DNA of 64,000 nucleotides from assembly GCF_013337685.1 (NCBI RefSeq), contig NZ_SUQN01000007.1, forward strand, positions 62,001-126,000. Direction: 5' to 3'. This DNA comes from Citrobacter gillenii (GTDB lineage Bacteria; Pseudomonadota; Gammaproteobacteria; Enterobacterales; Enterobacteriaceae). The notes below the pieces were generated by a model. It was given only the letters and a program-made list of their open reading frames with translations, was not told where the DNA came from and did no database searches. Positions 1 to 64,000 of this stretch are shown here, piece after piece. Both the position numbers and the translations under genes were made by a program. Within the stretch, counting starts at the first letter, position 1; every line of letters begins with the position of its first letter.

Positions 1-115
1 AGAACAGTGGCAGGAAAAAGCCAATGCGCTGGCGAAACTGTTTATCGAAAACTTCGAGAAGTATACCGATACCCCAGCGGGTGCCGCGTTAGTCAGCGCC
101 GGTCCGAAGCTGTAA
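1..115 (+). CDS. pckA: Phosphoenolpyruvate carboxykinase (ATP), C-terminal fragment
   Basis: Only the last 37 codons and the TAA are in the window; reading starts in frame at base 2. The tail ends in AGPKL, as in enterobacterial PckA, which makes PEP from oxaloacetate with ATP in gluconeogenesis. The identification rests on this short tail plus position: pckA lies next to envZ-ompR in E. coli. The active site lies outside the window. A strong intrinsic terminator follows directly, so transcription is unlikely to run into the toxin-antitoxin genes downstream. Confidence 0.9.
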
Positions 116-132
116 TTTTTGATTCGTTATAT

Positions 133-164
133 AGCCCCTTATCTGAAAGGATAAGGGGCTTTTT
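133..164 (+). terminator. Rho-independent terminator of pckA
   Basis: Perfect 10-bp stem (AGCCCCTTAT at 133-142, ATAAGGGGCT at 151-160) with an 8-nt loop, followed by a T run. It lies 17 bp after the pckA stop. Confidence 0.93.
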
Positions 165-177
165 ATTGTATTTACCC

Positions 178-216
178 TTTTAAAATGTACTCTGTACACC
201 TATAATTTGTACTATT
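178..216 (+). promoter_or_regulatory. Putative promoter/operator of the toxin-antitoxin operon
   Basis: TATAAT at 201-206 is a consensus -10, with a weak T/A-rich -35 near 178-183. TGTAC occurs three times (186-190, 193-197, 208-212), bracketing the -10. Because TGTAC is nearly self-complementary (GTAC), these look like half-sites for an HTH repressor. Autorepression by the antitoxin is known for HigBA systems; binding here is inferred. Confidence 0.6.
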
Positions 217-238
217 AGCCCCATGCGCAGGAAGCGCC

Positions 239-556
239 ATGTTCACATTTATTGAGCTACAGGGATTTAGTAAACGCCGTCCGTTACTTTTACCTGACGA
301 TGAGTTTCGTGCCTTTCAAGAGGCGCTTATTGAAAACCCTGAGGCAGGGGATACTATCGCTGGTACGGGGGGATTCAGAAAAATTCGCTGGAGTCGCTCT
401 GGTATGGGTAAGCGCAGCGGTATTCGGGTTATCTATTACAACGTGACGCGTAAAGGTCGAATCTATCTGGCTTTGCTCTATCCTAAGAATGAACAGGATG
501 ATTTAACCGAAGAGCAAAAAAGAGTTTTAATGCACTTATCCGATATGCTGATTTAA
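239..556 (+). CDS. HigB2/RelE-like toxin of a type II toxin-antitoxin system
   Basis: This 105-residue protein has the RelE/HigB fold signature: the conserved stretch GTGGFRKIRW (about residues 42-51), the basic GMGKRSG motif, then RVIYYNV and YLALLYPKNE. HigB-family toxins are ribosome-dependent mRNA endonucleases that stop translation. The layout of conserved blocks resembles Vibrio HigB2 more than classical short RelE. The toxin comes first and the antitoxin second, 52 bp downstream, as in higBA operons. In E. coli pckA is followed directly by envZ, so the pair is an accessory insertion. Exact subfamily (HigB2 or another RelE-like) is uncertain; the toxin call is firm. Confidence 0.88.
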   Translation: MFTFIELQGFSKRRPLLLPDDEFRAFQEALIENPEAGDTIAGTGGFRKIRWSRSGMGKRSGIRVIYYNVTRKGRIYLALLYPKNEQDDLTEEQKRVLMHLSDMLI

Positions 557-608
557 TTATGAGAATTTTAATCATCAGGACACCGCGATCCGGTGTGGTG
601 AGGCCAAA

Positions 609-905
609 ATGAAAGACGAATTATTTGCCGATTTGCTGGCCAGTGCAGAAGAAATGGTACGTATAGAGAAAGGTGAAGAAACACCTAAACCTGAACATGT
701 ACATACTTTTAGCGAAATTGATGTTAAAGCCATCCGCGAAGCAACAGGGTTACGCCAACAGGATTTTGCCATAGCGGTTGGTGTGAGTTATGACCTGGTT
801 AAAAGCTGGGAAACGAAACGACGCCAACCCACTGGAGCACCAAGAAAACTGCTTTTATTAATTCAAAAAAACCCATTTATAATTAATCAATTAAAAGCAA
901 TTTAA
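609..905 (+). CDS. HigA/NadS-like antitoxin with helix-turn-helix domain
   Basis: 98 residues. The N-terminal about 40 residues are acidic (MKDELFADLLASAEEM...) and would contact the toxin. Residues about 45-85 form an XRE-type HTH (IREATGLRQQDFAIAVGVSYDLVKSWE). This domain order and length fit the NadS/HigA antitoxin group. It neutralises the upstream toxin and probably represses the operon at the TGTAC-repeat promoter. Start ATG at 609 follows the GAGG of GTGAGGCC. It is cotranscribed with the toxin, and a bidirectional hairpin shared with envZ closes the unit. Confidence 0.88.
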   Translation: MKDELFADLLASAEEMVRIEKGEETPKPEHVHTFSEIDVKAIREATGLRQQDFAIAVGVSYDLVKSWETKRRQPTGAPRKLLLLIQKNPFIINQLKAI

Positions 906-938
906 GCCAGAGGTTTTACTGTTTACCCCATAAACAGA

Positions 939-960
939 GGGAGGCCTTCGCCTCCCTTTT
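939..960. terminator. Bidirectional terminator between antitoxin gene and envZ
   Basis: GGGAGGC (939-945), loop CTTC, GCCTCCC (950-956), T run to the right. It serves the antitoxin operon on the + strand and possibly ompR-envZ on the - strand, whose stop is at 961-963. Confidence 0.85.
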
Positions 961-3029
<2,069 letters not shown>

Positions 3030-3255
3030 TGTTATTACTCCCAAAGGTTCGCAACAATTGTAAGTGTGTATTCTTAAGAAAGCTCACCTGAGTAACCAGC
3101 AAATTCTGGTATGAATTCCAGGCTAAATTGTTACAAAGCATATTAAACAGCAGCTTAAGTATACAATGTTTCTCGTAATACATTATTTATTCTGTTGATA
3201 TGCTCACGTAATACCAATTGTGCGCATCATCACAGAATCAAGGTAAAACAATAAG
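3030..3255. promoter_or_regulatory. Divergent promoter region of ompR-envZ and greB
   Basis: This 226-bp AT-rich spacer separates the divergent genes and must hold both promoters. I see no clear consensus -35/-10 pair that I would place confidently. AAGGT at 3240-3244 lies 11 nt ahead of the greB ATG. Confidence 0.5.
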
Positions 3256-3729
3256 ATGAAAACGCCCCTGATAACCCGTGAAGGGTATGAAAAACTCAAA
3301 CAAGAGCTGAATTACCTCTGGCGTGAAGAGCGCCCGGAAGTCACCAAGAAAGTGACCTGGGCCGCCAGTCTGGGTGACCGCAGCGAAAACGCTGACTACC
3401 AGTATAATAAAAAGCGCCTGCGCGAGATCGACAGACGCGTCCGTTATTTGACCAAGTGCATGGAGAATCTAAAAATTGTCGATTACTCCCCTCAGCAGGA
3501 AGGAAAAGTGTTCTTTGGCGCATGGGTTGAGATTGAAAATGATGACGGCGACATCCGCAAATTTCGCATTGTCGGCTACGATGAAATCTTTGGCCGTAAG
3601 GATTACATCTCTATCGACTCACCGATGGCGCGCGCCCTGCTCAAAAAAGAGGTCGGCGATCTCGCTGTAGTGAACACCCCTGCCGGAGAAGCAAGCTGGT
3701 ACGTGAATGAGATTGAGTACGTTAAATAA
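3256..3729 (+). CDS. greB: Transcript cleavage factor GreB
   Basis: 157 residues. An N-terminal antiparallel coiled coil (about 1-75) bears the tip acidic residues Asp41 and Glu44 in SLGDRSENADY. The C-terminal FKBP-like domain binds RNA polymerase near the secondary channel. GreB stimulates cleavage of backtracked RNA so that elongation can resume. The YQYNKKRLREIDRRVRYL segment and overall identity separate it from GreA. It stands upstream of yhgF in the same orientation. Confidence 0.97.
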   Translation: MKTPLITREGYEKLKQELNYLWREERPEVTKKVTWAASLGDRSENADYQYNKKRLREIDRRVRYLTKCMENLKIVDYSPQQEGKVFFGAWVEIENDDGDIRKFRIVGYDEIFGRKDYISIDSPMARALLKKEVGDLAVVNTPAGEASWYVNEIEYVK

Positions 3730-3825
3730 GACGGAACAATCCGAAGCCCCTGCTGATGGCTGGCATTTTTGCCAGTCAATCCGTATAACTATCCCCTGAT
3801 TTTTATCCTAAAGACGAAGCTATCC

Positions 3826-6162
3826 ATGATGAATGATTCTTTCTGCCGCATTATCGCAGGTGAAATTCAGGCTCGTGCTGAACAGGTAGAAGCTGCCGTT
3901 CGCCTGCTTGATGAAGGGAACACCGTGCCGTTTATCGCACGTTATCGTAAGGAAATCACCGGCGGTCTGGATGACACGCAGCTGCGTAATCTGGAGACCC
4001 GTCTGGGATATCTGCGGGAACTGGAAGACCGCCGTCAGGCGATCCTCAAATCTATCGGCGAGCAAGGCAAACTGACCGACGATCTGGCGAAAGCGATCAA
4101 CGGCACGTTAAGTAAGACCGAACTCGAAGACCTCTACCTGCCGTACAAACCTAAACGCCGCACCCGTGGGCAAATCGCCATTGAAGCGGGTCTTGAGCCG
4201 CTGGCCGACCTGCTGTGGAACGATCCCTCTCACGACCCAGAAACCGAAGCAGCCAAATACCTCAATGCCGAAAACGGCGTGGCGGATACCAAAGCGGCTC
4301 TCGACGGCGCGCGCTACATTCTGATGGAGCGTTTTGCCGAAGACGCCGCGCTGCTGGCAAAAGTCCGTGATTACCTGTGGAAGAACGCCCATCTGGTTTC
4401 CATCGTAGTGAGCGGGAAAGAAGACGAAGGCGCCAAATTCCGCGACTACTTCGATCACCACGAACCTATTTCCACCGTTCCTTCTCACCGAGCACTGGCG
4501 ATGTTCCGCGGGCGTAACGAAGGCGTGCTGCAGCTTTCTCTGAATGCTGACCCGCAGTTCGATGAGCCGCCAAAAGAGAGCCACGGCGAGCAGATTATCC
4601 GCGATCATCTGGGTCTGCGCCTGAACAACGCGCCGGCGGACAGCTGGCGTAAAGGCGTTGTCAGCTGGACATGGCGCATCAAAGTGCTGATGCACCTCGA
4701 AACCGAACTGATGGGCACCGTGCGCGAACGTGCGGAAGATGAGGCCATTAACGTCTTTGCCCGCAACCTGCACGACCTGCTGATGGCCGCTCCGGCCGGG
4801 TTGCGTGCCACTATGGGTCTCGATCCTGGTCTGCGTACCGGTGTGAAGGTCGCGGTTGTTGACGGGACCGGCAAGCTGGTGGCGACCGACACCATTTATC
4901 CCCATACCGGACAGGCAGCCAAAGCCGCCGTTGCGGTGGCCGCGCTGTGCGAAAAATACAACGTTGAGCTGGTGGCGATTGGCAACGGTACCGCATCGCG
5001 TGAGACCGAACGCTTCTTCCTCGACGTGCAGAAACAGTTCCCGAAAGTGACCGCACAAAAAGTGATCGTCAGCGAAGCCGGGGCCTCGGTGTACTCTGCT
5101 TCTGAACTGGCGGCGCTGGAGTTCCCGGATCTCGACGTTTCCCTGCGCGGTGCGGTGTCTATTGCCCGCCGTCTGCAGGATCCGCTGGCCGAGCTGGTGA
5201 AAATCGACCCGAAATCGATCGGTGTCGGCCAGTACCAGCACGACGTTAGCCAGACCCAGCTTGCCCGTAAATTGGATGCGGTAGTCGAGGACTGCGTAAA
5301 CGCCGTCGGCGTTGATCTGAATACCGCCTCCGTGCCGCTGTTGACTCGCGTAGCCGGTTTAACCCGCATGATGGCGCAGAACATTGTTGCTTGGCGTGAT
5401 GAGAACGGTCAGTTCCAGAACCGTCAACAGTTGCTAAAAGTCAGCCGTCTGGGGCCTAAAGCCTTTGAGCAGTGCGCGGGCTTCCTGCGCATTAACCACG
5501 GCGATAACCCGCTGGATGCCTCAACCGTTCACCCGGAAGCCTATCCGATAGTGGAACGCATTCTGGCCGCCACCGAGCAGTCGCTGCGCGACCTGATGGG
5601 CAACAGCACCGAATTGCGTAACCTGAAAGCAACCGACTTTACCGACGAGCGCTTCGGGGTGCCGACCGTAACCGACATCATCAAAGAGCTGGAAAAACCG
5701 GGTCGTGACCCGCGTCCTGAGTTCAAAACCGCACAGTTTGCTGACGGCGTAGAAACCATGAACGATCTGCTGCCGGGCATGATTCTGGAAGGCGCAGTCA
5801 CCAACGTCACCAACTTTGGTGCGTTTGTCGATATCGGCGTTCATCAGGACGGTCTGGTGCATATCTCCTCGTTATCGAACAAATTCGTTGAAGACCCGCA
5901 CACCGTGGTAAAAGCCGGCGACATTGTGAAGGTGAAAGTGCTGGAGGTTGATCTACCGCGTAAGCGTATCGCCCTGACCATGCGTCTGGACGAACAGCCG
6001 GGTGAAACCAATGCCCGTCGCGGCGGCGGTGGCAACAACGAGCGCACACAGGTTAACCGCCCGGCGCCTAAAGCCGCAAAACCCCGTGGTCGTGAGGCGC
6101 AGTCAGCCGGTAACAGTGCGATGATGGATGCACTGGCGGCGGCAATGGGTAAAAAGCGCTAG
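3826..6162 (+). CDS. yhgF: Tex family RNA-binding/transcription accessory protein YhgF
   Basis: The start chosen is ATG 3826 ([10 protein letters not shown], the conserved N terminus) rather than the in-frame TTG at 3769, giving 778 residues. Domain order is Tex-like helical N terminus, YqgF/RNase H-like domain from about residue 330 ([17 protein letters not shown]), helix-hairpin-helix region from about 505 ([16 protein letters not shown]) and a C-terminal S1 RNA-binding domain from about 648 ([23 protein letters not shown]). Tex proteins bind nucleic acid and influence transcription and stress survival; the exact role is unsettled. The tail is Gly/Arg/Asn-rich with [13 protein letters not shown] at the end. 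Confidence 0.96.
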
Positions 6163-6172
6163 TGTGACGCGT

Positions 6173-6265
6173 GTGCCGGATGGCAGTGTAAACACCTTAG
6201 CCGGCCAACTTGTCGTAATTAACTTGTAGGCCGGATAAGACGCGCGAGCGTTGCCATCCGGCCTA
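6173..6265. repeat. BIME (two REP palindromes, inverted)
   Basis: GCCGGATGGCAGTG... and ...TTGCCATCCGGCCTA arms with a central GTAGGCCGGATAAGACG. This is a standard enterobacterial REP pair downstream of yhgF. Confidence 0.9.
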
Positions 6266-6392
6266 TTTAATATATTTATCGCTTTCCGTCACAATATATT
6301 TATCTCTTTATTAACAGCTGAAACCTTAATTAAACATTAATAAATTCCAATAGTTTCTCCCTCGAATCATTCGTGTCAGACCTGAATAAATG

Positions 6393-6406
6393 TTGAGCCA
6401 TATCAA
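6393..6406. promoter_or_regulatory. FNR box upstream of feoABC
   Basis: TTGAGCCATATCAA matches the FNR/CRP-like consensus TTGAT-N4-ATCAA in nine of ten fixed positions. It lies 187 bp before feoA. FNR activation of feo under anaerobiosis is established in E. coli. Confidence 0.8.
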
Positions 6407-6469
6407 AATTGACTCAAATTATTCGCCAATCCAACATTCCGTCACATTTATTCTATTGATGATAGAAAC

Positions 6470-6487
6470 CATTCTCATTATCATTGT
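6470..6487. promoter_or_regulatory. Fur box upstream of feoABC
   Basis: Three consecutive hexamers CATTCT-CATTAT-CATTGT are the complement of the Fur NATAAT array. The site lies about 105 bp before feoA. Fur-Fe(II) repression of feo is established in relatives. Confidence 0.8.
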
Positions 6488-6586
6488 TTTGTTGATTATT
6501 TACTCTTTCCTTCGTTGGCTAATCATCTGGTCTCATGCCGCCTTTCGCCCCATGAGGTAATCATCCAGTTAGCGAGATATAAGTAG

Positions 6587-6820
<234 letters not shown>

Positions 6821-6838
6821 TACAGTGAGTCTATAAAA

Positions 6839-9157
6839 ATGAAAAAACTAACCATTGGTTTAATTGGTAATCCTAATTCCGGCAAGACAACATTATTCAA
6901 TCAGCTTACCGGCGCGCGTCAGCGTGTGGGTAACTGGGCTGGCGTTACCGTTGAGCGCAAAGAAGGTCATTTCTCGACAACTGACCATCAGGTTACGCTG
7001 GTGGATTTACCCGGCACCTATTCTTTGACGACCATCTCATCGCAGACCTCCCTCGATGAGCAAATTGCCTGTCACTATATCTTAAGCGGCGATGCTGACC
7101 TGCTGATCAACGTGGTTGATGCCTCAAACCTCGAGCGTAACCTCTACCTGACGCTGCAACTGCTTGAACTGGGGATCCCCTGCATCGTCGCGCTGAACAT
7201 GCTGGACATTGCTGAGAAGCAGCAAATCCGGATTGATATCGATGCCCTTTCCGCCCGTCTGGGCTGCCCGGTGGTGCCGCTGGTCTCAACCCGTGGTCGC
7301 GGGATTGAAGCACTGAAGCTGGCTATCGATCGCTACAAAGAAAACGACACCGTCGAGCTGGTACATTATGCCCAACCGCTGCTGCGTGAAGCCGAGTCTC
7401 TGGCTGACGCGATGGCCAAAGAGATGCCGCAGCAACAACGTCGCTGGCTCGGTCTGCAGATGCTGGAAGGCGATATCTACAGCCGTGCCTACGCGGGTGA
7501 TGCGGCACAAAATCTGGATGCCGCGCTGACTCGCCTGAGTGAAACAATGGACGATCCGGCGCTGCATATTGCTGATGCACGTTACCAGTGCATTGCCGCC
7601 ATCTGCGATACCGTCAGCAACACCCTGACCGCAGAGCCAAGCCGCTTCACCACCGCGGTCGATAAGGTCGTACTTAATCGCTTCCTCGGCCTGCCAGTAT
7701 TTCTGTTCGTAATGTACCTGATGTTCCTGCTCGCCATTAACATCGGTGGCGCGCTGCAGCCGCTGTTTGACGTCGGTTCCGTGGCACTCTTTATCCATGG
7801 TATTCAGTGGATTGGCTACACCCTGCACTTCCCGGACTGGTTAACCATCTTCCTGGCGCAGGGTCTTGGCGGCGGGATTAACACCGTGCTACCGCTGGTG
7901 CCGCAAATCGGCATGATGTACCTGTTCCTCTCATTCCTCGAAGACTCCGGCTATATGGCGCGTGCTGCGTTTGTGATGGATCGTTTGATGCAGGCTCTGG
8001 GATTACCGGGTAAATCGTTTGTCCCGCTAATTGTCGGCTTCGGCTGTAACGTCCCTTCCGTGATGGGCGCACGCACGCTGGATGCACCGCGTGAACGTCT
8101 GATGACCATCATGATGGCGCCGTTTATGTCCTGCGGTGCGCGTCTGGCGATTTTCGCCGTGTTTGCTGCGGCGTTCTTTGGCCAGAACGGCGCGCTGGCC
8201 GTCTTCTCATTGTACGTACTGGGTATCGTCATGGCGGTACTGACCGGCCTGATGCTCAAGCACACCATTATGCGTGGCGAAGCCACACCGTTCGTGATGG
8301 AGCTGCCGGTTTACCATGTACCGCACGTTAAAAGCCTGGTCATTCAGACCTGGCAGCGGCTGAAAGGCTTTGTCCTGCGCGCCGGTAAAGTCATCATCAT
8401 CGTCAGTATTTTCCTCAGCGCGTTTAACAGTTTCTCCCTGAGCGGAAAAATCGTCGATAACATCAACGACTCGGCGCTGGCGTCCGTCAGTCGCGTAATC
8501 ACCCCTATCTTCAAACCGATTGGCGTACACGAAGATAACTGGCAGGCCACCGTGGGTCTGTTCACCGGAGCCATGGCAAAAGAAGTGGTTGTCGGTACGC
8601 TGAATACGCTCTATACCGCAGAAAATATTCAGGAAGAAGAGTTCAACCCAGCCGAGTTCAACCTCGGTGACGAGTTAGCAGGTGCGCTGGGTGAAACCTG
8701 GCAAAGTCTGAAAGATACCTTCAGCCTGAGCGTGCTGGCTAACCCTATCGAAGCCAGCAAAGGCGACGGTGAGATGGCAACCGGCGCAATGGGCGTGATG
8801 GGTGCGAAGTTCGGCAGCGCCGCCGCCGCGTACAGTTACCTGATTTTCGTGCTGCTGTATGTCCCGTGCATTTCGGTAATGGGCGCTATTGCTCGTGAAT
8901 CCAGCCGTGGCTGGATGGGCTTCTCCATTCTGTGGGGACTGAACATCGCCTACTCTCTGTCGACGCTGTTTTACCAGACGGTCAGCTACAAAGAGCATCC
9001 GACCTACAGTCTGGTGTGCATTTTAACCGTCATTCTGTTTAACATCGTGCTGCTGGGAATGCTGCGCCGCGCACGCAGTCGGGTAGATATCGAACTGCTG
9101 GCGACCAATAAGACGCCAGGTTCCTGCTGTGCCAGCACCACCGGCGATTGCCACTAG
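6839..9157 (+). CDS. feoB: Ferrous iron permease FeoB
   Basis: 772 residues (E. coli 773). The N-terminal G domain has G1 GNPNSGKTT (about 10-18), G3 DLPG (about 55) and G4 NMLD (about 120). A GDI-like helical segment follows, then the polytopic membrane part from about residue 280 with two Gate motifs (PFMSCGARLAIF; FVLLYVPCISVMG). It ends in a Cys-rich tail (SCCASTTGDCH). It moves Fe(II) across the inner membrane. It is flanked by feoA and feoC in one operon. Confidence 0.98.
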   Translation: MKKLTIGLIGNPNSGKTTLFNQLTGARQRVGNWAGVTVERKEGHFSTTDHQVTLVDLPGTYSLTTISSQTSLDEQIACHYILSGDADLLINVVDASNLERNLYLTLQLLELGIPCIVALNMLDIAEKQQIRIDIDALSARLGCPVVPLVSTRGRGIEALKLAIDRYKENDTVELVHYAQPLLREAESLADAMAKEMPQQQRRWLGLQMLEGDIYSRAYAGDAAQNLDAALTRLSETMDDPALHIADARYQCIAAICDTVSNTLTAEPSRFTTAVDKVVLNRFLGLPVFLFVMYLMFLLAINIGGALQPLFDVGSVALFIHGIQWIGYTLHFPDWLTIFLAQGLGGGINTVLPLVPQIGMMYLFLSFLEDSGYMARAAFVMDRLMQALGLPGKSFVPLIVGFGCNVPSVMGARTLDAPRERLMTIMMAPFMSCGARLAIFAVFAAAFFGQNGALAVFSLYVLGIVMAVLTGLMLKHTIMRGEATPFVMELPVYHVPHVKSLVIQTWQRLKGFVLRAGKVIIIVSIFLSAFNSFSLSGKIVDNINDSALASVSRVITPIFKPIGVHEDNWQATVGLFTGAMAKEVVVGTLNTLYTAENIQEEEFNPAEFNLGDELAGALGETWQSLKDTFSLSVLANPIEASKGDGEMATGAMGVMGAKFGSAAAAYSYLIFVLLYVPCISVMGAIARESSRGWMGFSILWGLNIAYSLSTLFYQTVSYKEHPTYSLVCILTVILFNIVLLGMLRRARSRVDIELLATNKTPGSCCASTTGDCH

Positions 9158-9167
9158 GCGGTGAATG

Positions 9168-9404
9168 ATGGCATCGCTTATTCAGGTACGTGATTTACTG
9201 GCTCTGCGGGGGCGTATGGAGGCAACACAAATCAGCCATACGCTGCACACCCCGCAGCCGATGATTGACGCCATGCTGAATCAGTTAGAACAGATGGGTA
9301 AAGCCGTGCGTATTCAGGAAGATGCCGACGGGTGTCTTTCTGGAAGCTGCAAGAGTTGCCCTGAAGGGAAAGCCTGTCTGCGCGAGTGGTGGGCATTGCG
9401 CTAA
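9168..9404 (+). CDS. feoC: FeoC, small winged-helix iron-system protein
   Basis: Starting at the second ATG (MASLIQ) gives 78 residues as in E. coli; the first ATG three bases earlier is possible. An N-terminal winged-helix (residues about 5-50) is followed by four cysteines, C56, C61, C64 and C70 ([15 protein letters not shown]), which in the family bind an Fe-S cluster. In Klebsiella and Salmonella FeoC protects FeoB from proteolysis; older work proposed a regulatory role. Only 10 bp separate it from feoB. The gene yhgA that follows in K-12 is absent. Confidence 0.95.
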
Positions 9405-9415
9405 CCTGTTGCAAT

Positions 9416-9448
9416 AGGCCGGATGGCGCTACGCTTATCCGGCCTACG
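9416..9448. repeat. REP palindrome between feoC and bioH
   Basis: GGCCGGATGGCGC-TACGC-TTATCCGGCCTAC, a single REP between convergent genes. It may act as a transcript 3' stabiliser. Confidence 0.9.
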
Positions 9449-9480
9449 AATAGCCCCCAATCCCCGAGCGGGATACGGCG

Positions 9481-10251
9481 CTAGATCTGCTGCTTCAACG
9501 CCACCAGCGCGGCACAGAACTCAGCAGGATGCGAAATAAACGGCGCATGTGCCGCTTTGGCAAATATCAACGACTCACTCTTCGGCCACAGAGCATCCAG
9601 CATCGGCACGACTTTACGCGGCACCAGACCATCGAGATAGCCGTACAAACGCAGGAATGGCATGTCCAGGGCGCAGAGCGGCTCACGCAGATCGACCGTT
9701 TTCAGGATCTCCAGCCCACCATTCAGCACCGCCACATCCGGCATCGGTAACGCCAGCACCGTTTTCTTCAGCGCTCGCGCATCCTGGCGCGCCGTCTCCG
9801 TCCCCATCGTTTGCAGTGCCAGGAAACGCTCCACCGTCCGCTGGAAGTCTTCGCTAAGCTGCTGCTGGAAGCCCGCCAGCACTTCGGGCTTAATGCCAGG
9901 CCACTCATCGCGTGCGCTAAAGCATGGCGAAGAGGCGACGGTAACCAGCGCCTGCGCGCGCTCAGGATGGGTCAACGCCACCTGACTCGCCACCAATCCG
10001 CCCAGACTCCAGCCCAGCCAGATGGCTTTCTCCGGAGCCTGTTGCAAAACGCACTCCGCCATTTCTTCCAGCGGCATCGCACCAAAACCCTGACTGCGCC
10101 CAAATCCCGGTAAATCAACCAGGTGCAGCGTAAAATGCGAGCTTAATTCCTCACTTATGCAATGCCAGACTTCCGCATTCAGTCCCCATCCGTGCAGCAG
10201 CACAAGATGGCAATTTCCCGAACCCCGGGTCTGCCACCAGATGTCATTCAT
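9481..10251 (-). CDS. bioH: Pimeloyl-[ACP] methyl ester esterase BioH
   Basis: 256-residue alpha/beta hydrolase. The nucleophile is Ser82 in the GWSLGG elbow, with Asp near 207 (YGYLDGLVP) and His near 235 ([11 protein letters not shown]). The oxyanion region is [10 protein letters not shown]. BioH hydrolyses pimeloyl-ACP methyl ester, ending the FabI-dependent synthesis of the pimelate moiety of biotin. It is divergent from gntX with 37 bp between starts, as in E. coli. Confidence 0.97.
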
Positions 10252-10288
10252 CAGTTACTGTTCTCTTTTGACCAACAAGGATGAACCT

Positions 10289-10972
10289 ATGCTAACAGTA
10301 CCAGGATTGTGCTGGCTATGCCGAATGCCGTTAATGCTCGGGCACTGGGGAATGTGTTCCGTTTGCACGCGTGCGACGTGTCAACATGTCTGCCTGTGCC
10401 CACAGTGCGGGCTGCCCGCCGCCCACCCCGATATTCCCTGCGGACGCTGCCTGCAAAAGCCGCCGCCGTGGCAGCGACTGATCGCGGTCAGTGACTACGT
10501 GCCGCCGCTGAGCGGGCTTATCCACCAGCTGAAGTTTTCCCGGCGTAGTGACATCGCCCCCGCACTGTCGCGCTTGATGTTGCTGGAGGTATTGCAGGCT
10601 CGCCGTACCCGTGGCCTTCCTCTGCCGGATCGGCTGATTAGCGTTCCACTCTGGCAACGCCGCCATTGGCGCAGGGGATTTAATCAAAGTGACTTACTGT
10701 GTCGCTCACTGGCACGCTGGCTGGGCTGCGACTGGGACGGTCAGGCCATCACACGAACTCGCTCCACCGCCACACAGCACCATCTCAGCGCCCGATTACG
10801 CAAACGCAACCTGAAAAATGCGTTTCGCCTTGAATTGCCGGTGCAGGGACTCCATATGGTTGTTGTGGATGATGTCGTCACTACCGGAAGTACCGTCGCG
10901 GAGATCGCGCAGCTGCTTTTACGCAACGGCGCGGCGACTGTCCAGGTATGGTGCCTGTGTCGAACCTTGTAG
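10289..10972 (+). CDS. gntX: ComF-family phosphoribosyltransferase-like protein GntX
   Basis: The start at ATG 10289 (MLTVPGLCWLC) after AAGGATGAACCT gives 227 residues, as in E. coli; a longer frame upstream overlaps bioH antisense and is not used. The N-terminal CxxC zinc ribbons are CWLC, CSVC, CPQCG and CGRC. The C-terminal PRTase motif is VVVDDVVTTGSTVAE (about 190-205). Homologue of ComF. The name comes from an early link to gluconate growth; its actual reaction is not established. Confidence 0.94.
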   Translation: MLTVPGLCWLCRMPLMLGHWGMCSVCTRATCQHVCLCPQCGLPAAHPDIPCGRCLQKPPPWQRLIAVSDYVPPLSGLIHQLKFSRRSDIAPALSRLMLLEVLQARRTRGLPLPDRLISVPLWQRRHWRRGFNQSDLLCRSLARWLGCDWDGQAITRTRSTATQHHLSARLRKRNLKNAFRLELPVQGLHMVVVDDVVTTGSTVAEIAQLLLRNGAATVQVWCLCRTL

Positions 10973-11030
10973 AGCCTCGATGATGGGCGTATTATAACCA
11001 AGTAAAATAGTCAACTATTAGGCCATTACT

Positions 11031-11606
11031 ATGATCCATATTTCCGATGCTGCACAAGCGCACTTTGCCAAACTGTTGGCAAATCAGGAAGAAGGGACAC
11101 AAATTCGCGTATTTGTGATTAATCCCGGCACGCCTAACGCTGAATGCGGCGTTTCTTATTGCCCGCCGGACGCCGTGGAAGCAACCGACACCGCCATTAA
11201 ATTTGACCTGCTGACCGCTTACGTTGATGAACTGAGCGCACCGTACCTGGAAGAGGCAGAAATTGATTTTGTTACCGACCAGTTAGGCTCCCAGCTGACC
11301 CTGAAAGCACCTAATGCGAAAATGCGTAAAGTGTCTGATGACGCACCGCTGATGGAACGCGTGGAGTACATGCTGCAGTCACAGATTAACCCACAGCTGG
11401 CTGGCCACGGTGGCCGTGTCTCCTTGATGGAAATCACCGACGAAGGCTACGCAATTCTGCAATTCGGTGGTGGCTGTAACGGCTGTTCAATGGTCGATGT
11501 CACACTGAAAGAAGGCATCGAGAAGCAGCTGCTGGCTGAATTCCCGGAGCTGAAAGGCGTTCGCGATTTGACCGAACACCAGCGCGGCGAGCACTCTTAC
11601 TACTAG
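11031..11606 (+). CDS. nfuA: Fe-S biogenesis carrier protein NfuA
   Basis: 191 residues. The N-terminal half is a degenerate A-type carrier domain without the usual Cys ligands. The C-terminal Nfu domain carries GGGCNGCSM, with Cys149 and Cys152 that bridge a [4Fe-4S] cluster between monomers. NfuA delivers clusters to targets such as LipA and aconitase under oxidative or iron stress. It lies between gntX and gntT, as in E. coli. Confidence 0.98.
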
Positions 11607-11628
11607 CTCCCGAACCTGTAGAGTATCC

Positions 11629-11706
11629 GTAGGCCCGATAAGACGCATCAGCGTCGTCATCGGGCATTGATGCCGGATGGCAGCGTAAACGCGTTATCCG
11701 GCCTAC
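11629..11706. repeat. BIME downstream of nfuA
   Basis: Two inverted REP units: GTAGGCCCGATAAGACG...CATCGGGCAT and GCCGGATGGCAGCG...TTATCCGGCCTAC. The remaining 278 bp to gntT hold the gntT control region. Confidence 0.9.
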
Positions 11707-11790
11707 ACCCCTGCATTTATCCGCATATGTTCTGCAACAATCCCCCTATAATTTGACCTGCCTCTCATAATTTAAATTTTGCCTGCCCAG

Positions 11791-11824
11791 GTGATTTTCA
11801 ATCACCACATGTTACCCGTATCAT
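11791..11824. promoter_or_regulatory. GntR operator 1 of gntT with adjoining palindrome
   Basis: ATGTTACCCGTATCAT at 11809-11824 closely resembles the GntR operator (compare the gntK sites at about 40.33 kb). Immediately upstream is the perfect inverted repeat GTGAT-TTTCA-ATCAC (11791-11805). It resembles a CRP site but with one base too many in the spacer, so a CRP call is doubtful. Confidence 0.65.
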
Positions 11825-11949
11825 TATCGCACGCACCTGGAACACTCATAACAGCCAGCTAAACTACGTAGTTTTGAAGGCAATCAGCATTGGTGCCGTA
11901 ATAACTCTGTTCCCGGTCGGGACAATCAGAATTTGTCATCTAAACACTG

Positions 11950-11965
11950 ACGTTACCCATAACAA
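11950..11965. promoter_or_regulatory. Second GntR operator of gntT
   Basis: ACGTTACCCATAACAA, 141 bp downstream of operator 1 and 20 bp before the gntT ATG. Two-operator repression of gntT by GntR is known in E. coli; assignment here is by sequence similarity. Confidence 0.6.
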
Positions 11966-11984
11966 AGTAAAGGCCAGGTAAATC

Positions 11985-13301
11985 ATGCCATTAGTCATCG
12001 TTGCTATCGGTGTAATCTTGTTACTCCTCCTGATGATCCGTTTCAAAATGAACGGCTTCATCGCTCTCGTCCTGGTGGCGCTTGCTGTCGGATTGATGCA
12101 AGGGATGCCACTGGATAAAGTCATCGGTTCAATTAAAGCCGGCGTCGGCGGAACCCTTGGTAGCCTCGCCCTGATTATGGGTTTTGGCGCCATGTTGGGC
12201 AAAATGCTGGCAGACTGCGGCGGTGCGCAACGTATTGCCACCACGCTGATTGCTAAATTCGGCAAAAAGCACATCCAGTGGGCCGTGGTATTAACCGGCT
12301 TCACCGTGGGCTTTGCGCTGTTCTACGAAGTGGGCTTCGTGCTGATGCTGCCGCTGGTATTCACCATCGCTGCCGCCGCGAACATCCCGCTGCTGTATGT
12401 CGGTGTGCCAATGGCCGCTGCGCTGTCTGTGACCCACGGCTTCTTGCCGCCACACCCGGGCCCGACCGCAATTGCCACCATTTTCCACGCCGATATGGGT
12501 AAAACCCTGCTGTTTGGTACGATTCTGGCGATCCCGACCGTTATTCTGGCGGGTCCGGTGTATGCGCGTTTCCTGAAGGGCATTGATAAGCCAATCCCGG
12601 AAGGTCTGTACAGTGCAAAAACCTTCACTGAAGAAGAAATGCCAGGCTTTGGCGTCAGCGTCTGGACCTCTCTGGTTCCGGTCGTGCTGATGGCGATGCG
12701 TGCTATCGCGGAGATGATCCTGCCGAAAGGCCATGCCTTCCTGCCGGTTGCAGAGTTCCTCGGTGACCCGGTTATGGCAACGCTGATTGCCGTTCTGATT
12801 GCGATGTTCACCTTTGGTCTGAACCGTGGACGTTCGATGGATCAGATTAACGACACGCTGGTGTCCTCCATCAAGATCATCGCAATGATGCTGCTGATTA
12901 TCGGCGGTGGCGGTGCGTTCAAACAGGTACTGGTGGATAGCGGCGTCGACAAATACATCGCCTCTATGATGCATGAAACCAACGTCTCTCCGCTGCTGAT
13001 GGCATGGTCAATTGCCGCTGTACTGCGTATCGCACTGGGTTCTGCTACCGTGGCAGCCATCACCGCAGGTGGGATTGTGGCACCGCTGATTGCAACGACC
13101 GGCGTGAGCCCTGAGCTGATGGTTATTGCAGTAGGCTCCGGCTCCGTCATCTTCTCCCACGTGAACGATCCGGGCTTCTGGCTGTTCAAGGAATACTTCA
13201 ACCTGACCATCGGCGAGACCATCAAGTCATGGTCAATGCTGGAAACCATTATTTCGGTATGCGGTCTGGTAGGATGCCTGCTGCTAAATATGGCTATCTG
13301 A
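11985..13301 (+). CDS. gntT: High-affinity gluconate:H+ symporter GntT
   Basis: 438-residue polytopic inner-membrane protein of the GntP family, the same length as E. coli GntT. It is strongly hydrophobic, with about 12-14 helices. Family hallmarks include GGTLGSLALIMGFGAMLGKML (about 60-80 region), HGFLPPHPGPTAIA and GSVIFSHVNDPGFWLFKEYF. It imports gluconate for GntK phosphorylation and the Entner-Doudoroff route. It sits far from gntRKU (about 25 kb away) but carries GntR sites upstream. It ends at a hairpin terminator shared with malQ. Confidence 0.96.
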   Translation: MPLVIVAIGVILLLLLMIRFKMNGFIALVLVALAVGLMQGMPLDKVIGSIKAGVGGTLGSLALIMGFGAMLGKMLADCGGAQRIATTLIAKFGKKHIQWAVVLTGFTVGFALFYEVGFVLMLPLVFTIAAAANIPLLYVGVPMAAALSVTHGFLPPHPGPTAIATIFHADMGKTLLFGTILAIPTVILAGPVYARFLKGIDKPIPEGLYSAKTFTEEEMPGFGVSVWTSLVPVVLMAMRAIAEMILPKGHAFLPVAEFLGDPVMATLIAVLIAMFTFGLNRGRSMDQINDTLVSSIKIIAMMLLIIGGGGAFKQVLVDSGVDKYIASMMHETNVSPLLMAWSIAAVLRIALGSATVAAITAGGIVAPLIATTGVSPELMVIAVGSGSVIFSHVNDPGFWLFKEYFNLTIGETIKSWSMLETIISVCGLVGCLLLNMAI

Positions 13302-13305
13302 TGTA

Positions 13306-13335
13306 AAAAAGCCGGGATTTTCCCGGCTTTTTTTT
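13306..13335. terminator. Bidirectional terminator gntT/malQ
   Basis: AAAAGCCGGGA-TTT-TCCCGGCTTTT: a perfect stem with A and T tracts on both sides, between convergent gntT and malPQ. Confidence 0.95.
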
Positions 13336-15421
13336 ACTTCTTCTTCGCGGCAGCTTTTCGCCGTTTGTCCAAATCCTTAATCAGCTTGTTCACCCCACCA
13401 TCGGCAAACATCGCCTCAAGCGTCGTCGTCAGCTTACGCCGCCAATTTTTGTACTGGTCGCTGGTCCCCGGAATATTGACCGGCTCCGCCATATCCAGCC
13501 AGTCCTCCGGCTGCAGGCCCAGTAGGGCGCTGTTGCTGTCGGCGATATAGCGCTGCATACCCCGGTTGAGGATCGGCGTCATCGACATCAACGACGCCTT
13601 GTGTCCGGCGCGTTTTGGCAGACAGCCGTATTTGTGCAGCGCATCCAACAGGCCCTGCTTCGCCAGTTCACGGTCCTGATACAACCCGCGCAGCACAACT
13701 TCATCCGGGTACAGCCCCAGCGTTTTACCGAGCGTCAGATCACCGCTGTCCCAATAGCCTTTAAGCGTAGGAAGGTCATGCGTCGCCGCGACTGCCATTG
13801 ATTGTTCCGGGTACGCCTGCGGCGCGCGGAAGTTCTTCTCATGGTCATTCTCAAAATAGAGCACTTTGTAGGAATACACGCCGCTGTCACGCAGCTTGCT
13901 GACAATTTCTACCGGTACAGTACCCAGGTCTTCACCAATCACCATACAGTGATGACGTTGACTTTCCAGCGCCAGAATAGAAAGCAGGTCGTCGACCGGG
14001 TAATGCACGTAGGCGCCATGATCGGCGGTTTCGCCGTAGGGGATCCACCACAAACGCAGCATCGACATTACATGGTCAATACGCAGCGCCCCGCAGTTCT
14101 GCATATTGGCACGCAGCAGCTCGATAAACGGCTCGTAGGCGCGCGCGGTGATGATATGCGGATCCATCGGCGGCAGGCCCCAGTTCTGACCGAGCGGACC
14201 AAGAATATCCGGCGGTGCACCAACGGACGCTTTCAGGCAGTACAGCTCACGGTCACACCAGGTTTCCGCCCCACCTTCTGCTACGCCGACCGCCAGATCG
14301 CGGTACAACCCGATAGGCATTGCAAAGCCCTGACTGGTTTCCCAACAGGCAGCAAACTGGGTATACGCCAGCCACTGTAGCCAGAGGTAGAAATCCACTT
14401 CATCGCGGTGCTCTGCGCAGAACTGTTTCACCGCCGGTGAGTCCACCGTCCGGAAGTCTTCCGGCCACGCAGGCCAACCCCAGCGCGATTCATCTTCTTT
14501 CGCCTGATATGCATGCAGCGCGTCGAACGCCGCCTGCCAGTAAAGACTTTCACCTTCCTGAGCCACAAAACGACGGAATGCCGCCATCTGCTCATCATCA
14601 CGCACGGAGAACCCTTTCCATGCCAGACGTAGCGCGGTCATCTTCAGCGTGGTCACTGTGGTGTAATCCACCCACTCGGCATCGCGGGCCTGTTGCAGAG
14701 CTTGCTGCGTGGCTGGCTTCTGCCACCAGCTCTGCGCCGCTTTGCTCAGACGGAAGTCCTCTACCGCATTCACATCAATGTAGATCACGTTCAGCCAACG
14801 GCGCGAAGACGGGCTATACGGGCTGGCGCTCTCCGGGTTCGCCGGATACAGCGCGTGGATCGGGTTGAGGCCAATAAACGCCCCGCCGCGTTTAGCCACT
14901 TCCGGCAGCATCGCCTTCAGATCGCCAAAATCACCAATCCCCCAATTGTTCTCTGAACGCAGGGTATAAAGCTGGACGCAGGCACCCCACAGCTTTTGCC
15001 CGGCCAGCAGCGCCTGCGGCTCATAGCAACGTTTTGGCGCGACGATGATGCGGCAATGGCTGCGTGCTTCGTCCTGAGTCAGGGTGAGCGTGTGATACCC
15101 CTCCGGCAACTTCGCCGGAAGGTGAAAAGATTTACCGCCAGTGACATGCCCTTTGTGCTGCACACCGTCTTCGGTGGTCAGCAACCAGCTAAATTCACCA
15201 CTCCCTTCAACCGCCAGCGGCATTTTTTTGCCGACGGTATACACCATCACGTTTGGCACCGGAGTCACCGCCACTTTCGTGGCGGCGGTAGTACGATGCA
15301 TGGCGTCAAGCAAACGCCGTTTGGTATCGGCGCCAATAGACTGCGGTTTACCGTGGGCATTAATGTAATTGGGGCTGATCCCCGCCGCCAGCGCGGCATT
15401 ATCCAGACGTTTGCCTTCCAT
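13334..15421 (-). CDS. malQ: 4-alpha-glucanotransferase (amylomaltase) MalQ
   Basis: 695 residues (E. coli 694), GH77. The catalytic motifs are present: nucleophile Asp in LRIDHVMSMLRLWW, acid/base Glu in GEDLGTVP and the third acid in THDLPTLKGYW. It transfers maltosyl and longer dextrinyl units between maltodextrins in the cytoplasm, releasing glucose. The C-terminus is Lys-rich (KRRKAAAKKK). Second gene of malPQ, 12 bp after malP, activated through MalT. Confidence 0.98.
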   Translation of the reverse strand: MEGKRLDNAALAAGISPNYINAHGKPQSIGADTKRRLLDAMHRTTAATKVAVTPVPNVMVYTVGKKMPLAVEGSGEFSWLLTTEDGVQHKGHVTGGKSFHLPAKLPEGYHTLTLTQDEARSHCRIIVAPKRCYEPQALLAGQKLWGACVQLYTLRSENNWGIGDFGDLKAMLPEVAKRGGAFIGLNPIHALYPANPESASPYSPSSRRWLNVIYIDVNAVEDFRLSKAAQSWWQKPATQQALQQARDAEWVDYTTVTTLKMTALRLAWKGFSVRDDEQMAAFRRFVAQEGESLYWQAAFDALHAYQAKEDESRWGWPAWPEDFRTVDSPAVKQFCAEHRDEVDFYLWLQWLAYTQFAACWETSQGFAMPIGLYRDLAVGVAEGGAETWCDRELYCLKASVGAPPDILGPLGQNWGLPPMDPHIITARAYEPFIELLRANMQNCGALRIDHVMSMLRLWWIPYGETADHGAYVHYPVDDLLSILALESQRHHCMVIGEDLGTVPVEIVSKLRDSGVYSYKVLYFENDHEKNFRAPQAYPEQSMAVAATHDLPTLKGYWDSGDLTLGKTLGLYPDEVVLRGLYQDRELAKQGLLDALHKYGCLPKRAGHKASLMSMTPILNRGMQRYIADSNSALLGLQPEDWLDMAEPVNIPGTSDQYKNWRRKLTTTLEAMFADGGVNKLIKDLDKRRKAAAKKK

Positions 15422-15433
15422 CGCGGTTCCTTA

Positions 15434-17842
<2,409 letters not shown>

Positions 17843-17893
17843 TTAGGTAATAAACAACGTTATCGCTAGTTTGCCAGGCTCAATGTTGACCTT

Positions 17894-17937
17894 CCTCATC
17901 CTGGTGAGGATTAGGGAGGGAGGAGGTGCGGGGATGA
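17894..17937 (-). promoter_or_regulatory. MalT boxes of the malPQ promoter
   Basis: GGATGAGG on the - strand (CCTCATCC at 17894-17901) lies about 70 bp before malP. A second GGATGA is on the + strand at 17932-17937. GGAGG repeats between them are weaker matches. MalT recognises GGGGA(T/G)GAGG in maltose promoters. The sequence through GGTCAAC downstream matches malPp of E. coli. Confidence 0.8.
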
Positions 17938-18315
17938 GCATAAAAATGTGATCGCCGCCACTTAAAGGAGAGGGTATTGCCCGTCGTTACGCAGAATACC
18001 CACATAAAATACCTGCCAATGCGACAGGTTTTTCGCATTAACCAAACGGGACTCAGCAGACAATATCAAATAGCGGGATACGGTTGAGAAAAAATATGTA
18101 AACAGAGAAACAGTTTCTAACCTGAAATACATATAGTGATTAAGATATTTCACACGAAAGTTTTAAGTCGATCGCGAATACCCATGACAACACTCCGGAC
18201 AATACACGAGTCATAAAAAACGAGTGGGTATTTTCGCGACCATCAGAATAACGCCAAACCCAGTCGCCACGGCCTTTGTGGCCCCTAAGAGCAATTATTG
18301 CAATAGATGTATAGA

Positions 18316-18335
18316 ATTGTGACATAGTGCAAATT
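18316..18335. promoter_or_regulatory. CRP site of malT
   Basis: TTGTGACATAGTGCAAATT: TGTGA at 18318-18322 with a weaker right half. The position, about 70 bp ahead of the TTATAG -10-like hexamer (18388-18393), matches the known class I CRP site of malT. Confidence 0.75.
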
Positions 18336-18454
18336 CAGACACACAAAAAACCCGCTTAGCTTGCATAAAATGACTTTCTGGCCGACCTTATAGCTATTAA
18401 TTACGAAGCGCAAAAAAAATCATTTTCCCCATTTTCACACAGTGAAGTGACTAA

Positions 18455-21163
<2,709 letters not shown>

Positions 21164-21165
21164 TT

Positions 21166-21195
21166 AGCCCGGAGGCGTTAACGCTTACCGGGCCT
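21166..21195. repeat. REP-like palindrome between malT and glpR
   Basis: AGCCCGGAGGCGTTAACGC-TTACCGGGCCT, a single degenerate REP 3 bp after the malT stop, between convergent genes. Confidence 0.75.
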
Positions 21196-21204
21196 GTCGC
21201 TGGC

Positions 21205-21963
21205 TTAGCACAACTCCAGCTGAATATGGTGGTCGGCAATCACCTGCATCACGCCCGCAGGCGGCAGGGTGTCGGTATACACGGCGTCCACCATGCTGAT
21301 GCTGCCCATATTCACCATTGCATTTCGACCAAACTTCGAATGATCCACCACCAGCATTACATGCCGTGAATTCTCAATAATGGCGCGTTTGGTGCGGACT
21401 TCGTGGTAATCAAATTCCAGCAATGAACCATCGCTGTCGATACCGCTGATCCCCAAAATACCGAAATCCAGACGAAATTGTGAAATAAAGTCGAGGGTGG
21501 CTTCGCCCATAATGCCGCCATCGCGGCTACGCAGTTCGCCCCCGGCCAGAATAATGCGGAAATCCTCTTTCACCATCAGCGTATTGGCCACGTTGAGGTT
21601 GTTGGTCACAATACGCAAGTTGCTATGGTTCAGCAGCGCGTGAGCGACGGCTTCCGGCGTGGTACCAATGTCAATAAACAGCGTGGAGCCGTTCGGGATC
21701 TGCGTGGCGACCTTACGGGCAATGCGCTCTTTTTCTGCCGTCTGCGTGGCCTTACGATCATGCCAGGGGGTATTCACCGAGCTGGATGGCAACGCCGCGC
21801 CGCCGTGGTGGCGCAAAATCATGTTCTGATCGGCCAGGTCGTTAAGGTCCCGGCGAATCGTTTGTGGGCTGACGGAGAAATGCTCCACCAACTCCTCAGT
21901 GCTGACGTATCCCTGTTTTTTTACCAGTTCAATGATCGCGTCATGTCGTTGTGTTTGTTTCAT
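21205..21963 (-). CDS. glpR: Glycerol-3-phosphate regulon repressor GlpR
   Basis: 252 residues, DeoR family. The N-terminal HTH is VSTEELVEHFSVSPQTIRRD (about 19-38). The C-terminal sugar-phosphate sensor domain has DIGTTPEAVAHALL and DHSKFGRNAMV. It represses glpD, glpFK, glpTQ and glpACB; glycerol-3-phosphate induces. Some K-12 lines carry a glpR frameshift; this copy is intact. It is last in glpEGR and separated from glpG by a REP. Confidence 0.97.
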   Translation of the reverse strand: MKQTQRHDAIIELVKKQGYVSTEELVEHFSVSPQTIRRDLNDLADQNMILRHHGGAALPSSSVNTPWHDRKATQTAEKERIARKVATQIPNGSTLFIDIGTTPEAVAHALLNHSNLRIVTNNLNVANTLMVKEDFRIILAGGELRSRDGGIMGEATLDFISQFRLDFGILGISGIDSDGSLLEFDYHEVRTKRAIIENSRHVMLVVDHSKFGRNAMVNMGSISMVDAVYTDTLPPAGVMQVIADHHIQLELC

Positions 21964-21980
21964 TATTGTTCCCTGGAATT

Positions 21981-22014
21981 TTGCCGGATGGCGCTAACGC
22001 TTATCCGGCCTACA
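21981..22014. repeat. REP palindrome between glpG and glpR
   Basis: TTGCCGGATGGCGC-TAACGC-TTATCCGGCCTACA, inside the glpEGR transcription unit. Confidence 0.9.
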
Positions 22015-22037
22015 GTTTGCTATCACAACACTCTCAT

Positions 22038-22913
<876 letters not shown>

Positions 22914-22971
22914 CTACCCGTTTCAGGCTGCATCTTTGTTATATCCGCCATACTTCACTGTAGCGTCGGGC

Positions 22972-23298
22972 TTACGCACCAAACGTCACTTCCGCAGGAA
23001 AATGTCGATGCCAGGCATCGAATCCACCGTCGATGCTGTACACCGCATCGTACCCCTGCTGAAGCAGATATTGTGCCGCACCTTTACTGCTGTTGCCGTG
23101 GTAACACATCACCAGCACAACGGTATCAAAATCATGGTCACGCATAAAGGAACCCAGCGTGTCGTTAGTCAGGTGAAACGCCTGTGGCGCATGGCCCATG
23201 GCATAGCTTTGCGGATCGCGGATATCCACCAGCACTGCCGTTCCGTGCAGCAGCTTCTGATGGGCTTCTTCGACATTGATACATTCAAACTGATCCAT
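22972..23298 (-). CDS. glpE: Thiosulfate sulfurtransferase GlpE (single-domain rhodanese)
   Basis: 108 residues. The catalytic Cys65 lies in [16 protein letters not shown]; the rhodanese N motif is [17 protein letters not shown]. It transfers sulfane sulfur from thiosulfate to acceptors such as cyanide or thioredoxin. First gene of glpEGR, divergent from glpD. 103 bp separate it from glpG. Confidence 0.97.
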
Positions 23299-23434
23299 GA
23301 TGTTCTCTTATTATTTCTGTGCAGGTAACCAATATTACCTGGCAGTGTACGTCGCCTGCACAGGTAAACGCCATAATGTTATATGTATCACTGTAAATTG
23401 TTTATCCGATGTTACCAATGGCGCGATTCTTTGC

Positions 23435-23476
23435 TATTATGCTCGATAACGAACATTAATGAGCTATAACGAAAGT
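23435..23476 (+). promoter_or_regulatory. glpD promoter with tandem GlpR operators
   Basis: TATGCTCGATAACGAACATT (23438-23457) is an almost perfect GlpR operator, followed by a weaker one, AATGAGCTATAACGAAAGT (23458-23476). TATTAT at 23435-23440 is a likely -10 overlapping operator 1. Confidence 0.85.
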
Positions 23477-23489
23477 GCGAGAGGCCAGC

Positions 23490-24998
23490 ATGGAAACCAA
23501 AGATCTGATTGTGATAGGTGGAGGCATCAACGGTGCCGGTATCGCGGCAGATGCCGCTGGACGCGGTTTATCCGTGCTGATGCTGGAAGCGCAGGATTTA
23601 GCCTGTGCAACCTCCTCCGCCAGCTCCAAACTCATCCACGGTGGCCTGCGCTACCTGGAACACTACGAATTTCGTCTGGTCAGCGAAGCGCTAGCTGAAC
23701 GTGAAGTCCTGTTGAAGATGGCACCGCATATCGCCTTCCCGATGCGCTTTCGTCTGCCCCATCGCCCACACCTGCGTCCGGCCTGGATGATCCGTATTGG
23801 TCTGTTTATGTACGATCATCTGGGCAAACGCACCAGTTTACCGAGTTCCACTGGTTTGCGTTTTGGCGCAGATTCTGTGATGAAACCCGAGATTGTGCGC
23901 GGTTTCGAATATTCTGACTGTTGGGTAGACGATGCGCGACTGGTTTTGGCAAATGCCCAAATGGTTGTGCGTAAAGGCGGGGAAGTATTAACCCGTACTC
24001 GCGCCACCTCCGCTCGTCGTGAAAACGGTCTGTGGATTGTCGAAGCGGAAGATATCGATACCGGCAAGAAACACACCTGGCAGGCTCGCGGCCTGGTTAA
24101 CGCCACCGGTCCGTGGGTGAAAGAGTTCTTCGACGACGGTATGCACCTGCCTTCACCTTACGGTATCCGCCTGATTAAAGGCAGCCACATTGTGGTGCCG
24201 CGCGTACACACCCAGAAACAGGCTTACATCCTGCAAAACGAAGATAAACGTATTGTGTTTGTCATTCCGTGGATGGATGAGTTCTCAATTATCGGCACCA
24301 CCGACGTCGAATACAAAGGCGATCCTAAAGCAGTGAAAATTGACGACAGCGAAATCAATTATCTGCTGCAGGTCTACAACGCACACTTTAAGAAACAGCT
24401 GGGCCGCGAGGATATCGTCTGGACCTACTCGGGCGTACGCCCGCTGTGCGATGACGAGTCCGACTCGCCGCAGGCTATTACCCGCGATTATACGCTGGAT
24501 ATCCACGACGAAAACGGCAAAGCGCCGCTGCTGTCAGTCTTCGGCGGCAAGTTAACCACCTACCGTAAGCTGGCCGAGCACGCGATGGAAAAACTGTCGT
24601 CGTACTATCAGGGCATCGGTCCGGCATGGACCAAAGAGTGCATCCTGCCTGGCGGTGACATCGGCGGCGATCGCGAAGATTACGCGGCAAAACTGCGCCG
24701 TCGCTATCCGTTCCTGACCGAATCACTGGCGCGCCACTATTCGCGCACCTACGGCAGCAACACCGAGTGGATCATCGGCGAAGCGACCTCGCTTGCTGAG
24801 TTAGGCGAAGACTTCGGGCACGAGTTCTATGAGGCAGAGCTGAAGTATCTGGTCGATCACGAATGGGTACGCCGCGCCGACGATGCGCTGTGGCGCCGCA
24901 CGAAAGAAGGCATGTGGCTGAACGCTGAGCAGCAGGCACGCATGACCCAGTGGCTGGCGGAGTATGTTGAAAAACACCAGCTGTCGCTGGCGTCCTGA
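23490..24998 (+). CDS. glpD: Aerobic glycerol-3-phosphate dehydrogenase GlpD
   Basis: The start is METKDLIVIGGG (502 residues; E. coli 501), five codons inside the longest frame. The FAD dinucleotide fold is IGGGINGAGIAADAAGRG (9-26), with substrate-region motifs SSKLIHGGLRYLE and GGKLTTYRKLAE. It oxidises glycerol-3-phosphate to DHAP at the cytoplasmic face of the membrane, passing electrons to quinone. It is repressed by GlpR at the tandem operators upstream. Confidence 0.98.
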   Translation: METKDLIVIGGGINGAGIAADAAGRGLSVLMLEAQDLACATSSASSKLIHGGLRYLEHYEFRLVSEALAEREVLLKMAPHIAFPMRFRLPHRPHLRPAWMIRIGLFMYDHLGKRTSLPSSTGLRFGADSVMKPEIVRGFEYSDCWVDDARLVLANAQMVVRKGGEVLTRTRATSARRENGLWIVEAEDIDTGKKHTWQARGLVNATGPWVKEFFDDGMHLPSPYGIRLIKGSHIVVPRVHTQKQAYILQNEDKRIVFVIPWMDEFSIIGTTDVEYKGDPKAVKIDDSEINYLLQVYNAHFKKQLGREDIVWTYSGVRPLCDDESDSPQAITRDYTLDIHDENGKAPLLSVFGGKLTTYRKLAEHAMEKLSSYYQGIGPAWTKECILPGGDIGGDREDYAAKLRRRYPFLTESLARHYSRTYGSNTEWIIGEATSLAELGEDFGHEFYEAELKYLVDHEWVRRADDALWRRTKEGMWLNAEQQARMTQWLAEYVEKHQLSLAS

Positions 24999-25003
24999 TA
25001 AAA

Positions 25004-25164
25004 ATGCCGGATGGCGGCTGACGCCTTATCCGGCCTACAAGAGTGTATTAACGTAGGCCGGGCAAGCGAAGCGCCCCCGGCAACGAGCGCCCTGTAGGCC
25101 CGGTAAGCGTCAGCGCCACCGGGCATTTTGCCGGATGGCGGCTAACGCCTTATCCGGCCTACAG
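25004..25164. repeat. Four-unit BIME between glpD and glgP
   Basis: Four alternating REPs: 25005-25038, 25053-25083, 25095-25126 and 25130-25163. Units 1 and 4 are nearly identical (GCCGGATGGCGGCT.ACGCCTTATCCGG); units 2 and 3 are the inverted GTAGGCC form. It sits between convergent operons and is the largest REP cluster in the window. Confidence 0.93.
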
Positions 25165-25180
25165 GTAGCCCTATCTCTTG

Positions 25181-29080
<3,900 letters not shown>

Positions 29081-29081
<1 letters not shown>

Positions 29082-30376
29082 TATCGCTCCTGTTTGATCT
29101 GCAGTTTGCGCAGCATTTCACGCGTGACCAGCACAATACCTTCCTCTGAACGATAGAAACGACGTGCATCTTCTTCCGCGTTTTCACCAATCACCATGCC
29201 TTCAGGGATGACGCAGGCACGGTCAACGATGCAGCGGCGTAAGCGGCATGAACGCCCGACCCACACTTCAGGTAACAACACTGCCGAATCAATGTTACAG
29301 AAAGAATTCACCCGCACCCGCGGGAACAGAACGGACTGCACCACCACCGAACCGGAAATAATACAACCGCCAGAGACCAGCGAGTTCAGCGTCATGCCGT
29401 GGCTACCGGAGCGGTCCTGCACAAACTTCGCCGGCGGCAGTGATTCCATGTGTGTGCGAATCGGCCAGTCCTGATCGTACATATCCAGTTCCGGGGTAAC
29501 CGACGCCAGATCGAGGTTAGCCTTCCAGTAGGCTTCCAGCGTCCCAACGTCGCGCCAGTACGGCTCGGATTCCGGGTCTGACTGTACGCAGGATTTAGGG
29601 AATGGATGTGCATAAGCCATGCCAGCTGCGGTAATTTTCGGGATGATATCTTTGCCAAAGTCGTGGCTGGAGTTTTCATCGAGATCATCTTCTTCAAGTA
29701 ATTCATACAGATAATCGGCGTTGAAAACATAGATCCCCATACTGGCAAGGGATCGGGTCGGATCGTTTGGCATAGCCGGTGGATTCGCCGGTTTTTCCAC
29801 GAATTCGATGATTTTGTCGCTGTCGTCGACGTCCATGACGCCAAAGGCGCTGGCTTCCTCAATCGGCACCGGCATACAGGCCACGGTGCAGCGTGCGCCT
29901 TTTTCGACGTGGTCGATCAGCATGCGCGAATAGTCCTGTTTGTAGATATGATCGCCCGCGAGGATCACTACATATTCCGCTTTATAGCGTCGAATGATGT
30001 CCAGGTTTTGGGTGACCGCATCTGCCGTACCGCGATACCAATTTTCACCCTGCATTCTTTGCTGGGCAGGCAGCAGATCGACAAACTCGTTCATCTCTTC
30101 ACTGAAGAACGACCAGCCGCGCTGAATATGCTGCACCAGCGTGTGGGACTGGTACTGGGTGATCACGCCAATACGGCGGATCCCGGAGTTAATGCAGTTG
30201 GATAAAGCAAAATCGATAATGCGGAACTTACCGCCAAAGTGCACGGCAGGCTTAGCACGTTTGTTGGTTAAATCTTTCAGGCGGGTACCACGACCACCGG
30301 CCAGGATTAGGGCAACAGATTTTAATGGCAGCTGGCGCGCCAACATTACACGATCGTTCTTCTCTAAACTCACCAT
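29081..30376 (-). CDS. glgC: Glucose-1-phosphate adenylyltransferase GlgC
   Basis: The start at MVSLEKND gives 431 residues as in E. coli; the 12-codon extension would overlap glgX. The pyrophosphorylase signature is [21 protein letters not shown] (effector and substrate lysines), and the C-terminal left-handed beta-helix carries repeats such as [12 protein letters not shown]. It makes ADP-glucose, the committed step of glycogen synthesis, activated by fructose-1,6-bisphosphate. The SD region AAAGGAGTTAGTC before ATG matches the site where CsrA is known to block glgC translation in E. coli. Confidence 0.97.
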
Positions 30377-30393
30377 GACTAACTCCTTTTTTA

Positions 30394-32367
30394 TCATCTT
30401 TGGAACACACACAGTCCGTGCGCAGGTCCCTGCCAGACAGCCGTAATAACCGGATTATCCTCTCCGGCAAATGGAGGAACGGCATGCCATTCCCCTTCAG
30501 GTAAAACGATATCTGTCACCTCAAGCGTGGCGTTTATCACGATCAGAAAACGGTCTGAGAGCAGGATCTGCATCTGCCTCGGGCCGTTTTGCCACTCATC
30601 CGCACTTAAGGGTTGTGCGTATCGGTTCAGCCAACGCACATTGCCGTCGCCCTCTTCCCACCAGCGATCGTCTGTTAAGGCAGGGATCTGCTGGCGAAGA
30701 TGAATCAACGCGGCGGTGAATGTGGTTAGCCCGCTGTTTGCCTGCTGCCAGTCCAGCCAGGTTAAGGCGTTATCCTGGCAGTAAGCGTTATTGTTACCGT
30801 GCTGGCTATGACCATGTTCATCTCCCGCCAGCAACATCGGTGTACCCTGAGAAAGCAGCAACGTCGTCAACAGGGCATGCATGCTGTCGCGTCGCCGTTC
30901 AATCAGGTCCAGCGTGCCGCCTAATCCTTCTTTACCATGATTGTCGCTGTAGTTATTGCTAGTGCCGTCGCGATTTTCCTCACCATTCGCTTCATTGTGC
31001 TTATTTGTGAAGCACACACAGTCACGCAGCGTAAAACCATCGTGCGCCGTCACCAGATTGACCGATGCGCTGGGTTTGCGACCAGGGTGTTTAAACATGT
31101 CGCTGGAAGCCGCAAAACGTCCGGCAAACTCCCCAAGGGGCAGATTACGCTGGAGCCAGAAGCGTCGACTTGCATCGCGGAAATGGTCATTCCACTCAGC
31201 AAACGGCGGGGGAAAATTCCCAACCTGATACCCGCCTTCACCGATATCCCACGGCTCCGCAATCAGCTTAACGCCTGAAAGCAGCGGGCAGTTTTGGATT
31301 GCGGTAAACAGCGGCGCATCCTGACGAAACGCAGGCGTACGCCCCATGACGGATGCTAAATCAAAACGAAAACCGTCCACATGGCAGGTTTCCACCCAAT
31401 AGCGCAGGCATTCGCACGCATACTCCACGACACCGGGATGGCTCAGGTTGAGGGTGTTCCCACAGCCGGTCCAGTTGTAGTAATCACCATCGTCCCTGAT
31501 CCAATAATAGCTACGGTTATCAATTCCGCGCAGGGAGAAGACCGGCCCTTCAAGATCCAGCTCAGCGCTGTGGTTCAAAACGATATCGAGAATGACCTCA
31601 ATCCCCGCTTTGTGTAGCGCTTTGACGGCATCGCGAAACTCATCCAGCGCGTGTTCAGGTGAGCAGGCATAGGCCGGATGCAGTGCAAACATGGCTACCG
31701 GGTTGTAGCCCCAGTAGTTCGACAGCCCCAGCCGCTGCAGTCGCGGCTCGCTGGCGAAATGCACCACGGGCAGCAGTTCCAGCGCAGTAATGCCGAGACG
31801 CTTGAAATAGTCGATCATCACCGGATGACCGAGCGCTTTGTAAGTGCCACGAATCTGTTGCGGAATGTCCGGGTGCAGATACGTCAGCCCTTTAACATGC
31901 GCTTCGTAGATAACGGTATTGCCCCACGGCGTGCGCGGCGGGGCATCGTCTTCCCAGTCATAATGGTCTGACACCACCACGCTTTTCAGGGCAATCGCCG
32001 CGTTATCGTGATGATCCGGTTCGTTCATTCCACCGTGCAGCAGCGGGTTATCTTTTAACTCGCCATCGACCCGGCGCGCGCAGGGGTCAATCAGCAGTTT
32101 CGCCGGGTTAAAACGGTGTCCCTGCTGCGGCTGCCACGGACCATGTACGCGATAACCGTAGCGCAAACCGGGCCGGGCATCGGCCAGATAGCCGTGCCAG
32201 ACATCGCCGCTACGCCCCGGCAAATCATAGCGATGCTCACAGCCTTGCTCATCGAATATGCACAGTTCGACACGCTCGGCGTGCGCCGAAAAAAGGGTGA
32301 AATTAACCCCATGGCCGTCATACGTTGCACCATGGGGGGTGGCATTGCCGGTTGCCAGTTGTGTCAT
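30394..32367 (-). CDS. glgX: Glycogen debranching enzyme GlgX
   Basis: The start at MTQLATG gives 657 residues, the E. coli length; its ATG overlaps the glgB stop by one base (TGATG). GH13 isoamylase type: N-terminal CBM48, then catalytic Asp in [13 protein letters not shown], Glu in LIAEPWDIG and Asp in [11 protein letters not shown]. It hydrolyses alpha-1,6 links of short limit-dextrin branches left by GlgP. 17 bp before glgC. Confidence 0.97.
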
Positions 32368-34550
32368 CACCCCTCCCGCATCAGCCAAATCGTGGCCAGC
32401 GGCGGCAACGTCAGGCTCAGTGAATGCTGGCGACCGTGGCTGGCAATTTCATCGCTTTGTACTGCGCCGCCGTTGCCGGTATTGCTACCGTGGTAATGCA
32501 TCGAGTCTGTGTTGAGGATTTCTCGCCATTTGCCCGGTTGATTGATGCCAAAGCGGTAGTCGTGGCGAGGTACCGGCGTAAAGTTGCTGGCAACGATAAT
32601 TTCATTACCGGCTTTATCACGACGAACAAAAATCAGCACCGACCGTTCGTTGTCATCGACCACCAGCCATTCAAAACCATAGCCGTCAAAGTCGAGTTCA
32701 TGCAGCGCTTTGTGATGACGATAAGTGTGGTTCAGGTCGCGCACCAGACGCTGTACGCCGTGATGCCAGTTATCCCCCCCCTCCAGCAGATGCCAGTCGA
32801 GGCTGGCGTCGTGGTTCCATTCACGGCCCTGGGCAAACTCATTACCCATAAACAGCAGCTTCTTACCCGGGAAGGCCCACATCCAGCCATAGTAGGCGCG
32901 CAGGTTGGCAAACTTCTGCCACGCATCGCCCGGCATGCGGTCGAGGATCGATTTTTTACCGTGCACCACTTCATCGTGTGACAGCGGCAGCACAAAGTTC
33001 TCGGTGTAGTTGTACAGCATGCCGAAGGTCAGCTTATCGTGATGGTGCTGGCGATAAACCGGGTCCAGCTTCATGTAGTCCAGCGTGTCGTGCATCCAGC
33101 CGAGGTTCCACTTGAACCAGAAACCTAAGCCGCCCATGTCCTGCGGTCTTGATACACCGGCAAAATCGGTCGACTCTTCCGCCATACTCACCGCGCCCGG
33201 TACCTGTTCGCCAAGAATACGGTTGGTATTACGCAAAAATTCGATGGCTTCGAGGTTCTCACGCCCGCCGAATTCGTTCGGGATCCACTCGCCGTCTTTG
33301 CGGCTGTAATCACGGTAAATCATCGACGCCACGGCATCCACGCGCAGCGCGTCAATACCAAAGCGCTCAATCCAGTACAGGGCGTTACCTACCAGATAAT
33401 TACTGACTTCACGGCGACCGTAGTTGTAGATCAGCGTGTTCCAGTCCTGGTGATAGCCTTCGCGCGGGTCGCTGTGCTCATACAAGCTGGTACCGTCAAA
33501 CTGAGCCAGGCCGAAGTCATCCGATGGGAAGTGACCGGGTACCCAGTCGAGGATCACGTTCAGCCCCGCCTGATGCGCGGCATTCACAAAATAGCGGAAG
33601 TCATCGCGCGTGCCGAAGCGTCGGGTCGGCGCATACATGCCGGTCGGTTGGTAGCCCCAACTGCCGTCAAACGGGTGCTCGCTAATCGGCAACAGCTCAA
33701 TATGGGTAAAGCCCATCCACTTCACATAGGGGATCAGTTGATCCGCCAGTTCGCGATAGCTCAGCCAGAAGTTGTTGTCCGTATGGCGACGCCACGAGCC
33801 CAAATGCACTTCGTAGATAGAGATCGGCGCATCAAACTGGTTGGCTTTTTTGCGTTCCTCCGTTTGCACCACTTTTTCGGGCAAACCGCAGATCACCGAC
33901 GCCGTTTCCGGACGCATTTGCGCTTCAAAGGCATACGGGTCGGCTTTAACGCGCAAATGACCGTTGGCATCGATCATCTCGTATTTGTACAGCTGCCCCT
34001 GCTGTGCACCGGGGATAAACAGCTCCCAGATTCCGCTCTCTTTGCGCAGGCGCATCGGGTGGCGGCGACCGTCCCAGTAGTTGAACTGCCCTACTACCGA
34101 AACGCGTCGTGCGTTCGGTGCCCAGACGGAAAAACGCGTGCCGGTCACGCCGTCCATGGTATCCGCATGTGCGCCCAGCGTTTCGTACGGGCGCAGATGC
34201 GTCCCTTCGGACAACAGCCAGGCGTCCATATCCTGAATAAGCGGGCCAAAACGGTAAGGGTCATCGATCAGATTCTGCTGTCCATGCCAGACAACAGCCA
34301 GCTGATAGCGAAAGAAATTTTTACGGCGGGGAATTACAGCACAGAAAAAACCGCGAGGGTCGAGGCAATCCAGCTTGCCGACTTTGCGTCCGGTTTTTGG
34401 TTCGATCACCCACACTTCGGTGGCGTCAGGTAAAAGAGCACGGACTTCAAGTCCGGCGTCAGTTTGGTGCATACCGAGTACGGAAAAAGGATCCGCAAAA
34501 TGGCCTGCAATTAGCGCATTAATCACGTCTCTATCGATACGAACGGACAT
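32367..34550 (-). CDS. glgB: 1,4-alpha-glucan branching enzyme GlgB
   Basis: I chose the ATG at 34550 (MSVRIDRDV, 727 residues) over the ATG three codons upstream, because the CAGGAT Shine-Dalgarno is too close to the first ATG and the conserved N terminus starts here. Two N-terminal carbohydrate-binding modules precede the GH13 barrel, with nucleophile Asp in [13 protein letters not shown], Glu in MAEESTDF and Asp in [12 protein letters not shown]. It forms alpha-1,6 branches in glycogen. First gene of glgBXCAP. Confidence 0.97.
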
Positions 34551-34863
34551 GGTTGTCATCCTGTTTTATGGTGTCACCCCTTCCAACTGATTTTCGACAT
34601 CAGGTAGTGACACTTTTTTTGACCTGAACGACGCAGCACAATTGTGCATCCTCTCTGCGTCGTCCCACCTTCAGGCAACAACTTAATACCTCCGGTATTA
34701 AGTCACTCTTAAAGAATAGCCAATGCTTTATCTTACTCCCGGTAAAAAATGAAACATCTGCGCTTACTCCTGTATTACGCAAAAAAAAGGGCGACTCAGC
34801 ACCCAATGTTTAAACACGGTCTGTGTCTGCCGGATGGCGATATGCTTATCCGGCAGTCCCGCA
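34551..34863. promoter_or_regulatory. asd-glgB intergenic region (313 bp)
   Basis: Two hairpins are visible. ACGACGCAG/CTGCGTCGT lies at 34628-34636 and 34655-34663. CTTAATACC/GGTATTAAG lies at 34682-34690 and 34694-34702; on the coding (-) strand its 3-nt loop is GGA. It may contain the glgB promoter and leader and the asd terminator. A REP (34829-34854) abuts asd. No gene seen. Confidence 0.6.
34829..34854. repeat. REP palindrome downstream of asd
   Basis: GCCGGATGGCGATATGC-TTATCCGGC, ten bases beyond the asd stop codon. Confidence 0.85.
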
Positions 34864-35970
34864 TTACGCTAGCTGACGCAGCATCCGGCGCAATGGTTCC
34901 GCAGCACCCCAGAGCAGCTGATCGCCCACGGTAAAGGCTGACAGGAACTCCGGCCCCATATTCAGCTTACGCAGACGACCGACTGGCGTGGTCAACGTAC
35001 CGGTAACGGCCGCTGGGGTTAACTCACGCATGGTGATATCCCGATCGTTTGGCACCACTTTCGCCCACGGATTGTGCGCGGCCAGCAGTTCTTCCACGGT
35101 CGGAATCGACACATCTTTTTTCAGTTTAATCGTGAACGCCTGGCTGTGGCAGCGCAGTGCGCCGACGCGCACGCACAGACCATCTACCGGGATCACAGAA
35201 GACGTGTTAAGAATTTTGTTGGTTTCCGCCTGCCCTTTCCACTCTTCGCGGCTCTGGCCGTTATCGAGCTGTTTGTCGATCCACGGAATCAGGCTCCCGG
35301 CCAGCGGGACGCCAAAGTTATCAACCGGCAGGGAGCCGCTACGGGACAGGGTTGTCACTTTACGTTCGATATCGAGGATAGCAGAAGAAGGGGTCGCCAG
35401 TTCATCGGCCACATGGCTATACAGATGGCCCATCTGCGACAGCAGTTCACGCATATGACGCGCGCCGCCGCCGGAAGCCGCCTGGTAGGTCGCCACGGAC
35501 ACCCAGTCCACCAGATCGTTGGCGAACAGACCGCCGAGTGACATCAGCATCAGGCTAACGGTGCAGTTACCGCCGACAAACGTCTTGATGCCGTTGTTCA
35601 GACCATCGGTGATCACATTCTGGTTAACCGGATCGAGAATAATGATGGCATCGTCTTTCATGCGCAGTGAAGAGGCCGCGTCAATCCAGTAACCCTGCCA
35701 ACCGCTTTCACGAAGCTTTGGATAGATTTCGTTGGTATAATCGCCGCCCTGACAGGTCACAATAATGTCGAGCGCCTTCAGCGCATCGAGATCAAATGCA
35801 TCCTGAAGCATGCCGGTGGAGGTCGCACCAAACGTCGGTGCCGCCTGCCCAAGCTGGGAAGTAGAAAAGAAAACAGGGCGAATGGCGTCGAAGTCGCGTT
35901 CTTCTACCATGCGTTGCATGAGTACAGAGCCGACCATACCGCGCCAGCCGATAAAACCAACATTTTTCAT
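34864..35970 (-). CDS. asd: Aspartate-semialdehyde dehydrogenase
   Basis: The start [14 protein letters not shown] gives 368 residues (E. coli 367, one extra residue around FGATSTG). The NADP-binding GxxGxxG is GWRGMVGSV (8-16) and the active-site cysteine is Cys136 in [12 protein letters not shown]. It makes aspartate semialdehyde from aspartyl phosphate, feeding Lys/DAP, Thr and Met synthesis and therefore the cell wall. A 28-codon in-frame extension upstream is unconserved. Monocistronic, divergent from yhgN. Confidence 0.98.
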
Positions 35971-36160
35971 AGCGTTTTTTTCCTGCAGAGATGTGTGCTG
36001 TGTATGTACGCCATTATCCTGTGACGTATCCTTCACCATACAAAAAGCAGCCAAAGTCGCAAGTGAAATTAATCAATGATAGCGAAGCCATCAGTAATGC
36101 GACTTATCCCGCTGCGCTCGCAAGCAGAAAGTCCGCGGTAATTATCAGGGAATTTGAGTT

Positions 36161-36754
36161 ATGAATGAAATCATTTCAGCGGCAGTTTTATTGATCCTGA
36201 TTATGGATCCGCTCGGAAATCTGCCCATTTTCATGTCCGTATTGAAACATACTGAACCGAAACGCCGTCGCGCAATTATGATTCGCGAGCTGTTTATTGC
36301 GCTGCTGGTGATGCTGATATTCCTGTTTGCGGGCGAGAAAATTCTGGCATTTCTTAACCTGCGCGCGGAAACCGTGTCGATCTCCGGGGGCATCATTTTG
36401 TTCCTGATCGCCATCAAGATGATTTTCCCCAGCGCCACCGGTAACAGCACCGGACTGCCCGCAGGCGAAGAGCCGTTTATCGTTCCACTGGCCATTCCGC
36501 TGGTGGCGGGCCCCACCATCCTGGCGTCGTTGATGCTGTTGTCGCATCAGTACCCGAATCAGATGGGACATCTGGTGATTGCCCTGCTGATCGCCTGGGG
36601 CGGAACGTTTGTGATTTTATTGCAGTCGTCGCTGTTCCTGCGCCTGCTGGGTGAGAAAGGGGTTAACGCGCTCGAGCGCCTGATGGGGCTGATTCTGGTG
36701 ATGATGGCAACCCAGATGTTCCTCGATGGCGTACGGATGTGGATGAAGGGGTGA
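36161..36754 (+). CDS. yhgN: MarC/YhgN family inner-membrane protein
   Basis: 197 residues with six predicted hydrophobic segments, the E. coli YhgN length. Family features are MDPLGNLPIFMSVL near the N terminus and VPLAIPLVAGPTILASLML in the middle. The MarC family was once linked to antibiotic resistance without support, and its transported substrate is unknown. In K-12 gntU follows directly; here a BIME and a satellite-like insertion intervene. Confidence 0.95.
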   Translation: MNEIISAAVLLILIMDPLGNLPIFMSVLKHTEPKRRRAIMIRELFIALLVMLIFLFAGEKILAFLNLRAETVSISGGIILFLIAIKMIFPSATGNSTGLPAGEEPFIVPLAIPLVAGPTILASLMLLSHQYPNQMGHLVIALLIAWGGTFVILLQSSLFLRLLGEKGVNALERLMGLILVMMATQMFLDGVRMWMKG

Positions 36755-36765
36755 CGCACTCATAT

Positions 36766-36854
36766 TACGCCGGGTGGCGGCTTCGCCTGACCCGGCCTAC
36801 GATGTGGATGTGTGCTCGTTTGTAGGCCCGGTAAGCGCAAGCGCCACCGGGCAA
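36766..36854. repeat. BIME left of the satellite-like insertion
   Basis: CGCCGGGTGGCGGC-...-GACCCGGCCTAC plus an inverted GTAGGCCCGGTAAGCGC...GCCACCGGGC. Positions 36790-36854 are 61/65 identical to 38345-38409 on the other side of the insertion, including most of the linker. Confidence 0.9.
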
Positions 36855-36946
36855 CCGTTTTGAAGCTGGAGAGCATGGCATTTCAGAGAACGATTCCGTT
36901 CACGTTATGTTCATTGCTTCTCTGAGATCTCGTCACCGGTGAACGT

Positions 36947-36974
36947 GTTAAGGGGGCTACGCAGCCCCCTTAAC
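36947..36974. terminator. Perfect 12-bp hairpin at the left end of the insertion
   Basis: GTTAAGGGGGCT-ACGC-AGCCCCCTTAAC, without a T run on either side. It could be a weak terminator or a structural element of the satellite end. Confidence 0.6.
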
Positions 36975-37079
36975 AATCCCGGCTCTCCGGCAGGAAAATC
37001 GCCGCTTCGCGGTTCCCTCCACTTATTCCTCCAGGCTACCGGGCCGGGCGCGAGGCAGCGTCCATGCAAAACGCGCCCT

Positions 37080-37436
37080 GAACCCGCATCCCTGCGGGTT
37101 CTCCCGGCCTTACGGAAACGCGTCGGCAATTTTCAGCCGGACCAGCCCACACCTGACCACCTGAGCTTTTACTTGAATACCTCTGAACAGCAAAACGGAT
37201 ATAGCTGAAAGCCAGAGCGCTGAAGCGACACCCTAGTCCGGCTGAAAATCGATGAGGTGTTGACGGCTGACCGGGTCTGCCCGCAGGGATGCGGGCAGAG
37301 GGGACGGCCTGCATGGATGCAGGCTCGGCCCCGACCCGACAGGCAGACGGAATAAGACGAATAACTCGCGCAGCGACGATTTTCCCGCCGGGAGCCTGGG
37401 TTGCAAGGGAGGCGGCGGTGAGCCTCCCTTGCACGT
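37080..37436. repeat. Cluster of perfect inverted repeats (non-coding)
   Basis: GAACCCGCA/TGCGGGTTC (37080-37101), CTGCCCGCA/TGCGGGCAG (37277-37298), GCCTGCAT/ATGCAGGC (37307-37324) and TGCAAGGGAGGC/GCCTCCCTTGCA (37402-37433). A distant pair, ATTTTCAGCCGGAC at 37129-37142 against GTCCGGCTGAAAAT at 37236-37249, encloses 93 bp. The first two hairpins share the core CCCGCA-loop-TGCGGG. No credible gene lies inside; reading frames here are by-products of high GC. Confidence 0.75.
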
Positions 37437-37569
37437 TCACGGGCATCAGCGCTTCAGAGAAATGACACCACTCAGGTGAACGGAACCCTGAGCAAAAATC
37501 ACATGTTCACCCTACATGCTTAACTGAACGGCATTGCACTGTAATTTCAGGTATTCCTTATGCTTTTAA

Positions 37570-37854
37570 ACCGCTGAGAAAACATATTTTCATTTCTGCG
37601 AAGCGCCTTCCGGAATACGCTCTTGTCAGCATCGCGGATTAGCATTATCTTCTCGCTGCTCCTGCAAAATCAGGTGCCGGGATTGGTCCCCTGATTACCT
37701 CATTCGCGATAAAATCACTTTTATCGTGCGACCAGTTACACCTCTATGGTGGGCTGGACGGTGGCGTCGTAAGACGCGCCGGTATCCAATGAGGCCGGTA
37801 GGACCAACTCCGTTCAGCCCGCCACCAAAAGGTTGGTCCCTTAGGTGGTGGTAA
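37570..37854 (+). pseudogene. Ash-like P4 immunity-region open frame without a start codon
   Basis: After a TAA at 37567-37569 the frame stays open for 94 codons and ends at TAA 37852-37854, but has no ATG, GTG or TTG until an ATG 22 codons before the end. The translation runs through CQHRGLALSSRCSCKIR, RDWSPDYLIRDKITFIVRPV, TPLWWAGRWRRKTRRYP and ends FSPPPKGWSLRWW. I recall very similar peptides from P4-like satellites near ash/eta. It may be decayed coding sequence or a conserved RNA that only looks coding. Confidence 0.45.
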
Positions 37855-37872
37855 AATTTGACTCATTGGAGG
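37786..37872 (+). promoter_or_regulatory. Structured leader with three interleaved inverted repeats over the SD of the orphan gene
   Basis: CCAATGAG (37786-37793) pairs with CTCATTGG (37862-37869), whose last bases are part of the SD GGAGG (37868-37872). Inside, GGACCAAC (37801-37808) pairs with GTTGGTCC (37832-37839), and CCGCCACC (37819-37826) can pair with GGTGGTGG (37844-37851, one G-U). The inner two interlock, so they are either alternatives or a pseudoknot. A GCGTC-GTAA-GACGC hairpin with a GNRA-type loop lies just upstream (37764-37777). Translational control is inferred. Confidence 0.6.
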
Positions 37873-37879
37873 CTGCCCT

Positions 37880-38326
37880 ATGGCGACTACCCCTCTCTTT
37901 TCACACTCTTTATTTACCCTGCCCTTTAGCCATGCCACAGATTTCACCGAGCTGGCGGATAACTGCGAGCGTTTTGTCGAAGGACTTGTTGAATGCCATG
38001 ACCCGGTTGAAAAACTGGCGATTTGTGCGCGGCTGTCGGCCTGTCTGGCACTATTGCAACCAACCTTAACGGAACCTGTACCGCATCACCTGCAAGCCAG
38101 CCTGACGGTGGAAACATTCCCCACCCGTTCTCCGCTCTTTGAGCCTGAACCCGACCAGATGGGGCGCTACTGTCAGTTATTAACGCACCTGCTGATGAGT
38201 AAAACGCTGTCTGACGAGATGGAACGCGTGGCGGGTGATTTACTGCAGGATCTGGTGGAATATTTCGCCGATACGCTAAAAGCACCGCGCTGGCTGAAAA
38301 CAGAAGAAGGGTTGGTCGTGCTATAA
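37880..38326 (+). CDS. Uncharacterised 148-residue protein of the satellite-like region
   Basis: ATG 37880 follows GGAGG by 7 nt, an excellent ribosome site. The product is acidic, soluble and predicted mostly helical. Features: LADNCERFVEGLVECHDPVEKLAICARLSACLALLQP, a proline-rich middle, and a C-terminal helix ERVAGDLLQDLVEYFADTLK ending APRWLKTEEGLVVL. No signal peptide, membrane segment or catalytic motif seen. The genomic slot (behind an ash-like leader, beginning MATT) is one used by small regulators in P4-like elements, but I do not recognise the family. It ends beside a BIME; gntU is convergent. Confidence 0.8.
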   Translation: MATTPLFSHSLFTLPFSHATDFTELADNCERFVEGLVECHDPVEKLAICARLSACLALLQPTLTEPVPHHLQASLTVETFPTRSPLFEPEPDQMGRYCQLLTHLLMSKTLSDEMERVAGDLLQDLVEYFADTLKAPRWLKTEEGLVVL

Positions 38327-38331
38327 AAAAG

Positions 38332-38409
38332 CCGGGTAGCGCTTACCCGGCCTACGGTGTGGAAATGTGCTCGTTTGTAGGCCCGGTAAGCGCTAGCGCC
38401 ACCGGGCAA
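38332..38409. repeat. BIME right of the satellite-like insertion
   Basis: GCCGGGTAGCGC-TTACCCGGCCTAC plus inverted GTAGGCCCGGTAAGCGC...GCCACCGGGC. It forms a 65-bp near-copy (four mismatches) of the left BIME segment and may also act as terminator for gntU and the orphan gene. Confidence 0.9.
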
Positions 38410-38414
38410 TGCCC

Positions 38415-39755
38415 TCAGCTCAATAGCTGGAAAGCAATCATACCGACAATTGCACCGACCGTGCCGAGGATGGTTTCCATCATCGTCCAAGTCTTCAGCG
38501 TTTGCGCTTCGGTCGCACCAGTGAACTTACCGAACAGCCAGAAACCGGCGTCATTCACGTGACTGACCACGATAGAGCCACCCGCGATACAGATAGACAG
38601 GGCCGCCATCTGCGCGCCGGAGAAGTTCAGCTGTTCAATCACCGGCATCACCAGACCGACCGCCGTTAAGCAGGCCACGGTTGCAGAACCCTGAATGATA
38701 CGCACCGCCGCTGCCAGCACGAAGCAGGTGATGGCAATCGGCAGGCCCATACCGGTTAATGCTTCACCCAGTGCCGGACCGACACCAGAATCCACCAGCA
38801 CCTGCTTGAATACGCCACCAGCACCGATCACCAGCAGAATAATCCCCGCCGGTTGCAGCGCATGACCGCAGATCTCCATCACTTTGTCTTTTGGCATCCC
38901 CTGGCGAATGGCCAGGCCGTAAATCGCCACCAGGCACGCCACCAGAATCGCGGTGAACGGGTGACCGATAAACTCGAACCATTCGTAGGTTGAAGAACCG
39001 ACCGGCACAAAGCGTGCGGCGATGGTTTTCAGACCCACCAGTACCAGCGGCAGCAGGATCAGCGACAAGCTGAAGCCGAAGGACGGCATTTTCCCCTCGC
39101 CCAGATGCGGCTCGGTAATGTCTTCCGGCACGTGCAGCTCAACGTAACGGCTGATAAAATTGCCCCACAGCGGCCCGGCGATAATCATGCCCGGGATCGC
39201 CGCACACAGGCCAATCAGGATCATCCAGCCAAAGTCGGCGTGCATCTGAGAAGCCAGCAGCATCGGCGCGGGCCCCGGCAGCAGAAACGCCGCCGCTGCC
39301 GCCACGCCCGCAAACAGCGGAATGACCAGCTTAACCAGGTTGGTACCGGTGTGGCGCGCCATCGAGAACGCCACGCTTATCAGCAGCACAATCGCCACTT
39401 CAAAGAACAACGGTAATGCGCAAATCAGACCGGCCAGGCCAATCGCATAGTGCGCGCGACTGTGACCAAAGGATTTCAGCATTTTGACGGCAATCTGATC
39501 GACCGCGCCCGTTTCATGCAAAATCTTACCGAACATGGCACCGAGAGCGACCACAATCGCCAGGAAGCCCAGCGTTCCCCCCATCCCTTTTTCCATGGTG
39601 GCCGCGATTTTATCGAGCGGCATACCGGAAAAGAGACCTGCACCAATAGACACCACCATCAAAGCAACGAAGGCGTGCATACGCGCCTTCATTACTAAAA
39701 ACAGCAGTAATAAAACAGACCCTACTGCTGTTAAAACAAGCGTTAATGTAGTCAC
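38415..39755 (-). CDS. gntU: Low-affinity gluconate transporter GntU
   Basis: 446 residues, GntP family, E. coli length. It begins with GTG at 39755, overlapping the gntK stop by one base (TAGTG), so translation is coupled. It is polytopic, with family motifs such as GMGGTLGFLAIVVALGAMFGK, FLLPGPAPMLLA and SIVVSHVNDAGFWLFGKF. It imports gluconate. It is paralogous to GntT at 12-13.3 kb and follows gntK in the gntKU unit under GntR. Confidence 0.96.
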   Translation of the reverse strand: MTTLTLVLTAVGSVLLLLFLVMKARMHAFVALMVVSIGAGLFSGMPLDKIAATMEKGMGGTLGFLAIVVALGAMFGKILHETGAVDQIAVKMLKSFGHSRAHYAIGLAGLICALPLFFEVAIVLLISVAFSMARHTGTNLVKLVIPLFAGVAAAAAFLLPGPAPMLLASQMHADFGWMILIGLCAAIPGMIIAGPLWGNFISRYVELHVPEDITEPHLGEGKMPSFGFSLSLILLPLVLVGLKTIAARFVPVGSSTYEWFEFIGHPFTAILVACLVAIYGLAIRQGMPKDKVMEICGHALQPAGIILLVIGAGGVFKQVLVDSGVGPALGEALTGMGLPIAITCFVLAAAVRIIQGSATVACLTAVGLVMPVIEQLNFSGAQMAALSICIAGGSIVVSHVNDAGFWLFGKFTGATEAQTLKTWTMMETILGTVGAIVGMIAFQLLS

Positions 39756-40285
39756 TACTTACTGCCTTGGTTTATAACCTCAATGGTGCTCGCTACCACA
39801 CCGTCCAGTGGTTGATCGATATCCACCACCAGTACATCGCTTTCGTCCGCACCCGGTTCTTCCAGCGCATCAAACTGGGTAACCAGCATCTGCGTTTTGA
39901 AGAAGTGACCTTTGCGCGCTTTCAGGCGGCTTTCAATCACGTCGAAGTCCCCTTTCAGGTAGATGAAAGAGAGATTCGGATTGCCTTCGCGAAGCAGGTC
40001 GCGATAGTGTTTTTTCAGCGCAGAACACACGATCAGCGAGACCTTGTTGGTACGCTGCATCGCAAAGGCGGCGTCATTGAGCGCCTGTAACCACGGCTTA
40101 CGGTCGTCGTCGTTCAACGGCTCACCGGCGGCCATTTTCGTGATGTTGCTGCGCGGATGGAGAAAATCGCCATCAAGAAACGCGGCCTGCAGTTGATGCG
40201 CCACTTCGCTGGCGACAGCAGATTTACCGCTGCCCGATACGCCCATCAGAACGTAAACGTGGTGATCATGATTAGTCGTGCTCAA
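39755..40285 (-). CDS. gntK: Gluconokinase GntK (thermoresistant)
   Basis: 176 residues. The P-loop is GVSGSGKS (15-22), with FLDGDFLHP downstream binding substrate and HFFKTQMLVTQFDALEEP near the C terminus. It phosphorylates gluconate to 6-phosphogluconate for the Entner-Doudoroff and pentose-phosphate paths. Twin GntR operators lie upstream; gntU overlaps downstream. Confidence 0.97.
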   Translation of the reverse strand: MSTTNHDHHVYVLMGVSGSGKSAVASEVAHQLQAAFLDGDFLHPRSNITKMAAGEPLNDDDRKPWLQALNDAAFAMQRTNKVSLIVCSALKKHYRDLLREGNPNLSFIYLKGDFDVIESRLKARKGHFFKTQMLVTQFDALEEPGADESDVLVVDIDQPLDGVVASTIEVINQGSK

Positions 40286-40317
40286 AGCGTTGCCCCCACT
40301 GGTACAAGAATCAGGAA

Positions 40318-40346
40318 TTGTTACGGGTAACTGTTATCGGTAACAT
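40318..40346 (-). promoter_or_regulatory. Tandem GntR operators of gntKU
   Basis: ATGTTACCGATAACAG on the - strand (40331-40346) directly adjoins GTTACCCGTAACAA (40318-40331). Both match the GntR palindrome and lie 33-61 bp before the gntK start. Confidence 0.85.
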
Positions 40347-40425
40347 TGTCCAGCCGGACAAATGGAGAAGCAATATCCATTCGTGCTCGAAGTGTATAAG
40401 TGTGAGCTACATCAAACTTGTCGGC

Positions 40426-41421
40426 TTAAATAGATCCGCCCGGTGACAAGGTGAAACCTAAATCTAACATTTTAGGTGTGACTGCTTCACCGCGGATACG
40501 CGCCAGCAGACGCTCAGCGCCAATGCTGCCCATCCGTTCACGCGGCGTGAGCACGCTCGCCAGACGCGGTTCCATCACCTGCCCAATGTCATGACCGTGG
40601 AAACCAGCAATCGCCATATCATCCGGAATTTTCAGCCCTAAGCGCTGGCATTCAAATGCCGCCCCGACCGCCAGGTCATCGTTAGTACAGAACACACCGT
40701 CCAGCTGCGGGTATTCACGCCGCGCCTGACGGATAAGCTCAATACCAGACGAATAGGAAGAAGATTGTTCCACCATCACGCTATACGGCACCAGACCGGC
40801 GTCGCGCATGGCCTGCTCGTAGCCCCTCTGTTTGATAATAGTACGTTCATCCAGACGCGCTCCCAGATAGGCAATGTGGCGATGCCCACGCGCGATAATG
40901 GCGGCGGTCATCTGGCGGGCGGCTTCGAAGTTGTCAAAACCGACGGCGATATCAAGACACGGAGACTGGCTGTCCATCAGTTCAACCACCGGGATCCCCG
41001 CCACTTCGATCATTTTCAACGTACGCGGGGTGTGGCTGCGTTCGGTGAGGATAAGGCCATCGATATTCCACGATAGCATTGACTCCAGACGTTCCTGCTC
41101 CATCTCGGGCTTATAGCCGTAGTGCGCCAGCATGGTCTGATAACCGTGGCGGTCAGTCACGGCCTCAATGCCGCGTAACACTTCAGCAAAAACCTGGTTG
41201 GTGAGAGAGGGTAACAGCACGCCGATAGCACGACTGGTAGCATTTGAAAGGATATCAGGAGCACGATTGGGAATATAACCCAGCTCATCAAGTGCAGCGG
41301 CAATTTTGCCCCGCAGCGCCACGGAGACCTGCTCCGGGTTGCGCAAAAAGCGACTGACCGTCATTTTGGTCACGCCCACGCGGTCGGCTACATCCTGAAG
41401 TACGGGTCTTTTCTTTTTCAT
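40426..41421 (-). CDS. gntR: Gluconate operon repressor GntR
   Basis: 331 residues, LacI family. The HTH is VLQDVADRVGVTKMTVSRFLRNP (7-29) with hinge YIPNRAPDILSNATSRAIGVLLP, then the periplasmic-binding-like effector domain. It represses gntT, gntKU and the edd-eda operon; gluconate induces. It is placed upstream of gntK in the same direction with its own spacer. Confidence 0.98.
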   Translation of the reverse strand: MKKKRPVLQDVADRVGVTKMTVSRFLRNPEQVSVALRGKIAAALDELGYIPNRAPDILSNATSRAIGVLLPSLTNQVFAEVLRGIEAVTDRHGYQTMLAHYGYKPEMEQERLESMLSWNIDGLILTERSHTPRTLKMIEVAGIPVVELMDSQSPCLDIAVGFDNFEAARQMTAAIIARGHRHIAYLGARLDERTIIKQRGYEQAMRDAGLVPYSVMVEQSSSYSSGIELIRQARREYPQLDGVFCTNDDLAVGAAFECQRLGLKIPDDMAIAGFHGHDIGQVMEPRLASVLTPRERMGSIGAERLLARIRGEAVTPKMLDLGFTLSPGGSI

Positions 41422-41497
41422 CGTCCTGAAGCGTTAAAAAGGGATAGATTCCCCGAGTTTACCACGGACGTGCGGATTTAATGACAAACGATGAAAA

Positions 41498-41534
41498 GCC
41501 GGATGGCGACGCTGTCGCGTCTTATCCGGCCTAC
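41498..41534. repeat. REP palindrome between gntR and yhhW
   Basis: GCCGGATGGCGACGCTGTCGCGTCTTATCCGGCCTAC, a near-consensus Y-REP. Confidence 0.92.
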
Positions 41535-41549
41535 AAGGGTTACAGCACG

Positions 41550-42245
41550 TTATACAGGCGGCAGGTCAAACAGTAACACTTCGCTGTCGCTGTCGGCATG
41601 AATCGAAATGGCCTGTTCATCCCAGATTGCCAGACCATCACTGGTGGACGCTTTGGTTCCGTTGATGGTGACATTGCCTTTCACGACCTGGATCCACACG
41701 CGGCGTTCCGCGGCTATCTGATGTACCGATTGCTCATCTTTGAGCAGCGCCCAGCGGTACAGCTCCATATCCTGGTAAACCTTCAGCGAACCGTCACGCG
41801 CATTCGGCGACAGCACCAGCTGTTTGCCCTGCGCGGCATCAAAACGGCGCTGCTCGTAGCGTGGCGTAATGCCGTTTTCCTGCGGGATGATCCAAATCTG
41901 ATACAGGTGCAGCTTCTCGGTGTCGCTTGGGTTGTACTCCGAGTGACGGATCCCCGTCCCGGCGCTCATAATCTGGAATTCACCTGCAGGTACCTGCTCT
42001 TTATTACCCATGCTGTCCTGATGCTCCACCGCACCTTCCAGTACGTAGGTCAGGATTTCCATGTCTTTATGGGGATGCGTACCAAAGCCCTGGCCTGCGT
42101 CGATCACGTCATCGTTAATCACGCGCAGTGCCGAGAACCCCATAAAATTCGGGTCATAGTAGTTGGCAAACGAGAAGGTATGCCAAGAATCGAGCCAGCC
42201 ATGATTTGCATGACCACGGTCGTTTGCTTTGCGTAAGAAGATCAT
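41550..42245 (-). CDS. yhhW: Pirin-family quercetin 2,3-dioxygenase YhhW
   Basis: Starting at MIFLRKAN, which has a GGGGGT Shine-Dalgarno, gives 231 residues as in E. coli. Bicupin fold. Metal ligands are in THPHKDMEILTYVLEG (His57, His59) and GTGIRHSEYNP (His101, Glu103). The E. coli enzyme opens quercetin in vitro; its physiological substrate is unknown. It stands between gntR and yhhX, all on the - strand. Confidence 0.95.
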   Translation of the reverse strand: MIFLRKANDRGHANHGWLDSWHTFSFANYYDPNFMGFSALRVINDDVIDAGQGFGTHPHKDMEILTYVLEGAVEHQDSMGNKEQVPAGEFQIMSAGTGIRHSEYNPSDTEKLHLYQIWIIPQENGITPRYEQRRFDAAQGKQLVLSPNARDGSLKVYQDMELYRWALLKDEQSVHQIAAERRVWIQVVKGNVTINGTKASTSDGLAIWDEQAISIHADSDSEVLLFDLPPV

Positions 42246-42368
42246 TGTGTTCACCCCCAGATGTTTTCGATGGAGTCAGTGTGGACTCAATCACTCAGGG
42301 ATCATAGAGGGTGAAAATTGACGCCTCTGTTCAAAAAAAATGAACAAGCCCAGAGGCGTCACTTAGCG

Positions 42369-43406
42369 CTATTTGGCGAGGGTTATCGTGGCAGGCATTG
42401 CCTGTTCAAAGGCGCGCTCAAGGATCTCGAGGTTAGTAAGAACGTCAGATTCCTTGACGTAATTAGGCGTACCGGTAGTCAGCGACTGATACAGCGCATC
42501 ATAGACGCGGCCATAGTCGCCCACTTCCGGTTTCATCTCTTCTTTCACCGTGATGCCATCATCGTTGACATATTCCAGCACACCCACTGAATCATCGGCG
42601 GCAAAACCGGGTTCCCCCGGCATAATATTGACCTTCAGGCTGGTCTCCTGCTGGTCGATACCGTACTTCACAAACGAGCCTTTAGTGCCGTGAACGATAA
42701 ACTTCGGATAGTCGATTTTCACCAGGTGGCTGGTTTTGACGATAGCCTTCAGGTCACCGTAGAACAGCTGCGCTTCAAAGGTATCATCAGGATTCGCTTT
42801 GTTGCGCAGGCTACGGATGTCATAGGCAACGTGGTCGGGGCGACCAAACAACGAGATAATTTGGTCCATGGTGTGTACGCCCAGCCCATAGAATGCGCCG
42901 TCCTGCGGCAGACCCGGCTGGGTTTCCACCACCGGGCGGTAGTAGTCAAAATGGCTCTCCACTTCAACAATCTCGCCCAACTTGCCGCTCTCAATCGCCT
43001 TTTTGGCGGTGAGGAAGCAGGAATCGAAGCGACGATTCTGGTACGGCGTAACGATCAGCCCCTTGCTTTGCGCCAGTTCGAACAGCGCTTTTGCCTCTGC
43101 CAGCGTTGGTGTGAACGGTTTCTCCACCAGCACGTTTTTACCCGCTTCCAGCGCACGCTTTGCGTATTCAAAGTGACTGTCTGCATGTGTGCAGACGATC
43201 ACCAGCTTCACCTGCGGATCGTTTAATACCTCGTCGAGGTCGCTGGTAAAGTGGATGTGTGAATATTGCGGTGCCTGCTCTTCCGGCTTGGCGTGACGAC
43301 GGAAGATATGCGCCACGTGCCAGCTGTCTTTGCGGTTGAGAACGTACGGTAAATGGTAGCGGGTGGTGCTTTTACCAAACCCAATGAATGCGCAGTGTAA
43401 GGTCAT
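42369..43406 (-). CDS. yhhX: Gfo/Idh/MocA-family oxidoreductase YhhX
   Basis: The start MTLHCAFIGFGKSTTRYHL gives 345 residues, the E. coli length; 24 further in-frame codons are unconserved and upstream of the real SD. The N-terminal Rossmann fold (GFGKS) and the family motif VEKPFTPTLAEAK (EKP, about 92-94) are present, followed by the C-terminal alpha/beta domain. Substrate unknown. Upstream lies ryhB on the same strand. Confidence 0.94.
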   Translation of the reverse strand: MTLHCAFIGFGKSTTRYHLPYVLNRKDSWHVAHIFRRHAKPEEQAPQYSHIHFTSDLDEVLNDPQVKLVIVCTHADSHFEYAKRALEAGKNVLVEKPFTPTLAEAKALFELAQSKGLIVTPYQNRRFDSCFLTAKKAIESGKLGEIVEVESHFDYYRPVVETQPGLPQDGAFYGLGVHTMDQIISLFGRPDHVAYDIRSLRNKANPDDTFEAQLFYGDLKAIVKTSHLVKIDYPKFIVHGTKGSFVKYGIDQQETSLKVNIMPGEPGFAADDSVGVLEYVNDDGITVKEEMKPEVGDYGRVYDALYQSLTTGTPNYVKESDVLTNLEILERAFEQAMPATITLAK

Positions 43407-43480
43407 GAGGCAATCCTTTTGAAGGTGATTACCTACACCATAGCGCAAAGTGGGGGGAGACTGAATCCATCCTGTCATCG

Positions 43481-43513
43481 TGCCGGATGCGGCGTGGCCT
43501 TATCCGGCCTACA
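43481..43513. repeat. REP palindrome upstream of yhhX
   Basis: TGCCGGATGCGGCGTGGCC-TTATCCGGCCTAC. Confidence 0.88.
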
Positions 43514-43524
43514 AAAGCAGTAGC

Positions 43525-43655
43525 CTCAAGATCGGCCGGCGGCGTCGCGGTCAGTTTGTTCACGGCAAGCGCGCAGGGCCCGGAGCGTACTAAATGTACG
43601 TGAGGAGCACGAGCACTTCCCGGGGACAAAATGGCAAGTAAGCCAGGCTGAAACA
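43525..43655. repeat. Candidate repeated intergenic element between yhhX and ryhB
   Basis: GC-rich block with the palindromic core GCGTACTAAATGTACG (43587-43602), flanked by GGGCCCGGA and GTGAGGAGCACGAGCAC and ending CAAAATGGCAAGTAAGCCAG. I recall closely similar blocks (GAGCGTAC...GTACGTGAGGA) in many enterobacterial spacers. It is often mis-annotated as a small ORF beginning MFQPGLLAIL on the - strand. There is no second copy in this window, so the repeat status is from memory. Confidence 0.4.
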
Positions 43656-43662
43656 AAACCCC

Positions 43663-43756
43663 AAAAAAAAAGCCAGCAAAAGCTGGCTAAAGTAATACTG
43701 GAAGCAATGTGAGCAATGTCGTGCTTTCAGGTTCTCCGTAGGGTTCCCCTGAACGC
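43663..43756 (-). ncRNA. ryhB: Small regulatory RNA RyhB
   Basis: The - strand carries the RyhB core unchanged: GAGAACCTGAAAGCACGACA then TTGCTCACATTGCTTCCAGT, followed by the terminator hairpin AGCCAGC-TTTT-GCTGGCT with a U run (43663-43688). RyhB is an Hfq-dependent sRNA of about 90 nt, made in iron starvation, that represses mRNAs of iron-using proteins. The location between yhhX and yhhY is that of E. coli ryhB. The 5' part (GCGTTCAGGGGAACCCTACG) differs somewhat from E. coli; the 5' end is inferred from the Fur box spacing. Confidence 0.95.
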
Positions 43757-43761
43757 AGAGC

Positions 43762-43780
43762 AATAATAATCATTCTCATT
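43762..43780 (-). promoter_or_regulatory. Fur box / promoter of ryhB
   Basis: AATGAGAATGATTATTATT on the - strand, 5 bp before the RNA start; it is the same arrangement as in E. coli, overlapping the -10. Confidence 0.93.
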
Positions 43781-43876
43781 CGCACTTGTCTACTTCTTTT
43801 TGCAAAAAAATGCAGTTGACGGATTTTTCTTTCTCAGCGAGTGTAAATACACAATTAACCCTGCAGGAGATAAGGA

Positions 43877-44365
43877 ATGAGTGAGATAGTGATACGCCAC
43901 GCTGAAAAGAAAGATTACGACGCCATTCGTCAAATCCATGCCCAGCCGGAGGTGTATCACAATACGCTACAGGTTCCTCATCCTTCCATGGAGATGTGGC
44001 AAGAACGGCTCGCCGAGCGCACCGGTGTCAAACAACTGGTTGCCTGCATTGATGATATTGTCGTGGGGCACTTATGCATTGAAGTCACCCAGCGCCCGCG
44101 CCGCAGCCACGTCGCTGATTTTGGGATCTGCGTAGATGCCCGCTGGCAAAATCGCGGCGTCGCCAGCGCGCTCATCCGCACCATGATCGACATGTGCGAC
44201 AACTGGCTGCGCGTCGAGCGCATTGAGCTGACGGTGTTTGTCGATAATGAGCCTGCTGTGGCGGTGTACAAAAAGTATGGCTTTGAAATCGAAGGGACCG
44301 GTAAGAAATATGGCCTGCGCAACGGTGAGTACGTTGATGCGTACTTTATGGCGCGCGTGAAGTAA
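43877..44365 (+). CDS. yhhY: GNAT N-acetyltransferase YhhY
   Basis: 162 residues. The acetyl-CoA loop is VDARWQNRGVASALIR (motif A, Q/RxxGxA), and the C-terminal motif is KYGFEIEGTGKKYGLRNGEYVDAYFMAR. The E. coli homologue acetylates some amino acids and confers tolerance to toxic analogues. RBS GGAGATAAGGA lies upstream. It is followed 44 bp later by a secreted protein gene on the same strand. Confidence 0.94.
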   Translation: MSEIVIRHAEKKDYDAIRQIHAQPEVYHNTLQVPHPSMEMWQERLAERTGVKQLVACIDDIVVGHLCIEVTQRPRRSHVADFGICVDARWQNRGVASALIRTMIDMCDNWLRVERIELTVFVDNEPAVAVYKKYGFEIEGTGKKYGLRNGEYVDAYFMARVK

Positions 44366-44409
44366 TGGTTGGGCGAGTCATCTCGCCCTTTTTATTGAAA
44401 GGACGCATC

Positions 44410-45294
44410 GTGAAAAAGGTTTTATCGCTGGTTCTGCTGGCAACGATTTCCCCCGGCGACGCCACGACCGTACAAAATGTGGATTCCATCCCCAACGCCA
44501 TTCAACATCCGGAAGGTAAGCAGATTTTCGCCGAGCAAATGATGGGGGCAACGCCCGCCAAAGGGTTTGGTGAACTGCCGCAAGGGTTAGAGGTGGCGCA
44601 ATGGATTAGCTGGGTTGCGCCGAATGAAGACCCCAAAAACCTGATTATGACCGGTGCCAAAGCCTGGGGCAAAAACGGGAAATACATTGGCGTCGCCTGT
44701 TTTGCCGATAATCAGGCAGAGGCAGAACAAACCAGGAAACGCGCAGATAACGGCTGTCCGGAAAATTACAGCACCAGCCGCGTCAATAAATTATATCTCG
44801 GCGTTTTTTCCTGGCAGAATCAACAGTTGCAGCCGATCGCACGTTCAGAAAAACCGCTGGACCAGCTCTCAACGTGGAATGAAAACGCCGAAGCGCAGAG
44901 TGATGATGAGTCCGTCAAACCGCTGGCTTATTACACCAAACTGGATCTGGCCCCTTATCGGATCGCACCCGATACCCTGGCATTCGGGGTACGCGGCGGG
45001 TACTCAAATGCGTATTCCGGCGGCGGTGCATTTTATGAAGTGCTGGAGCTCTACGCGATTAAAGACAACAAGATAATCAACGTGTTTTCCAACCTTGTTT
45101 ACCAATATCAGGATATCGCCGGGGACTGGAATCAGGACGGAACACGACAGCACGACATCAGCGAAAGTAAGTACATCCTGAAAATACGCGCGGCAAAGAC
45201 CGCCGGTTTTTATGACGTAGAGCGTGTTAACCTTGAGGATAAAAGCAGTCGCATATATCGCTGGTCTGAATCACAGCAACAGTACGTTCCCTAG
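44410..45294 (+). CDS. Secreted (periplasmic) protein of unknown function
   Basis: I placed the start at GTG 44410 (MKKVLSLVLLATISPGDA, a Sec signal peptide) because AAGGA lies 7 nt before it; 15 in-frame codons upstream overlap yhhY. 294 residues. The mature protein has one pair of cysteines (VACFAD...NGCPENYS), a Gly-rich turn VRGGYSNAYSGGGAFYEVLELYAI, and a repeat-free beta-rich C terminus ending IYRWSESQQQYVP. No catalytic motif recognised. K-12 has yhhZ and other genes at this place instead. A hairpin follows. Confidence 0.85.
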   Translation: MKKVLSLVLLATISPGDATTVQNVDSIPNAIQHPEGKQIFAEQMMGATPAKGFGELPQGLEVAQWISWVAPNEDPKNLIMTGAKAWGKNGKYIGVACFADNQAEAEQTRKRADNGCPENYSTSRVNKLYLGVFSWQNQQLQPIARSEKPLDQLSTWNENAEAQSDDESVKPLAYYTKLDLAPYRIAPDTLAFGVRGGYSNAYSGGGAFYEVLELYAIKDNKIINVFSNLVYQYQDIAGDWNQDGTRQHDISESKYILKIRAAKTAGFYDVERVNLEDKSSRIYRWSESQQQYVP

Positions 45295-45305
45295 CTGACA
45301 GATAA

Positions 45306-45334
45306 GGCCTACAGCGTATAGCACGATGTAGGCC
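45306..45334. terminator. REP-like hairpin between the secreted-protein gene and ggt
   Basis: GGCCTAC (45306-45312) and GTAGGCC (45328-45334) with a 15-nt loop. It is a remnant REP between convergent genes that could stop transcription weakly. Confidence 0.55.
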
Positions 45335-45341
45335 ATCCACC

Positions 45342-47084
45342 TTAGTACCCCGCCGTTAAATCATCCACGGAGCGTGGGTCAGACGCGCCATACAGTGCGC
45401 CATCCGGCCCGACCATAATGCTCTGGGTGCTGCCCATCGCCTCTTTGAGCGCGACTTTTTGCCCTTTCTGTTCTAACAGTTTGATGGTGTCCGGGCTGAA
45501 GCCTTTCTCGATGCGCAGCTCATCCGGCAACCACTGATGATGGAAACGCGGTGCATTGGTGGCTTCGGCGACGTTCATTCCAAAATCAATGCTGTTGACC
45601 ACCATTTGCAGCACAGTAGTGATAATACGACTGCCGCCAGGGCTGCCGGTAACCAGCCAGGTTTTACCGTCTTTCACTACGATGGTCGGCGACATGGACG
45701 ACAGCGGGCGCTTATTCGGCCCTACCGCGTTGGCATCACCGCCCACCAGCCCGTAAACGTTCGGGACACCCGGTTTGGCAGAGAAGTCATCCATTTCGTT
45801 ATTGAGCAGAATACCGGTGTTACCCGCCACAATACCGGTGCCGAAGGTGGTGTTCAGGGTATAGGTCACCGCCACGGCGTTGCCGTCTTTATCCACCACC
45901 GAGAAGTGGGTGGTTTGGTTACTTTCGTACGGGGCAAGCTTGCCCGGTTTGATCTGACTGGAGGGTTTGGCTTTATTGATATCGATCTGCTCGGCAAGCG
46001 ATTTGGCATACGCTTTGTTGGTCAGCGCCTGCCACGGTACCTTCACAAAATCCGGATCGCCAAGGTATTCAGAGCGGTCGGCGTAAGCATACTTCTCCGC
46101 CTCCGCCATCACCTGCATGGCATCGGCGCTGCCAAATCCGTATTTCTTCATATCGAAGTTTTCGAGAATATTAAGGATCTGCACAATATGAATACCGCCA
46201 GAGGACGGGGGCGGCATCGAGAAGACCTGGTACCCGCGATAGTCGCCGCTAATCGGTTTACGCTCCACGGCTTTATAAGCGGCTAAATCGTCTTTGCTCA
46301 TCAGCCCGCCGTTCTTCTTCATCTCCTCGGCTATCTGATCGGCAATCGCCCCTTTATAAAACGCATCCGGGCCATTCTCGGCAATCATCTCGAGGCTTTT
46401 CGCCAGGTTTTTCTGTACCAGCTTGTCGCCCTTTTTCAGCGGTTCGCCGTCTTTCCAGAAAATAGCTTTGCTGTTCTCGTGGTTGGGGATCACTTCACTG
46501 CCGTACGTTTTGAGATCGTCAGCCAGCGCATCGTTTACCACAAACCCCTCTGCCGCCAGCTTCATCGCCGGGCGTACCACTTTGTTGAGCGGCAGGGTGC
46601 CGTATTTCTCCAGCGCCAGCGAGAATCCGGCCACGGTCCCCGGCGTGCCGGAAGCCAGATGCGAGGTTAGCGATTTTTTACTGTCCGGATTGCCCTGATC
46701 GTCGAGGAACATATCACGCGTGGCGTTAGCCGGCGCCATTTCACGGAAATCGATAGCGGTCGTATTCCCGTCTTTGGTGCGCAGCAGCATAAATCCACCG
46801 CCGCCCAGGTTCCCCGCCTGGGGATGCGTCACCGCCAGTGCATACCCCACGGCCACGGCAGCATCTACCGCGTTACCCCCCTGCTTTAAGATATCTACCC
46901 CAACCTGCGTGGCCATCGCATCCACGGAGGCAACCATCCCCTGCTGCGCGCGCACGGGATGGAACACATCTTCTTCCACGCCATATGATACTGGCGGCGC
47001 AGCCGGTGCGGCAGCCGCGCTGAAACAGCTTCCTGAGAGCAGAGCAGCAATGGCTACCCGGCGTATAAACGTCGGTTTTATCAT
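45342..47084 (-). CDS. ggt: Gamma-glutamyltranspeptidase
   Basis: The start MIKPTFIRRVAIAALLSG gives 580 residues, E. coli length; the 64-codon upstream extension overlaps yhhA antisense and is rejected. Signal peptide 1-25 (SFAA-like cut after SAAAA). The autoprocessing nucleophile is Thr391 in ESNQTTHFSV. The Gly-rich motif GGGGFMLL and substrate loop PLSSMSPTIV are present. The periplasmic enzyme cleaves gamma-glutamyl bonds of glutathione. Divergent from yhhA. Confidence 0.97.
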   Translation of the reverse strand: MIKPTFIRRVAIAALLSGSCFSAAAAPAAPPVSYGVEEDVFHPVRAQQGMVASVDAMATQVGVDILKQGGNAVDAAVAVGYALAVTHPQAGNLGGGGFMLLRTKDGNTTAIDFREMAPANATRDMFLDDQGNPDSKKSLTSHLASGTPGTVAGFSLALEKYGTLPLNKVVRPAMKLAAEGFVVNDALADDLKTYGSEVIPNHENSKAIFWKDGEPLKKGDKLVQKNLAKSLEMIAENGPDAFYKGAIADQIAEEMKKNGGLMSKDDLAAYKAVERKPISGDYRGYQVFSMPPPSSGGIHIVQILNILENFDMKKYGFGSADAMQVMAEAEKYAYADRSEYLGDPDFVKVPWQALTNKAYAKSLAEQIDINKAKPSSQIKPGKLAPYESNQTTHFSVVDKDGNAVAVTYTLNTTFGTGIVAGNTGILLNNEMDDFSAKPGVPNVYGLVGGDANAVGPNKRPLSSMSPTIVVKDGKTWLVTGSPGGSRIITTVLQMVVNSIDFGMNVAEATNAPRFHHQWLPDELRIEKGFSPDTIKLLEQKGQKVALKEAMGSTQSIMVGPDGALYGASDPRSVDDLTAGY

Positions 47085-47202
47085 CGTTATTCTCCAGATG
47101 TACGGGGGTCTGCCCCCACTAAGCCTGGTGCATAACTCTGAAATAACCATCGTAACGACGAGAAAGGAGTAAACTAAAGAGATCCCCGAGAGGAGAAAAG
47201 CG

Positions 47203-47646
47203 ATGAAACGACTCTTGATTTTAGCCATGCTATTGCCGTTTGCAGGCTTTGCACAGCCCATCAACACCATGAACAACCCGAATCAACCGGGTTATCAGAT
47301 CCCGAGTCAGCAGCGGATGCAGACACAAATGCAATCACAGCAAATTCAGCAGAAAGGGATGCTGAACCAACAGTTGCAGACGCAGACGCGCATGCAACAG
47401 CAGCATATGGAAAATCAGATCAACACCAATTCCCAGCGCGTGCGCCAGTCTCAGCCGGGGGAGTTGAATACCAGCCAACAGCAAATGCTACCCAACAACA
47501 ACGGTGGGATGCTAAACACCAACCGCAATCCGGACAGCACGCTGAATAAACAGCAGCAAATGCTGTCGGAGAAAAAGAACGGCGACATGCTTAAGCCCTC
47601 CAGCACGCCGCAGCCTAACGTGCCGTTAAAAACGATTGGGCCTTAA
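47203..47646 (+). CDS. yhhA: DUF2756 family secreted Gln/Asn-rich protein YhhA
   Basis: 147 residues (E. coli 146). The signal peptide [17 protein letters not shown] is followed by low-complexity Gln/Asn/Met-rich sequence ([20 protein letters not shown]) and ends in PLKTIGP. Function unknown. Its TAA (47644-47646) overlaps the ugpQ stop on the other strand, so the two stop codons share the palindrome TTAA. Confidence 0.93.
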
Positions 47647-48386
47647 TAGGGCTGAAAATCCGGCCCAATGACATCAATGGCATCGGTACAGATGCAATCC
47701 ACCCCCCAGCGCAATAGCTCTGCCGCGCGCTGGGGACGGTTGACGGTGTACACCAGAATGCGTAACCCGGCATCACGTATCGCATCGACACGCGCTTCAT
47801 CCAGCAGCGTATAGTTTAGATGAAGAGAAACGCAGCCCAGCCGCGACGTGAGTTCGCGCCAGTCGTCACGCCATTCATCAAGCAGCAGCCCGCGCGGCAG
47901 TTCCGGTGCGGCCTGCTGTGCAGCTTCAAGAGCCTCAATGTCAAAGGATGACAGCAGCGGCGGCGTCATGTCAGCCCAGAGTTCACGCGCTGCCAGCGCA
48001 ACGGCTCTGCCGGTGAGTGCCTCGCTACCCGTAGTGGGTTTAATCTCAATATTGGCCATCATGCGATGCTGACGGCAGCGGTCCGCCACCTGAGAAAGCA
48101 ACGGCAACGGCTCGCCTTTGAACTCGCCGCTAAACCAGCCCCCGGCATCAACGCGCAGCAGATCCTGCCAGTTCAGCTCCCCTGCGACGCCCCAGCCGTT
48201 GCTGGTGCGTTCAAGGTTGTCGTCGTGCAGTAAGAAGATCTCGCCATCTTTTGACAATTTCGCGTCAAATTCGATCATGGTATGCCCGAATCGCGCCCCC
48301 ACATCGATTGCCGCCAGCGTGTTTTCCGGGGCCAGTTTACCGCCACCACGATGGGCGACAATATGGGGATAAGGCCAGTTACTCAT
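47643..48386 (-). CDS. ugpQ: Glycerophosphodiester phosphodiesterase UgpQ
   Basis: 247 residues, GDPD barrel. Motifs are [13 protein letters not shown] with HxxN-type ligands, [17 protein letters not shown] and NIEIKPT. It hydrolyses glycerophosphodiesters to glycerol-3-phosphate plus alcohol at the cytoplasmic side during Ugp uptake. Last gene of ugpBAECQ; its ATG overlaps the ugpC stop (ATGA). Confidence 0.97.
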
Positions 48387-49453
48387 ACTCGTTGTCCTGT
48401 TTCGCCATCAAAGAGATGCATATGGTTTTCGGGCAGATGCAGCCACAGCGTGCTGCCTGCCGTCGGGCGATGCTGATGCGCCAGCCGCACCACCAGTTTC
48501 TGCTCGCCCCAGCGTCCGTGGGCCAGGTTATCCGCGCCCAGCATTTCCAGAGTGTCTAGCACCTGCGGCACGCCGCCTTCGGCCTGCGAGCTTAGCGCAA
48601 TATGCTCCGGGCGGATACCCAACGTCATGTTACGCCCAATATGGCGTGAATAATCCTTGCCGAGGGGCAACATCATGCCGCTATCCAGCTCAAAATGATG
48701 GCCCGTGGCGCTGATACGCCCGTCCAGAAGGTTCATGGCCGGACTGCCGATAAAGCTCGCCACAAAGCGGCTGGCCGGTTTTTCGTACACCTCAACCGGC
48801 GTACCGATTTGCTCGGCGACGCCTTTGTTCATCACCAGTACCCGCTGGGCAAGGGTCATAGCTTCGACCTGATCGTGGGTTACGTAAAGTGAGGTGGTTT
48901 TCAGTCGCCGGTGCAGATGTTGTAACTCCAGACGCATCTGCACGCGCAGCTTGGCATCAAGGTTGGAAAGCGGCTCATCAAACAGGAATACTGCCGGTTC
49001 GCGCACAATCGCCCGTCCCATCGCCACACGCTGACGCTGGCCACCGGAAAGCTCGCGTGGGCGACGTTTGAGCAGTTCGCTCAGCTCAAGGATACGCGCG
49101 GCATCGTTCACACGCTCGGCAATGTGCGCTTTGCTCATGCCGCGAATTTTCAACCCCCAGGCCATGTTTTCTTCCACACTCATATGCGGGTAGAGCGCGT
49201 AATTCTGGAACACCATCGCAATACCGCGATCTTTCGGCTCCATCTCAGTGACGCGCTTATTTTCAATCCAGATATCGCCGCTGCTCACCCGCTCCAGTCC
49301 GGCGACCATCCGCAGCAGCGTAGACTTACCGCAGCCGGACGGCCCGACCATTACAATAAATTCCCCGTCCGCAACATCCAGCGTCAGCGGTTTAATCACC
49401 TGGGTTTTACCGTCCCAGCTTTTGGTTACTGCCTGTAGTTTTAAACCAGCCAT
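48383..49453 (-). CDS. ugpC: Glycerol-3-phosphate ABC transporter ATPase UgpC
   Basis: 356 residues from MAGLKLQAV; an 11-codon extension overlaps ugpE and is rejected. Walker [10 protein letters not shown] (37-45), signature [14 protein letters not shown] (about 133), Walker [12 protein letters not shown]. The C-terminal TOBE/OB domain ([12 protein letters not shown]) is MalK-like. It energises UgpAE import of sn-glycerol-3-phosphate and glycerophosphodiesters. Confidence 0.97.
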
Positions 49454-49454
49454 T

Positions 49455-50300
49455 TTATTTCTCACTATCGACCAGGCCACGCACAAACGCGCGCTGCATG
49501 GCTAACACGATGATTACCGGAGGGATAAGCGTTAGCAGCATAGCTGCCATCACGTGGTTCCACTGCGTCGTACCTTCACCGGTGGCGATCATGCCTTTGA
49601 TACCCGCCACCGCCGTGCCCAGGTTCACGTCGGTAATAATCAACAACGGCCACAGATACTGGTTCCAGCCGTAAATAAAGGTGATGACGAACAGCGCCGC
49701 CAGATTGGTTTTTGACAACGGCAGCACGATGTCGCGGAAAAAACGCATCGGTGATGCGCCGTCAATACGCGCCGCTTCCACCAGTTCATCTGGCAGGGTC
49801 ATAAAGAACTGGCGGAACAGGAATGTCGCGGTGGCGGATGCCATCAGCGGCAGCGTCAGACCTGCGTAGCTGTCGAGCATTTTCAGGTTGGCGATCACCT
49901 CTACCGTCGGGAAAATTCGCACCTCCACCGGCAGCATCAACGTAATAAAAATCATCCAGAAGAACAGGTTACGCAGCGGAAAGCGAAACCAGACGATGGC
50001 GAATGCGGAGAGCATCGACACCGTGATTTTCCCCAGCGTTATGCTGAACGCCATGATGAAACTGTTGAGCATCATCAACCAGAATGGTGCGCTGTTCACG
50101 CCCACCCCGTTGACCCAGATGGTGTGCATGTTATCCAGCAGATGGGTTCCGGGGATCAGCGTCATCGGCGTGTCATATACCGCCTGGTTGTCCAGCGTCG
50201 CCGCCACAAACGCAACGTACAGCGGGAACAGGATCACCATGATCCCCAGAATCAGCAGGGTGTGGCTGAATATTGTCAGCCAGCGACGGTTCTCAATCAT
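49455..50300 (-). CDS. ugpE: Glycerol-3-phosphate ABC transporter permease UgpE
   Basis: 281 residues, about six transmembrane helices. The EAA loop is [26 protein letters not shown], which docks UgpC. It partners with UgpA in the inner membrane. The ATG overlaps the ugpA stop by 4 bp; ugpC begins 1 bp after its stop. Confidence 0.97.
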
Positions 50301-51184
50301 TGGTAACGCACCTTACTTTCCACATAGCGGAACTGCACCACGGTCAAAATAATAACGAGGAACATCAGCACCACCGATTGTGCAGCGGAAGACGCCAGAT
50401 CCAGCCCGACAAATCCTTCACGGTAGATCTTATAAATCAGCGTGGTCGTCGCCTGCACCGGTCCGCCCGCCGTGGCGGCATCAATCACCGGGAAGGTGTC
50501 AAAGAAGGCGTAAACCAGATTCACCACCAGCAGGAAAAAACTCACCGGGGCAATCAGCGGCAACGCCAGCTTGAAGAAGCGCCGGATTGGACCCGCACCG
50601 TCAATCGCCGCGGCTTCTATCAGCGAGAGAGGAATAGACTGTAATGCGGCAAAGAAGAACAGGAAGTTGTAACTAATCTGCTTCCAGACCGAGGCAAATA
50701 CCACGAGGAACATGGCCTGGCCGCTGTTTTGCGCGTGATTCCAGTCATAGCCAAACTCACCGAGAAAATGCGTAATCAACCCGCGCCCTGGATTAAACAG
50801 AAAGATCCACAGCACCGCAGCGACGGCAGGGGCCACCGCGTAAGGCAGCAGCATCAGCGTCTGGTAGAAACGGCTGCCGCGCACCACGTAATTCACCAGC
50901 GCGGCAAAAAACAGCGACACCAACAGACCGCTTACCGTGACTAACGTACTGAACTTGATGGTGGTCCAGAACGAATCAAGGTAGTACGGGTCATGAAACA
51001 GCGCGACAAAATTATCCAGCCCCACGAACTGGCTGGAAAAACCAAATGGATCGACGCTTTGTAGCGAATACCACAGCGCTTCACCCGCAGGCCAGATAAA
51101 GAAAATAAGGGTGATAGCCAGTTGCGGGGCCACCAATAAATAGGGTAGCCAGCGCGAGCGGAACACCGGTCGGGATGAGGACAT
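50297..51184 (-). CDS. ugpA: Glycerol-3-phosphate ABC transporter permease UgpA
   Basis: The start [12 protein letters not shown] gives 295 residues, as in E. coli; the longer frame reads through the upstream REP and is not used. About six helices; the EAA loop is [23 protein letters not shown]. It pairs with UgpE. A BIME (51206-51280) separates it from ugpB within the operon, so ugpB is probably made in excess. Confidence 0.97.
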
Positions 51185-51205
51185 GGCAGTTCTTTTCCTG
51201 GAAGG

Positions 51206-51280
51206 TGCCGGATGGCGGTGCAAGCACCTTATCCGGCCTACAAACGCTGTAGGCCTGATAAGCGCAGCGCCATCAGGCAC
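51206..51280. repeat. BIME inside the ugp operon (ugpB-ugpA)
   Basis: GTGCCGGATGGCGG...CTTATCCGGCCTAC plus inverted GTAGGCCTGATAAGCGC...GCCATCAGGCAC, in the only long spacer of the operon, directly after the binding-protein gene. Confidence 0.92.
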
Positions 51281-51288
51281 TTATACAC

Positions 51289-52605
51289 TTAAGATTTGGT
51301 CGACTGCTCGAAGCGACGCAGTAACTGGTTGCCGCGCTCAACGGCGGTATCCAACGCTTGCTGTGGGGTTTTCTTACCGGTCCAGACGCTTTCCAGTTCC
51401 TCATCCACGATGGTGCGGATCTGCGGCATATTGCCCAAGCGCAGTCCTTTGGTGAACGGCAACGGTGGCTTGTTCAGCATTTGACGCGTGGCGGTATCCG
51501 CCCCCGGGTTCTTGTCATAGAAGCCCTGTTCGCGGGTCAGATCGTAGGCGGCGGTGGTGATCGGCAGATAGCCCGTTTTCTGGTGCCATTCAGCCGCAAT
51601 TTCAGGCTTCGCCAGGAAGTTAAGGAACTGCGCCACGCCAGCGTAGGTTTCTTTGTCTTTACCCTGCATCACCCACAGGCTCGCACCGCCGATAATCGCG
51701 TTCTGCGGGGCACCTTTCACGTCGGCATCGTACGGCATCATACCGACGCCATAGTTGAATTTCGCATAGTGACGGATGTCGGCCAGAGAGCCGGAAGAAG
51801 CAGTGGTAATCGCACAGTCACCGCTGTAAAACTTCTCGGTGGATTCATCTTTGCGCCCGAAGTAGCTGAAATCACCCTTCTTGTTTAGCTCTTGCAGCAG
51901 TGCAATATGTTTCACCTGCTCCGGCTTATTAAACTCCAGCACCGCATCGGTACCGTCAAAACCATTGTTTTTAGTGGCGACCGGCAAACCGTTCCAGGCA
52001 CTAAAGTTTTCAATCTGGATCCACCCCTGCCAGCCGCTGGCATAGCCGCACTTCATGCCTGCAGCCTTCAACTTCGCGGTGTACTCCGCCAGGTCCTGCC
52101 AGGTTTTTGGCGGCTGTTCAGGGTCTAAACCGGCTTTTTTGAAGGCATCTTTGTTGTAGTACAGCACCGGGGTGGAGCTGTTAAACGGCTGGGAGAGCAA
52201 ATGTCCGGTTTTAGAGTCGGTGTAATAACCGGAAACCGTCGGCACAAACTGAGACTCATCAAAGTTAATTCCAGCCTCTTTGAACACTTCATAGACCGGC
52301 TTAATTGCCTTTGAGGCCATCATAGTTGCCGTCCCGACTTCGTAAACCTGCAGCAGAGCAGGCGCGTTACCGGTACGGAATGCGGCGATCCCCGCGCTCA
52401 GGCTCTGCTCATAGTTGCCTTTGTACTGCGGAACGATTTTGTAGTCGGGATTGGATTCATTAAAACGTTGCGCCAGTGAATCAACTTCTTTACCCAGTTC
52501 GCCTTCCATTGAATGCCAGAACGGGATAGTGGTGACGGCCAGTGCCTGACCTGCAAATGCCAGGCTGATTGCCAGTCCTAAAGCTGTATGTCGTAACGAT
52601 TTCAT
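51289..52605 (-). CDS. ugpB: Glycerol-3-phosphate-binding periplasmic protein UgpB
   Basis: 438 residues with signal peptide [23 protein letters not shown] (cut after about 23). Family 1 solute-binding protein; characteristic segments are [38 protein letters not shown] and [12 protein letters not shown]. It captures glycerol-3-phosphate and glycerophosphocholine for UgpAEC. First gene of the operon; PhoB control is known in E. coli and possible half-sites are upstream. Confidence 0.97.
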
Positions 52606-52667
52606 CGGTTATCTCTCTTGTTGTGCCGGATGCGCGATATCACGCGTTTTATGCTCGCGGGGGTAAC

Positions 52668-52687
52668 ATGACATGCTCGAATGACAG
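52668..52687 (-). promoter_or_regulatory. Possible Pho box half-sites upstream of ugpB
   Basis: On the - strand CTGTCAT (52681-52687) is followed after 6 bp by ATGTCAT (52668-52674). The canonical PhoB box has 4 bp between the 7-mers, so spacing is off by two. They lie 63-82 bp before ugpB. PhoB control of ugp is established in E. coli; this exact site is tentative. Confidence 0.4.
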
Positions 52688-52790
52688 AAAAATAACTTTT
52701 TTATTACAAAAAAAAGATAGTAAGGCGACAGAGAGATGGCAAGGCAGTGAAGGCGTAGTGACAGGAAAATGCGGGGTGGTGCACAACAAA

Positions 52791-52822
52791 GCCGGGTAGT
52801 GGTGATGTCTTACCCGGCCTAC
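52791..52822. repeat. REP-like palindrome downstream of the small Fur-linked unit
   Basis: GCCGGGTAGTGGTGATGTC-TTACCCGGCCTAC, between the small two-gene unit and the ugpB promoter. Confidence 0.8.
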
Positions 52823-52848
52823 GGAGGGATTTTATCAGTCCAGTAAAA

Positions 52849-53124
52849 TCAGGAAGATTGCGCGAAAATAAATTCCAGCGCCAAACCCAGGATCTGCATA
52901 CCATGGATGTTTTCTTCCGGAGATATCGCCACCAGGCTTTCCAGAAACTTGAGTTGGCGTGACTGGGCGTTAATGATGCGTTTTCCCCGTAACGCAGGAA
53001 GTTTCAGCGAAGAGATGGGATAAACCACGCGACCACAGACTTCCACCGGCAGATTGCGCAGATCGACCTGCTGGAGCACTCCTACAGAGGAATGCAGCAG
53101 CGCAACTGGCGTAACGGCAAGCAA
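52849..53124 (-). CDS. Small protein of unknown function, second gene of a Fur-box-linked pair
   Basis: Up to 91 residues from TTG 53124, which lies 14 bp after the upstream gene's stop; the start is uncertain. An in-frame extension upstream (RLRPATLLLAVTPVALLHSS) would make a good signal peptide, but it runs into TAG without ATG/GTG; CTG 53127 is the other candidate. The body has one cysteine (LPVEVCGRVVYP) and ends in a hydrophobic helix ILGLALEFIFAQSS. I do not recognise it. It could be a decayed or non-canonically started gene cotranscribed with its neighbour. Confidence 0.55.
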   Translation of the reverse strand: MLAVTPVALLHSSVGVLQQVDLRNLPVEVCGRVVYPISSLKLPALRGKRIINAQSRQLKFLESLVAISPEENIHGMQILGLALEFIFAQSS

Positions 53125-53138
53125 CAGCGTTGCCGGCC

Positions 53139-53420
53139 TTAATCTCTACGCCAGCGTCGTTCGTACTCATTCTGTAAACGCTGCTGCTCCCGCCGCTCAC
53201 GCTCACGCTGGATATCCGATTTTTCATCTTCCCAACTCGGGCACACCGAGCTGTTGAATACTTCGCAGGGCGAGTTGGATTGTGCTAACGGATTGGTGGT
53301 TTTTTCTTCCCAGATAGCGGGATCGCGCGGGTCGAACGTTTGCGGCTTCAATGCCTGAGCGCTGGATGAGAGCGCCAAAAACAGACTTCCAATCATCATG
53401 CAGGTGCCAGAACGTCGCAT
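53139..53420 (-). CDS. Small secreted charged protein, first gene of a Fur-box-linked pair
   Basis: 93 residues, ATG behind a strong AAGGAGAAAGG. Signal peptide about 1-24 (MRRSGTCMMIGSLFLALSSS then AQA cut). The mature part carries FDPRDPAIWEEKTTNPL, two cysteines (SPCEVFNSSVCPSWED) that could form a disulfide, and a highly charged Arg/Glu-rich helix (SDIQRERERREQQRLQNEYE). No known family recognised. A good Fur-box match 27-45 bp upstream suggests iron-regulated expression. I think Salmonella has small genes at the same place; this is memory only. Confidence 0.75.
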   Translation of the reverse strand: MRRSGTCMMIGSLFLALSSSAQALKPQTFDPRDPAIWEEKTTNPLAQSNSPCEVFNSSVCPSWEDEKSDIQRERERREQQRLQNEYERRWRRD

Positions 53421-53446
53421 CCTTTCTCCTTGTTCATTTTATTATT

Positions 53447-53465
53447 GATAATTATTCTCAATAAT
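53447..53465 (-). promoter_or_regulatory. Putative Fur box upstream of the small two-gene unit
   Basis: ATTATTGAGAATAATTATC on the - strand matches the 19-bp Fur consensus GATAATGATAATCATTATC at 14 positions. It ends 26 bp before the ATG at 53420, where it could cover a promoter. Confidence 0.7.
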
Positions 53466-53475
53466 AACATGGAGC

Positions 53476-53500
53476 AATAAAAAGGGGCCACATCGGCCCC
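53476..53500 (-). terminator. Terminator of livKHMGF
   Basis: On the - strand GGGGCC-GATGT-GGCCCC (53484-53500) is followed by TTTTTATT. It starts 19 bp after the livF stop and overlaps no gene. Confidence 0.9.
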
Positions 53501-53519
53501 TGGTCTATTTCAAGAAATA

Positions 53520-54233
53520 TTACCCGCCCAGATAGGCGCTGCGCACCGCTTCGTTGGCCAGCAGCGCATCGCCGGTGTCCTCCAGAACCACATGACCGTT
53601 TTCCAGCACGTAGCCGCGATCGGCGAGCTTCAGCGCCTGATTGGCGTTCTGCTCGACGAGGAAGATGGTCATCCCCTGCTCACGCAGCTGTTCGATGGTG
53701 TTAAAGATCTGCTGGATGATAATCGGCGCCAGCCCCAGAGATGGTTCATCAAGCAGCAGCAGACGTGGCTGGCTCATCAGCGCGCGGCCAATCGCCAGCA
53801 TCTGCTGTTCACCGCCGGACATGGTGCCCGCCCGTTGAATACGACGCTCATGCAGGCGTGGGAACAGGTCATACACCCACTTGATACGTTCCTGAAACTG
53901 GTTGCGTTCAACAAAGAAGCCACCCATTGCCAGATTCTCTTCCACCGTCATGCGCGAAAACACGCGACGCCCTTCCGGGACAATCGCCACCGCTTCACGC
54001 ATGATTTTCGCCGTCTGCCAGTCGGTGATGTCTTTACCATCAAAAACAATGCGCCCGCTGGTCGCTCGCGGATCGCCGCACAATGTGCCGAGCAGCGTGG
54101 TTTTACCCGCACCGTTGGCACCGATTAACGTCACGATCTCACCCTGATTGATATACAGACTGACGTCGTGCAGCGCCTGGATCTTTCCGTAGTGGGCGTT
54201 CACCTTGTCAAACGTTAACATCGCTTTTTCCAT
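53520..54233 (-). CDS. livF: Branched-chain amino acid ABC transporter ATPase LivF
   Basis: The start MEKAMLTFDKV gives 237 residues (E. coli length). Walker A GANGAGKTT (about 39-47), signature TMSGGEQQMLAIGRAL, Walker B LLLLDEPSLGLAP. It energises the LIV-I/LS high-affinity leucine/isoleucine/valine importer together with LivG. Last gene of livKHMGF; terminator downstream. Confidence 0.97.
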   Translation of the reverse strand: MEKAMLTFDKVNAHYGKIQALHDVSLYINQGEIVTLIGANGAGKTTLLGTLCGDPRATSGRIVFDGKDITDWQTAKIMREAVAIVPEGRRVFSRMTVEENLAMGGFFVERNQFQERIKWVYDLFPRLHERRIQRAGTMSGGEQQMLAIGRALMSQPRLLLLDEPSLGLAPIIIQQIFNTIEQLREQGMTIFLVEQNANQALKLADRGYVLENGHVVLEDTGDALLANEAVRSAYLGG

Positions 54234-54250
54234 CTTTTGGCTCGCCCCCA

Positions 54251-55018
54251 TTATGCTTCACCTAAATAGGCGCGGATGACATCCGGGTTATTACGAATCT
54301 GTTCCGGCGTCCCGTTTGCCAGCGGCGTGCCCTGGTTCACCACGTAGATACGGTCTGAAATCCCCATCACCAGCTTCATGTCATGTTCAATCAACAAGAT
54401 TGAAGTGTTGTGATGATTACGCAGCTCAGCAATCAGCTCATCCAGCTCTTTAGTCTCTTTCGGGTTGAGCCCCGCGGCAGGTTCGTCGAGCATCAGGATT
54501 TCCGGCTGGGTCACCATGCAACGAGCAATCTCCAGACGACGCTGGTCACCATAGGCCAGGTTACTGGCCTGACGGTTGGCGTGTTCCAGCAGACCGATAC
54601 GCTCAAGCCAGGTGGCAGCACGGTCCAGCGCTTCGCTCTGGGCACGACGGAAAGACGGGGTTTTCAGCAATCCGGAGAAGACACCGGTTTTCAGCTGTTG
54701 GTGTTGCGCCACCAGCAGGTTTTCAATCACCGTCATCTCGCGGAACAGACGCACGTGCTGGAAGGTGCGCACCACGCCCATGCGGGCAATTTGCTGGCCC
54801 GGCAGCCCTTCCAGATGCTGATCGCGCAGCTTGATCGTCCCCCCCGTCGGCTTGTAAAAACCGGTCAGACAGTTGAAAACTGTGGTTTTACCCGCACCGT
54901 TTGGCCCGATTAACGAGACAATTTCCTGCGGCCTCAGTTCCAGTTCAACGTTGTTGACCGCCAGCAGACCGCCGAAGCGCATCATCAGGCCGTTCACGGA
55001 TAATAATGGCTGACTCAT
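54251..55018 (-). CDS. livG: Branched-chain amino acid ABC transporter ATPase LivG
   Basis: 255 residues. Walker [10 protein letters not shown] (about 38-46), signature [14 protein letters not shown] (the LivG-type variant of LSGGQ), Walker [14 protein letters not shown]. It forms the ATPase pair with LivF on LivHM. Its ATG overlaps the livM stop by 4 bp; 17 bp separate it from livF. Confidence 0.97.
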
Positions 55019-56295
55019 GCCTGCTCTCCTTCTTTCGCTTGCCCGTTTTTCAACTTCAACTGTGGACGGGTCATCGGCAGAAGCCCCTGTGGGCGCCAGA
55101 TCATCATCAGTACCATCAAACCACCGAGCATCAACATGCTGTATTCATTGAAATCACGCATCAGTTCGCGTGACACCACCAGCAGGATGGCCGCCAGGAT
55201 CACCGCAAACTGCGACCCCATGCCACCGAGGACGACAATCGCCAGTACGAAGGCCGATTCAGCAAAAGTGAAAGACTCCGGACTAACGAAGCCCTGACGC
55301 GCAGCAAACAGCGTGCCGGCAAAGCCGGCAAACGCGGCACTGATGGTAAAGGCGGTCAGCTTGATACGTGTTGGGTTTAAACCCAGCGAGCGGCAGGCGA
55401 TTTCATCTTCACGCAAGGCTTCCCACGCGCGGCCCAGCGGCATACGCAGCAGGCGGTTAATGACGAACAGTGAGAAAACCACCAGCAGCAACGCCACCAG
55501 ATAGAGGAAAATCACACGGTCAGACGGGTCATACTTCACGCCGAAGAAGTTGCTGAAGGTATCCCAGCCGCCTTCGCGGGCGCTACGGCTGAACTCGAGA
55601 CCGAAGAGAGTCGGTTTCGGGATCTGGCTAATGCCGTTCGGGCCACCGGTCACTTCAGTATTGTTCAGCAACAGAATACGGACGATCTCACCAAAACCTA
55701 AAGTCACAATCGCCAGATAGTCACCGCGCAGACGCAGTACCGGGAAGCCGAGCAGGAAACCCGCTGCCGCAGAGACCAGGCCTGCCAGCGGCAGGCAGGT
55801 CCAGAAACCGAGACCGTAATAGTGGTTCAACAGCGCGAAGGTGTAAGCACCGATAGCATAAAAACCGCCGTAGCCCAGCACCAACAGACCAGAAAGCCCC
55901 ACCACCACGTTTAAGCCCAGACCGAGGATGATATAGATCATCGTCAGCGTGGCGATATCGACCGTGCCGCGTGAGACCATAAACGGCCACGCTACGGCAA
56001 TCACCAGCAGCGCCACCAGGAACAGTTTTTGTTTGACGGTGGAGCCGTCAATCGCCGGCAGAATAAACTTCGGGCCGGAAACTCGCTTCATGCTGTGCTG
56101 GAAAGCCGGGCGCAGCAGCTGGAACAGAAAAACGACTCCGGTGCCGATAAACACCCACTGCCAGCGAATATCACTGGCGACATCAACGACCAGCTTGGTG
56201 CCATCCAGCTCTAACTGAACGCCCATAAAGACACCCGCGAGGATGAAAAACATGGCGGCAGAGAGCAGCGCCATCGCAACGTGCATTGGTTTCAT
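55015..56295 (-). CDS. livM: Branched-chain amino acid ABC transporter permease LivM
   Basis: 426 residues (E. coli 425), about ten transmembrane segments. Family hallmarks are [27 protein letters not shown] and [19 protein letters not shown]. It is the inner-membrane partner of LivH. The ATG overlaps the livH stop by 4 bp. Confidence 0.97.
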
Positions 56296-57218
56296 ACTTT
56301 CTCTACCTCCGGGCGACCCAGAATACCGGTCGGCATCACCAGCAGCACGATAATCAGCAGTGCAAACGACACCACGTCTTTGTATTCCGTACTCAGATAC
56401 GCAGAGGAAAGCGCTTCCGCTACACCCAGAATCAGACCGCCAATCATCGCCCCAGGGATGCTACCGATGCCACCCAGTACGGCGGCGGTAAAGGCTTTCA
56501 TCCCGGCCATAAAGCCGATATACGGGTTGATAACGCCGTAGAATTGACCGAGCAGCACGCCCGCCACTGCCGCCATCGCCGCACCGATCACAAAAGTCAG
56601 CGCAATCACGCGGTCAGTGTTAATACCGAGCAGGCTGGCCATTTTCAGATCTTCTGCACAGGCGCGACACGCACGGCCCATACGCGAGTAGCGGATGAAA
56701 ATCGTCAGCGCCAGCATGGCTACAAAGGTCACAACCCAGATAACTGCCTGCATGGTCGTAATGGAGGCAGAGAAGTTTTCGCTACTGCCGATGGTCCACT
56801 GGCCGTTAAACAGGCTGGGCAGCGCCACGTCGCGCGAGCCTTCGGTCAGGCTGACGTAGTTTTGCAGGAAGATGGACATCCCGATGGCGGAAATCAGCGC
56901 AATCAGGCGCTTGGAGCTGCGCACGGGCCGGTATGCCACGCGTTCAATACTCCAGCCGTAGGCGCTGGCAATCACGATAGCGCCTACGAATCCGGCCGCT
57001 ACCAGCAGCCAGCTGGTATCAATACCCATCATCATTAGCGCAGCGATGATCATAAAGGAGACATAGCTGCCGATCATATACACCTCGCCGTGGGCGAAGT
57101 TGATCATGCCGATAATGCCGTACACCATCGTGTAACCGATGGCGATCAGCGCGTAGGTGCTTCCCAGCGTGACGCCGTTAAACATCTGCTGTAAGAAATA
57201 GAGGAACTGCTCGGACAT
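56292..57218 (-). CDS. livH: Branched-chain amino acid ABC transporter permease LivH
   Basis: The start [15 protein letters not shown] gives 308 residues; two codons upstream also offer an ATG. About eight helices. Hallmarks are [27 protein letters not shown] and [17 protein letters not shown]. It follows livK after a 47-bp spacer holding a GC-rich hairpin (57237-57257). Confidence 0.96.
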
Positions 57219-57236
57219 ATGCAAACCTTTTCATAC

Positions 57237-57257
57237 CCGCCCGGCATCACCGGGCGG
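57237..57257. promoter_or_regulatory. Hairpin between livK and livH
   Basis: CCGCCCGG-CATCA-CCGGGCGG, a perfect 8-bp stem with no T run on the - strand. It is likely an mRNA 3'-protecting or attenuating structure that favours livK over the membrane genes. Confidence 0.6.
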
Positions 57258-57265
57258 TGGGATAA

Positions 57266-58375
57266 TTATTTGGCTACCGAGGACGACCCGTCGGCGTGCC
57301 ACTGGAAGACACCAAACTCAAATCCCTTTAGATCGCCTTTTTCATCCCAATTCAGCGGCCCAATCACGGTATCAGCCCCGTGTGCTTTTAAATCTTTCAC
57401 CAGATCCAGCGGTTCTTTGCTGCCGCTGCGATCCAAAGCGGTTGCCAGCGACTGCACAGCGGCGTAGGTGATCCACACATATGGTCCGGTCGGATCTTTC
57501 TTGTCCGCTTTGAGCGCATCGACGATAGCCTTATTCGCCGGATCCTGGTCATAGCGTTTTGGCATGGTCACCAGCATGCCTTCGCCTGCCTCGCCCGCGA
57601 TGTTGGACAGTGACGCATTACCCACGCCTTCTGGTCCCATAAACTGCGTTTTCAGGCCCACAGAGCGCGCCTGACGCAGCATTTGTCCCATTTCCGGGTA
57701 GTAGCCACCGTAATAAACGAAGTCGATGTTTTCTTTCTTCAGACGGGCAATCAGCGCAGAAAAATCTTTTTCTCCGGCAGTGATCCCATCAAAGAAGACG
57801 ATATTGGCTTTGCCCGCTTTCAGGCTGTCTTGTACCGAGCGCGCCAGTCCTTCACCGTACTGCTGCTTATCATGGAGGATGGCAATACGCTGAGGCTTAA
57901 CCGTCTCAAGAATATATTTCGCCGCGGTGGGTCCCTGAGAGGAGTCCAGACCGGCCGTACGCATGATGTGCGCATAACCGCGCTGCGTCAGTTCCGGGTT
58001 GGTGGCACCCGGGGAAATCATCAGGATGCCTTCATCTTCGTAGATGTCGGATGCAGGTTGAGTCGACGATGAGCACAGGTGACCAATCACATACTGAATG
58101 CCGTCGTTAACGATTTTATTCGCCACGGCCACCGCCTGTTTTGGATCGCAGGCGTCGTCATATTCCACGCCCACCAGCTTGTCGCCTTTGATGCCACCTT
58201 TGGCATTAATATCTTTAATCGCCTGACGCGCGCCATTGAATTCCATATCGCCCCACTGCGCGACCGGACCTGACATTGCCCCGACCACAGCGACTTTGAT
58301 CTCCTCCGCCATAGCCGTGTGCGACATTGCCAGTGCGATTACCCCTGCGATGATTGTCTTCGCATTCCTTTTCAT
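57266..58375 (-). CDS. livK: Leucine-specific periplasmic binding protein LivK
   Basis: 369 residues with signal peptide [23 protein letters not shown] (about 23). Family 4 solute-binding protein. The ligand-site and disulfide segments are YDDACDPKQ and [13 protein letters not shown]. It is distinguished from its paralogue LivJ (59.3-60.4 kb) by identity to E. coli LivK, e.g. [16 protein letters not shown]. It delivers leucine to LivHMGF; first gene of the operon. Confidence 0.97.
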
Positions 58376-58799
58376 TCCTGAATCCCCATTCGTGATGTTG
58401 TGTATTTATTTTGTATTTATATGGTTAAAAAGCAGACTGTGCTTTTTTTGAACTGCACTATTTTTGCCTGTCTGATTAATGGTTTAGCGCAGCATTTTAA
58501 GCAAATTACCGCTAAAATCTCTATTTTTCAGTCGATTAAGAAAAGATAATATTCTGCTTTTCACTATAGATAAACAAAAAAAAGCACGCTTGTCAGCATA
58601 AAATAATGGCACAAAGAGCGGAATAAAATGCTGCATCCCAGGGTAATATCCTGCCTGTTTTTCAATGCCTAATGTTTCAAACTGTAATTATCGTTGTTAT
58701 AAAATTAATCACCTGGTTATTCTCATAAAAAAGAGAAAGCGTCCGGGGGAATTATTTCGGTACACTGATTTCATCTTTTGTGATTTGGACACGCTGTCA
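58376..58799. promoter_or_regulatory. livK-panZ divergent spacer (424 bp)
   Basis: AT-rich. On the - strand, ahead of livK, AAAAAGCA/TGCTTTTT (58427-58434, 58440-58447) makes an attenuator-like hairpin. In the rest (about 58460-58790) I see no gene or repeat; promoters for livK and panZ must lie here, and Lrp control of liv is known in E. coli. Confidence 0.55.
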
Positions 58800-59183
58800 A
58801 TGAAGCTGACCATCATTCGTTTAGAAAACTTTAGTGCTCAGGACAACATTGATCTGGGCAAAATCTGGCCGGAATATTCCGCCTCATCTCTACGCGTCGA
58901 TGACGCTCACCGGATCTATGCCGCGCGGTTTAATGAGCGCCTGTTAGGCGCAGTACGCGTCACCCTGAGCGGTACGCAAGGCGCGCTGGATTCCTTACGC
59001 ATACGCGAAATCACCCGCCGTCGCGGCGTCGGGCAGTATTTGATCGAAGAAGTGATCCGCGAAAACCCTGACGTGAGTTCATGGTGGATGGCAGATGTAG
59101 GCGTGGAAGACCGCGGCGTGATGGCCGCATTTATGCAGGCATTAGGGTTTAGCGCACAGGCGGATGGCTGGGAGAAACGGTAA
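58800..59183 (+). CDS. panZ: PanD maturation factor PanZ (PanM), GNAT fold
   Basis: Starting at MKLTIIRLE gives 127 residues, as in E. coli YhhK; 45 in-frame codons upstream are AT-rich and unconserved. The acetyl-CoA site is EITRRRGVGQYLIEEV (about 70-85). PanZ with acetyl-CoA triggers self-cleavage of the aspartate decarboxylase zymogen PanD and regulates pantothenate synthesis. It stands between livK and livJ on the opposite strand. Confidence 0.95.
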   Translation: MKLTIIRLENFSAQDNIDLGKIWPEYSASSLRVDDAHRIYAARFNERLLGAVRVTLSGTQGALDSLRIREITRRRGVGQYLIEEVIRENPDVSSWWMADVGVEDRGVMAAFMQALGFSAQADGWEKR

Positions 59184-59190
59184 TAAAAAA

Positions 59191-59264
59191 GCCGGATGGC
59201 GCTGACGCTTATCCGGCCTACGAAGTGCTCGCTGTAGGCCCGGTAAGCAAAGCGCTACCGGGCA
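59191..59264. repeat. BIME between panZ and livJ
   Basis: GCCGGATGGCGC-TGACGC-TTATCCGGCCTAC plus inverted GTAGGCCCGGTAAGC...GCTACCGGGC, between convergent genes. Confidence 0.92.
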
Positions 59265-59269
59265 GTTAC

Positions 59270-60373
59270 TCACTTAGCGTCTGTAGCCGTACCGTTAGCA
59301 TGCCAATCAAACACGCCGAACTCGAAGCCTTTCAGGTCACCCTTCGCATCCCATGACAGCGGCCCCATCACGGTTTCAACAGAGTTTGCTTTCAGGTATT
59401 TAGCAATTTCAGCCGGATCGTCGGAATGGTTCAGACCAGCCTGCAATGATTGCAGCGCAGCGTAGGTGGTCCACACAAACGCGCCGCTTGGATCCTGTTT
59501 CTTGGCCTTGATGGCATCCACGATCGGTTTGTTCGCCGGAACCTGATCATAGTTCTTCGGCTTGGTCACCAGTAAGCCTTCCGCAGATTCACCGGCGATG
59601 TTAGACAGCGACACGTTCGCCACCCCTTCTGGTCCCATAAACTGGGTTTTCAGGCCAGCAGCACGCGCCTGACGCAGGATCTGCCCCATTTCCGGGTGGT
59701 AGCCACCGTAGTAAACAAAGTCGATGTTATCTTTCTTCAGACGCGCCACCAGGGTGGAGAAGTCTTTCTCACCGGCGGTGATACCGTCAAAGAACACCAC
59801 ATCAGCATTCGCTTTCTTCAGGTTGTCTTGCACAGAGCGCGCCAAACCTTCACCGTACTGCTGCTTGTCGTGAACGATGGCAATGCGTTTCGGCTTCACT
59901 TTTTCAACAATATATTTCGCGGCAGTTGGCCCCTGATCAGAGTCCAGGCCGGTGGTACGCATTACCAGATTATAGCCACGTGCGGTCAGTTCCGGCGCGG
60001 TTGCCGCCGGAGTGATCATCAGAATGCCTTCGTCTTCATAGATATCTGACGCGGGCTGAGTAGAAGACGAGCACAGGTGACCGATAACGTATTTAATCCC
60101 GTCGTTAACCACTTTGTTGGCAACCGCTACCGCCTGTTTCGGGTCACAGGCATCGTCGTATTTCACCACGACCAGCTTGTCACCCTTCACGCCGCCTTTG
60201 GCGTTAATGTCTGCAATCGCCTGTTCTGCACCGGTAAACTCCTGGTCGCCATACTGCGCCACCGGACCCGACATCGCGCCGACGACGGCAACTTTAATAT
60301 CCTTAGCAAAGGCCATATTGCTCAAAGACAGGGCGATACATCCTGCCAATAACGCTTTACCCTTCATATTCAT
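59270..60373 (-). CDS. livJ: Leu/Ile/Val-binding periplasmic protein LivJ
   Basis: The start [20 protein letters not shown] gives 367 residues, the E. coli length; a 19-codon AT-rich extension is rejected. Signal peptide about 23 residues (cut after MAFA). The disulfide and ligand segments YDDACDPKQ and GHLCSSSTQ are shared with LivK. It binds all three branched-chain amino acids for LivHMGF. Monocistronic, upstream of livK, with panZ between. Confidence 0.97.
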
Positions 60374-60569
60374 CCTGACAATCCCCATTATTGTGGTTAT
60401 TACGTGTGTTGTGATGTTGTTGTTCAGCACTTTATTTCGATTATTGGATAGCTACCCGTGCTTTAGCAGCATACTCTGCTAAAACATACCCGATTTTTAT
60501 TATTTTGGAATAGCTAATTTTACATCCAGATAACAGATTCGTGTCGGTGGGAGGGGAGGAAAGGCCCGT

Positions 60570-60641
60570 TTGCCCGATAAGCGAAGCGCCATCAGGCAAA
60601 CGTGTTGCCGGATGGCAGCGTAAACGCCTTATCCGGCCTAC
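60570..60641. repeat. BIME between livJ and rpoH
   Basis: TTGCCCGATAAGCG...GCCATCAGGCAA and TTGCCGGATGGCAGCG...TTATCCGGCCTAC, the inverted pair. Confidence 0.9.
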
Positions 60642-60676
60642 AAAAAACAAAACCCCCGAATTCACATTCGAGGGTT
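60642..60676 (-). terminator. Terminator of rpoH
   Basis: AACCCCCGAAT (60651-60661) pairs with ATTCGAGGGTT (60666-60676) with one mismatch; on the - strand the hairpin is followed by a TTGTTTTTT run. Confidence 0.88.
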
Positions 60677-60695
60677 CATTGGCAATTCGCGAAAA

Positions 60696-61550
60696 TTACG
60701 CTTCGATTGCCGCGCGGAGTTTTTTCATGGCGTTCTTTTCAAGCTGACGCACACGTTCAGCGGAAACACCGTAGCGATCGGCCAGCTCCTGCAACGTCGA
60801 CTTGTTGTCTTCGTCGAGCCAACGGGCACGGATGATGTCCTGGCTACGTTCATCCAGACCTTCCATCGCGTAAGTCAATTTGTTCGCCGCCTGCTCTTCC
60901 CAGTTATCGTCTTCAATGCCGTCAGCAAAGTTAGACGATTTGTCCTGCAGATAAAGCACCGGAGCCATCGGCTGGCTGTCGGACTCGTCGTCCGAAGACA
61001 TGTCAAACGTCATGTCCTGCGCCGCCATACGGGATTCCATTTCGCGGACGTCTTTGCTGGAAACCCCCAGCTCGCGAGCGACCATTTCAACTTCATCCTG
61101 GTTAAACCAGCCCAGACGCTGCTTAGTTTTACGCAGGTTAAAGAACAGCTTACGCTGTGCTTTGGTGGTCGCGACTTTAACGATACGCCAGTTACGCAGA
61201 ACGTATTCGTGGATCTCTGCTTTGATCCAGTGCACGGCGAAAGACACCAGGCGCACACCCACTTCCGGGTTGAAACGGCGCACGGCTTTCATCAGGCCGA
61301 TATTACCTTCCTGAATCAGATCCGCCTGCGGCAGGCCATAGCCCGCGTAGTTACGAGCAACATGAACAACAAAGCGCAGGTGAGACAGGATCAGCGTTTT
61401 AGCTGCTTCCAGATCGCCCTGGTAATGCAGCTTTTCAGCCAGTGCCCGCTCCTCGTCAGCCGACAACATCGGCCACGCGTTTGCAGCCCGGATGTAAGAT
61501 TCCAGGTTACCAACAGGGGCTAAAGCTAAATTTTGCATTTCTTTGGTCAT
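60696..61550 (-). CDS. rpoH: Heat-shock sigma factor RpoH (sigma-32)
   Basis: 284 residues, E. coli length. Sigma region 2 is [24 protein letters not shown]; the RpoH box is QRKLFFNLR (about 132-140); region 4.2 HTH is [28 protein letters not shown]. It directs RNA polymerase to chaperone and protease genes. In E. coli the early coding mRNA folds as a thermosensor; the conserved 5' coding sequence is compatible. Upstream 61551-61804 must hold its several promoters. Confidence 0.98.
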
Positions 61551-61804
61551 TCAAATCCTCTCAATCTATATCATCTGGCGCGTTGAAAAATCGACAGCAA
61601 CAACCATGCCAGAGCTTATGAGCAACGAGAATATCATTCAATCTTTTATCAGACAGTGATTTTATCCACAAGTTCCATGTCGTACTGTGTATACATTACG
61701 CACAAAATGTGACATCACAATGACTATGTCGGGAAGAGACAACAGGGACTCTTTCCCTGCAGAGCGAACTTCTCAGTGCAGGGAAAGATTATACCAGAGA
61801 TTTT
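61551..61804 (-). promoter_or_regulatory. rpoH promoter region
   Basis: 254-bp spacer between ftsX and rpoH, both on the - strand. Multiple promoters are known in E. coli. A possible ftsX terminator is the pair CTGCAGAGCGAACTTCTCAG region with CCCTGCA and TGCAGGG (61757-61763, 61777-61783) near the ftsX end. I could not assign individual -10 and -35 elements. Confidence 0.5.
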
Positions 61805-62863
61805 TTAATCGGGGGTAAAGTGGCGTAAATGTTGGACCGTGGCAAGCCAGGCTGCCACCCAGCCAATCATTGAGCACACCAGCAGCAGCAGCAGGCACTC
61901 GTCGAATGATAAGCCGTTGATATCAAATTTAGTTCCAAAAACCTGTGCCACTTCAGTGACCGCTGAAGACAGACGCATCACCAAAATTTCTGACAAAATC
62001 AGTGAAAGAAAAGCGCCCGAAAAGCCAAGCAGCGCTCCGCCGTAGAGGAACGGTCGCAGGATAAACCCATCCGTTGCGCCAATCAGTTTCTGTACGTTGA
62101 TGGTATCGCGACGGGCAAAAATGCTCAGTCGTACGCTGTTGCCGATAACCAGGAACACCGCGGCCACCATCAGCACGCCAATCATTGCCGAAACGCGCCC
62201 CACCAGACTCGTCAACGCCGCCAGCCGCGCAAACCAGCTGTCATCCATGCGCACTTCATCAATACCATTGATTTGTGCCACCCGATCACGCAGCGTGTTC
62301 AGCGACTCCGTGCCCTGGAAATCCAGTTTTGGGATAACCACCGCCACGGCCGGCAGCGGGTTCTCTTCCAGCATATCCAGCGCACCGCCAAAACCAGACC
62401 AGTTACGGAATTCACCCAGCGCATCGTCGCGGGAAAGATAATTCACCTTCTCCACGCCCTGCTCGGCCTGCAATTGACCAACCACCCGCGCCGCCGCGTC
62501 ATCATCCAGCGTTTTCTGCAAATACACGGTGATCTGCGGGGACGGATAATACTGGCTTGCCGCCTGGTTTACGTTCTTATAGACCATGTAACACACGCTC
62601 GGCAGCGTCAGGGAGATGGCGATCACCATCACCGTCAGGAACGTCGCCAGCGGCTTGCTTTTCAGGTCCTGTAACGCGCCCTGGAACGCATAGCGCACCT
62701 GCTCGTTAAAGACATTGGTTTTACGTGAGTTCGGCTTTGGTGAGGATTTTGCCCGCTTCGGCGCGTTGCGTCCCCCGTCACCTGGCGCACCGCCCGATTT
62801 ACGAAAACGGTCCAGTCGCCCACCGAACTGTTTGATTTGATTAATAGCGTCACGTCTATTCAT
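61805..62863 (-). CDS. ftsX: Cell-division ABC transporter-like permease FtsX
   Basis: The start [20 protein letters not shown] gives 352 residues as in E. coli. A basic cytoplasmic N terminus ([18 protein letters not shown]) is followed by TM1 ([19 protein letters not shown]), a periplasmic domain of about 120 residues that recruits EnvC, then three C-terminal helices. With FtsE it activates septal amidases through EnvC. Its ATG lies 8 bp inside the ftsE 3' end. Confidence 0.98.
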
Positions 62864-63524
62864 GCGCCAGGCCTCCATGCAGGTGTCCGTCGCTCAGGAC
62901 CATCTGGCGATAGGAACGACGGGAGATCAGCCCAATGTCGTGCGTCGCCATTAATACCGTAACCCCGACGCGGTTGAACTCTTCGAACAGGCGTAAGATC
63001 CCCTCCGACAACGCGTCATCAAGGTTTCCGGTCGGTTCATCCGCCAGCAGTACCGCAGGTTTATTCACCACCGCACGGGCAATTCCCACACGCTGCTGCT
63101 CACCGCCGGAGAGTTGAATCGGGAAATTCTTCGCTTTGTCCAACAGCCCGACCTTGTCCAGTGCCGCTGACACGCGGCGACGAATATCGTCCCCGCTGGC
63201 ACCCGCGATAATCAGCGGAATCGCCACGTTGTCAAAAACGGTCCGATCCATCAGCAGATGGTGATCCTGAAAAATCATGCCGATCTGGCGACGCAGAAAC
63301 GGCACTTCACGGTTTTTCAAACGGCTGATGTCATGCCCGCTGAAGGAAATTTTCCCGGCACTGGGCCGTTCAATCCCACAGATCAGCTTCAGCAGGGTAC
63401 TTTTCCCCGCACCGGAGTGGCCGGTCAGAAACGCCATCTCGCCAGGCTGCATATGGAATGTGACTCCCTGCAGCGCTTGTCTCCCACCGAGATAGGCCTT
63501 GCTGACATGTTCAAAGCGAATCAT
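62856..63524 (-). CDS. ftsE: Cell-division ATP-binding protein FtsE
   Basis: 222 residues. Walker [10 protein letters not shown] (about 36-44), signature [14 protein letters not shown] (about 138), Walker [13 protein letters not shown]. It powers FtsX at the septal ring. It starts 2 bp after the ftsY stop and overlaps ftsX, so ftsYEX is one tightly packed operon. Confidence 0.98.
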
Positions 63525-63526
63525 TG

Positions 63527-64000
63527 TTAATCCTCTCGGGCAAAAAGTGCCTCTATAAAATCGTCCGCTTTAAACGGACGTAAATCCTCGATACGTTCGC
63601 CCACACCGATGTAGCGGATAGGGATGCCAAACTGGTCGGCAACCGAGAAAATTACCCCACCTTTCGCCGTACCGTCCAGCTTGGTCAGGGTAATACCGGT
63701 CAAACCCACCGCTTCATGGAACAGTTTGGCCTGGCTTATGGCATTCTGCCCGGTACTGGCGTCAAGGGTCAGCATAATTTCATGCGGCGCATCTTCGTCG
63801 AGCTTTTTCATCACGCGAACGATTTTCTTCAATTCTTCCATCAGATGCGCTTTGTTCTGCAAGCGACCTGCGGTATCGGCGATCAGCACGTCAACGTTAC
63901 GCGCCTTCGCCGCCTGGATGGCATCAAAGATAACGGACGCGGAATCCGCGCCGGTATGCTGTGCAATCACCGGAATGTTGTTACGCTGGCCCCAGACCTG
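63527..64000 (-). CDS. ftsY: Signal recognition particle receptor FtsY, C-terminal part
   Basis: The frame runs off the right edge; 157 codons plus stop are present. Visible GTPase motifs of the NG domain are DTAGRLQNKAHLMEEL (G3), TKLDGTAKGGVIFSVADQF (G4) and the closing IGVGERIEDLRPFKADDFIEALF. It is the membrane receptor that takes SRP-ribosome complexes to SecYEG. The acidic A domain and N-terminal half lie beyond the window. First gene of ftsYEX. Confidence 0.97.
   Translation of the reverse strand, partial: QVWGQRNNIPVIAQHTGADSASVIFDAIQAAKARNVDVLIADTAGRLQNKAHLMEELKKIVRVMKKLDEDAPHEIMLTLDASTGQNAISQAKLFHEAVGLTGITLTKLDGTAKGGVIFSVADQFGIPIRYIGVGERIEDLRPFKADDFIEALFARED

Follow-up and report, generated by a model that had tools for sequence, protein, structure and literature searches.

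In satellite P4, pairing of a C4-type RNA with the leader targets a1 and b1 brings about early termination. C4 is also the heteroimmunity RNA of phages P1 and P7 (PMC5320573, PMC12197685), where, by the account given in PMC5320573, it is processed by RNase P to an RNA of ~77 nt and its loops a´ and b´ act at the ribosome site of the target mRNA, icd/ant. C4 and c4-a1b1 motifs have been described in proteobacteria and phages (Weinberg et al., PMC2864571), and Acinetobacter baumannii was described as carrying many chromosomal C4-like sRNAs (Group 1) per genome, with variable loops (PMC5320573). RNA control of a phage gene has further been described for the Gifsy-1 IsrK-orf45-anrP locus, where IsrK activates anrP in trans (PMC4825925).

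Here we analyzed a 64,000-nt stretch of Citrobacter gillenii DNA (the window; C22:62001-126000 of genome G000) and found a C4 RNA upstream of an orphan gene, g148, between yhgN and gntU. We read the segment at ~37560-38326 as a stand-alone, C4-locked effector gene that would be silent until C4 is titrated or lost, and assign this reading a probability of roughly 0.75.

Two unrelated elements lie between yhgN and gntU

An earlier note on this DNA had proposed a single element inserted between yhgN, whose product matches MarC (PF01914, E = 5e-64), and gntU. Two perfect hairpins of 12-13 bp, a 159-nt imperfect inverted repeat (71%) and the open reading frame are indeed present, but they belong to two unrelated elements, a MITE at ~36858-37537 and the C4-locked gene at ~37560-38326. 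REP/BIME-like repeats lie to the left, at 36769-36854, and to the right, at 38331-38414, immediately 3´ of the g148 stop codon, with a 68-nt stretch of the left repeat 93% identical to the right-hand one. Six relatives of the genus without the module have one REP/BIME-like repeat, or part of one, at the site.

The GGTGAAC repeats that had been taken for a P4-like origin were also found, with three copies of GGTGAAC, five of GTGAAC and one of GGTGAACA in 36880-37540, but the origin reading was rejected, as the segment is an IS4-type MITE and its single copy of GGTGAACA, the exact P4 type-1 iteron, compares with 11 in P4 crr+ori. Across the 64-kb window, GGTGAACA occurs six times, all on the minus strand and one within the interval considered here, against 1.94 expected; thus the window is mildly rich in GGTGAACA and the segment forms no cluster.

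A near-palindromic transposon with IS4-type ends

The hairpin half of the interval corresponds to a MITE, a non-autonomous transposon that is almost palindromic and has IS4-type ends (36858-37537, the left limit being approximate). The near-palindrome spans ~36894-37489, and the right terminal repeat, TTAACTGAACGGCATTGC at 37520-37537, is an IS4-like end, while the left end is truncated next to the REP-like repeat. Within its own genome, the stretch gave 17 matches at nine places, window included, because a palindrome matches on both strands. Several of these pieces are located at contig ends, and one further copy is near full length (C21:305606-306260, 88%). Matches were detected in 15 of 17 genomes of the genus. 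This describes a MITE family of IS4 type; 5376 of 5426 E. coli genomes contain partial relatives, none of which cover 80% of the query.

Alignment of 29 copies with their flanks gave the ends TAATGC...GCATTA among the copies listed. Under loose limits (up to 7/19 and 6/17 mismatches), both IS4-like ends were recognized in 16 of 21 copies tested, and no intact end pair in the other five. Fourteen of the two-ended copies measure 684-746 bp and two are shorter through internal deletion. A target duplication of 10-13 bp scored ≥5 in nine of the 16, compared with 16 of 240 mismatched flank pairs, a family-level result that derives from copies other than the one in the window. Seven of the 16 rebuilt targets fold at z ~ -2 or lower, and an IS4 copy (L075) has MITE-like ends and a 12-bp duplication in a terminator-like stem-loop. 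The IS4 subgroup is characterized by -AATR ends and direct repeats of 10-13 bp (PMC2266710, Table 1). IS4 and these MITEs thus have in common the ends TAATGC..GCATTA, duplications of ~10-14 bp and several insertions into terminator-like stem-loops; the window MITE differs from IS4 in its large internal palindrome and in carrying no transposase. No IS4 transposase match was detected in G000, and whole or partial matches were found in three of the 17 genus genomes. One of these 17 genomes (G003) keeps the C4 RNA and g148 with no MITE, and the two elements are therefore independent.

One arm of the MITE gave a weak match to the Rfam motif TwoAYGGAY (RF01731; 36986-37146, minus strand), whose 33.8 bits fall below the gathering score of 43 and so do not place the arm in this family. 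Scores of 35.7 and 31.5 were obtained in two of 11 other loci. The arms in the window, L005 and L072 resemble the motif over its full length, below threshold, a resemblance that may point to a relationship between the MITE and the motif. We also noted unannotated, intergenic stretches of ~170-250 bp related to a MITE arm in three E. coli loci (L071, L072 and L073), located at aqpZ-lysO, at asmA-yegH and next to proX and an MFS gene.

A C4 RNA precedes an orphan gene

Reading the second element from its 5´ end, a predicted promoter, TTGTCA-17-TATCTT (37623-37651, plus strand, as are all features of the module), was identified by eye; its loose form TTGNNN-16..18-TANNNT is present in 66 of 77 module copies, a count that has no chance control. 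A leader follows at 37645-37724 with the putative targets a1 (37683-37689) and b1 (37698-37704). It matches isrK (43.2 bits, gathering 50) and c4-a1b1 (35.9 bits, gathering 46.7), both below the gathering score. Thus the locus resembles Gifsy-1 in its isrK-like leader, as well as in RNA control of a gene, but the isrK match is sub-threshold and the IsrK of Gifsy-1 acts in trans, according to the description in PMC4825925. A terminator-like hairpin, CGATAAAA..TTTTATCG (37707-37726, by eye), separates the leader from the C4 antisense RNA at 37742-37829.

This RNA belongs to Rfam family RF01695, as it scores 77.9 bits against a gathering score of 45, has the full-length structure (model positions 1-87 of 87) and, in its loops, is complementary to the g148 ribosome site. 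Its a´ GGACCAAC (37801-37808) is complementary to target a2 GTTGGTCC (37832-37839), and its b´ core CCAATGAG (37786-37793) is predicted to pair with target b2 CTCATTGG (37862-37872), which overlaps the Shine-Dalgarno sequence GGAGG. The structured immunity RNA that the earlier note had expected is thus borne out; it is of P4/P1 type and has a P4-like layout. In a scan of 20 related loci, the C4 score exceeded gathering in 19; the exception was L048, and at its place in the larger locus L123 C4 likewise was not recognizable.

An ash-like frame had also been reported for this region. There is a frame (37726-37854), but it seems to be no more than the C4 RNA region in translation. In E. coli, frames that carry the annotation "ash family protein" overlie C4 RNA in the same way (L076:15041-15214), and the annotated E. 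coli frame over the C4 region scored 23.0 bits for PF10554, where the cut-off is 26. Part of the Ash family may thus be C4 RNA read as protein.

The gene itself, at 37880-38326, is an intact 148-aa ORF with a strong ribosome site, in agreement with the orphan gene that had been noted. The window protein has no match in Pfam, PHROGs, NCBIfam or PADLOC. For 31 family members compared with curated families, only weak matches were obtained, involving one or two members each (best E = 0.007), and there was no match to the sequences of solved structures at E = 1. Structure prediction gave a four-helix bundle (pLDDT 84.9, pTM 0.78), and the matches of this model in structure searches are of the sort that any helical bundle yields. 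Among the family matches listed, most have frames without internal stops, and the consensus for the start of the protein is MATTxTxxH. Across 21 pairs from seven genus genomes dN/dS is 0.02-0.08, which indicates that the g148 protein is under strong purifying selection. The same seven genomes have three matched b´/b2 alleles, CCAATGAG/CTCATTGG, CCGATGAG/CTCATCGG and CCAGTATG/CATACTGG, at one orthologous locus; as these track the divergence of g148, they need not have been swapped in.

g148 has the head of a P4-type locus and stands alone in many genomes

In the P4 record (X51522), C4 is at 8420-8507, and the leader and the a1b1-C4-gene order are as in the window. The P4 CI RNA-kil region and the g148 locus both have the C4 RNA, the a1/b1 leader and a target that covers the ribosome site, and their controlled genes have the first codons in common, the P4 frame beginning MATTLTPSHP. 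We take this P4 frame, for which X51522 has no annotation, to be Kil. The bodies differ, as Kil is ~65 aa and g148 148 aa, and g148 stands alone in the chromosome. A g148 family profile found none of the P4 proteins (best E = 0.35), and blastp with the single sequence gave at best E = 0.004, with 25% identity over 51 aa of ORF88. By sequence, g148 occupies the kil slot of P4 and has the first codons of Kil in common, not its body.

When 50,697 phage records were searched by BLASTN (E = 1e-5), a comparison that the earlier note had suggested for satellites, nine records matched, all of them in the leader, C4 and gene start only. At each of six other phage and prophage C4 loci examined (P4, SfV, yong2, 2H10, TB4019 and rl0044, the last with its C4 loop itself uncaptured), a GGAGGCTGCC site (five) or a AGAGGCTGCC site (one) precedes a gene that begins with MA(T), and the bodies behind match PHROGs of regulators, Rha and antirepressors. 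A C4-shaped pattern retrieved 17 viral contigs (a second pattern retrieved none), whose downstream proteins, with starts chosen by pairing energy and groups named by eye, comprise seven Kil-like, seven antirepressor-like, the pair L407/L409 and one single. Since seven of the 17 lead to antirepressor-like proteins without a MAT start, the MAT head is not universal. For L407 and L409, the sequence has at the site a start, ATGGCT, other than the one chosen by pairing energy. The L407/L409 pair weakly resembles g148 (E = 1.1e-5 and 0.0039 against 17 sequences). We infer that C4 control has been joined to different bodies, some of which are related. Target sets of the window type (the three Citrobacter alleles) gave 117 pattern matches in viral contigs, none with a C4 layout by eye and two with a loop-like string upstream.

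On L407, an IMG/VR contig, C4 and a short helical frame are accompanied by Integrase_1-like and primase-like genes (names by eye); this contig is possibly a satellite relative of the island form described below.

Within the genus, the module is intact in seven of 17 genomes (the window's own included), damaged in two, reduced to MITE traces in two and missing from six. The interval thus is not an ancestral one present in all close relatives, an outcome that the earlier note had set against its proposal. All seven intact modules lie between yhgN and gntU, and the close relatives that have lost the locus or carry it disrupted include one from the same species (G004). At the family level, 49 of 198 genomes sampled have g148 matches, which represent 37 of 154 genera and number up to 12 in a single genome. 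A scan of genome contigs gave 62 named g148 loci, the nearest of which are Citrobacter, with titles that include Citrobacter, Kosakonia, Enterobacter, Escherichia, Salmonella, Klebsiella, Serratia, Erwinia, Dickeya, Pantoea and Photorhabdus, among others. Three loci without Citrobacter titles (L163, L166 and L122) have g148, yhgN and gntU in one stretch, and L165 has g148 with yhgN alone. The same site is occupied in L163, titled Enterobacter, and L166, titled Enterobacteriaceae RIT714, and among nine loci whose two flanks match by tblastx the proteins are 67-98% identical.

Some copies are part of islands, in which a gene for an HTH_35 protein comes after g148, an order that suggests that the role of g148 may be regulatory. 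Of seven E. coli chromosomal g148 regions, six are near tRNA-Asn or tRNA-Thr, some adjoining restriction or reverse-transcriptase genes, and the seventh, for which no tRNA is listed, is surrounded by RHS and type VI secretion genes; a plasmid copy adjoins tail genes. At the E. coli tRNA-Thr site, the neighbor of g148 is a large reverse transcriptase in L076 and a type I restriction system in L222; AbiE genes are close by, and g148 lies between the cargo and the tRNA end.

These neighborhoods bear on the proposal that the locus is the remnant of a P4-like satellite that kept its origin, immunity RNA and one cargo gene, which we regard as unlikely. The order a1b1-C4-gene and the resemblance of MATTLTPSHP to the g148 consensus start are what a satellite origin would leave, as is the C4 of L407 next to Integrase_1-like and primase-like genes. 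Furthermore, relatives of all three island proteins that we searched for within 4 kb on each side of g148 (HTH_35, Integrase_1 and the tyrosine integrase of L002, which presumably resembles P4 Int) were found at 15 of the 62 named loci. However, 38 of the 62 named loci showed none of the three, and neither did 30 of 40 further loci, two sets that overlap in genomes and in which short contigs could hide neighbors. In the interval itself, no integrase, alpha, sid, delta or psu gene was found among the ORFs of 35500-40000, inspected by eye, with five scanned against Pfam and four against PHROGs and NCBIfam. The immunity head that is common with P4 and a single "cargo" gene are what stands of the stripped satellite; clustered type-1 iterons and genes for replication and packaging are lacking, the supposed origin is the MITE, and g148 corresponds to no P4 protein.

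The C4 loop and its own ribosome site have coevolved

If C4 acts as a lock on g148, loop and target should match within each locus. We scanned 107 upstream regions of g148 relatives, some genomes counting twice through two collections, and the script recognized the C4-like second hairpin in 89, a few of them doubtful (for example L156), and not in 18. For 44 unique loops, again with a few doubtful, duplexes with the own ribosome site average -13.1 kcal/mol, compared with -6.3 for other sites, a difference that none of 5000 shuffles reached, and the own target is best or tied for 29 of the 44. At the b1 region, the corresponding values are -12.95 and -8.23. The reverse complement of the loop gave no signal (2912 of 5000 shuffles as good), and a small excess remained with the plainly reversed loop (6 of 5000), perhaps from shared composition.

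We then considered an alignment of 64 distinct rows, from which four oddly matched copies (L138, L142, L148 and L156, with own energies of -3.0, -5.8, -10.0 and -10.1) had been excluded beforehand. Over the eight b´-b2 pairs, 96.8% of cells are paired, compared with 75.3% upon shuffling and 29.9-50.5% upon sliding by one to three columns. Changes on both sides were observed for all eight pairs, in 110 cells compared with 28 in shuffled alignments, counts that are not independent events because the rows are related. For a´-a2, pairing is 87.1% compared with 71.3% shuffled, a figure that retains an eighth pair misplaced in most rows (61 of 64 unpaired), and two other measures do not rise above shuffles, namely pairs with a double change (424 of 500) and additional pair types (500 of 500). 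From these comparisons, lock-key pairing is kept by compensatory change across the 64 distinct copies. This sets the C4 of g148 loci, which goes with a single effector family and has coevolved with the ribosome site there, apart from the A. baumannii sRNAs, for which targets are proposed only, in the account of PMC5320573. The likeness to P1 and P7, where C4 controls icd/ant rather than g148, is by description and not by sequence. Among the literature matches listed, with partial coverage, we found no report of a C4-controlled 148-aa chromosomal gene family or of the MITE.

Four of the 18 regions in which C4 was not recognized (L166, L172, L174 and L176) have an intact gene and a ribosome site, and the lock is therefore dispensable; the 18 also include regions that are damaged, masked or missed (L209, L200 and L146). 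No C4 was found by script upstream of two distant members, L154 and L155. In the four copies with intact genes, C4 is gone and a target-like sequence remains at the ribosome site, and in L176 the leader and a2 look fused, as though C4 had been deleted between repeated targets.

A further alternative, somewhat less probable than a satellite remnant, is that selection acts on the C4 RNA, which as a resident immunity RNA would silence entering phages or satellites of the same specificity, with the gene as by-product. The heteroimmunity by C4 reported for P1/P7 (PMC5320573, PMC12197685) offers a precedent, and the many specificities among the 44 loops are in line with it. By contrast, the strong purifying selection on the protein and the copies that lost C4 and kept the gene argue against it. 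Moreover, loops from the same genome differ from one another no more than chance would predict, as four sharing pairs were observed within genomes and 4.24 are expected from label shuffles (2994 of 5000 as low or lower). Among 79 copies, 61 of which had a loop, sharing pairs number 4 of 110 within genomes and 67 of 1720 between; L131 and L263 are one locus fetched twice, which makes the within-genome figure 3 of 109. That the module is decaying junk, an inert prophage scrap, is very improbable, for although it is patchy and deleted in several genus genomes, dN/dS is low, most listed frames are free of stops, lock-key pairing is maintained, and the yhgN-gntU site is occupied in L163 and L166, with 67-98% protein identity among the nine loci.

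A model for a C4-locked effector gene

The reading that we prefer, a stand-alone effector gene under a C4 lock, suggests the following mechanism. A single promoter would give a transcript with the targets a1/b1, the C4 RNA and g148, from which C4 would be excised, as is known for P1/P7. Through a´ and b´, C4 would then pair with a2 and b2 over the ribosome site and stop translation of g148, and pairing with a1/b1 may also favor early termination at the hairpin upstream of C4. Expression of g148 would be off while C4 is made and on upon its loss or titration, the simplest titrator being the RNA of an entering element with matching targets. Judged by position, g148 would be a conditional effector, either one that inhibits growth or division or one that regulates mobile elements; kil in P4 and the antirepressors of lambdoid phages may be positional analogues. 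The neighboring MITE would be an independent passenger.

A broader extension, which we consider speculative and rather improbable, is that enterobacterial chromosomes hold dispersed, self-locked sentinel genes, in which RNA of an incoming phage or satellite bearing the same targets would titrate C4 and free a helical effector, which would then arrest growth or block the invader. Locks would diversify to dozens of specificities, each still matched to its own gene, and the C4 head would be a portable off-switch joined to different effectors (Kil, antirepressors, g148).

What sequence comparisons make solid is that a widespread orphan gene has a coevolving antisense lock. C4 RNAs were known from phage immunity; in the present loci, C4 is tied to an orphan effector family in many Enterobacterales genera, at loci that often are without the tested island genes. 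Since the antisense lock coevolves with the ribosome site, a direct test is possible of which elements would open the lock and how the released protein would act.
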